Source: Desulfobacula sp. (GTDB taxonomy: Bacteria > Desulfobacterota > Desulfobacteria > Desulfobacterales > Desulfobacteraceae). From it: a stretch of 36,558 nt of DNA. Numbering within the stretch: position 1 is the stretch's first letter; every line of letters starts with the position of its first letter. The translations under genes were made by a program, and so were the position numbers. This document shows positions 1-36,558 of the stretch, in pieces. The stretch is taken from contig JANQML010000317.1 in the NCBI GenBank assembly GCA_028280105.1, positions 1 through 36,558 on the forward strand, written 5' to 3'. The notes beneath the pieces are model-generated. The model saw nothing but the letters and a program-made list of their open reading frames with translations, made no database searches and was not told the DNA's origin.

Positions 1-1662
1 ACACCTATATTTTCAGGTACCTATTGGGATGTTCAGGATCTGGTACTGGCTGAAATTGAAAGAATTGAGGTGATCCGCGGGCCAGGTGCATCCCTTTGGG
101 GAGCGAATGCGGTGAACGGCATCATCAATATCATCACCCGATCCGCCCGGGAGACCGTCGGGTCCCAAATTACAACCTGGGCCGGTACGGAGGAAAGAGC
201 AGGAATCAGCGGGATGCAGGGCATGGCAGTCGGCGAAAAGAGTTATTTACGATTGACGGCCAAAGGGTTTCACCGGGACGAGAGCCACCTGAATGGTATC
301 GGTGCGGATGATGAAATGACAATGGGACGGGTTGGATTTCGATGGGACTATGAAAATAACGGCTTTACCGGTAAAACCACGGGCGGTTATTACCAGGGCC
401 AGGAGGGTGCCAATTTTAATCGGGTGGAATATGAAGATGATTTTCAGAACCTGTCCAATTTTGATACCGACTTGTTTGGGGGGCATCTGCTGACCAGCTG
501 GAGCAAAACGCTGAGTCATCGATCAGACCTGTCATTTCAATTCTACTTTGACTACAGCAGCCGTGAGGAGGCCCTGTATGACGAGTCTCTCAATGTTCTG
601 GATGCCGAGTTTCAACACAACTATGAATTCGGGCCCGGTCATAAATTCACCTGGGGCGGGGGGGTGAGGCTCTATTCCGATGATTTAACGGCTCATTCCA
701 ATACCCGCATGGAACCCAGCAGCGACCGGTATACACTAGTCAATTTTTTTCTTCAGGATGAATATCCGTTGCTTGATAACCTGACCCTGACACTGGGCAG
801 TAAGTTTGAACATAATGATTTCACGGGTTGGGAAATCCAGCCAAGCGGCAGGGTGCTGTGGGAAACGTCAAAAACATTCTCGGTATGGGGGGCGGTTTCG
901 CGGGCGGTTCGCACCCCCTCCCGGCTCGACTCTGGTGGAGAGATTGTTGTTGCCCTTTATCCGCCCGGCCATCCGCTGAATCCAACGCCCAATGAAGCTA
1001 TACCGGTTCCCCTGCCCATTGTCGTTACATTCAGGGGTTCTGATGAATTTGAGGCTGAAGAGCTGACTGCCTATGAAATGGGAATGCGGTCACTGGTCTC
1101 TGATCATACCCGTATTGACCTGTCTATCTTTTATAATCGCTATAAAAATTTAAGAACCGGGAGCAACCTGCCGCCCAATCTTATTTTTAATCAAAGTCTT
1201 CCCGTAGCCGTTGATCAGGTCAGTTTTGCCAACAATAATCTGGAGGGCAATACCTATGGGTTTGAAGCCAGCCTTGAATACCAGGCAACCGATGATTGGA
1301 AGTTAATTGGAGCCTATGGATACATGGAGATGGATTTTGATTTTGGCGGTCAGCTTGAGAAATTCCTCAATAGTTTTTATGCCCGCCACCAAGCCTCCCT
1401 GCAATCCCGATTAAATCTGTCAGAGGATGTTGAATTGGATGTCTGGTTGGCCTATACGGATGAAATAGCTGTTCAGGGTCAGCCTGATATCTGGGATCTG
1501 GGTTTCCGTTTGGGTTACCAGGTGTCAAAACAATGGTATTTGGAGCTTATCGGCCAGAATTTATTGTACAGCCATAAACGGCAACTCACCTCAGAGGTCA
1601 TCAGCATGGTTTCATCTGAAATCGAGCGCGGGGCGTATCTGAGATTGACCTATCAGTTTTAA
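1..1662 (+). CDS. TonB-dependent outer-membrane receptor, 5' end outside the window
   Basis: The frame is open from base 1 and ends with TAA at 1660-1662, giving the last 553 residues of a longer protein. The first visible residues are the end of the plug domain: the stretch around RIEVIRGPGASLWGANAVNG (residues about 21-40) followed by IINIITR is the classic plug signature of TonB-dependent receptors. The rest alternates short polar and aromatic strands, as expected for a 22-strand beta-barrel, and the protein ends in Tyr-Gln-Phe; a terminal Phe is typical of proteins inserted by the BAM machinery. The family imports siderophores, vitamin B12, sugars or metals across the outer membrane using TonB energy. 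The substrate cannot be read from this part. The signal peptide, TonB box and most of the plug lie upstream of the window. It converges on the RNase H gene, with 66 bases between them. Confidence 0.93.
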   Translation, partial: TPIFSGTYWDVQDLVLAEIERIEVIRGPGASLWGANAVNGIINIITRSARETVGSQITTWAGTEERAGISGMQGMAVGEKSYLRLTAKGFHRDESHLNGIGADDEMTMGRVGFRWDYENNGFTGKTTGGYYQGQEGANFNRVEYEDDFQNLSNFDTDLFGGHLLTSWSKTLSHRSDLSFQFYFDYSSREEALYDESLNVLDAEFQHNYEFGPGHKFTWGGGVRLYSDDLTAHSNTRMEPSSDRYTLVNFFLQDEYPLLDNLTLTLGSKFEHNDFTGWEIQPSGRVLWETSKTFSVWGAVSRAVRTPSRLDSGGEIVVALYPPGHPLNPTPNEAIPVPLPIVVTFRGSDEFEAEELTAYEMGMRSLVSDHTRIDLSIFYNRYKNLRTGSNLPPNLIFNQSLPVAVDQVSFANNNLEGNTYGFEASLEYQATDDWKLIGAYGYMEMDFDFGGQLEKFLNSFYARHQASLQSRLNLSEDVELDVWLAYTDEIAVQGQPDIWDLGFRLGYQVSKQWYLELIGQNLLYSHKRQLTSEVISMVSSEIERGAYLRLTYQF

Positions 1663-1728
1663 CGGGACAGTATAACGGCTGCCAGAACCAGGCGGGGTAC
1701 GGATCAATTCGAAAACCGGTATCTGATT

Positions 1729-2388
1729 CTACCGTCCGGCATACCCCTCATCGACGATCAACATATCTCTGCCTGCGGCCGCCCCATTGGCAAGTTCATC
1801 CGCACGTTCATTGAGAGGGTCACCGGCATGGCCCTTCACCCACTTGAAATTCAACTCGGGAAATAGTTCAACAAGTTCCAGCAGAACTGCCCAAAGATCG
1901 GGGTTTAGAGCGGGTTTTCCATCTCCTTTTTTCCATCCTTTGGCCCGCCACCCTTTGGCCCATCCCTTAACAATTCCGTTGATGGTGTACTGGGAGTCGG
2001 AATGGATGGTGACGGGCTTATCCTTATGACCCTTTAATTCTTCAAGTGCCGTGATAACCGCCATCATTTCCATCCGATTATTGGTGGTATGCTGGTATCC
2101 CTGGGAATATTCACTGGTTTCTCCATTCATCCGGATGATCACACCATACCCCCCCGGACCCGGATTATTCAGAGCGGATCCGTCTGTATAGACCGTAACC
2201 GTATCGGTCTTGGCCCCTTTTTCTTCTTCGGTATCTGCCCTGCCGATCGGGGGGATTTTAGCCGGTATTCGATCCCGCACCCTGTAGACACTTTCGGGGT
2301 ATTTTTTTTGATATTCCCTGGCTTCTTCAGCGTTTGTAAAAATGGCTCCGTGCCCGGAACCGGAGGTTGAGATAATATGGTATTTCAT
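1729..2388 (-). CDS. rnhA: Ribonuclease HI with an N-terminal extension
   Basis: Cuts the RNA strand of RNA-DNA hybrids (R-loops, Okazaki primers). The 219-residue product has a C-terminal RNase HI domain (about residues 62-203). The catalytic acidic residues fit D69 (YTDGSALNNPGPGG), E107 (NNRMEMMA), D131 (HSDSQ) and D197 (NERADELA), with H187 in KGHAGD. A Trp/Lys-rich segment (about 142-156) matches the basic protrusion or handle. Residues 1-60 are an extra domain not present in the 155-residue E. coli enzyme. Its position resembles the hybrid-binding (viroplasmin-like) domain of other long RNases HI, but its sequence is not a clear match. The ATG at 2386-2388 was chosen because AAAGGA lies just before it; a start 10 codons earlier has no such site. 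It is transcribed alone and faces the TonB receptor gene. Confidence 0.93.
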   Translation of the reverse strand: MKYHIISTSGSGHGAIFTNAEEAREYQKKYPESVYRVRDRIPAKIPPIGRADTEEEKGAKTDTVTVYTDGSALNNPGPGGYGVIIRMNGETSEYSQGYQHTTNNRMEMMAVITALEELKGHKDKPVTIHSDSQYTINGIVKGWAKGWRAKGWKKGDGKPALNPDLWAVLLELVELFPELNFKWVKGHAGDPLNERADELANGAAAGRDMLIVDEGYAGR

Positions 2389-2530
2389 AACATTTCCTTT
2401 TAAGCAACAACCTGTCATTCCAATGAGCGTGGCTATCTCCTGCGCTTTTAACGATCGTTGACGTTATATACATTGAATCCAACATAAAAGATACTGTTTG
2501 ATGGATTATGGGTCTCTTTGTAACAATGAA

Positions 2531-2563
2531 AAAAGGATACCCCGATCACTGGGGTATCCTTTT
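2531..2563 (-). terminator. Rho-independent terminator downstream of the ABC1-methyltransferase gene
   Basis: A perfect 13-bp stem, AAAAGGATACCCC and its complement, encloses a 7-base loop and has T-rich sequence on both sides. It sits 57 bases after the stop of the leftward gene ending at 2620, so it most likely ends the four-gene cluster transcript. It would work in both directions. Confidence 0.85.
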
Positions 2564-2619
2564 TGTCCCTGTATTAATCTCTAATGCTAAAGGCCCGGAC
2601 AAAAAAAATGAAGGGAATC

Positions 2620-4674
2620 CTATTTTTTTTCCATAACAATCCGGTGCAGTGAAAGTATCTTTTTGTTCGCCAGTTCCATAAAAATGTTTAGCTCATCAAC
2701 CAGATATTTAAACAGATCTTTTTTTATCACTTTTTGAAGAAAAGCCTTATCTGTTTCAATATTTTTCATCCATAACTGGTATGTGGGTAAAAGGTCTGAA
2801 GAATCATTCCTGTTCTCTATTATGTTGAAATGAGGGCGCGCATGCTGTTCAATCTGGTTCAAGGATACAAAACCGAGCCAGGGCAGCATGCCGGTAATCC
2901 GTTGGAAGTCCGAAGCATGCTTTTCTTCGAATAAAAATGCCGGATCAATAGTCAGGGCCTGAATAAATAATCTTCCCTGATCCACCAGACGTTCCTGGCT
3001 CCAGTTGAAAAACCGTTCCAGGCGTTTGTCCGTCAGCCCGACCCTGTTTTCATGCAAGGTACCCAAATGCAGCAGTATTTCCACAGCAGTGAGCGCATTG
3101 GCTTTTGGATACGTATTTTTCCCGGATGAATCAAAATCTTCCCAACTGGTCCAAGCCACATCAAGCCCTTTTTTCCGGCAGGCATTATACTCAACTCTAC
3201 TGATCGTAATTCCCATTCCTTTTGCACCCCTTTGCTCGATTTTTTGCAAAAGGCTGCCCCGTCCACAGCCCACATCAATGATGAAATCGTTCTTTTTGAC
3301 GTTAATTGAATCCATGATGAACTGATCCCGGTCTCCCCAGGCTTTTTCAGCAGATGATCCGGAGTGTTCAAACATGGCCGTCGAATAGGTTCCGAACTTA
3401 CCCAGTACCTTTTCCTCCGCTTCCCTGGGAATGGAGGCATATTCAGCCTGAAGCAGCCGTTTTCGGCGGGAATTTTCCATCATGCTGAATTCCGGATCAA
3501 TGGTATATAAAAACCCTTCAATTGTCACAATGGTCAGCAGCAGCTTGGCATGATAGGTTTCCAGTTGAACGCTGTTTTTTGAAAGAACGGCCATCAGTTT
3601 GGGCAACAGGTCGGAAAGGACCGGATTTCCTCCGGATTTGACGAAGTTTTCGTGGAGAACCCGATATGTGGCCTTATATATTTCCTGATTCGATCCGTCC
3701 GAGCCGTTGTCCGGTTGCAGGCCCCGGACAAAATATTTCAAAAAATATTCTGTGGCAAAGTCATAATAGCCTTCGACCATGGAAAGATAAAACGTCAAAA
3801 GGTGGTTTCTAATCATCAAAGGAACTTCATGCATCAATCCGAAATCTATCAGTACCAACTGTCCCTGTTGGTTCCAGAAAAAATTCCCGGGATGGAGATC
3901 GGCGTGGCACATTCCCTTTAAAAAAATCATATTGTCAAGAAAGAAATCGACACGGCTGGCCAATACTTTTCTATCCTGATCCAGCCTTTTGAATTCATAA
4001 GGCGGGATACCGTGAACAAACTCCATTACCAATGCCTGGGTATTTGAATACTCCGGAAAAGTTTGAGGTACAGTGACCGATTCATCATCGGAAAATCGCT
4101 CGGCAAAAATCCGGTAGTTGTTTTCTTCTGCACTTAAATCGGTTTGGGAGAGCAACAGCTCTTCCAGTTCTTTGGCATATCCTCTGAGGTTGATGATTCG
4201 TGCCCTGGGGGAAACCGTTTCAAAAAACCAGACCAGAAAAAACAACACCTTAAAATTGGCTTCAATGGAGGCCCGGATACCGGGTTTTAATATTTTGACG
4301 GCCACATCCTGCCGGTTTTTTCTCAGTACGGCGCGGTATACGACTGCCACGGAACCGGAGGCAATGGGTTCTTTGGGAAAATGGGAAAAAATCGATTCAA
4401 GATTTTGATCGAAAATCGTTTCGGCCAGGGTATACATTTCCCCCTTATCTTCTACCGGAATCGCATCTCTTAATTTAGCAAATTCCCGGATATAATGTTC
4501 CGGGATATTTTTGATACGCGTACTCAACACTTGAATGAACTTGATGTAAACAGGACCCAGTTTAATGATGGACCTGCTTACAAAAACAGGGAGTTTTTTT
4601 TGATTGAACAGCCGCAAACATATATAACCGGGTAATCTTGTCAATATGATAATCAATACTCTTAAATATTCCAC
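2620..4674 (-). CDS. ABC1/UbiB-family atypical kinase fused to a CFA-synthase-like SAM methyltransferase
   Basis: A 684-residue two-domain protein. Residues about 1-400 are an ABC1 (UbiB/ADCK) ATPase/kinase-like domain: LGPVYIKFIQVLSTR (about 39-53) stands where the family has LGPxxIKxGQxLSTR, so the KxGQ signature reads KFIQ. The alanine-rich loop reads IASGSVAVVYRA; the Lys of VAVK (127), HADLHPGN (257-264) and the DFG Asp (277) are kept. Residues about 450-680 are a class I methyltransferase with motif I DVGCGRG (467-473) and an ITISRVEY segment resembling cyclopropane-fatty-acid synthases. ABC1 proteins act on ubiquinone and other membrane lipids, so a lipid substrate is plausible but inferred. 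I prefer the GTG at 4672-4674, with GGAG seven bases upstream; an in-frame ATG at 4740 lacks a site. It is the last gene of the cluster, 266 bases after the dehydrogenase gene, so a separate promoter is possible. No transmembrane anchor is obvious apart from a hydrophobic N-terminus. Confidence 0.85.
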   Translation of the reverse strand: MEYLRVLIIILTRLPGYICLRLFNQKKLPVFVSRSIIKLGPVYIKFIQVLSTRIKNIPEHYIREFAKLRDAIPVEDKGEMYTLAETIFDQNLESIFSHFPKEPIASGSVAVVYRAVLRKNRQDVAVKILKPGIRASIEANFKVLFFLVWFFETVSPRARIINLRGYAKELEELLLSQTDLSAEENNYRIFAERFSDDESVTVPQTFPEYSNTQALVMEFVHGIPPYEFKRLDQDRKVLASRVDFFLDNMIFLKGMCHADLHPGNFFWNQQGQLVLIDFGLMHEVPLMIRNHLLTFYLSMVEGYYDFATEYFLKYFVRGLQPDNGSDGSNQEIYKATYRVLHENFVKSGGNPVLSDLLPKLMAVLSKNSVQLETYHAKLLLTIVTIEGFLYTIDPEFSMMENSRRKRLLQAEYASIPREAEEKVLGKFGTYSTAMFEHSGSSAEKAWGDRDQFIMDSINVKKNDFIIDVGCGRGSLLQKIEQRGAKGMGITISRVEYNACRKKGLDVAWTSWEDFDSSGKNTYPKANALTAVEILLHLGTLHENRVGLTDKRLERFFNWSQERLVDQGRLFIQALTIDPAFLFEEKHASDFQRITGMLPWLGFVSLNQIEQHARPHFNIIENRNDSSDLLPTYQLWMKNIETDKAFLQKVIKKDLFKYLVDELNIFMELANKKILSLHRIVMEKK

Positions 4675-4940
4675 TGATGTTCTCCAATGAATGGGGTCAA
4701 TGATGCATGTTAGTCGGTTATCGGGATACCCGTCCGGCATCCCGGTGCTTTTACATCTGGATATCGTTTTTTAAACCGCATTTTTAGTTTTCCGGAAACG
4801 CTGCCGGAACAAAGAAAAGCTTTCTGAAAAACGATGCAGGCAACTCTCAAACGATAGTGAATCCTTTTGCATTACATAAAAAAATGTAAGAAAAAGAAGG
4901 GGTAATTTGAGTCTGTAAAGAATAAGCTGAGGTAAACAAC

Positions 4941-6053
4941 TTATGTTTGTTTCACTTTTTCCTTTTTATGGGACAGCAATATTTCACGCCTCTTCTGTTT
5001 TTCCCATTTGCTCAGGACATACTGTTTATTTTGGTAAAACCAATACCCGATGATGTTTTCCAGATAGTCCCGAAGATTCGGGGCTGGAAACAGTGTGTTT
5101 TGGGGGGGCAAAACATCATCTGATTCCAGATAATTTTTATAAATATCTATAAAATCCATCATGGCAAAGACTTTCTCCGGAGATCCATCTTTAACCCCCC
5201 ATGCCTGTGATGAACGTTGAAGAAAATTCCACCGTCTAGTGGAGATGAATACCGGTTCCTCTATGGGTTCAAGCCCGTATTGTCCCCGGTAGCTGTTAAT
5301 GTTGCCGCATATATGCCGGAGGAGTTCCCCCAGGGATATTTTATTTTCACCGGCCGACGCCACCAACTTATACCCTGAACCGCTCTTGTGGCGGATAACG
5401 GTCCGGACAAGGTGCTCGAACTGGATAAGCAGCCAATCAATCGGGACGATATCGGCAAGGGCGTCTTTCCGGCCCACGATGAAAGGGACGGGATAGAGGA
5501 ATAAGCTTTTAAGCATCGGGTAGAAACCGTGGAATTTTGATATCTCCCCTGTGTCGGATCTTCCTACCACAAGACTGAATCCGAACACCCAAAGCGGCAG
5601 ATCAGGAAACGTGGAACGGATCTTTTTTTCTGCAATGGCCTTGGACTCTTCATACGTGTTCTTATACGTCCAGTTTTCAGTATCGGTGAAGGCTGTAGAG
5701 AGATAGATCATGGCGTTTTTTTTACCTGTTAAAGAAACCATCTTTGCAAAATGGAGTGAACCCGATACGTTTGCACCGTAAATATCCTCAAGTTTTTTAT
5801 TCCAGGAAACATCGGCCGCACAGTGGATCCCGACGGTATGTCCGGCAATGCCGATCTCTGAAATCGTGTTTTCCACATCTGCTGCATCACTTAAATCGCA
5901 GCGTATACAGACGACCCGGTCGTCATTGACTTCCATGGGGCGGGTTTTGCGGTAGAGCAATACAATCTGATCTACATCTTCAAACCCGTACATGAGTTTT
6001 GTGATGTCCGTTCCAATGCCACCGGCGGCTCCGGAAATGATAAGTCTTAACAT
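4941..6053 (-). CDS. NAD(P)-dependent fatty-acyl/thioester-reductase-like dehydrogenase (NAD_binding_4 type)
   Basis: A 370-residue extended short-chain dehydrogenase. The Rossmann loop GAAGGIG is at residues 8-14, followed by IRCDLSD, HCAADVSW, a Ser-Thr at 119-120 and the catalytic pair Y134/K138 (NTYEESKA). Segments such as LVVGRSDTGEI and the long C-terminal part resemble the reductase domains that release aldehydes or alcohols from acyl-CoA or carrier-bound thioesters, rather than sugar epimerases. The likely reaction, inferred, is reduction of an acyl thioester to an aldehyde, which the neighbouring aminotransferase could aminate. No carrier protein or adenylation domain is attached. 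AAAGGAG lies seven bases before the ATG and overlaps the end of the SRPBCC gene (11-base gap), so the two are translationally coupled. The C-terminus is very basic (about the last 30 residues). Confidence 0.82.
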   Translation of the reverse strand: MLRLIISGAAGGIGTDITKLMYGFEDVDQIVLLYRKTRPMEVNDDRVVCIRCDLSDAADVENTISEIGIAGHTVGIHCAADVSWNKKLEDIYGANVSGSLHFAKMVSLTGKKNAMIYLSTAFTDTENWTYKNTYEESKAIAEKKIRSTFPDLPLWVFGFSLVVGRSDTGEISKFHGFYPMLKSLFLYPVPFIVGRKDALADIVPIDWLLIQFEHLVRTVIRHKSGSGYKLVASAGENKISLGELLRHICGNINSYRGQYGLEPIEEPVFISTRRWNFLQRSSQAWGVKDGSPEKVFAMMDFIDIYKNYLESDDVLPPQNTLFPAPNLRDYLENIIGYWFYQNKQYVLSKWEKQKRREILLSHKKEKVKQT

Positions 6054-6064
6054 TTTTTTCTCCT

Positions 6065-6493
6065 TTACATTTTCTGGATTGCGTCCAGCATTTTATAGCT
6101 GTTTGCCTTAATCGCCTTGACTCCCATCGGGTTGAGCATATCCGCCAGTGACGGGATACCCAGGTCGAATTCAATCGTTAGGGTAACTCGGGCCGTTTTC
6201 TCAGCTTCAGTATAGTCGATCTCCCAGGCCCCTTTGTACAGATCGATGTCTCCCTCGATTTGTTCAAAGACAATTTTTTCATAGGGATAAAAATGATCCT
6301 TCTCCACCCAATTTAATTCACTTCCGTTTAAAAGAACCTTCCAGGAGCTGACCGTACCTGTCTCATCAGGACGGCAAGTGACTTCCAGGACATCATCCAT
6401 AAAATGCGGATACCGTTCAAAATCGGAAATATTCTTCCACAGGGTTTCAATATCGATTTCCTTGATTTCCATTGTTGTTTCGACAACAGGCAT
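6065..6493 (-). CDS. SRPBCC/START-domain protein (polyketide cyclase/lipid-transport-like)
   Basis: A single-domain 142-residue protein of the SRPBCC (helix-grip, Bet v1-like) superfamily. The pattern is typical: an N-terminal strand (VVETTMEIKEIDIETLW), a helix with the FERYPHFMDDV segment, a middle SSWKV...ELNWVEKD strand pair, and a long C-terminal helix ending AIQKM. Members bind hydrophobic ligands in a deep pocket and act as polyketide cyclases/aromatases, lipid carriers or CoQ-binding (Coq10/RatA) proteins. Sequence alone does not choose between these, but the neighbours (acyl reductase, ABC1 kinase, methyltransferase) favour a lipid or quinone-like ligand. GAGGAG precedes the ATG. The gene is 26 bases from the aminotransferase and 11 bases from the dehydrogenase, clearly one operon. 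Confidence 0.8.
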   Translation of the reverse strand: MPVVETTMEIKEIDIETLWKNISDFERYPHFMDDVLEVTCRPDETGTVSSWKVLLNGSELNWVEKDHFYPYEKIVFEQIEGDIDLYKGAWEIDYTEAEKTARVTLTIEFDLGIPSLADMLNPMGVKAIKANSYKMLDAIQKM

Positions 6494-6519
6494 AATTGTC
6501 TCCTCTTAAAATGTTTTGT

Positions 6520-7737
6520 TTATTTTCTGGTTTCTACTGCATCGATCAGTCTGTCCAGACCCCATTGCAGATCTTCATCGGAAATTACCGCAGGCGGATA
6601 AATCCTCAGGACCTCCGGGCTTGTGAGACAGAACGTTGTGAGTACTCCCTTGCCGTATGCCGACATCAGTGTTTCGGCAAGAATCTCTTTGTCTGTAAAT
6701 TCAATTCCAATCATCAGGCCTTTCCCGCGGATCTCCCGGATTTCCTCCCGGGACGCCAGCTCATGGTTCAGCCGGTCCAGGCATTGCCGGCCTTTTTCCC
6801 GGACATCCCTGAGAAAATCTTCCTGCGAGACCAGTTCAATTGCACGATTGGCGACTGCACATGCAAAAGGGCTGGAGGCATAAGAAGATGCGGCCATCGT
6901 CGGATTGTTCAATAATGCTCCGCACTCCCTGAATACGGTCATGGCAATGGGAACAAGCCCTCCACCCAGGGTTTTGCCCACCACCACGATATCCGGTACT
7001 CCGGCCATGGTTGCCGGAGACCAGACTTGGCCGCACCGCCCCAACCCTGTCTGAATTTCATCCATGATGAATATTGCCCCATGTGTTTTGCACAATGACG
7101 CCATTTCAAATACAAAGTCCTCAGGAACCGGCCGGATTCCGCCTTCGCCCTGAATAGGCTCCATAACGAAAGCGGCGATCGTCCCGCCTTTGAAAAGCCC
7201 TTTGGCAATTTCCACGCCTGAATCATCCGGGGGGATATGATCCACCGGCAGAGCCGTGTCCTCATTCGTTACACTGCCGGACGCATAGTGAGTCAGGCTC
7301 AATGCCCCGCTTGTTTTACCGTGATACCCGTTTTTCAATGCAATAAAATGTTTTTTACCGGTGGACAGCATCGCCGAACGAATGGCAAACTCCACACTTT
7401 CGGAACCGCTGTTGGCATAAATGACGTAACGCAGGGACTCCGGCAGTGTGTCGAGCAGGGCTTCGGCAGCGGCCACCGAAGGTTCATTGGCCAGAATTTT
7501 TGTCGATAATCCCATTTTTTTAAGCTGTTTTGTTGCACAATCAACAATTTCCGGATGCCGGTGCCCCAGCAGATGGATGCCATATGAACCGAAATCCAGA
7601 AACCTTTCTTCATTGTCGTCGTAGATCCAGGCGCCTTCTCCCCGGATCTCAGACGATTTCATGCCGGAAAGCTTAAACAACAGGGCATTTTTCTTTCCAA
7701 ACACGTGCTCGAATTTTTTCCAATACGCATTGTTCAT
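6520..7737 (-). CDS. Class III PLP-dependent aminotransferase
   Basis: A 405-residue fold-type I aminotransferase of the acetylornithine/GABA/omega-transaminase class. With the ATG at 7735-7737 as residue 1, the phosphate-binding NSGSES is at 109-114, GYHGKT at 137-142, the ring-nitrogen Asp lies in FIMDEIQTGLGR (D226), and the Schiff-base Lys is in VVGKTLGGG (K255). The family moves an amino group between an amino donor and a ketone or aldehyde. Next to an acyl-reductase-like enzyme, terminal amination of an acyl-derived aldehyde is an attractive inference. The chosen start has AAAGGAG six bases upstream; a longer frame starting 19 codons earlier has no site. This is the first gene of the leftward cluster. 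The exact donor and acceptor cannot be told from sequence, and arginine/ornithine-type substrates are not excluded. Confidence 0.88.
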   Translation of the reverse strand: MNNAYWKKFEHVFGKKNALLFKLSGMKSSEIRGEGAWIYDDNEERFLDFGSYGIHLLGHRHPEIVDCATKQLKKMGLSTKILANEPSVAAAEALLDTLPESLRYVIYANSGSESVEFAIRSAMLSTGKKHFIALKNGYHGKTSGALSLTHYASGSVTNEDTALPVDHIPPDDSGVEIAKGLFKGGTIAAFVMEPIQGEGGIRPVPEDFVFEMASLCKTHGAIFIMDEIQTGLGRCGQVWSPATMAGVPDIVVVGKTLGGGLVPIAMTVFRECGALLNNPTMAASSYASSPFACAVANRAIELVSQEDFLRDVREKGRQCLDRLNHELASREEIREIRGKGLMIGIEFTDKEILAETLMSAYGKGVLTTFCLTSPEVLRIYPPAVISDEDLQWGLDRLIDAVETRK

Positions 7738-7906
7738 AATCGACTCCTTTAAATCGACGTTTCCTTTAATCGTCCAGGCGATTAAGATCTTCATATCTAA
7801 TTCGACACTTACTGCAGCCAGGCTTTTCTATCTGTATATGGACATCCATCCGGTTTTTAAAGCTGACTGTTCAAAGAAAATTTTGAAACGCTTTAACCAT
7901 TCTTTT

Positions 7907-7925
7907 AAGTAACAAGTTGTTACTT
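7907..7925. promoter_or_regulatory. 19-bp perfect palindrome, candidate repressor operator
   Basis: AAGTAACAAGTTGTTACTT is a perfect 9-bp inverted repeat around one base, 170 bases upstream of the aminotransferase start. Size and symmetry fit a dimeric HTH repressor of the TetR kind. A second palindrome, CAACCATGGTTG, lies at 7939-7950. No regulator gene is adjacent, so the cognate protein is unknown. Confidence 0.4.
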
Positions 7926-8194
7926 TAGAGAGCAGGCTCAACCATGGTTGTGTCGTGTGCCAACGATTCAAATCAGATTTCAAACCTACTGAAAATCGGG
8001 CATAATTAATCCACCTGTAAGACGTAATGTCCGTTTGCCTGATGTGATTAATACTTAATTATTTTAATAAATTAAGATCGCAATAGCCTGTGTTGAAATA
8101 CGTGTTTCATAACTTGGAACAGGCTCGATTAATAAGAATTCATCAATAATATATTGATTTAAGAGGGGGAGGTTGGTATTTTAATAACGTTACG

Positions 8195-8213
8195 GGTTGA
8201 TATCATATCAACC
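8195..8213. repeat. Inverted repeat just before the orphan terminator
   Basis: GGTTGATATCATATCAACC has two 8-bp arms around TCA. In a rightward RNA it would fold directly upstream of the terminator hairpin at 8220, which is a usual small-RNA arrangement; as DNA it could be an operator. Confidence 0.4.
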
Positions 8214-8219
8214 TCACCC

Positions 8220-8258
8220 AAGAACCCCTTCAATCCCACATTGCGGGGGTTCTTTTCT
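8220..8258 (+). terminator. Orphan rho-independent terminator, rightward
   Basis: AAGAACCCC (8220-8228) pairs with GGGGTTCTT (8246-8254). An inner CAAT/ATTG stem (8231-8234 with 8240-8243) extends the hairpin, and the tail TTCTTTTCTG follows. The T-tract is only on the right side. No gene on the plus strand ends here: the nearest genes on both sides are leftward. It may end a short unannotated RNA. Confidence 0.65.
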
Positions 8259-8496
8259 GTTTATTGCCAAATAACAAAACCGTTGATTTTTTTATTTCTG
8301 AGAATGCCGTATAGAATGAAAAGGCATTTATTCTGAGCATATTTTTTTAACACAAAGAATACAACCTTCCCTACTTGATTCTGCATTGTAGTGTCAAGTT
8401 TTTTTTTAGTTAGCACGATTTTTTACGGCTCGTTTAAATCAGTTAACAGGTTCTATTTGAGAGGTTTTTGAAGGTTGTTGTTTTTTGAATGTAGGT

Positions 8497-9372
8497 TTAT
8501 TCGATCTTTTTTCTGATCACCAGGTAGACGCCGAAAACAGTCACACATATGGCTGTGATTGATACAATTGACAGGGCTTCATCAAACAATATCCATGCTT
8601 CGATGCTGGCCACGGGCGGAACCAAATAAAAATAGCTGGCCACTTTGGCGGTTTCACCTTCCCGAATCATATACATGAGCAGGAGAACGGCGGTGACAGA
8701 CAAGCCGAAGACCAGCCATGCAAGTGCACCAATCAGCTGTGGAGCCCATATGACCTCACGGGTCTCAAAGGTCCAGGCCATTATACCCATCAGCAGTGTC
8801 ACACTGAGGTACTGCCACAATGATCCGGAAAGCAGGTTCACCTCTGCGCCGAACCGTTTTTGATATAAGGTTCCGAAAGATATCCCAAATAACGCAATCA
8901 GGGCCGCCGGCATGGCCGCCCAGTTCAGCCGGTCAACATCCAGCTGGCCTGTGGTCAGTAAAACCGATATGACCCCGGCAAGGCCTAAGCCCAGTCCGAT
9001 CCACTGGGTCCGGTTCAGATGGCTACCAAGGAAGGTCCAGCCCAGAAAAGCGGTGAGTACGGGTTGCACACCGACGATGATGGCGGTGATTCCGGCAGGC
9101 ATTCCCCATTTGATGGCGGCAAATACACCCCCCAGGTAAGCACCATGCACAAGAAGCCCTGTGACCATTTGGTGGGCTGCCTGAACCGGTGACACGGGTT
9201 TGGCTTTAAAAGCAAAGCCTAAGAGCATAAACACAACAGTGGTCAGAACCATCCGAATGAAAAGCAGATAAAACGGCTCGATAAACGGCAGCGCGTACTT
9301 TGCCGCAATAAAGCCCGTGCTCCATAAAAAAACAAATAAAAAGGGAATTAATCTGATCAGGTTGTGCTGCAT
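8497..9372 (-). CDS. EamA-family (DMT superfamily) transporter
   Basis: An inner-membrane permease of 291 residues built of two EamA repeats of five transmembrane helices each, ten in total. The first repeat begins LIRLIPFLFVFLWSTGFIAA and the second begins near AALIALFGISFGTLY. The C-terminal repeat ends with the usual FGVYLVIR and a short basic tail. Members export amino acids, metabolites or drugs (RhaT, YdcZ, RarD relatives); the substrate cannot be inferred. The ATG at 9370-9372 is chosen because it directly precedes the first helix; an AAGGAT lies somewhat far upstream (11 bases). A longer frame adds 24 residues with no ribosome-binding site. It is a single gene, separated from the binding-protein gene upstream by about 195 bases containing a dispersed repeat. 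Confidence 0.9.
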   Translation of the reverse strand: MQHNLIRLIPFLFVFLWSTGFIAAKYALPFIEPFYLLFIRMVLTTVVFMLLGFAFKAKPVSPVQAAHQMVTGLLVHGAYLGGVFAAIKWGMPAGITAIIVGVQPVLTAFLGWTFLGSHLNRTQWIGLGLGLAGVISVLLTTGQLDVDRLNWAAMPAALIALFGISFGTLYQKRFGAEVNLLSGSLWQYLSVTLLMGIMAWTFETREVIWAPQLIGALAWLVFGLSVTAVLLLMYMIREGETAKVASYFYLVPPVASIEAWILFDEALSIVSITAICVTVFGVYLVIRKKIE

Positions 9373-9508
9373 GGCCGGTTGAGATCCTTTTGAGACATAT
9401 TGAACTATTCTTTTGTTAAAGTGTGGAACCCATGGAGATTGCAATATCAGAACTTATTTGTCAAGCGATTCATCCGGTCTCTGAACCGCCGTCAAGGCAA
9501 TGCTTGCC

Positions 9509-9553
9509 GTGCTGCCTGCGGTTGCTCCTCCCTGCAGCGTATGACTGATACCC
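9509..9553. repeat. Dispersed intergenic repeat, copy 1
   Basis: This 45-base stretch matches 26588-26632 at 36 of 45 positions by eye, without gaps. The best conserved core is TCCTCCCTGC followed by GTATG and CTGATAC. It lies just downstream of the stop of the leftward binding-protein gene. It looks like a non-coding interspersed repeat. Confidence 0.6.
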
Positions 9554-9567
9554 CTTTTTCAGTGGAA

Positions 9568-10392
9568 TCATTCTCTATAGGCAACCGGTATCAACAGCGA
9601 GGTTCCATGCTTTTTAAAAATGGAATGGTACTCTTTTGATCGGATAATCCTATCCAGTTCCGACTGCCAGGTCTGAATCACACTGACAGGCGTATTGATA
9701 TTGAAGGCAATGTATTGTTGCAACGTTTGATAAACAAAGACTTCCTTCAGGGTATCCGGTTCAGCTTCTGTTGCCTTTAAAGCTTCAGCAACAGCTGCAT
9801 TGCTGACAAACCATAAGTCAAACCGGTTGCGCATCAGTTTCCCCAGGTTCTGCCGGGGTGTGGAGACCGACTGAAGATTATCAAAACCCAAAGATTCCAG
9901 TGTGCTGGAAGCGGCCGAGCCTCTTTGAACCCCGATTCTAAATGGTTTGGCATCCAGTATGCTGTTAATCGGATGTTTGAAATCAGGTCTGGCATAGAAA
10001 CAGAATTTTTTTTCCGCCAAAGGCCCCACCCACTGGAATAGATTTTCACGTTTCCGGATTCGGCTGGTGGAAAAAACAGCATGATAGGGAGCTGTCAACG
10101 CTTTTTTATAACTTCTTATCCAGGGATGTACAAAGATTTCAGCCTCAATGTTCAGCCGTTTGATAATCAGCTTGACCACATCAACGGACGGGCCTGTTGC
10201 TTGCCCGTTTTCCAAAAAATTTAAAGGAGGGAAATCTTCGGTTAAAAGCGTATACCGTTCTGATGAATAGCTATAATTGTGGAATAGAAACAAACAGATG
10301 CATGTGAAAATAGAGAACTTGGCCGGCCGTATCGTTATGCTGAAGAACAGAGAGGTACAAATTTTTAGCCGAAATAGAATCTTCCAACCCAT
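9568..10392 (-). CDS. Periplasmic solute-binding protein, SBP_bac_3 type
   Basis: A 274-residue secreted protein. The first 40 residues contain a basic start (MGWKILFRLK) and a long hydrophobic stretch (FSIFTCICLFLF) ending near SYS, as in a signal peptide or uncleaved anchor. The mature part begins RYTLLTEDFPPLNF, then GPSVDVVKLIIKRL, which is how family 3 binding proteins (polar amino acids and relatives) start, with a second lobe (RIGVQRGSAASSTLESLG) and a return segment. No permease or ATPase gene is nearby, so it may be an orphan binding protein serving as a sensor input or a ligand carrier for a distant transporter. Orphan family 3 proteins are common in Desulfobacterales and Shewanella. 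The ATG at 10390-10392 is preferred because GGAGAG sits just upstream; two upstream in-frame starts have no site. It lies 191 bases after the giant kinase gene on the same strand, which it could serve. Confidence 0.82.
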   Translation of the reverse strand: MGWKILFRLKICTSLFFSITIRPAKFSIFTCICLFLFHNYSYSSERYTLLTEDFPPLNFLENGQATGPSVDVVKLIIKRLNIEAEIFVHPWIRSYKKALTAPYHAVFSTSRIRKRENLFQWVGPLAEKKFCFYARPDFKHPINSILDAKPFRIGVQRGSAASSTLESLGFDNLQSVSTPRQNLGKLMRNRFDLWFVSNAAVAEALKATEAEPDTLKEVFVYQTLQQYIAFNINTPVSVIQTWQSELDRIIRSKEYHSIFKKHGTSLLIPVAYRE

Positions 10393-10583
10393 TTGTCTCT
10401 CCATGATCACTTAAAGGCTCTTGACCGCTATGGGGTTAATACCCGCTTCGTGGTATGAATCTATGAATCAATTCTATTCAAAATAATCATTCTCAAGGTC
10501 GAAATGCAAGAATAAACCCCTGCATTGCATAAAAAATCATGCCCCCATAACTGTTCTGAAAGGTAAAAAAACATGAGATACCG

Positions 10584-13500
10584 TTACTCAAAATGCTCTT
10601 TTCCATTCTCACCTTTTGAGTCATCCAGAACCTTTCTGACTGTTGAGACAAAGTCACTATTGAGAATCGGTTTTTTTATAAATCCCCTGACCCCCTGTTT
10701 TTCTGCTGTTTTAAAATCAATCCGTTCGCTGAAACCGGTACAGATCAATATGGGAATATCTTTACGGATTGCCAGTAGTTCCCGGGCAAGATCGGTACCT
10801 AGAAGAACCGGCATTGTCATATCGGTTATCACCAGATCAAATCTGCCGGGATCGGATTTAAATAACCCCAGGGCTTCAACGCTGCTTGTTTTTCCTGTGA
10901 CACGGTATCCGATTTGTTCAAGCGTACGAACGCCCAATTTGACAATGGCCGGTTCATCATCCACCAGCAGAATCGATTCATTTCCAATGTGATCGGCCAG
11001 GGCGTTTTTTTTTGTTCTGCCTGTAACCGGTCCGGAGATGACGGGAAGATACACGCGAACCGTGGTCCCTTTTCTCTGGTTGTTTCTCACCTGGATGATG
11101 CCTTTATAGTTTTTTACGATACCATGGACAACGGATAGCCCGAGGCCGGACCCTTTGCCCTGCTCTTTGGTTGTGAAATACGGATCATAAATCTTGTCAA
11201 TGATTTCCGCAGGAATGCCTGTACCGGTGTCACTTATTTCCAGGCAACAATACCGATCCGTATCATTTAAATTCAATTCCGGTTCCGGCCGAATCTCCGC
11301 CAGATTCAACCGGAGGATTCCCCCATCCTGTTCCATGGCATGGTAAGCATTGGTGCAAATATTCATCACCACTTCATGAAACTCGGTGGCATTTGCAAAA
11401 ATGTAAATATTCTTTGGGGAAAGCCGGGTTTCAATTTCAATATTGGACGGGAGGATCGACCGTAATAATTTCAATGTTTCCAGGATGATGGTGTTGACTG
11501 CAAGGGGTTTATATTCCGTATCCCCCTGGTTACTGAATGACAGAATCTGCCGGACAAGGGCGGCTGCCCGTTTTGATCCCTGAAGAATGTCCCTGAGATT
11601 TTCCTGCACCGGATGGCCGTCGGGCAGGTCGTGGATGGACATTTCCGTAAACCCGATAATGGGCTGCAAAATATTGTTAAAATCATGGGCGATCCCGCCG
11701 GCCAGGGTCCCGATGGCTTTTATTTTTTGATCCTGTAAAAGCTTCAGCTCAAGTTTTTGCCTTTCTGCTTCTTCCTTTTTCCGTTGGGTAATGTCCTGAA
11801 TCACACCTGCAACCTTCACCGCCTGTCCGGATTCGTCGGTCAGAAGCTGTGCAGTGGACCGGATGATCTTTTTCTTTGGTCCGTTCACCGGTATGATCTC
11901 AAACTCAAGGTGATAGGGCTTATTATTTTCAATCAACTCAACCAAAGACCTGTGAATTTGATCCGACTCCGGGATACAGTTTTCCATTGTCTCGATTGTA
12001 AATTTTTTTTCTGCCGGATCAAATCCGTAAATTCTTTTGGCTTCATCCGATCCCCAGAATTCGGTTGTGCGCAGATCATACTCCCAGTTTCCCACTTTTC
12101 CCAGTTTTTCCGCTTTCTGAAATCTTTGCTCGTTCTCTTTCAGCCGCTGCTCCACTTTCTTTCGTTCAGCCGTCTCCACCCTGAGCCGCTCCAATGCCTG
12201 ATTCAACTCGTCTGCCTGCTTTGAGGCCGATCGATGCTGCCGGATCAGCAATTTTTCCCTGGACCCGTTTTCCACTTGTTTAATATGGCTTTGTGAGAAT
12301 TGATCTTTATGGTTTTCAAACTGGCTGTCATTAGCGGTTTTGCCTGAATCAATCCCCGCATACCAGGTGTTAAGCTTATCCTGGAATTCATTTTTCATCA
12401 GAGCCAGTTTGGCTTCGGCTCCCCAGATCTGAAAACAATTAAACGCCTGCTGCCAATAAATTTGTGACAGGTTTCCGTTTTGCCGGCTTTGCCAAAACCG
12501 GTATGCTCGTTCATTGGCAATCCCTTCCCATTGAAGAAATCCGTTTTTGGCGGCACTTTCAATGGCCCGGTCGTAGAATGATGCGGCCTGGGTATATTTT
12601 TTTTCGATCCGGTTCAGCTCTGCTTTTGCCAGATAATATCTATGTGAATGATTCTGTGAACAATGGATTGACCAAATCCGGAACTGCTCCATAGCGGTTT
12701 TCAGTTCATCCGTTAATCCATCCATCCGACCGTCACGGCTAGTATCACCCATATGGGAACACAGGGCCGATTTGATTAAAAAACGGGTAAACAGATGTTC
12801 GGGCCAGGGCAGCAGCCCTTGCAGCCCCACCGTATAAATCAGTTTTTCCGCCTCGTTGGAAAATAACAGGGCCGTCTTATGGTTATTCATCAATAGGTGG
12901 TAAAAGGCTTTTAACTCATTATAAATGCAGAGCACCTGTATATTTTCATTGTCTGATACCTGATTGAGATACGATGTGTCATCGATTAAAAAACCGGTTG
13001 TTGGTTCGTCTTTTTCAGAAATACTTTTGAAAATACGGATCCCGCCCTCGCACAAGTCAACAGCCCATTGATTCAGCCGTGACCTGCTGAAAACCAGATG
13101 TTGTTCCGTCTCCCGGATCAGATCCGGCAACGGTAATGCCCGGTAAAAACTGCAATACATATTATGGCCGAATGCATATGCGGCATATTGCAGATTTCCG
13201 GATTGTAATCCGATATCATAGGCTTTCTGATAATCCTGACTGACATCGTTAAGGTGTTTGAACCAGTGGCGGATCGAGCTGCCGATCATCAGGTAGAACA
13301 CGCTTTGGTCAGACGGTTCCCTGAATTTTGAAGACATGATACGCTCGGCCAGGTCGCCCAGTTCCCGGGCTGTTTCAAAGTCATTTTCAATCCATCCCAT
13401 CAGGCCGCCAAGGGCCGCATGGCTGTATCCGATCTGGGGAACAAGGCCGAAATCAAGCGTGATATTGACCACCTTTGGCACAATTACACTCCAAAGGTGC

Positions 13501-15434
13501 TGGTGGGTCCGGTAACAGGGCGGCCCCAGGGTAATCAGGAGTTTGGTAACCGTCAACATTTCAGTATCCTGCATGATCGGGCTGTCAAACAGGGCGGCAA
13601 TAGGTTTCTTGTTCAACTTATCTTTTATCTGTCGGATTTCATCATTCCGGAATCTTTCAAAATCCTGATCCGGAAGGTGGATATTGAACTCGGCCAGCGC
13701 CTGTCTGCCCGAGGAAATGGCCTGGGCATATTTGGCCAGCAGGGTGTAGTGGACGATCAGGATATTCAACGACTCCGCCCTTTCAACGGCTGTCCGTGTA
13801 TGTTCCATGGATTGCTGGATCAAACGTTCCGCTTTTTTGCGGTCCCCTTCCAAAAACTCACTTTCAGCCAGATCCCGGTGAAGTGTCAATGCCTGTTCAT
13901 AGTTGATATGCCAGAAGTTGCCGATACCACCGGCCAGCTCGTCTGCAAAATAAAATGCAGCCCGGTTGAACCCCAGCATTGCCTGAAAGGCAGTGGCGGA
14001 TTTTGCTTTAAAGGCGGCCTTCATGTTCAGGCCGATCATTTTTTTTTGTTCGCCGGGATCATGGATCAATTCAGCTCCGGCATTTAAATGCTCAAGGATT
14101 TCATACAACGGGGTATGGTTCTCTTTTCTGTAAAATTGGGAAAGAAGCAGTCTGCCGATTTTTAGACGGATTCGGGCGATCTTATCCGGTGCGATTAATA
14201 AAAAGGCGGCCTGCTGAACCCGGTCATGCATAAAGCGAAACCATTGCGGTTCCGGCTGATTTTTGGATTTTTTTTCAATACGGTTAGAACCTGTGTCTGC
14301 TCTAAGGATCAATCCTGATTCCCGGAAAGGCATCAGTCGGGTGCTGCAATCATCAGAAGAACAATGGGTGATTGTTTTCAGAGAGTCCAGATCAAAATGA
14401 TTCCCCAGGCAGGCGGCAAGTGAAATCAATTCACGGTTATCACTGCTAAAGCGTTCCAGTCTTTGAGCAAAAAGATCGACGATTCCGTCCGGTAGCTGTT
14501 CGTCAAGATCCCACTCCCAGTGGTTTGAATCGGAATCAAAACTGATCCGGCCGCTTTCATATGCATACTCAAGAAAGGCTTTGATATGAAACGGGTTCCC
14601 TCCGGTCTGTTCCCGGATGAGATCAACCAGACGATCCATCTCGTCAACCGGTGATCCCAGGGCCGCCGCGATAAGGGTTCCAATATCTTTATTGTCCAAA
14701 GGGCCGACGGTAATGACTTCAGGCGGATTTACCTGTTGATGCAGCTCAGTGATCACAGTATTCATCGGGTGATAAGTGCCCACCTCTTCACTCCGGTAAG
14801 ACGCAATGAGGAGAAAATACCGAAGTGATTTTTCGATCTGAAATCGTTTTATCAATTCCATGGAGGCGGCATCTGACCATTGCCAGTCATCAATAAACAT
14901 CACAACCGGGTGTTCCGGCAGGCTGACAGCTTCTATGAATTTTCTGATGACTGTTGCAAACCGTTGACGTGCTTCAATAAAATTGATGCTATTGTCTTCA
15001 ATTCGTATTTTTTTTTCAAAGATACGGTTGATGTCCGGGATGAGGTCAACCAGAAGAACACCCAGTTCCCCGAGGGACCTGTATAGTTCTTTATGAATTT
15101 TTTTTCGGGTGACCGCGTTAAAGGATTCGATATGGTACCATAATTTTATTAACGCTTCCCGAACGGCATAATAGGGCGTACTCTGGTGAAACTGATCAAA
15201 TTTACCCTGAACAAAGACGCCGTTTTTAGATTGCACCGGCTCTTTGAGCCATTGCACCAGAGATGTCTTTCCCATGCCTGAATGTCCGGGAACCAAGAGT
15301 GTGCCGGTTTGACCGCGACATATATTTTCAAAAGTGCTGAACATCTTCTCTTTGGCCGGTTCCCGGCCAATAAGAGTTTCCGGTATTTTCAACTGATTTG
15401 ATTGTTCCAAACCACCACCTGTCCTTACCTTCAT
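10584..15434 (-). CDS. Giant hybrid histidine kinase with N-terminal STAND-type ATPase and TPR-like region
   Basis: A 1616-residue cytoplasmic sensor. Order of domains: an AAA_16/STAND ATPase (about 20-380) with Walker A GHSGMGKT (50-57) and Walker B VVMFIDD (177-183); a long helical TPR-like region (about 430-1010); a charged coiled coil (about 1050-1110); a PAS domain (about 1110-1225) ending QDITQRKKEE; the dimerisation/phosphoacceptor domain with H1250 in GGIAHDFNN; the HATPase with NICTNAYHA, DTGTGIP and GSGLGLSVVHG; and a C-terminal receiver with D1538 (ITDMTMP) and the usual Lys in FIKKPI. This resembles the 'predicted ATPase' kinases of cyanobacteria and deltaproteobacteria, but lacks their N-terminal Ser/Thr kinase and GAF domain. 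No transmembrane segment is seen. The start ATG has a poor ribosome site; a downstream Met (31) would cut the conserved LIGRE. The receiver implies a phosphorelay to an unlinked histidine phosphotransferase, or internal control. Confidence 0.93.
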   Translation of the reverse strand: MKVRTGGGLEQSNQLKIPETLIGREPAKEKMFSTFENICRGQTGTLLVPGHSGMGKTSLVQWLKEPVQSKNGVFVQGKFDQFHQSTPYYAVREALIKLWYHIESFNAVTRKKIHKELYRSLGELGVLLVDLIPDINRIFEKKIRIEDNSINFIEARQRFATVIRKFIEAVSLPEHPVVMFIDDWQWSDAASMELIKRFQIEKSLRYFLLIASYRSEEVGTYHPMNTVITELHQQVNPPEVITVGPLDNKDIGTLIAAALGSPVDEMDRLVDLIREQTGGNPFHIKAFLEYAYESGRISFDSDSNHWEWDLDEQLPDGIVDLFAQRLERFSSDNRELISLAACLGNHFDLDSLKTITHCSSDDCSTRLMPFRESGLILRADTGSNRIEKKSKNQPEPQWFRFMHDRVQQAAFLLIAPDKIARIRLKIGRLLLSQFYRKENHTPLYEILEHLNAGAELIHDPGEQKKMIGLNMKAAFKAKSATAFQAMLGFNRAAFYFADELAGGIGNFWHINYEQALTLHRDLAESEFLEGDRKKAERLIQQSMEHTRTAVERAESLNILIVHYTLLAKYAQAISSGRQALAEFNIHLPDQDFERFRNDEIRQIKDKLNKKPIAALFDSPIMQDTEMLTVTKLLITLGPPCYRTHQHLWSVIVPKVVNITLDFGLVPQIGYSHAALGGLMGWIENDFETARELGDLAERIMSSKFREPSDQSVFYLMIGSSIRHWFKHLNDVSQDYQKAYDIGLQSGNLQYAAYAFGHNMYCSFYRALPLPDLIRETEQHLVFSRSRLNQWAVDLCEGGIRIFKSISEKDEPTTGFLIDDTSYLNQVSDNENIQVLCIYNELKAFYHLLMNNHKTALLFSNEAEKLIYTVGLQGLLPWPEHLFTRFLIKSALCSHMGDTSRDGRMDGLTDELKTAMEQFRIWSIHCSQNHSHRYYLAKAELNRIEKKYTQAASFYDRAIESAAKNGFLQWEGIANERAYRFWQSRQNGNLSQIYWQQAFNCFQIWGAEAKLALMKNEFQDKLNTWYAGIDSGKTANDSQFENHKDQFSQSHIKQVENGSREKLLIRQHRSASKQADELNQALERLRVETAERKKVEQRLKENEQRFQKAEKLGKVGNWEYDLRTTEFWGSDEAKRIYGFDPAEKKFTIETMENCIPESDQIHRSLVELIENNKPYHLEFEIIPVNGPKKKIIRSTAQLLTDESGQAVKVAGVIQDITQRKKEEAERQKLELKLLQDQKIKAIGTLAGGIAHDFNNILQPIIGFTEMSIHDLPDGHPVQENLRDILQGSKRAAALVRQILSFSNQGDTEYKPLAVNTIILETLKLLRSILPSNIEIETRLSPKNIYIFANATEFHEVVMNICTNAYHAMEQDGGILRLNLAEIRPEPELNLNDTDRYCCLEISDTGTGIPAEIIDKIYDPYFTTKEQGKGSGLGLSVVHGIVKNYKGIIQVRNNQRKGTTVRVYLPVISGPVTGRTKKNALADHIGNESILLVDDEPAIVKLGVRTLEQIGYRVTGKTSSVEALGLFKSDPGRFDLVITDMTMPVLLGTDLARELLAIRKDIPILICTGFSERIDFKTAEKQGVRGFIKKPILNSDFVSTVRKVLDDSKGENGKEHFE

Positions 15435-15810
15435 GGCCTGAACGTATCAGGAAATAGATCTGCTAATCCCGGCTCGGCAGCTGGTTACCCGTGACCGGAA
15501 GCGCGTGGATTAATGAAAACATCATAATTGTAGTTAAAGGGGTTGATGGATAAATAATACGTTAAAAACCTGGAAAAGGCAAAATAAAAGAGCCCGCACA
15601 TATCCGTCTCTGGGTCCGGTTCCGGAGCAAGTCATGATATTTTCATTGCTTTTTGTGAATACCCATTTGATCCGTTGGATATTTTATTCCGGCTTGAATA
15701 TATCATTCATTTATGAATAATATGGATATGAGCGACCAAATCCGGTTTTTGTTTTGAATCGATGCCGACGGGTCTGCTCACGCGTGTGGTTACGAATTGT
15801 CGGGGGTTTT
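15435..15810. other. Divergent promoter region with an imperfect 24-bp palindrome
   Basis: A 376-base gap between the leftward giant kinase gene and the rightward sigma-54 activator. At 15700-15723 the sequence ATATCATTCAT TT ATGAATAATAT is a nearly perfect palindrome (10 of 11 pairs), 88 bases before the activator start; it could be an operator or autoregulatory site. No definite promoter hexamers could be assigned. Confidence 0.4.
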
Positions 15811-17595
15811 GTGTCTAAAAAAAACGATATATTAAATAAAATCAATGGATTAATAAAAAGGGCACCTCGCCATTGGCAGGTTTTCAGTCAGGCCCTTGTC
15901 AACGCGTCCGGTAATTGTCTGATAGCCATTGACCCTCACGGTGTTATCTTTCTGTCCAATCGCATGGCAAGCCAAAAACTGGGAACAACAGCTAAAACCA
16001 GGCTCAGTGACACCATGCCTGAATTGGCTGAAATTGCCGCACAGACAGTTGCGGACGGTATCAGTCGAACTGATTTTATGATCCGGGTGGATTCCGGCAG
16101 CTACTTAGCCGGTGTAAACCCCATTCGGATCGAAGAAGAGCTGTTTGGTGCCGTTTGCACCCTTAATGAGGCGACTGCATTTGAGAAAGTCGTCAAGCAG
16201 ATGCATTTTTTTAAAAATATGACCCGGGAGCTGGATGCCATTATTAATTCGTCTTCGGACGGACTCTTTGTCTGTGACGAAAAGGCCAATGTTATCCGGG
16301 TGAATCCGGCGTCTGAGCGGATTCACCAAACCAAGGAACGGGAATTGATCGGTAAAAATATGAAGGACCTGATTGAGCAGGGATTTATCGACTGCTCTGC
16401 CGCCCTTCAGGCCAGCCAGACTCAAAAAACCGTCACCCTGCTTCAAAATAAGGGGAGTCACAAGTTAATTTCCACAGGGACGCCTGTTTTTAACGATGAT
16501 GGTGAATTGATTCGCGTGGTTGTCAGTGAAAGAGATATCACCCGGATCGATAAGCTGCAACGGGAACTTGAAAAACAGGCCTCGATTAAAGACCGGTTGC
16601 AGCACCAGTTGTTTGAGATGCAGCAGGCAAAATTAAAGTCAAATCAAATCATCGCCCGGAGCCCGTCCATGCTGAAGGTGGTCGAGCGGGCACAAAAGGT
16701 CAGTGGTGTTGATTCCTCTGTGCTGATCACGGGTGAATCCGGTGTCGGAAAAGGGGTGATCGTCAAGCTGATTCATAATAATTCAAACCGGGCTGAAAAA
16801 CCATTGATCCGAATTAATTGCGGTGCCATCCCGGAGACGCTGATTGAATCCGAATTGTTCGGCTATGAATCCGGGGCCTTTACCGGCGCGCAGGCCGGTG
16901 GAAAGCCCGGTTCCCTGGAGCTGGCTGATCAGGGCAGCATTTTTCTGGATGAAATCGCAGAACTCCCCTTGTCTGCACAGGTCAAATTGCTCCGGTTTCT
17001 GGAAAACGGCCGGGTGACCCGGCTGGGCGGAACAAAGGTTCGCACCATTGATGCACGCATTCTGGCAGCCACGCACCGGGATCTGAAAAAGATGGTTGCG
17101 AACGGTACGTTTCGCCATGATCTTTATTATCGGTTGAACGTTATTCCCATAGCCATACCCGCATTAAAAGACCGGGTTGAATGCATTACCCCGCTGTTAA
17201 GGTTTTACGTTGATCATTTTGCCCAAATGATCGGCACCCGAAAACGGCTGAGCCGTTCCGCACTGGATACCCTTCTGGCTTATACCTATCCGGGAAATGT
17301 CCGTGAACTCATGAATATCTGTGAACGGATAGTGGTTATGTCGGAGACACAGGTCATTGATCTGGCGGATCTGCCCGGTGATGTCGCCCGGAGTTCAACT
17401 CTTGCCGCCTCTGCCGTCACGGTGTGGCCGGAAGAAAGAAGTCTGGAAGCGACACTTGAATATGTAGAACGGCGGGTCTTGCTCCAGGCATTTAAAAAAT
17501 ATAAAAATCAGACAGAGATATCGGCTGCACTCGGGGTCAGCCAGCCGACGATTGCCCGGCGTCTGAAAAAATATAATATCAAATCTCCTGTCTGA
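15811..17595 (+). CDS. Sigma-54-dependent transcriptional activator with two PAS domains
   Basis: A 594-residue enhancer-binding protein. Residues about 25-125 and 140-255 are PAS-like sensor domains (the second is clear: DGLFVCDEKANVIRVNPASERI), joined by a coiled coil to the AAA+ domain (about 280-515): Walker A GESGVGKG (308-315), the sigma-54-contact loop GAFTGA (355-360), Walker B IFLDE (377-381) and a fingered R-rich end. The C-terminus carries a Fis-type HTH (NQTEISAALGVSQPTIARRLKKY). It has no receiver domain, so it senses a small molecule or redox state through PAS. GTG at 15811 is preferred because GGGGG lies five bases upstream; an upstream TTG at 15754 extends the frame by 19 residues without a site. 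It precedes the proline dehydrogenase gene by 371 bases and may control it, but no good -24/-12 promoter is visible there. Confidence 0.92.
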   Translation: MSKKNDILNKINGLIKRAPRHWQVFSQALVNASGNCLIAIDPHGVIFLSNRMASQKLGTTAKTRLSDTMPELAEIAAQTVADGISRTDFMIRVDSGSYLAGVNPIRIEEELFGAVCTLNEATAFEKVVKQMHFFKNMTRELDAIINSSSDGLFVCDEKANVIRVNPASERIHQTKERELIGKNMKDLIEQGFIDCSAALQASQTQKTVTLLQNKGSHKLISTGTPVFNDDGELIRVVVSERDITRIDKLQRELEKQASIKDRLQHQLFEMQQAKLKSNQIIARSPSMLKVVERAQKVSGVDSSVLITGESGVGKGVIVKLIHNNSNRAEKPLIRINCGAIPETLIESELFGYESGAFTGAQAGGKPGSLELADQGSIFLDEIAELPLSAQVKLLRFLENGRVTRLGGTKVRTIDARILAATHRDLKKMVANGTFRHDLYYRLNVIPIAIPALKDRVECITPLLRFYVDHFAQMIGTRKRLSRSALDTLLAYTYPGNVRELMNICERIVVMSETQVIDLADLPGDVARSSTLAASAVTVWPEERSLEATLEYVERRVLLQAFKKYKNQTEISAALGVSQPTIARRLKKYNIKSPV

Positions 17596-17966
17596 ACAGG
17601 ATTCATCTGAACGGCGGCATATTCAATTGTGAATAAAAGCCTGCCGACTTTCTTTTGTAAACCATCCGATTTTCAAATGATACCTGGAAATATCCTTTAA
17701 GTTCAATATGATCCAGGCTAAATTATTATCCGGTACAGATGTTGCTAATTACAGATGCCCAGATGCTGTTTTAAGAAATAGGGCAACCGGACCGCCATTC
17801 AGCGTTTCTGGCATTTTTTCACAATTTTGAAAAGACGCATGCACTATGATCTTATTTTACAGTTTGGTCTTTATTTAAGGCTTATTCCGTGTTTTCGGGT
17901 ACTATTCGATGAACCATGGAAATTGACTGCAGGGTTTGAAATACAGATGAAATAAAAAGGAGTGCT
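17596..17966. other. 371-base region before the proline dehydrogenase gene
   Basis: Contains no coding frame. TGG at 17917-17919 and TGC at 17928-17930 resemble a -24/-12 element, but the GG-to-GC gap is one base too short. AAAAGGAG (17955-17962) is the ribosome site of the next gene. No terminator for the activator was recognised. Confidence 0.5.
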
Positions 17967-19310
17967 ATGATGGCGGAACGTAAGCCGGAAGCGGCGATGG
18001 TGTCTGAATCAACGTTGAAACAGGGGCGGTCGTTATCTCGGAATCGATCTGATATGGGGAAGGGTATCTCAGAACAAAGATTCACGGACAAGAGTTCTTT
18101 CCCGAAAACAGATGTCTCGTTTGAAGACACGGCGATTGCCTTTAAAAACAAATCAGACACGGAATTGTTTTTGTCATATTTGATTTTCAAGCTGACAAAG
18201 AATCCCTTTCTGGTTAAGGTTCTTTCCAAGGCGGCAAAAATTACCCTGGCCCTGGGCCTGCCGGTGAAACCGATCATTAAGGCCACGGTGTTCAGACAAT
18301 TTTGCGGCGGTGAAAAAAAAGAAGAGTATGAAAAAGTCATATCTGAACTGGGCCGGGCATCCATTGGAACCATTCTGGATTATTCGGTTGAAGGATCAGA
18401 GGATGAAACCGGTTTTGAAAACACCATGAAACAATTGTTGCATTTAATCGAGCAATCCAAGTCTGATCCGAATATTCCGTGCACCTGCATGAAGATGACG
18501 GCAATCGCTCCGGTGGAATTGCTTGAAACGGTTTCTTCCGGCAAGAACCTGTCTGAAAAGGACCGGCGCGAATGGAAAGAGGTAGAAGATCGTCTTGATT
18601 TAATATGCAGTGCGTCGTTTGCAGCGGATAAACCGATTTATATTGATGCGGAAGAGTCCTGGATACAAGATCCCATAGACGATCTGATCGAAGCGATGAT
18701 GGCAAAATACAATACAGGCCGCGCCATTGTTTTTACAACGCTGCAACTCTATCGATGGGACCGGAATGACTATTTTAAGCGCCTCATAGAGACCGCCCGG
18801 GCCAAAGGGTTTAAACTGGGTATTAAAATCGTGCGCGGCGCATATCTTGAAAAAGAGAGAGACAGGGCAAAGCGCATGGGATATCCGTCCCCGATTTATG
18901 CTTCAAAATCGGAAACAGATGAAGCGTACAATAGAGCCGTGCAAATATTTGTCGAGCATATCGAAGTTGTGGAGATCTGTGTGGGAACCCATAATGAGGA
19001 AAGCTGCCAGTTGATGGTTTCGTATATGAATGAAAATGATCTGCCCCGCAATCATCCGCATATCTTTTTTTCACAACTTTACGGGATGAGTGATACTATC
19101 AGTTTTAATCTGTCCAGTGCCGGCTACAACGTCAGTAAATACCTTCCGTTCGGCCCGGTGGAATCGACCCTGCCTTATCTGACCCGGCGTGCAGAGGAAA
19201 ATACGGCCATTGCCGGTCAGATGAGCAAAGAACTTGAGATTATCGAAAAAGAACGCAGGAGAAGAAAGTTATATATAGCCGGGGTGTTGCAAAGTAGTCT
19301 CTGCCTATGA
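17967..19310 (+). CDS. Monofunctional proline dehydrogenase, eukaryotic/Bacteroidetes-like form
   Basis: Oxidises L-proline to delta-1-pyrroline-5-carboxylate with FAD, passing electrons to the quinone pool. The 447-residue protein has a poorly conserved N-terminus (about 1-65), a helical segment, and the catalytic (beta/alpha)8 barrel. It shows FRQFCGGE (109-116), LDYSVE, KIVRGAYLEKE (287-297), GTHNEESC, and a C-terminal YLPFGP...PYLTRRAEEN block (392-412). FFSQLYGMSDTISF (367-380) is where human PRODH has FGQLLGMCDQISF, so it is closer to the mitochondrial and Bacteroidetes enzymes than to bacterial bifunctional PutA. There is no P5C dehydrogenase domain and no such gene in the window. AAGGAG precedes the start ATG by four bases; a second ATG follows directly. 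Downstream of the stop comes a T-rich stretch (19325-19340) with only a weak six-bp hairpin. A PAS/sigma-54 activator lies upstream on the same strand and is a candidate regulator. Confidence 0.92.
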   Translation: MMAERKPEAAMVSESTLKQGRSLSRNRSDMGKGISEQRFTDKSSFPKTDVSFEDTAIAFKNKSDTELFLSYLIFKLTKNPFLVKVLSKAAKITLALGLPVKPIIKATVFRQFCGGEKKEEYEKVISELGRASIGTILDYSVEGSEDETGFENTMKQLLHLIEQSKSDPNIPCTCMKMTAIAPVELLETVSSGKNLSEKDRREWKEVEDRLDLICSASFAADKPIYIDAEESWIQDPIDDLIEAMMAKYNTGRAIVFTTLQLYRWDRNDYFKRLIETARAKGFKLGIKIVRGAYLEKERDRAKRMGYPSPIYASKSETDEAYNRAVQIFVEHIEVVEICVGTHNEESCQLMVSYMNENDLPRNHPHIFFSQLYGMSDTISFNLSSAGYNVSKYLPFGPVESTLPYLTRRAEENTAIAGQMSKELEIIEKERRRRKLYIAGVLQSSLCL

Positions 19311-19500
19311 AAAAAAAGTCATAGAATGTCGATTTTTTTTCACAACCCAATGGGGTTTATCTGCTGTTGTAACTCCTTGGCAAGTATGAATTTCCGGGTG
19401 ATTAAATCCGGTAAAAACGGTGCAATCATAATGGACAGGGTCGATTTTACCGCTATAAAAACGGGGATGAAAATACGCCGGTCAAGATAGCTTTTTTGGG

Positions 19501-19689
19501 TTAGAACCCATTCTCTTCAGAATGAAATTCGTTACAATTGGGGCCTTTTAACATGTACTGAAGGTATTTTCGCCGTGATTTTAAAAAATCTTCAACCGAA
19601 TAATAGTTGATATTCTCTTCTGTATTAAAATCGTTTTCAAATTTTTGGATCAGACGTTTCAGGCCATTGTTTTTTGTATGATGCGTCAT
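19501..19689 (-). CDS. Hypothetical small protein, 62 residues
   Basis: I do not recognise this protein. It is a short, charged, probably helical protein (KRLIQKFENDFN, then YSVEDFLKSRRKYLQYMLKG) with one Cys, and has the length and composition of small unannotated genes in this kind of genome. AGGAT motifs stand a few bases before the ATG, which is weak support. It starts 150 bases from, and divergent to, the IscU-like gene. It could be real or a chance frame. Confidence 0.4.
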   Translation of the reverse strand: MTHHTKNNGLKRLIQKFENDFNTEENINYYSVEDFLKSRRKYLQYMLKGPNCNEFHSEENGF

Positions 19690-19839
19690 ATCTTATCATC
19701 CTATCCTGTTTAAATTGAACTGACAGTTTGAGACGATTAAAAGAAAAGCAAATACCATACCTTTGTTTCATGGTAATCGGCCTTTACCGGAGAACAAACA
19801 TGGTATATTCTCAAAACTGCAGCGTATCGGTATCATTAA

Positions 19840-20277
19840 ATGTTAAAATGGACGGATGAAATGACGTTAGAAAAAAAAGAAGGGTTTGATTTTTGGAATG
19901 ACCACTCTATTGAGTTCCTGGAAATGGCTATGAAACGGGATTACCAGGAGCGGGTCGAAGCCTGTGACGGGTATGGCAGGCAGGAACGGTCGTGCGGAGA
20001 TGTTATCGAGATCTTTTTGATGATCAAGGACGCGGCCGTTGAAACGGTTTCCTATGATATAAAAGGCTGTCTGTTTTCTCATGCCTGCACCAACGCATTG
20101 ATCCGTCTGGTCAAGGGCCGATCTGTCGATCAGGCGAAACAGATCCGGCCCGAACAGATCATCTCTCTTTTAAAGACCCTTCCCAAAGAAGAAGAACATT
20201 GCGCGGTTCACGCCCTCAAAGCGTTGCACAGTGCGCTGGATGATTATGCTTTGAAACAGGGGGTAAGCCGATTTTAG
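19840..20277 (+). CDS. IscU/NifU-N-like iron-sulfur scaffold protein
   Basis: A 145-residue protein with the cysteine layout of the NifU-N/IscU scaffold: C52 and D54 in SCGD, C77 in KGCLFSHAC, and C121 in EEHCAVHALKALHSAL, which fit the three cluster-ligand cysteines and the Asp of IscU. An extra C83 and C42 are present. The N-terminal about 35 residues precede the domain, and the LPPVK chaperone-binding motif before the last Cys is not recognisable (LPKEEEHC). The family builds Fe-S clusters from sulfur given by a cysteine desulfurase. No IscS, HscA/B or SufS lies nearby, so it is an orphan copy with perhaps a specialised or regulatory role. Two in-frame ATGs (19840 and 19861) compete; neither has a strong ribosome site. 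It overlaps the stop of the convergent gene by four bases. Confidence 0.75.
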   Translation: MLKWTDEMTLEKKEGFDFWNDHSIEFLEMAMKRDYQERVEACDGYGRQERSCGDVIEIFLMIKDAAVETVSYDIKGCLFSHACTNALIRLVKGRSVDQAKQIRPEQIISLLKTLPKEEEHCAVHALKALHSALDDYALKQGVSRF

Positions 20278-22019
20278 GTTTCGGCCAGGCGTTGATCGTA
20301 CATAGACCCCACGCCATATTCATCTCTCCGCATGAACCGATCCAACGAGGGACCGATCAACTGCATTTCGGGATTGTCTTTTAAGACATCCTGGGCAATG
20401 CGCATCTCTTTGGTGCAACCCGTGCTATAGGTGGAATCTTTACCGATCCACTCGGGCGGTACTTTCTGATTGAGCAGCGAGAAGCTTTCGGCAATATCAT
20501 CCGTGGTCTGAAACCGCCAGATGTCGATGTATGAACTTGTCTGGACGATTTCCCACATATACATCAGGTCATCGGCATCCATGCCCGGTTCATAGTATCG
20601 GCTGGGATTGATGATAAACAGATTGGCGGATCGCTGATGAAGATATTCGATAAAGGTGGTCATTATTTTCTTTGCCACATCAATTTTTCCCGGGATTGAA
20701 CCGATTATTCCGCTGTAGAACATAACGGTCATTCCCTTATCCTTGGCCCTTTTCATCTCCTGGATAATCATATCCGCCTTTTCCTCCAGCTGGCCGTGCG
20801 AAAATTTGATGACATTCGGATGTCTGGGTTTACAGCTGATCTCGAGGGTATCTGCCACGGCAGTGATGTTGATGATGGTCTGTGTAAAACAAAAGTGAGT
20901 CTCTATCAGTCTCCTTTTCTGGGTGGAGCCCCGTGAGATGACACAATCGACCTCTTTGAAAATTCTGGAAAAGGTCGTGGATGCCAACAGGAGATTAAGG
21001 CTTTCCCTTGTGCCGTCAGATACCACATACAGATGTTCGTCACTTTTAAGTAATTTGACCAGATCGTTTTTCCCGATGGTTCTGTCGTGGATAAAATTGG
21101 CATTTTCCAATTCTTTGACCAGGGTCGGGTCGGTTCGGGTGTCTGCCAGGCAGACCTTTTTAAAACTGGGTGACTCCTTGATAACAACGATGACAATATG
21201 CCCGAGTTCGGCCAGGAATTTTGCAATGGACAGATCGGCAACAAATTCCCCGGATTGATCGGCCAGCCAGAGAATTTTTTTGTTTTTTCCGTTCATCAGC
21301 CGGTTCAGCCGGTTAAACCCGTTCCCTTTTATCGGTGTATGGAATATCTGTTTGATTTGATCCGATGACACCGTCTTTTTATTTTTCGGGTCCCATAGAT
21401 ACGGATGGGCAAGAACGGTGAGCAACCGTTTGAATTCAATCAGTTTGATTTTTTCCCTGAGTTGTGACAACGAAAGTTTCTCTAGATTGTCTAACGAATC
21501 GTTGACCTGGTTTAAAACCGTTTTAAACCGATCGGAATTGAGAAAATCGAATATTTTTTTGTTGGCCTCCTGTTTTTCAGAGGAAAACGGATTTTCGATA
21601 TGGGTTCGGGATAAAAATATCTTATACAATCTTTTTTCCAGTCTGGACGGAATGATCAAGCCGGTTTTTATCTCATCCATATATTTGATTTTTATCAGCT
21701 CTTTTAAAAACTGGTTGTCATATTCCGAATCAATGGTTTCGTCCACAAGGCAAATGATTTTATCATACACTTTCTGGTATCGTTTTTCTAAATAAGGCGG
21801 GTACTCCCGTGACATAATGGTGTCAAACATCTTGTCGGAGCATGGGTAATATCTCTCTTCATTTTCAGGGTAAACCATGAATTCAATCTGCTCCCGGGTC
21901 CCAACCTTTTTAGGATATGCAAAAGGATCGATGTGGTTGTTCAGGAAAAAGGCGGTAAACCAGGCATCAAATTCAGGATTTTTTCCAACCGGTTCGCATT
22001 GTTTTTTTTCGATTTTCAT
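20274..22019 (-). CDS. Uncharacterised protein with a DUF89/ARMT1-like central domain
   Basis: A 581-residue soluble protein. The centre (about 245-375) looks like the metal-dependent DUF89/ARMT1 phosphatase fold: ILWLADQSGEFVADL (249-263) in place of the family's DNAGE motif, VVIKESPSFKKVCLAD (278-293) at the position of the RGGPxxNDAxxxD segment, and DCVISRGSTQK (358-368) where the family has a KGQGN loop. The match is from memory of motif spacing and is not certain. One ligand position reads Gln instead of Asn. The first about 240 residues are charged helices; the last about 190 (from EEKADMIIQEMK) form a further unknown domain with Cys in TGCTKEM. AGGAGGT seven bases before the ATG makes the start firm. 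It converges on the IscU-like gene with a four-base stop overlap. DUF89 proteins hydrolyse damaged phosphometabolites; whether this one does is unknown. Confidence 0.6.
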   Translation of the reverse strand: MKIEKKQCEPVGKNPEFDAWFTAFFLNNHIDPFAYPKKVGTREQIEFMVYPENEERYYPCSDKMFDTIMSREYPPYLEKRYQKVYDKIICLVDETIDSEYDNQFLKELIKIKYMDEIKTGLIIPSRLEKRLYKIFLSRTHIENPFSSEKQEANKKIFDFLNSDRFKTVLNQVNDSLDNLEKLSLSQLREKIKLIEFKRLLTVLAHPYLWDPKNKKTVSSDQIKQIFHTPIKGNGFNRLNRLMNGKNKKILWLADQSGEFVADLSIAKFLAELGHIVIVVIKESPSFKKVCLADTRTDPTLVKELENANFIHDRTIGKNDLVKLLKSDEHLYVVSDGTRESLNLLLASTTFSRIFKEVDCVISRGSTQKRRLIETHFCFTQTIINITAVADTLEISCKPRHPNVIKFSHGQLEEKADMIIQEMKRAKDKGMTVMFYSGIIGSIPGKIDVAKKIMTTFIEYLHQRSANLFIINPSRYYEPGMDADDLMYMWEIVQTSSYIDIWRFQTTDDIAESFSLLNQKVPPEWIGKDSTYSTGCTKEMRIAQDVLKDNPEMQLIGPSLDRFMRRDEYGVGSMYDQRLAET

Positions 22020-22081
22020 GAGACCTCCTTATCAGACGGTTGCCAATGAAACGGTGCGGTATCCTATCACGTTCTTTTTTT

Positions 22082-22137
22082 CGGGGCAATTGCCGGAATA
22101 AAATGTGAAGATGATCTTTTCCCGGGCGATTGCCCCG
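22082..22137. repeat. Long imperfect hairpin upstream of the J-domain gene
   Basis: CGGGGCAATTGCCGG (22082-22096) pairs with CCGGGCGATTGCCCCG (22122-22137) with one T-G pair and one bulge, enclosing a 24-base loop. There is no T-tract on the strand of either neighbouring gene, so it is not a plain terminator. It lies 87 bases before the J-domain start. Confidence 0.5.
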
Positions 22138-22223
22138 GGTTTGTATATTTGATCTTCTTTGACCCTTTAATCAGGATCATTCAAGGTTGACACCGTCTGT
22201 CGTGCGGATTAGTTAAGACAGGT

Positions 22224-22910
22224 ATGGATTTAAAAACAGCCATGAAAATTTTAAGCATTGATGAGAGGGCAACTTTTGATGAGGCCAGGCAGGCCTATCG
22301 AAGGTTGGCAAAACAATATCATCCGGACATGTTTCACAGTGCCGGCGAATCAGCGAACGACCAAAAGATGAAGGAGATCAACCGGGCTTTTTTTATTCTT
22401 GGTCCGGTGCTTCGAAAAAAAAGATCCCCGTCTTTTAAACAACAGCCGGATGAATCCGGAAACCGGCCTAATGCTTCATCGACCTCCCGCAACGGTAAAA
22501 ATGAAGATAAAAGGAAAGATCCAACGCTGTCGGAAATACTGGCACGGTTGGCAAAAAAGATGGCGGACAGGGTGAAAAAACAGGCTCAGGCAACATCCAA
22601 AAATGACCGTCCACCCCATGACGCAAGAAAGAGAAAAGTGGCGGATGCGACCGAAAAACGAAGCAATGGTTTTGAACAGGTCTTTAAAACGGTTTATACC
22701 CGACCCGCTTCAACACAAAAAAATGGGATAGAATCCAAAAGCCGGTCCCGGAAACAACGGCAAAAATCATCTTACCGGGGGTATGAGACCTATGTGGCCC
22801 TTAAAAAGAAAATGAGAGCGGCAAGAAGACGGGGTAATTCCAAGGTTTCGGTTCCCCGGGTGGAAAAAATCGAACCCATACGGCCTGTGAATCCGGTCCA
22901 CCGGGATTAG
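22224..22910 (+). CDS. J-domain protein with a basic disordered tail
   Basis: Residues 1-65 are a DnaJ domain: helix II ends in YHPD, the HPD motif that stimulates Hsp70 ATPase, followed by the MKEINRAFFIL helix. From about residue 70 the protein is strongly basic and low in complexity (many K, R, S, Q), with one predicted helical block (SEILARLAKKMADRVKK) and ends PIRPVNPVHRD. It has no Gly/Phe region, zinc finger or C-terminal peptide-binding domains, so it is a type III J-protein, probably recruiting DnaK to a nucleic acid or ribosome partner; that role is inferred. The start ATG has only AGACAGG upstream. A TTGACA at 22187 lies too near the start to be a normal promoter. Confidence 0.85.
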   Translation: MDLKTAMKILSIDERATFDEARQAYRRLAKQYHPDMFHSAGESANDQKMKEINRAFFILGPVLRKKRSPSFKQQPDESGNRPNASSTSRNGKNEDKRKDPTLSEILARLAKKMADRVKKQAQATSKNDRPPHDARKRKVADATEKRSNGFEQVFKTVYTRPASTQKNGIESKSRSRKQRQKSSYRGYETYVALKKKMRAARRRGNSKVSVPRVEKIEPIRPVNPVHRD

Positions 22911-22957
22911 AATCGGCTGACCAATTTCAACAGACATTTTTGTTTGCTGTAAACAGA

Positions 22958-23470
22958 TCAAAAGGAGACAGAGACGATTTTTTCCCCGGTTGTCAACTGA
23001 ACCAGGCTGACACCGCTTTGATCAATGGCACCGTATGTGTATAATCCGTTTCTGGGGGAGCTGACAGATCCCGGGTTTAGAAAAATGGTATTTTGGTCTC
23101 TTTCCAGAAAGCTTAGGTGGGTATGGCCCTGAATGACAACGTCGGTGTCATCAGGCCACGAAACCGGGCAATGGCCGTGGTGAAGAAAAATTTTTTTGCC
23201 AAAAGCGCTAAACGTCAGATGGGTCTCATATCCCGGGAAAAAAGAGGGGACATCACAATTTCCATACACATAGTAAAAGATATGAGATAATGCCTTAACC
23301 TGCTCTTTTATGAAGTCGGGTTTAAAATCCGGGTCTGAATAATTTCCATACCGGTTATCAAACAGATCTCCTGCCACGACAAGCCCATCGGCTTTATTCA
23401 ACAGTTCTTTCAGAGTGAGCCAGGTTCGGGTACTTCCGTGTATATCTGCGGTTACAATAAGTTTGTTCAT
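22958..23470 (-). CDS. YfcE-like metallophosphoesterase
   Basis: A 170-residue calcineurin-like phosphodiesterase of the YfcE/MJ0936 type. All metal-ligand motifs are present: DIH (D9, H11), GDLFDNR (D35), GNCD (N71), HGH (98-100), and GHTH (115-118), with NPGS and R140 afterwards. Relatives hydrolyse phosphodiesters in a manganese-dependent way; the natural substrate is unknown. The ATG is supported by AAGGA, slightly distant. It is transcribed away from the diguanylate cyclase gene (80 bases apart) and converges on the J-domain gene. The length equals the family norm. Confidence 0.88.
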   Translation of the reverse strand: MNKLIVTADIHGSTRTWLTLKELLNKADGLVVAGDLFDNRYGNYSDPDFKPDFIKEQVKALSHIFYYVYGNCDVPSFFPGYETHLTFSAFGKKIFLHHGHCPVSWPDDTDVVIQGHTHLSFLERDQNTIFLNPGSVSSPRNGLYTYGAIDQSGVSLVQLTTGEKIVSVSF

Positions 23471-23550
23471 TGCTCTACTTTTTCCTTGTTAAAAAAAATA
23501 AAATTTCATAGTATCGGGGCCAAATCAACTATTTTTTTCGATAAAAGATA

Positions 23551-24852
23551 ATGGATTATAAACTGATCGATAGAATTCTGGCCCTTTCAAATCTAATGGG
23601 TCAGGCAGATCTGGCTTATATTGAGGCGGGTCCTGAATTGCATGTTTCGTCCTGGAATCCCGGGGCTGCAAAATTGTTCGGTTATTCCGAAGACGAAGCA
23701 ATGGGACGGTTTTTAAACGAACTGATCCCGGTTAACAAAAGAGACTTGACGGCCTGCAGATCCAACCAGTTTTTAACCTGTTCCCACGTGAATGCCAAAG
23801 GGGAAAATATTCTGTGTGATATCCATTATGCCCCTATCATGAATACAAAAGGTGAAAAACTGGGGGTCGCCGTCCTGGCAAAGGATATCTCCCAGCGGGT
23901 TCGGGAAAAAGAGAGCTTAAGGAAACAAGAGGAGAATCTAAAAGATATTTTTGGATTTGCACCCATTGGAATCTACAGTGTAAACCAGGCCGGCCGTATT
24001 GTGTCTGCCAACCCTGAATACGCCTGGATGCTTGGTTATGAATCGGCAGAAGCCATTATGGAGCAGGTTTCTGACTTTGCGGCCCAAACTTTTTTTGATG
24101 CAGATAAAGCCGAAGCGTTTATGCTCGGGATTCGGGAATCAGAGCAGGTCATCCGGTTTCGATGCCGGTTGAAACGAAAGGATAATTCGTTTGTATGGGC
24201 GTTGTGCTACGCAAAGACTAGCTGGGATGAACACCGGCGGCGAAACGGATTTAACGGGTTTTCGATTGATATCAGCGAGACGGTTCGGGCTGAACAGGAA
24301 ATTAAAAAGGCCAACGAGAAACTGAAAATGTTGTCCGTTATAGACGGGCTTACACAGATACCCAACCGGAGACGGTTTGATGAATATCTCAGCTCGGAAT
24401 GGCGGCGCCACTACCGGGAGATGAAACCTATTTCAGTGATTTTATGCGATATTGACTGTTTTAAATTATACAATGATAGCTACGGACATCCGGCCGGAGA
24501 CGAATGTTTAAAGCAGGTGGCAATGTCCATCAGCGACTGTGTCAATCGCGCATCCGACCTTGCTGCCCGCTATGGTGGCGAAGAGTTTGTTGTTGTATTG
24601 CCCGGTACGGACCGGAAGGGTGCAATGGCTGTGGCCGAAGATATTCGAACCAAAATACAGGGACTTGAAATCCGGCATGAAACCTCTACGGCAGGTTCGT
24701 GTATCACTTTAAGTTTGGGGGTTGCTTCCCTGGTACCATCTGTTGATAATTCCGCAGAGGATTTGGTGGCCCTGGCCGATGAAGCGCTTTATCGGGCAAA
24801 GGAAAACGGTAGAAACCAAAGCGTTGAAAGTACCGGTTTTAAAACCAGCTGA
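23551..24852 (+). CDS. PAS-PAS-GGDEF diguanylate cyclase
   Basis: A 433-residue cytoplasmic c-di-GMP synthase: PAS domain 1 (about 10-118, with WNPGAAKLFGYSEDEAMG), PAS domain 2 (about 130-245, with PIGIYSVNQAGRIVSANP), and a GGDEF domain (about 262-428). The active-site motif reads GGEEF (342-346), the catalytically competent variant, and the inhibitory I-site RASD (333-336) lies exactly five residues before it. Metal- and base-contact residues (CDIDCFKLYNDSYGHPAGDECL) are intact, so the enzyme should be active and feedback-inhibited. No transmembrane helix or receiver domain is present, so PAS ligand binding is the input. It stands alone, divergent from the phosphoesterase gene. Its ribosome site is weak. 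Confidence 0.93.
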   Translation: MDYKLIDRILALSNLMGQADLAYIEAGPELHVSSWNPGAAKLFGYSEDEAMGRFLNELIPVNKRDLTACRSNQFLTCSHVNAKGENILCDIHYAPIMNTKGEKLGVAVLAKDISQRVREKESLRKQEENLKDIFGFAPIGIYSVNQAGRIVSANPEYAWMLGYESAEAIMEQVSDFAAQTFFDADKAEAFMLGIRESEQVIRFRCRLKRKDNSFVWALCYAKTSWDEHRRRNGFNGFSIDISETVRAEQEIKKANEKLKMLSVIDGLTQIPNRRRFDEYLSSEWRRHYREMKPISVILCDIDCFKLYNDSYGHPAGDECLKQVAMSISDCVNRASDLAARYGGEEFVVVLPGTDRKGAMAVAEDIRTKIQGLEIRHETSTAGSCITLSLGVASLVPSVDNSAEDLVALADEALYRAKENGRNQSVESTGFKTS

Positions 24853-24875
24853 CATATTGAATATAAAGCGGCTGG

Positions 24876-26150
24876 TCACACCCGGCTTACGTCACCAGGT
24901 GACGGAGATATCTGCCTGAGAGTATTGATCCGGTTCAGCACCGGCGGATGGGAGTAATTTAGAAAGACATAAAACGGATGAGGGGTCAGGTTTGACAGGT
25001 TGTGGGCAGACAGTTTTTTTAATGCCTGAATCAGGGGTGCGCTCCTTTTAAGGGTTTGCACGGCAAATCGATCGGCTTCGTATTCATCCTTTCTGGACGA
25101 TACCTGCATTATAATGGACGTGAACAAATCAACCGGTGCGTAAAGCATGCTGAAAAAAATCAGTCCGGCATAGACCGACGGTATTTCAATTTTAAATGCC
25201 TGAAAAAGCGGAACGTGTGAAATGCACAGGGACATCAAATAGAAGATGACACCCATCTGAACGATTCCCCAGGCCATTCGTTTTAAAATATGATGTTTTT
25301 TAAAATGGCCCATTTCGTGGGCCAGGACCGAGACCAGTTCATCAATGGTCTGTTCTTCTATCAAGGTATCAAATAGAACAATCCGTTTATTTTTTCCAAA
25401 CCCTGTAAAAAATGCATTGGACCGGGAGCTGCGTTTGGATCCGTCCATAACAAATACATTGGACAGGGAAAAGTCAATGGAATCGGCATATGCCAGTATG
25501 GCCTGTTTTAAGGGGCCTTCCTCCAAGGGGGTAAATTTGTTGAAAAGCGGCATGATCCAGGTCGGTACGATATATTGGACGGCAATTAAAAAGACGGCAC
25601 CGGCTGCCCAGCACATCATCCAGGCCTGAGGCCCGCCGGATTCTAAGAGAAAAATGATGACGGATAACAACACGCCGCCAAAGAGGACAGACAACAGAAT
25701 GGATTTTACCAGGTCCGTGGCAAAAAGCTGCGGGGTTGTTTTGTTAAATCCGAATTTTTCCTCGATAACAAAGGTTGAATAAATTGAAAAGGGCAGAGAG
25801 AGGATCAGTTTGAGTCCCAAAAGAATCGCTGTGAATATCAACCCGGAAATAACGGGACCCTTCTCAAATGAGCGGACAAAACCGTCGGCAACCTGAAACC
25901 CCCCGGAAAACCAGAAGGCGAGCAAGACGATAAGATTGCATGTGGAAACAATCAATCCGAACCGGGTGTTGGTCTTCAGGTAATTTTGGGATTTAAGATA
26001 GGTACGGTCATCGAAATGATCTTTGAATTCTTCGGGCAATGACGGTTTCAGATGTTTTACATTTAAGGCATCAGCTATGAAGTTAGTGATGAATGCACCG
26101 ACAAGGGTGCCTAAAATTATAATCGTAATAAATGTCTGGGAGAAAATCAT
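24876..26150 (-). CDS. M48-family membrane zinc protease, Ste24/CAAX-protease type
   Basis: A 424-residue inner-membrane metalloprotease. HEMGH (278-282) provides two zinc ligands and the catalytic Glu, and E358 of KDEYEADRFAV the third. Hydrophobic helices lie at about 5-25, 66-84, 98-128, 148-170, 178-196, 295-312 and 327-347, as in Ste24/CAAX prenyl protease 1 with its N-terminal transmembrane domain (the segment with VIEEKFGFNKTTPQLF is diagnostic). Bacterial members take part in membrane-protein quality control. It follows ihfA by 26 bases on the same strand, so the two may be co-transcribed. Its own ribosome site is weak. It converges on the cyclase gene, 23 bases apart. Confidence 0.92.
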   Translation of the reverse strand: MIFSQTFITIIILGTLVGAFITNFIADALNVKHLKPSLPEEFKDHFDDRTYLKSQNYLKTNTRFGLIVSTCNLIVLLAFWFSGGFQVADGFVRSFEKGPVISGLIFTAILLGLKLILSLPFSIYSTFVIEEKFGFNKTTPQLFATDLVKSILLSVLFGGVLLSVIIFLLESGGPQAWMMCWAAGAVFLIAVQYIVPTWIMPLFNKFTPLEEGPLKQAILAYADSIDFSLSNVFVMDGSKRSSRSNAFFTGFGKNKRIVLFDTLIEEQTIDELVSVLAHEMGHFKKHHILKRMAWGIVQMGVIFYLMSLCISHVPLFQAFKIEIPSVYAGLIFFSMLYAPVDLFTSIIMQVSSRKDEYEADRFAVQTLKRSAPLIQALKKLSAHNLSNLTPHPFYVFLNYSHPPVLNRINTLRQISPSPGDVSRV

Positions 26151-26176
26151 CCGTGTAACAGTGTCGTATCAATCAA

Positions 26177-26458
26177 TTATGAATTGATCATCTCCCTTAA
26201 TTTTCCGGAGCACTTAAAAGTGACCACCCGCCTGGCCGGAAGCGTCATCTCTTCGTCGGTTGCCGGATTTCTGCCTTTTCTTGCCTTTTTTTCGTTGACA
26301 CAGAATTTTCCAAAACCGCTGATCATGATATCTTCGCCGGACTCAATGGTTTGTTTGATAATTTCGATAAACTCTTCCATGATTTCGTAGCTTTCGGCCC
26401 GGGACAGATCCAGCTTTTTCTGTATGGTTTCAGCAATCATTGTTTTGGTCAGTGCCAT
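26177..26458 (-). CDS. ihfA: Integration host factor alpha subunit (HU family)
   Basis: A small DNA-bending protein of 93 residues. MALTKTMIAETI starts the family helix; the beta-arm carries GRNPATDEEMTLPARRVVTF with P65 at the position of the intercalating proline of IhfA, and the C-terminus KLREMINS. The match is better to IhfA than to HU because of the GFGKF...R segment and C-terminal arm. The start is the ATG at 26456-26458 with AGGAGT (26468-26473) upstream; a longer frame adds ten residues without a site. IHF cooperates with sigma-54 activators, such as the one in this window, by bending promoter DNA. It is the first gene of a pair with the M48 protease. Confidence 0.9.
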   Translation of the reverse strand: MALTKTMIAETIQKKLDLSRAESYEIMEEFIEIIKQTIESGEDIMISGFGKFCVNEKKARKGRNPATDEEMTLPARRVVTFKCSGKLREMINS

Positions 26459-26515
26459 ATAGATTTTACTCCTAGTGGGTTTATGCATGCCGGCAATTGG
26501 TTAAAAACGTGTGGT

Positions 26516-26545
26516 AAAATACTTTATTCTCCGTGTGTTTGTCAA
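26516..26545 (-). promoter_or_regulatory. Probable sigma-70 promoter of ihfA
   Basis: On the minus strand TTGACA (26540-26545) is followed after 18 bases by TATTTT (26516-26521). The predicted start point is about 51 bases before the ihfA ATG. This is a full -35 match with a weaker -10. Confidence 0.55.
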
Positions 26546-26587
26546 CCCTGGAAGATCACCCTGATCCACCATACGGTTCCATCTGCT

Positions 26588-26632
26588 GCGTTGCCTGCTG
26601 TCGTTCCTCCCTGCGGAGTATGGCTGATACAC
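26588..26632. repeat. Dispersed intergenic repeat, copy 2
   Basis: Homologous to 9509-9553 (36 of 45 bases by eye). It sits in the 370-base gap (26459-26828) between ihfA and the hybrid kinase gene. A GCCGCC (26651-26656)/GGCGGC (26676-26681) pair and a G-tract follow, so the element may extend to about 26700. The remainder of this gap holds the ihfA promoter and a tandem TTCTTTACCGGG duplication at 26813-26836 across the kinase stop codon; short frames there look spurious. Confidence 0.6.
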
Positions 26633-26828
26633 ACTCAGTCGTCACTCCTTGCCGCCTTGCATCCGGCATCTTGCTGGCGGCCAGGGAGGGGGGGGCAACA
26701 CATGGCCCATATGCTAAACAAAAATTTGATGGTGGATTTGGGATCATTACAAACCGGCTTAAATCGGATTGTAAAACCATACGGTGTTTCCGGGTTCATT
26801 AAAGGCATCCTTTTCTTTACCGGGTTCT

Positions 26829-28916
26829 TTACCGGGTCGGATCATGAAGCACTTTAGCGATGGCTCTGGATAATGTTTTTATTTCAACGGGTTTGGGCAG
26901 TACCGCATCTATACTTTCAGGGGTGGGACGTTCGCTTTGATTGATATTGACAAACCCGGTGGCCAGAATGATCGGTATATCCGGCCGGATTTTTTTTATT
27001 TTTACCGCCAGTTGGGTGCCGAACAGATCCGGCATGGTCATGTCTGTGATCACCAGGTCAAATAAATGGGGATTTTTTTTGATATAATTGAGCGCCTGGA
27101 CAGGGGATGCCAGTGCAACGGCCTTATATCCCAGTTTTTTTAACATCTGGCGGCCCACCTCCACAAGAATCGGCTCGTCATCGATAAAAAGGACCCGGGC
27201 TTCTCCGGGTATCAGCTTATTGTTTAAAGGCGTTCGCTGTTTTTCTTTCGCTTTATACTTGGGAAAATAGAGGGTGAAAACAGCACCGTTCCCCGGAATG
27301 GTTTGGGTCGTTACGGCTCCGTTAAACCGTGTGACAATACCATGAACGACGGCAAGCCCCAGGCCGGTACCGTCTCCTTTCTCCTTTGTTGTGAAATACG
27401 GGTTAAAGATTTTTGAAAGGGAATCCGGATCAATTCCTTTGCCGGTGTCTGATACGGAGATGCGGATGTATTCACCAAACGGCAAATCCACTGTGAGATC
27501 CGGAATCGGATGGACTGTTGAATATTTAAACTCGTTAACTGAAATCGATATTTTTCCGATTCCGCTCTCTATGGCTTGTCTGGCATTGGTGCATAGATTT
27601 AAAACCGCCTGATGGATTTGGGAGGAATCAGCCTGAATATATCCCGTATCCGGATCAATCAATGTCTCAATGACAATGGAAGAGGGAAACGATGCCTTGA
27701 GCAGCTGTGTTGTCTCTCTTACGATCTCTATCGGATTGATGATCTCATTGGGAATAGATTCCTCACGCTGCCGGCTGAAGTCAAGTATCTGGATGATTAG
27801 GTTTTTAGCCCGGTCACAGCCGGATACAATCTGTTGGACATAGGACAGTTGGGTCGGAGCATTTTTTAGTTCAAACTGGAGCAATTGAGCATATCCAAGA
27901 ATTCCGCCCAGGATATTGTTAAAATCATGGGCAATTCCACCGGCCAGGGTCCCGATTGCTTCGAGACGCTGGGCATTGCGCAGCCGGGTCATCAATTTTT
28001 CTTTCTCGATTTGGGCCAGTTTCAGATCGGTTATATTGATGTCTGCCCCCCGATATCCCCGGAACCGGCTGTCTTCTCCGTAAATCGGATTGCCGCTGGT
28101 TAGAAAAAATAATGTTTCACCGGTTTTTGTTTTCCTTGACACATCTATGTTTGAAAAGGCTTTCCGGTCTTTTATCTTTTGAAGCAACTGTGGCCAGACA
28201 TCAACTTTTGACTCTTTTGTCATGAAAAAGGATAGGTGCTTACCGATAAAACCTTTGCAGGCAAAACCGGTCAGATCCTCTGCCTTCTTTGACACATATA
28301 CAAACTCCAGTTTCCGGTTCACCTCCCAGAGAATATCTCCGATATTGGCAATTACATCTTTTAAAATCGCCTTTTTTACTTTCAGATTTGATTCGATCTG
28401 TCTGCACTCATTGCATTTGTCATATATCTTCTTGTTTTTAAAAAAGGCCTGCATCGCAAGTGTTATCATAAGAATCAACCGGGATTTATCCAATCCGTTA
28501 TCTATGAAATAATGATCAATGGGTAGATTCTCGACGTCTTTGAGTCCGGGAAGGTGATCGGTTCCAAACGAGTGTAAAATGACCCTGATCCGGTTTTCCG
28601 GCAGCGTCCGGTTCATCCACTGGATCAGCGCCAAACCGGACTCTTTTGTTTTCTTATCAAGATGGATCAACACAATCGCAATTTCAGCGTATGCCCGGAT
28701 TAAATCTTTCGCATCCTCTGTTGACATACTGTTCAAAACGGTAATCGGCCGATCTTGGTAGGTATAATTTTTAAGGGCCTTTTTTGTAATATGACGGATC
28801 GTGTCGTCAACTGAGAAAATAAGGAGTTTATACGGCTGTGAAACGGTTTTTTTACATACAAAGACACCGGAATCTTCCTTTGCCGGCGAATTGATTTTCG
28901 GATACAGATCGGCCAT
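26829..28916 (-). CDS. Hybrid histidine kinase with a degenerate N-terminal receiver, PAS, HK and C-terminal receiver
   Basis: A 695-residue cytoplasmic sensor kinase. The first domain (about 28-165) has the fold pattern of the receiver-like domain seen in DUF3369 proteins (FSVDDTIRHITKKALKNY; IAIVLIHLDKKTKESGLALI), but the phosphoacceptor Asp is replaced by His. Then comes PAS (about 190-300), the phosphoacceptor domain with H330 (GGIAHDFNN), the HATPase (NLCTNARQA, DTGKGIDP, GTGLGLAVVHG) and a receiver with D625 (ITDMTMP). The kinase core and receiver closely resemble those of the giant kinase at 10584-15434, so the two may share a partner. It is transcribed alone and divergent from purB. 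The C-terminal receiver probably feeds an unlinked phosphotransferase. Confidence 0.92.
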   Translation of the reverse strand: MADLYPKINSPAKEDSGVFVCKKTVSQPYKLLIFSVDDTIRHITKKALKNYTYQDRPITVLNSMSTEDAKDLIRAYAEIAIVLIHLDKKTKESGLALIQWMNRTLPENRIRVILHSFGTDHLPGLKDVENLPIDHYFIDNGLDKSRLILMITLAMQAFFKNKKIYDKCNECRQIESNLKVKKAILKDVIANIGDILWEVNRKLEFVYVSKKAEDLTGFACKGFIGKHLSFFMTKESKVDVWPQLLQKIKDRKAFSNIDVSRKTKTGETLFFLTSGNPIYGEDSRFRGYRGADINITDLKLAQIEKEKLMTRLRNAQRLEAIGTLAGGIAHDFNNILGGILGYAQLLQFELKNAPTQLSYVQQIVSGCDRAKNLIIQILDFSRQREESIPNEIINPIEIVRETTQLLKASFPSSIVIETLIDPDTGYIQADSSQIHQAVLNLCTNARQAIESGIGKISISVNEFKYSTVHPIPDLTVDLPFGEYIRISVSDTGKGIDPDSLSKIFNPYFTTKEKGDGTGLGLAVVHGIVTRFNGAVTTQTIPGNGAVFTLYFPKYKAKEKQRTPLNNKLIPGEARVLFIDDEPILVEVGRQMLKKLGYKAVALASPVQALNYIKKNPHLFDLVITDMTMPDLFGTQLAVKIKKIRPDIPIILATGFVNINQSERPTPESIDAVLPKPVEIKTLSRAIAKVLHDPTR

Positions 28917-29062
28917 AGGGTGACGTCTTCTTTTAGATTGTTATAATTTAGATTGTCTGATATTCTGCACGAAACGAGATATACTCGAATAATTAACCAA
29001 ATTTATATAAAAAAGTCAAATTATTTTAAGAATTTAAGTTTGGCCAACGGAGTTGAAGATCG

Positions 29063-30436
29063 ATGATAAATGCACTGACTGCCCTGGATGGAAGATATGC
29101 CCGACTGACAACGGAAATCGCCGATATTTTTTCTGAATACGGATTGATCAAACACCGCGTTTTCGTTGAAATTGAATGGCTTAAATTTATATTGAATGAT
29201 TTGAAGCTGGCGGCTGCTGAGCCGGATGCGATTAAAAGACTGGATACGATTTTTACCTCAATGGATACGGATGATGCCCGACATGTCAAAACCATAGAAC
29301 AAAAGACCAATCATGACGTTAAGGCGGTTGAGTACTTCATTAAAGAAAAAATGGATGATCTGGGCATGTCCGGGATTAAAGAATGGGTCCATTTTGCCTG
29401 CACATCAGACGATATAAACAACATTGCTTATGCACTGATGCTGAACAAGGGAAAAACGGTTGCAGAAACCCTTTTACGGCAGTTGATTGAAGATCTGGAA
29501 CAAAAGGCACGTGCGTATAAATCAATTCCTATGATGTCCCGTACCCACGGCCAGCCGGCAACCCCCACAACCGTTGGAAAAGAATTCGTCAACTTTGCCT
29601 GGCGTCTGTTGCAGGAAGCCGATATCCTTTTCAAGTCAAGGGTTCAGGCAAAAATAAACGGTGCCACGGGAAATTTTAATGCCCACCATTTTGTTTATCC
29701 ACAGATCGACTGGATTGATGCCTCCCGCAGATTTATCACGGATCATTTAAAACTATCCCCCATCCTTTATACAACACAGGTGAATCCCAACCATTCCATG
29801 GCATTTATCCTCCATGCCATGATTCGTGCGGCAGCCGTCACCATCGACCTGGACCGGGATATGTGGGGATACATCAGTCTGGGATATTTTAAACAGCGTG
29901 TAAAAAAAGGTGAAACCGGCTCCTCCACCATGCCGCACAAGGTGAACCCCATCGATTTTGAAAACAGTGAGGGGAACATGGGAATATCTATCTCCATGAT
30001 GGAACATCTGAGTGTCAAACTTCAGAAATCAAGATTTCAAAGGGACCTGAGTGATTCCACCGTATTAAGAAGCCTGGGTTCGGCTTTTGGCTATTTTTCA
30101 ATAGGCATTAAAAATGCGCTGAAGGGATTGTCCAAGATCGACCTGAATGCACCTGTGCTTGAAAAGGACCTGGAAGAGAATCAGGAGCTGCTTGCCGAAC
30201 CCTTTCAGACTGCCATGCGGGTTTTTGGGGAAGATAATCCGTATGAACGTCTCAAAGAGCTGACTCGGGGACAGAAGATCGGCAAAAAAGAACTGGCGTT
30301 GTTTGTGGAAAGACTTGACAAGGTTCCGGCTGAATTTAAAAACAAAATGAAACAACTGACTCCGCGTAACTATGTGGGGCTTGCTCAGAATCTGGTGGAT
30401 ACCTATTTTAATGAAAAGGATGGCTCTGATCATTAA
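29063..30436 (+). CDS. purB: Adenylosuccinate lyase
   Basis: Acts twice in purine synthesis: splits SAICAR to AICAR and adenylosuccinate to AMP, releasing fumarate each time. The 457-residue protein is the long (E. coli-type, 456 residue) form: TALDGRYARLT at the N-terminus, the catalytic-His segments TSDDINN and SRTHGQPATPTTVGKE, and the superfamily signature loop SSTMPHKVNPIDFENSEGN near residue 290-308. All these motifs are intact. GGAG lies 12 bases before the ATG, a little far; no better start is visible. It stands alone, without other pur genes nearby, and converges on a small unknown gene 47 bases away. Confidence 0.97.
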   Translation: MINALTALDGRYARLTTEIADIFSEYGLIKHRVFVEIEWLKFILNDLKLAAAEPDAIKRLDTIFTSMDTDDARHVKTIEQKTNHDVKAVEYFIKEKMDDLGMSGIKEWVHFACTSDDINNIAYALMLNKGKTVAETLLRQLIEDLEQKARAYKSIPMMSRTHGQPATPTTVGKEFVNFAWRLLQEADILFKSRVQAKINGATGNFNAHHFVYPQIDWIDASRRFITDHLKLSPILYTTQVNPNHSMAFILHAMIRAAAVTIDLDRDMWGYISLGYFKQRVKKGETGSSTMPHKVNPIDFENSEGNMGISISMMEHLSVKLQKSRFQRDLSDSTVLRSLGSAFGYFSIGIKNALKGLSKIDLNAPVLEKDLEENQELLAEPFQTAMRVFGEDNPYERLKELTRGQKIGKKELALFVERLDKVPAEFKNKMKQLTPRNYVGLAQNLVDTYFNEKDGSDH

Positions 30437-30483
30437 ACCTGTCGTTTTTCCGAGTGTGGCTTGGCAACTAAAAAAGATGTGTT

Positions 30484-30801
30484 TCAGATAAGAGCCGGCT
30501 GTTTTTTTCGGTTGGAGACCTTGGTATCGAACCCGTCCATATACCAGGGGGCAGATTTGTACTCCAGCCTGCTGAGACCTTTGGTTTCAAGGGAGGTAAT
30601 GGCCAGCTGAAGGGTGTGATAATCCGGCTCCACGTCATCCCATCCTAGATATTTCAGTCGTTGCTTGGCTTGTCCGTGTGACATATCAGGGTTGATTAAA
30701 AACGCATTGGCTAAACTTCTTATAAAACCGGGGATCATTGTATATTCAACCCCGTTTTCGATTAGCTTGCGAACCAGCTTTTTATCCACTGGTGAAGTCA
30801 T
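30484..30801 (-). CDS. Conserved-looking hypothetical protein, 105 residues
   Basis: I do not recognise a family. The protein is soluble and mixed alpha/beta with a predominantly helical N-terminus (KKLVRKLIENGV, IPGFIRSLANAFLI), followed by a QAKQRLKYLGWDDVEPDYHTLQLAITSLE segment that looks like a small winged-helix or RecX-like unit, and a Lys/Arg-rich tail. The ATG has only a GAAAG-type site. Regular hydrophobic spacing and codon use suggest a true gene. No partner gene is adjacent. Confidence 0.6.
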   Translation of the reverse strand: MTSPVDKKLVRKLIENGVEYTMIPGFIRSLANAFLINPDMSHGQAKQRLKYLGWDDVEPDYHTLQLAITSLETKGLSRLEYKSAPWYMDGFDTKVSNRKKQPALI

Positions 30802-31174
30802 AATATTTACTTTCGGTTAAGGTTTTCGTGATCGTTTCAGATCATCTTTTCAGGAAAGCTATTTCTCCTAAATAAACATACTATTGAAACTAAAAATTTT
30901 AGTCAATCGCTGTTATTCCGGATTTTAAATCTTTAAACAAAGATTGGATATTGTTAGAATGGTGTTTGGGAAAAGAAAATGGTTAAGAATCGAAAAAAAA
31001 CTCCCAATTTCTATTTTTTCCGCCAAATAACGGCTATAATCTCTCTTATAAGCATTCAAATACCTCTCCGGTGCAGGTTTGGGTGATTTATAAAATATTT
31101 TTGTTTTTATGTGATTTTTATTTTAAGCATGATACAATTTGTCCGAATCTTATGATTTTGAGGTAAAGAAGAAA
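30802..31174. other. Gene-free region before AMMECR1
   Basis: Contains no recognised gene. At 30889-30903 lies a perfect 15-bp palindrome (ACTAAAAATTTTAGT). A TATAAT at 31035-31040 could be the -10 of the AMMECR1 transcript, but no matching -35 stands upstream. The rest is AT-rich. Confidence 0.4.
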
Positions 31175-31756
31175 ATGATGAAGATGTTGACTGAAAAGGA
31201 AGGCAGGCATCTGTTATCCATTGCAAGGCAAAGCATTCTGCATGGCCTTGGAATGGCGGAACATCCACGGGTTCACATGAAACCAACGGCTTCAGATGTC
31301 ATTCTCAATGAGAACCGGGGCGCATTTGTCAGTCTTCACAAAAAAGGTGAACTCAGAGGGTGTATCGGCATTATTGAACCTGAGAAAACCATATTTGACG
31401 CAGTTACAGATAATGCCAAGCATGCCGCGTTCAATGACACGCGGTTCAATCCTCTGAGATCTGATGAATTGGATGACACCCTGATCGAAGTCAGCATTCT
31501 TACCCTGCCGGAAAGATTAAACTACTCAGATCCAACGGATTTGGTTTTAAAGTTGGAACCGGGTATCCATGGGGTTGTCCTATCAAACGGAAACAATAAA
31601 GCCACTTTTTTGCCTCAGGTCTGGCAGCAGCTTGATTCATCCGAAGTCTTTCTGGATCATCTCTGTCTAAAAGCCGGGTTACCCCGGGATGAATGGCAAA
31701 CCGGTGAGCTGGACTTTTTTGTTTATCTGGTTCAGTCGTTTGAAGATCCGGTCTGA
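31175..31756 (+). CDS. AMMECR1-domain protein
   Basis: A 193-residue AMMECR1 family protein. The diagnostic LRGCIG motif is present (GELRGCIGIIEP), with NAKHAAFNDTRF and the conserved IEVSILT and FLPQVW segments downstream. AMMECR1 proteins are small and widespread, often linked with MEMO-type and radical-SAM genes (AmmeMemoRadiSam system); their biochemical role is unclear, possibly redox or nucleotide related. Neither partner is in the window. The ATG at 31175 follows GAGG eleven bases upstream; a TTG at 31139 would add 12 residues with no site. It is followed after 71 bases by the TrpR-like gene, perhaps as one operon. Confidence 0.9.
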   Translation: MMKMLTEKEGRHLLSIARQSILHGLGMAEHPRVHMKPTASDVILNENRGAFVSLHKKGELRGCIGIIEPEKTIFDAVTDNAKHAAFNDTRFNPLRSDELDDTLIEVSILTLPERLNYSDPTDLVLKLEPGIHGVVLSNGNNKATFLPQVWQQLDSSEVFLDHLCLKAGLPRDEWQTGELDFFVYLVQSFEDPV

Positions 31757-31827
31757 TTTTTATATTAATTCGGGGCGAGCAGGCCAATATTTTAACGGGC
31801 AAGTAAAAACAGGGCATAGAATAATTC

Positions 31828-32103
31828 ATGGCAATTGATTCGGATTTATTAAAAGCGGTTTTATCCCTGAAAAAGCGTGAAGATGTTGAATTGTTTTTTA
31901 AGGATATGTTTACACCGGCTGAAATTGAAGATATCTCATTGCGCTGGAAATTACTCAAAGATCTTCATAAAGGTTTGACCCAGCGTAAAATTGCAGAAAA
32001 ATACAGTATCAGTCTGTGTAAGATCACAAGAGGATCAAAGCTGTTGAAAAATAAGGATTCACAGGTGTTAAAAATACTAAATGATCAAAATCCAAAAGAA
32101 TAA
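31828..32103 (+). CDS. TrpR/YerC-family DNA-binding protein
   Basis: A 91-residue all-helical protein of the TrpR-like superfamily. FTPAEIEDISLRWKLLKDL leads into the helix-turn-helix LTQRKIAEKYSISLCKITRGSKLLK; the ITRGSxxLK end matches the DNA-recognition helix of the E. coli Trp repressor. YerC/YecD relatives share it in Firmicutes. It may bind tryptophan and repress trp genes, but none lie nearby. The ribosome site is weak. It is likely co-transcribed with AMMECR1 and converges on the Nudix gene with 9 bases between the stops. Confidence 0.85.
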   Translation: MAIDSDLLKAVLSLKKREDVELFFKDMFTPAEIEDISLRWKLLKDLHKGLTQRKIAEKYSISLCKITRGSKLLKNKDSQVLKILNDQNPKE

Positions 32104-32112
32104 TGTGATCAA

Positions 32113-32709
32113 TCAGGAAATGAGTTCCAGGGCCATGTCGGACCAAAGTTCGAGTGTCAGCTGATTCAGATCCGCAGTTTTTTTCCAGCCAAAGCCAAAC
32201 AATTCATCCCCGGGCAGATAGTCGGCAGCGTTCTGCGTGAGAATTCTGAAAACGGCTCCCAAGTGGACTTTTCCCACTTCCGTGATTTCTTCACTGATAA
32301 TACCCTGGAAGAGGGGCTGGTCGTGCGGCGGCATCCTCTCCAACTCTTCCGACAGTTCCCGTTTCATTCCCGCCATCAATACCTTTTCAAATTCGGTATC
32401 TGTTGCATCCATATCAACCGGATTGATGTGTCCTCCGATTCCAACCGACCACAGATCATGTAAACGCGCTTCACTTCCCCGGCGATGATAGACGGCCGTC
32501 ATTTTCAAGTCCTTGGTTTGCAGGACAATATAGGGGATGATCTGCTTGTACGAGGAATCATTTTCTGCATCGGCCCGGCGGATAAACCCAAAACCGGCAT
32601 TTGTGCATTGCTGGGTAAATTGATCCATGGTCATGGGGACAATGCTCTTTTGCCTCACCCAAGTGCCGGGCAGGCGGTTTTTTTTGATACACAGGACGGT
32701 TTCGGTCAC
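32113..32709 (-). CDS. Nudix hydrolase-like protein
   Basis: A 198-residue protein with a Nudix box: GGHINPVD (about 92-99) and REL-SEEL (117-123), the latter being the metal-binding RExxEE. The spacing between Gly and the RE pair is longer than in the standard box because of an insertion. Nudix enzymes split nucleoside-diphosphate-linked compounds, here perhaps a phosphoesterase or a (deoxy)nucleotide; the substrate is unknown. The GTG at 32707-32709, with AAAGGA nine bases upstream, was chosen. A longer frame runs through the tRNA-Gly gene on the same strand and cannot be the true N-terminus. The gene begins 38 bases after the tRNA and probably shares its transcript. Confidence 0.85.
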   Translation of the reverse strand: MTETVLCIKKNRLPGTWVRQKSIVPMTMDQFTQQCTNAGFGFIRRADAENDSSYKQIIPYIVLQTKDLKMTAVYHRRGSEARLHDLWSVGIGGHINPVDMDATDTEFEKVLMAGMKRELSEELERMPPHDQPLFQGIISEEITEVGKVHLGAVFRILTQNAADYLPGDELFGFGWKKTADLNQLTLELWSDMALELIS

Positions 32710-32747
32710 AATCGGAGATCCTTTGGAGAATTTCAGGAGGAAAAAGA

Positions 32748-32822
32748 TGGAGCGGGAAACGGGAGTTGAACCCGCGACTTCGACCTTGGCAAGGTCGCAC
32801 TCTACCACTGAGTTATTCCCGC
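32748..32822 (-). tRNA. tRNA-Gly (anticodon GCC)
   Basis: The minus strand folds as a standard cloverleaf. The acceptor GCGGGAA (5', position 32822) pairs with TTCCCGC; the D arm is ACTC-GAGT; the anticodon arm CGACC-TTGCCAA-GGTCG carries GCC; and the T arm GCGGG-TTCAACT-CCCGT follows. A discriminator T and an encoded CCA (32748-32750) complete the gene. A promoter lies just upstream. Confidence 0.97.
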
Positions 32823-32842
32823 TCAGCAAAATTCTTGTAGTT

Positions 32843-32869
32843 TCTATAGCAATTTGAAAACTTTGTCAA
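32843..32869 (-). promoter_or_regulatory. Promoter of tRNA-Gly
   Basis: On the minus strand, TTGACA (32864-32869) and TATAGA (32843-32848) are 15 bases apart, with TG one base ahead of the -10 (extended -10). The start would lie a few bases before the tRNA 5' end. Confidence 0.6.
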
Positions 32870-33430
32870 GGACTGATTCCGGGAATTGATGATGAAATTT
32901 GACGGTGGGAGGAAACCGGAACGGATTCAAGCACCTTCAACCGATTTATCAGCAGACGGCATAACCATGGTTAACATTTATTCATTGAAGTAACCATTTG
33001 TTCACGGCGGCTGCGCCGCCGTGAATCGCGGTGCTGACTTCGTCCAGCCCCTTGCCCAGGCGCCTTGCGCCTGAACAAGGAACTGGACCTGACACCGCAC
33101 ACAGATCAATCAAACTGCGTTTGTTTGATCTGTGCACGGCGCAGGTCAGCACCGCGATTATTTATAAAGTAGGTTTTCCCTTAAGAGTGACACTTGCCAG
33201 GGCTTTTAGGGTATGGTAAAAAACGGACTGATTCCATCTTTATAGTGGTTGTCAAAATAACGTTCCGATTCAGTTGTTGATGCTAGGGGTTGAACAGCAA
33301 ATGACGCCAAGACTGTCGGCCTTTCAGAGAGCTTGACATTATTAAGACCTTTTTTTCGGAACATATTTTTGTCATTTGCTATAGGGTGACGGTTGATTGC
33401 TTCATATATTCATAACGGTTAAAGGGTGAC
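32870..33430. other. Gene-free region containing a nested-palindrome element
   Basis: A 561-base gap between the tRNA promoter and the OleD-like gene. It includes two 7-bp arms at 32967-32973 and 32991-32997 (ATGGTTA and TAACCAT), then the structured element at 33001-33159, then AT-rich DNA with no further structure that I could support. No open frame inside it resembles a gene. Confidence 0.6.
33001..33159. repeat. Nested-palindrome structured element, possible mobile element or ncRNA
   Basis: A hairpin TTCACGGCGGC/TGC/GCCGCCGTGAA (33001-33025) overlaps the left arm of an outer 15-bp perfect stem (AATCGCGGTGCTGAC, 33024-33038, with 33145-33159). Enclosed are two arms. Arm A (33042-33088) stacks GTCCAG, CCTTG and CAGGCGC stems with two CC/AA internal loops around a CTT loop. 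Arm B (33100-33134) has CACAGATCAA and CAAAC stems with one T-T mismatch and a TGC loop. Together they make a three-way junction. There is no T-tract, so it is not a terminator. Confidence 0.7.
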
Positions 33431-34432
33431 ATGCAAATGAAACAGGTGCTGGTAACCGGGGGCGGCGGTTTTTTGGGAAAAGCGATTGTCAGGAAACTTC
33501 AGGAAAAAAAGATAAAGATATTCTCTTTTTCCCGGCAATTCTATACGGATCTCGATACGATGGGTGTTGAACAGATCCAGGGAGACCTGGCCAATCAACC
33601 CGATGTCAACCGGGCCTGTAAAGGTATGGAGACCGTGTTTCATGTTGCTGCAAAAGCAGGGATATGGGGGCGTTTTGATGATTTTTACAAGACCAATGTT
33701 GTGGGTACCCGGCATATCCTTTCCGCCTGCATGGATCATTCCGTTGCCCAGTTGATATACACCAGTTCCCCCAGTGTCGTCTTTGATGATACGGATATGG
33801 AGAATGCCGATGAAACCGTGCCTTATCCTGACAAATACCTGGCGCCTTATCCTGAAACAAAAGCCATGGCAGAAAAACTGGTCGTCCAGGCTGCCGATAT
33901 GGGGCTGAAGACCATCAGCCTGCGGCCTCATTTAATCTGGGGGCCCGAAGACAACCACCTGGTTCCCGCGATTATCAACCGCCGGAAAAGACTAAAAAAA
34001 ATCGGCCCCGTTAATGACCTGGTAGATACCATCTATGTGGATAATGCTGCAGATGCCCATCTCCTTGCCTGGGAGAAGTTGAGTGCGAATCCATCCTTAT
34101 CCGGCAATGTTTATTTTATCAGCCAGGATGACCCTGTCTCAAAATGGGAGATGGCAAATGCGTTTCTCGGGGCAGCCGGACACCCTCCTATAAAGGGGCG
34201 GGTCAGTGCCAGGACCGCTTATCTGGCCGGTGCCGTGTTTGAGGCTGTTTTTAAAGTTTTTAATATAAAAAAAGAACCGCCCATGACCCGGTTTGCGGCA
34301 AAAGAACTGGCCACCAGTCACTGGTTTGACATTTCAAGGGCAAAAAATGACCTGGGGTATACTCCCAAAATTTCAACACAAGAAGGATTGATCCAGCTGA
34401 AAGAATGGTTTTCACAAAAGAAAAACAGGTGA
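33431..34432 (+). CDS. oleD: OleD-like NAD(P)-dependent 2-alkyl-3-oxoalkanoate reductase
   Basis: A 333-residue extended SDR. The Rossmann loop GGGGFLG (10-16), VFHVAAKAGIWG (69-80), YTSSPSVVFD (110-119) and catalytic Y140/K144 (APYPETKAMAE) are all present, together with LRPHLIWGPEDNHL and PPMTRFAAKELATSHWFD. This combination is characteristic of OleD, which reduces the beta-keto acid formed by OleA head-to-head condensation, before OleC and OleB give a long-chain olefin. No oleA, oleB or oleC gene lies near, so the reaction might be part of the pathway with unlinked genes, or serve another substrate (3-beta-hydroxysteroid-dehydrogenase-like relatives). AAAGGG precedes the ATG. The gene stands alone and converges on the HDOD gene. 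Confidence 0.85.
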   Translation: MQMKQVLVTGGGGFLGKAIVRKLQEKKIKIFSFSRQFYTDLDTMGVEQIQGDLANQPDVNRACKGMETVFHVAAKAGIWGRFDDFYKTNVVGTRHILSACMDHSVAQLIYTSSPSVVFDDTDMENADETVPYPDKYLAPYPETKAMAEKLVVQAADMGLKTISLRPHLIWGPEDNHLVPAIINRRKRLKKIGPVNDLVDTIYVDNAADAHLLAWEKLSANPSLSGNVYFISQDDPVSKWEMANAFLGAAGHPPIKGRVSARTAYLAGAVFEAVFKVFNIKKEPPMTRFAAKELATSHWFDISRAKNDLGYTPKISTQEGLIQLKEWFSQKKNR

Positions 34433-34445
34433 AGACTCTGTAAAA

Positions 34446-34462
34446 CCGCATGTCATTTGCGG
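34446..34462 (-). terminator. Weak terminator after the HDOD gene
   Basis: On the minus strand CCGCA and TGCGG enclose seven bases and are followed by TTTTAC, 22 bases after the HDOD stop. The short stem makes this tentative. Confidence 0.35.
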
Positions 34463-34483
34463 AACAGGTAATGACTGTTGGCG

Positions 34484-35350
34484 TCAGGCTTCTGTGGTGA
34501 TGTTGAAAAACTCTTTGATCTCATCTTCTTTTCTGCGCAATTGATCAATGACCAGCTTGAGTATGTGTTGATTGACCCCGATTTTTTTAGGAGCGTTTTT
34601 TACCGTTACCGGTACGGGATTGCCGCTGTGGCCGATACCGGCTTTCTGTGTTAAATAATCGGCAAGATTGATGATCAATGCCTGGTGTTTGAACCTCACC
34701 GGTGCCGATTCCGGATTGTGGTGAAACCGGCAGGGCAGTATAATCGATTCCGGAAAGTTCCACCGCTTCATTAAAAGGGCGGAAAGGGCCGCATGATCGA
34801 TTTTAAGAAGAGCATTTTCAGCAAAGTAGAGGGGCCGTTTTTTTTCCAAGGCAAGCTGGCGCACATTACGGTATTCATCCTTAAAATAGACGGAAAAGAT
34901 AACCTTTCCCATGTCATGGAGCAGAGCCGGGATGAAGATCTTGTTGGCAATGCCGGGATTGGTCCGCTTGGCCAGGTCTTTTGAAACGGTGGCAACGCCG
35001 ATACCGTGAATCCATAACGCTTTCATGTCAAGGGCTAAACCGGATTTGTCCGTGAATGAAGAGAGGATGCCCATTCCAAGTGCAACGCCGATAATTTCAT
35101 CAAAGCCGATTACGGTAATTGCCCGTTTGATGGTTTCAACCTTTGTTTTCTGCGAATAATAGATGGAGTTTGAAAGCTTTAACAGGCTGTTGGTCATTCC
35201 CTGGTCATAAGAGATGACGTCGGCCAATTCTTCGGTGGTTGTTTTTTCATTTGAGGCTACGCTGATGATTCGATCGATGACAACGGGAAGTGTGGGAAGG
35301 TCACTTTCCTTTTTTTGGACCATCCTGAGAATTTCAGCTTTTATTTCCAT
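34484..35350 (-). CDS. HDOD-domain protein
   Basis: A 288-residue single-domain HDOD protein (about 8-205), a helical relative of HD phosphohydrolases frequent in deltaproteobacterial signalling and often tied to motility or cell-cycle control. The N-terminal half has LPTLPVVIDRIISV and SLLKLSNSIYY; the HD pair is kept at H145-D146 (PALLHDMGK), with a further His (KIDHAAL) downstream. Most HDOD domains lack activity, so enzymatic function is uncertain. The C-terminal about 50 residues form a charged coiled helix (LRRKEDEIKEFF). Its ATG follows the nitroreductase stop directly, with no gap, indicating coupled translation. Confidence 0.88.
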   Translation of the reverse strand: MEIKAEILRMVQKKESDLPTLPVVIDRIISVASNEKTTTEELADVISYDQGMTNSLLKLSNSIYYSQKTKVETIKRAITVIGFDEIIGVALGMGILSSFTDKSGLALDMKALWIHGIGVATVSKDLAKRTNPGIANKIFIPALLHDMGKVIFSVYFKDEYRNVRQLALEKKRPLYFAENALLKIDHAALSALLMKRWNFPESIILPCRFHHNPESAPVRFKHQALIINLADYLTQKAGIGHSGNPVPVTVKNAPKKIGVNQHILKLVIDQLRRKEDEIKEFFNITTEA

Positions 35351-35884
35351 CTATTCCGTTTCACCATAAGCATTAAAACAAACCTTTTGAAATTGCAAAG
35401 AATCCTTTGAATGCCCCGATTTTTGTTCCGCAGGATATCCTATTGAGATAATGGATTCAACACTTATCTTATCCGGTACCCCAAGAATATCTTTTACATA
35501 CGAGTCCGCACTTTTTAAAGAAGAATGATCCCGTTTTCTGATCTGTACCCAGCAACTGCCAAGACCCATATCATGGGCTGCAAGGTGTATAAATGCAGAG
35601 GCAATGGACGTATCTTCCACCCAAACATCGGTTGTCGATGTATCTGCGCAGACAACGATACCCAAGGGGGCGTTTTTTAAAAAACCGGAGCCGTGGGGTT
35701 TGGCCGCAGACAGCTGGTCAAGTTTCTCCCTGTCCGTTACCACAATAAACCGCCAGGGATTCAATCCCCGGGAAGAGAAAGAACGAAGGGCCGCTTCAAT
35801 CAGGCGATCAATTTTTTCTTTTTCCACGGGCCGGTCGGTAAAGTGCCGGATACTCCTTCTTGTTGAAATCAGATCTAAAAACAT
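35351..35884 (-). CDS. Nitroreductase-family FMN oxidoreductase
   Basis: A 177-residue flavoprotein of the NADH-oxidising nitroreductase family: RRSIRHF near the N-terminus (FMN phosphate binding), NPWRFIVVTD, a FLKNAPLGIVVCAD strand and the C-terminal MGLGSCWVQIRKRDHS and SIGYPAEQK. The short size matches the minimal class that acts as dimer. Substrates range from nitroaromatics to quinones and flavin; none can be named here. AAGGAT lies nine bases before the ATG. The stop TAG abuts the HDOD ATG, so the two form one unit, which is a curious pairing of a redox enzyme with a signalling domain. Confidence 0.9.
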   Translation of the reverse strand: MFLDLISTRRSIRHFTDRPVEKEKIDRLIEAALRSFSSRGLNPWRFIVVTDREKLDQLSAAKPHGSGFLKNAPLGIVVCADTSTTDVWVEDTSIASAFIHLAAHDMGLGSCWVQIRKRDHSSLKSADSYVKDILGVPDKISVESIISIGYPAEQKSGHSKDSLQFQKVCFNAYGETE

Positions 35885-35928
35885 AATAAATATCCTTATT
35901 AATTACGATTAATCACGGGGTGAATCAA

Positions 35929-36324
35929 TTAGTGAAAACGATTAATATTAATTTCTCCCTGCGCTTTCATCTGATCAATTTTTTTGCGCAGCATTCGTTT
36001 AAACCGGTTTCTTGACGGTGGCCAGAGCAGGAGCAACCCGAATCCATCGGTGATCAGGCCGGGAGTGAGCAAGACGACACCGGCACCAAATATAATAACG
36101 GCATCAATCATTTCTTCTGCCGGCATCAATCCCTGCTGGAGATTTGCTCTTAATTTGAGCATGGTGTTCATTCCTTCCATCCGGGCCAGCCATGCGCCTG
36201 CAAATCCGGTAAGAATTACCAACAATATGGTATTGATTCCGCCGATAACCGATCCGATTTGGATGAGCAGATACAATTCTATCACCGGAATCAGGGTGAA
36301 ACATAAAAATAATTTTAACAGCAT
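35929..36324 (-). CDS. fxsA: FxsA-family membrane protein
   Basis: A 131-residue inner-membrane protein with three or four hydrophobic segments (LLKLFLCFTLIPVIELYLLIQIG, TILLVILTGFAGAWLARMEG, IIFGAGVVLLTPGLITDGFG). The hallmark residues LIPVIELYLL and LTPGLITDG are intact, and the basic tail is usual. FxsA of E. coli relieves exclusion of phage T7 by the F-plasmid; its physiological role is unclear. GAGGA precedes the ATG by eight bases. It is the first gene of the leftward group ending at the HDOD gene, 45 bases from the nitroreductase start. Confidence 0.9.
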   Translation of the reverse strand: MLLKLFLCFTLIPVIELYLLIQIGSVIGGINTILLVILTGFAGAWLARMEGMNTMLKLRANLQQGLMPAEEMIDAVIIFGAGVVLLTPGLITDGFGLLLLWPPSRNRFKRMLRKKIDQMKAQGEININRFH

Positions 36325-36503
36325 AAACGATGTCCTCTTTTATTTATATTAGTCAAAATAATGGGGGTGAAAGGAGGTTTGTCAAGATCTTCCCGCACTT
36401 TGCTGCACCGCCTGTTAAAAACCATCGAGAAAGGTATTGGGCCTTTTTTAATTCTCCTAAACCTCATCGTTTCAAAAAGCGTGAAGGTTCCAGCTTCAAG
36501 GCG

Positions 36504-36542
36504 CCAAGGTTGCCGCTGTAGTAATCTACCGCAAAACCTTGG
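36504..36542. repeat. Inverted repeat near the right edge of the window
   Basis: CCAAGGTT (36504-36511) and AACCTTGG (36535-36542) are perfect complements; an inner GTAG/CTAC stem (36518-36521 with 36526-36529) extends the hairpin. The flanking DNA up to the edge (36325-36558) has no gene that I can support. The sequence looks like part of an interspersed repeat cut off by the window edge. Confidence 0.4.
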
Positions 36543-36558
36543 GAACGAAGAAGATGGG

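Follow-up and report, generated by a model that had tools for sequence, protein, structure and literature searches.

A compact gene cassette of probable acyl-to-amine function in Desulfobacula sp., followed by a gene for an ABC1-methyltransferase fusion

Organization of the locus

Four genes, all on the minus strand, occupy positions 2620-7737 of the window (the whole stretch of DNA that was analysed, 36,558 nucleotides of a Desulfobacula sp. contig). Their domain assignments are based on Pfam matches above the Pfam cut-offs, and the features of the region are:

6520..7737, minus strand: class III (Aminotran_3) PLP aminotransferase (AT), 405 aa from the ATG at 7737
6065..6493, minus strand: SRPBCC / Polyketide_cyc protein, 142 aa
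4941..6053, minus strand: extended SDR of the NAD_binding_4 type, predicted acyl-thioester reductase, 370 aa
2620..4740, minus strand: fusion of an ABC1 atypical kinase-like domain and a CMAS-type methyltransferase, at most 706 aa
2530..2564, minus strand: rho-independent terminator-like stem-loop, a 14-pair stem then a T-rich tail, 3' of the last gene
4741..4940, minus strand: gap of 200 bases from the SDR gene to the fusion gene
7738..8496, minus strand: long stretch 5' of the AT gene, up to the next minus-strand gene

The leftward four-gene set with two short gaps and a strong terminator, described in a sequence-only reading of this DNA, was confirmed on the sequence: 26 bases (6494-6519) separate the AT and SRPBCC genes and 11 bases (6054-6064) the SRPBCC and SDR genes. 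The AT start at 7737 has AAAGGAG six bases 5', while the longer open reading frame, starting at 7794, is without such a site. A GTG at 4674, preceded by GGAG, is a possible alternative start of the fusion gene and would widen the gap before that gene from 200 to 266 bases. A terminator scan, in which only the long stem at 2564-2530 carries weight (8 sites in total, with 6.9 expected from chance), found no terminator-like site on the minus strand in 4741-4940. In the stretch 5' of the AT gene, an Rfam search returned no family at the gathering threshold.

The aminotransferase

The AT matches Aminotran_3 with 289 bits (4.8e-86), and its D226 and K255, catalytic-type residues of this family, are invariant in a three-row alignment of cassette ATs, i.e., ATs encoded in the gene context described below. 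Its nearest solved chain by sequence is the putrescine aminotransferase 4uox. The cassette AT group was defined by gene context before the trees were built, and the ArgD group to be tested was designated once the first tree had been built, although it stands for the identity that would refute the proposal. The trees hold 12 of the 23 available cassette ATs (6 of 17 from genomes and all 6 from plasmids), the partial ATs L069 and L070 of the host genome being left out; two fused proteins were trimmed to 430 residues and one long open reading frame to 470, and the later tree, used for the p-AU tests, omits two long controls. In both trees the window AT falls inside the cassette clade (support 99/98 and 99/97), on a long branch (1.6), and it groups with the ATs of loci L014, L017, L031/L036 and L038 (97/95). 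Forcing it out of the cassette clade gives a p-AU of 0.031.

An arginine-pathway transaminase is one of the outcomes that the sequence-only reading had listed as refuting its inference. The best NCBIfam score of the AT is indeed that of the argD subfamily (252 bits, below the cut-off of 410), the cut-offs of both the argD and astC models are missed, and a grouping with ArgD/AstC is rejected in the tree (p-AU 0.00138), so that this identity is discarded. Fused aminotransferases of Haematobacter (177 bits) and Rhodovulum (166 bits) score against the window AT much as some cassette ATs do (174-177 bits) and lie in other gene contexts, not in the cassette.

The SRPBCC protein

The second gene product matches Polyketide_cyc with 67.5 bits (1.8e-18) and is 26-39% identical to six cassette relatives. 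An alignment of these seven sequences has 13 invariant columns, among them W51, W62, E64, D82 and W90; these shared residues and the adjoining AT gene, 26 bases away, place it with the SRPBCC proteins of the cassette. The protein probably handles a hydrophobic intermediate.

The predicted thioester reductase

NAD_binding_4 is the top Pfam score of the SDR (76.6 bits, 2.2e-21). The protein has the nucleotide-binding glycine motif GAAGGIG, and S119, Y134 and K138 are invariant over ten cassette rows. Alone, its sequence has no match among solved chains at E 0.01; a profile of its family matches MxaA (1.7e-25), a PKS reductase (1e-21) and the AusA reductase (3.4e-15), with nucleotide-sugar enzymes following from 1.6e-14 on. 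A structure model (pLDDT 75, pTM 0.78; the single-sequence model, at pLDDT 36, was useless) again has the MxaA R domain first in a fold search. On these likenesses the SDR is predicted to be an acyl-thioester reductase acting on acyl-ACP or acyl-CoA.

Alternatively, the SDR could be an epimerase or dehydrogenase of the sugar or sterol type, in which case the cassette would yield an amino sugar or some amino compound other than an alkyl amine. Epimerase (26.7 bits), 3Beta_HSD (25.1) and KR (23.2) also score above their Pfam cut-offs, and the fold leaves sugar enzymes possible because epimerases and dehydratases are only about 15-fold behind MxaA in the fold search. However, NAD_binding_4 leads these families, the family profile favours thioester reductases and the operon has no nucleotide-sugar gene, and we regard this alternative as distinctly unlikely. 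In a tree with 9 of the 23 cassette SDRs, the window SDR joins, on a long branch and with a support of 88/90 that is not starred, the SDRs of the Leptospira and actinomycete cassettes (L014, L017, L031/L036 and L038), while those of Nostoc, BHT-5-2 and L040 form another clade.

The AT-SRPBCC-SDR cassette in other bacteria

The three genes recur together in Spirochaetota, Cyanobacteriota and Actinomycetota, on plasmids of Leptospira, Nostoc and Streptomyces and in actinomycete clusters, some of them azoxy-type. Twenty actinomycete loci from 19 genomes were chosen by their SRPBCC gene alone, and an AT lies within 10 kb in 17 of them, an SDR in 19 and both in 16. These loci, of which two are from one strain, are the 20 that passed among 60 matched stretches; the scan patterns were built from three SRPBCC sequences, one from Streptomyces, which biases the hits to actinomycetes, and the loci are mostly close kin with about four architectures. 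In the 5.93 Mb of the host genome there are 13 class III AT matches, a rate (the host's, not that of actinomycetes) that corresponds to about 0.04 expected per 20-kb stretch. With six plasmid loci the set comes to 26 cassette loci; the library used for co-occurrence includes the proteins of L014, L015, L017 and L018, and these four plasmid rows therefore match themselves.

Elsewhere the cassette adjoins genes for ketosynthase, ACP, acyl-CoA dehydrogenase and FemAB-like proteins. An acyl-CoA dehydrogenase is present in 19/20 genome loci and 5/6 plasmid loci; the window has no match to three of these cassette enzymes, and one of them, searched against the host genome, finds only a 20%-identical protein (E 1e-5). 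Acyl carrier and ligase genes are absent from the operon, and a nucleotidyltransferase-like cassette partner has no match in the host genome, in a search run without a positive control. When the 61 proteins of four annotated clusters were compared with the operon, only AT, SRPBCC and SDR proteins matched. On plasmids the SDR has matches in 42 records, three loci of which were examined, and a Pantoea SDR relative has no cassette around it.

Genomic setting and relatives in the phylum

The RNase H gene adjoining the operon is also found in three members of the genus (58-71%), and in the stretches compared, one of which ends 2.7 kb upstream, no operon genes lie near it. Contamination of the contig is not favoured, because the PurB of the window is 72-80% identical in 16 of the 17 genus members searched and the GC3 of the operon (0.49-0.56) is within the range of the other window genes (0.42-0.59).

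An SDR search of 58 genomes, the host and its relatives, gave five further matches at E 1e-3, which align with a portion of the query at 28-38% identity. At two of these loci (L006, L009) a neighbour resembles, by eye, an acyl-CoA synthetase, and the SDRs of L006-L011 form a clade apart from that of the window. Among 297 genomes of the phylum, host included, a strict search (limit 1e-8) found one other SDR (1e-12), and no other AT was found at a limit of 1e-60, which would miss distant ATs. An SRPBCC profile found five others (37-50 bits) in 395 phylum genomes, host included; none of the seven loci of these matches has a cassette AT or SDR within about 1.5 kb. Two of the seven have a ketosynthase-like match. 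The SRPBCC protein has no match in phages, and no AT relative was found in viral contigs.

The ABC1-CMAS fusion gene

The last gene product matches ABC1 with 178 bits (2e-52) and CMAS with 61.2 bits (1.3e-16). Searches of 57 relatives of the host, of 296 other genomes of the phylum (limit 1e-50) and of the plasmid collection returned no relative of full length, and neither half is matched at any of the 26 cassette loci. The fusion is thus outside the conserved cassette, and the claim of one conserved four-gene set is not supported: the co-occurrence comparison that the sequence-only reading had proposed shows that AT, SRPBCC and SDR travel together and that the fusion gene does not travel with them. 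Its link to the cassette is positional, and a role beside the three enzymes is a candidate one only.

The fusion gene may therefore have no connection with the cassette and encode, on its own transcript, a lipid methyltransferase that carries an ABC1 module; the cassette would then be one of three genes only. We give this close to an even chance, and it does not conflict with the cassette reading proposed for the first three genes. The wide gap before the fusion gene (200 or 266 bases, where the other two gaps are 26 and 11) and the 0/26 count argue for it, while the shared strand, the lack of a terminator-like site in between and the strong terminator after the fusion gene argue against it.

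The KxGQ, ASASxGQV, HADxHPGN and DFG motifs have roles in ABC1 kinases, and the function of ABC1 proteins in lipid metabolism is still debated. The ABC1 half retains two of the UbiB/COQ8 motifs (as HADLHPGN and DFG), has KFIQ where 6/7 compared ABC1 relatives have KxGQ and ASGSVAVV in place of the Ala-rich ASASxGQV loop, and scores 218 bits against the UbiB model, below the cut-off of 487.55; an identity as UbiB/COQ8 kinase is therefore not supported. Cysteine of the YSC/YTC motif has a role in CMAS enzymes, and the CMAS half has YST where 7qos has YSC and 8raq YTC, so that a cyclopropane fatty-acid synthase is not supported either, despite the Pfam match.

The sub-threshold UbiB match, together with the SRPBCC family PF03364, which includes COQ10-like proteins, would suit a quinone or polyprenyl-lipid operon in which the ABC1 (UbiB-like) and SRPBCC (COQ10-like) proteins handle a ring lipid that the CMAS-type enzyme methylates and the AT aminates. 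We consider this very unlikely, as the other three genes recur without either fusion half, the cassette elsewhere lies beside the ketosynthase, ACP, acyl-CoA dehydrogenase and FemAB-like genes, and KFIQ replaces KxGQ.

Proposed function of the operon

Observed here are the order and families of the genes, their conserved catalytic-type residues, the co-occurrence and an AT ancestry common with the cassette ATs; from these we infer the substrate, direction and product, the role of the SRPBCC protein and any part of the fourth gene. It is reasonably likely that the first three genes form a compact acyl-to-amine cassette, whose product the downstream fusion may modify as a lipid. In such a pathway, the SDR would reduce an acyl thioester (acyl-ACP or acyl-CoA) to the aldehyde with NAD(P)H, the AT would transfer an amino group from an amino acid to the aldehyde to give a primary amine, and the SRPBCC protein would bind the hydrophobic chain and pass it on; at the membrane, the lipid may next be methylated or handled by the ABC1-CMAS fusion. 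A bolder version, which we consider unlikely, is an undescribed route from this operon to a methylated long-chain amine lipid, in which the free-standing cassette feeds the fusion and the ATP-driven lipid-handling domain of the latter delivers the amine or acyl chain to the methyltransferase domain of the same protein. Conversion of an acyl chain to an amine with methylation, as first read from the sequence, is therefore supported for amination, by the co-occurrence in three phyla, the placement of the AT and the thioester reductases nearest to the SDR, whereas methylation is suggested by gene position only.

Comparison with known systems

Fatty-chain amination by a reductase and a transaminase is known for a few natural products. 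The cassette connects the present host with azoxy-type clusters of Streptomyces and with one plasmid cluster each of Leptospira and Nostoc, and constitutes a compact, testable enzyme set and a marker for mining amine products. A natural ABC1-methyltransferase fusion would give a direct handle on the role of ABC1 in lipid metabolism. No description of the cassette was found in open-licence PubMed Central papers, a coverage mostly outside the subscription literature. The earlier remark that no described system has this set holds there for the exact set with the fusion gene, but the chemistry itself has been described (PMC9594044) and proposed (PMC9379638).

PtTamH, with PtTamA, of the tambjamine YP1 pathway of Pseudoalteromonas tunicata takes a fatty acyl-ACP through the aldehyde to the fatty amine with L-Glu as donor (PMC9594044). 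It shares with the present proposal the chemistry of a class III transaminase and a thioester reductase; however, PtTamH is one fused protein, with a reductase that the authors of that study regard as similar to acyl-ACP reductases with a putative catalytic cysteine (PMC9594044), whereas the window has separate genes, an NAD_binding_4 SDR and an extra SRPBCC protein. Among solved structures, the terminal reductase domain of MxaA from the myxalamid pathway (4u7w) is the nearest to the SDR family in the profile search; it belongs to a PKS-NRPS and is 17% identical to the SDR in the fold alignment.

The same three families are found in Streptomyces clusters of the L017 and L031 types, Nocardiopsis L038, Leptospira plasmid p3 (L014) and a Nostoc plasmid (L015), the AT and SDR of Nostoc falling in a second group. 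Besides the three genes, these clusters encode an acyl-CoA dehydrogenase and further products that differ between the types (nucleotidyltransferase-like or FemAB-like proteins, transporters or glycosyltransferases). No such additional gene is present in the window, but the window has the ABC1-CMAS fusion. In the VlmB-bearing Streptomyces plasmid clusters L018 and L020, an AT of the same 13-row clade adjoins an SRPBCC gene, beside genes for an aldehyde dehydrogenase, a VlmB-like protein, KAS III and ACP and, in L018, a seryl-tRNA ligase. Other than its AT and SRPBCC, no protein of L018 has a match in the window. Azoxy pathways are marked by a VlmB-like oxygenase and an LPG_synthase_C transferase, the latter linked to VlmA; neither the VlmB-like nor the DUF2156 protein of L018 has a match in the window at E 0.01, and an azoxy pathway there is not supported. 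The AT-SRPBCC pair and the aldehyde dehydrogenase of L018 and L020 fit the order of aldehyde and then amine proposed in the azodyrecin study for the conversion of a fatty acid by a dehydrogenase and a PLP transaminase (Ady2/Ady4; PMC9379638).

Organization and occurrence of the operon

The four genes, which encode a class III aminotransferase (AT), a Polyketide_cyc (SRPBCC) protein, an NAD_binding_4-type reductase (SDR) and an ABC1-CMAS fusion, are arranged as the sequence-only reading had them: 26 and 11 bases separate the first three, and a strong terminator follows the last. The third gap measures 200 bases. Each domain call in them lies above its Pfam cut-off, and the fusion gene, judged from its sequence, may start at GTG 4674 instead of ATG 4740. 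Features of the window are as follows:

7737 to 2620, minus strand: AT, SRPBCC, SDR and ABC1-CMAS fusion genes
2564-2530: 14-pair terminator-like stem
7738-8496: long region 5' of the AT gene, without a same-strand gene; stem-loop near 8232-8251; no family matched in Rfam
20274-22019, minus strand: ARMT1-like damage-control phosphatase domain (43.7 bits) in a 581-aa protein
10584-15434, minus strand: 1616-aa hybrid with AAA ATPase, PAS, histidine kinase and receiver domains

The operon is rare: no second AT-SRPBCC-SDR cassette was found among 57 relatives (searched with the SDR) or 296 to 394 other genomes of the phylum (SDR, AT and SRPBCC). By its PurB the contig looks native to the host, and GC gives no mark of recent operon arrival.

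Recurrence of the cassette without the fusion gene

In a protein search of plasmids, the top SDR matches were on two plasmids, one from Leptospira interrogans (28% over 97%) and one from Nostoc (24.5% over 96%), and on both stretches an AT gene adjoins an SRPBCC gene with the SDR nearby. SRPBCC and AT searches added loci on Streptomyces plasmids. The S. clavuligerus order is acyl-CoA dehydrogenase (ACAD)-SRPBCC-SDR, with the AT ~6 kb off, and Streptomyces BHT-5-2 has the different order SDR, AT, SRPBCC, FemAB/GNAT-like gene. In NBC_01267 and NBC_00887, aldehyde dehydrogenase-ACAD-AT-SRPBCC is followed by VlmB-like, KAS III and ACP genes, and neither cluster gave an SDR match. Overall, AT occurs in 6/6 plasmid loci, ACAD in 5/6 and SDR in 4/6.

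Three aligned SRPBCC proteins were also used to scan species genomes, which yielded 20 loci in 19 genomes, all actinomycetes. These loci represent roughly four architectures and do not count as independent of one another. With the window proteins alone (E 1e-3), the AT matched 17 of the 20 loci (no match in L021, L040 or L025, the last a 4-kb contig) and the SDR 19 (no match in L027). With the cluster library (1e-8), AT and SDR occurred together in 16/20, ACAD in 19/20, relatives of the nucleotidyltransferase-like partner seen in Leptospira and one Streptomyces cluster type (L017) in 11/20, an L017-type methyltransferase in 8/20 and a GNAT-like protein in 7/20. The expectation that all four genes are conserved together thus holds for AT, SRPBCC and SDR but not for the fusion, neither half of which was matched in any of the 20 loci by the window proteins at E 1e-3.

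The fusion query was matched in 50 of 58 genomes, host included (1e-20), the matches in relatives being confined to residues 25-454, nearly all ABC1 half, and none of 153 matching plasmid records covered 80% of it; within the genomes and plasmids searched, the fusion is an orphan. Its ABC1 half keeps HADLHPGN and DFG, reads KFIQ (KxGQ in six of seven compared relatives) and has an altered Ala-rich loop, while the CMAS half reads YST (YSC or YTC in two solved enzymes). KxGQ and the Ala-rich loop are motifs of UbiB/COQ8 ABC1 kinases, and the Cys of YSC/YTC is a feature of cyclopropane fatty-acid synthases.

Ancestry of the aminotransferase and reductase

A tree of 29 class III aminotransferases groups the window AT with the 12 cassette ATs that it includes (99/98), separate from ten host ATs and from ArgD, AstC and LysJ, and E. 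coli PatA is the next branch (84/70). The clade persists (99/97) on dropping two long controls, and forcing the window AT outside it costs 8 log units (p-AU 0.031). An arginine-pathway placement was rejected, as grouping with ArgD/AstC costs 48 log units (p-AU 0.0014). Within the clade, the window AT sides with Leptospira, Nocardiopsis, L017-type and L031-type rows (97/95), its exact place being unsure because its branch is long. The SDR tree tentatively puts the window SDR in the same company of Leptospira and actinomycete types (88/90, not starred, on a long branch), and SRPBCC identities follow this pattern (39% to S. clavuligerus, 34% to Leptospira, 26-29% to Nostoc, BHT-5-2 and azoxy-type clusters).

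Whether the SDR is a reductase or a sugar epimerase was addressed by profile and fold. A profile of ten cassette SDRs had MxaA as its best match (1.7e-25), followed by a PKS reductase, GOX2253 and AusA, with nucleotide-sugar enzymes from 1.6e-14 on; the window SDR as lone query had no match at 0.01. Its structure model, built from 16 rows (pLDDT 75, pTM 0.78), is nearest to the reductase domain of MxaA (6.9e-12). Sugar epimerases and dehydratases follow only ~15-fold behind, so the fold leaves the two readings undecided.

Proposed mechanism and precedents

In the proposed scheme, the SDR would convert an acyl thioester to an aldehyde and the AT would convert the aldehyde to an amine, with the SRPBCC protein as putative chain binder. 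The scheme fits the gene families, the ACP and ketosynthase genes that accompany the cassette in the actinomycete locus L031, and two precedents. These are PtTamH, whose reductase is likened in PMC9594044 to another family than that of the window SDR, so that its likeness to the operon is one of logic and not of descent, and Ady2/Ady4, for which the acyl-to-amine order is its authors' proposal (PMC9379638). In the VlmB-bearing Streptomyces plasmid clusters L018 and L020, SRPBCC is retained with AT where an aldehyde dehydrogenase takes the place of the SDR, which suggests that SRPBCC serves the aldehyde/amine step; however, L040, with SRPBCC and SDR and no AT match, counts against a strict SRPBCC-AT link.

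Other genes in the plasmid clusters

The L018 DUF2156 protein is LPG_synthase_C, a family linked to VlmA. Together with the VlmB-like protein, which matches AurF below cut-off, it suggests an azoxy pathway in this cluster, the role of VlmB being that given in PMC11705231. On the Nostoc C052 plasmid, a nitric oxide synthase oxygenase gene flanked by two SDR genes (L015:15045-16214) lies in the same cluster as the cassette. In L017 (10200-11899) and L. interrogans plasmid p3 (L014:12448-13979), the cassette is joined by a protein that matches a nucleotidyltransferase below threshold and by a small uncharacterised protein. The p3 stretch L014:1493-15116 looks like a natural-product cluster, with MazG, an AIR-synthase-related protein, HisG, glycosyltransferases, a GMC oxidoreductase, ACAD, AT, SRPBCC, the nucleotidyltransferase-like protein and SDR.
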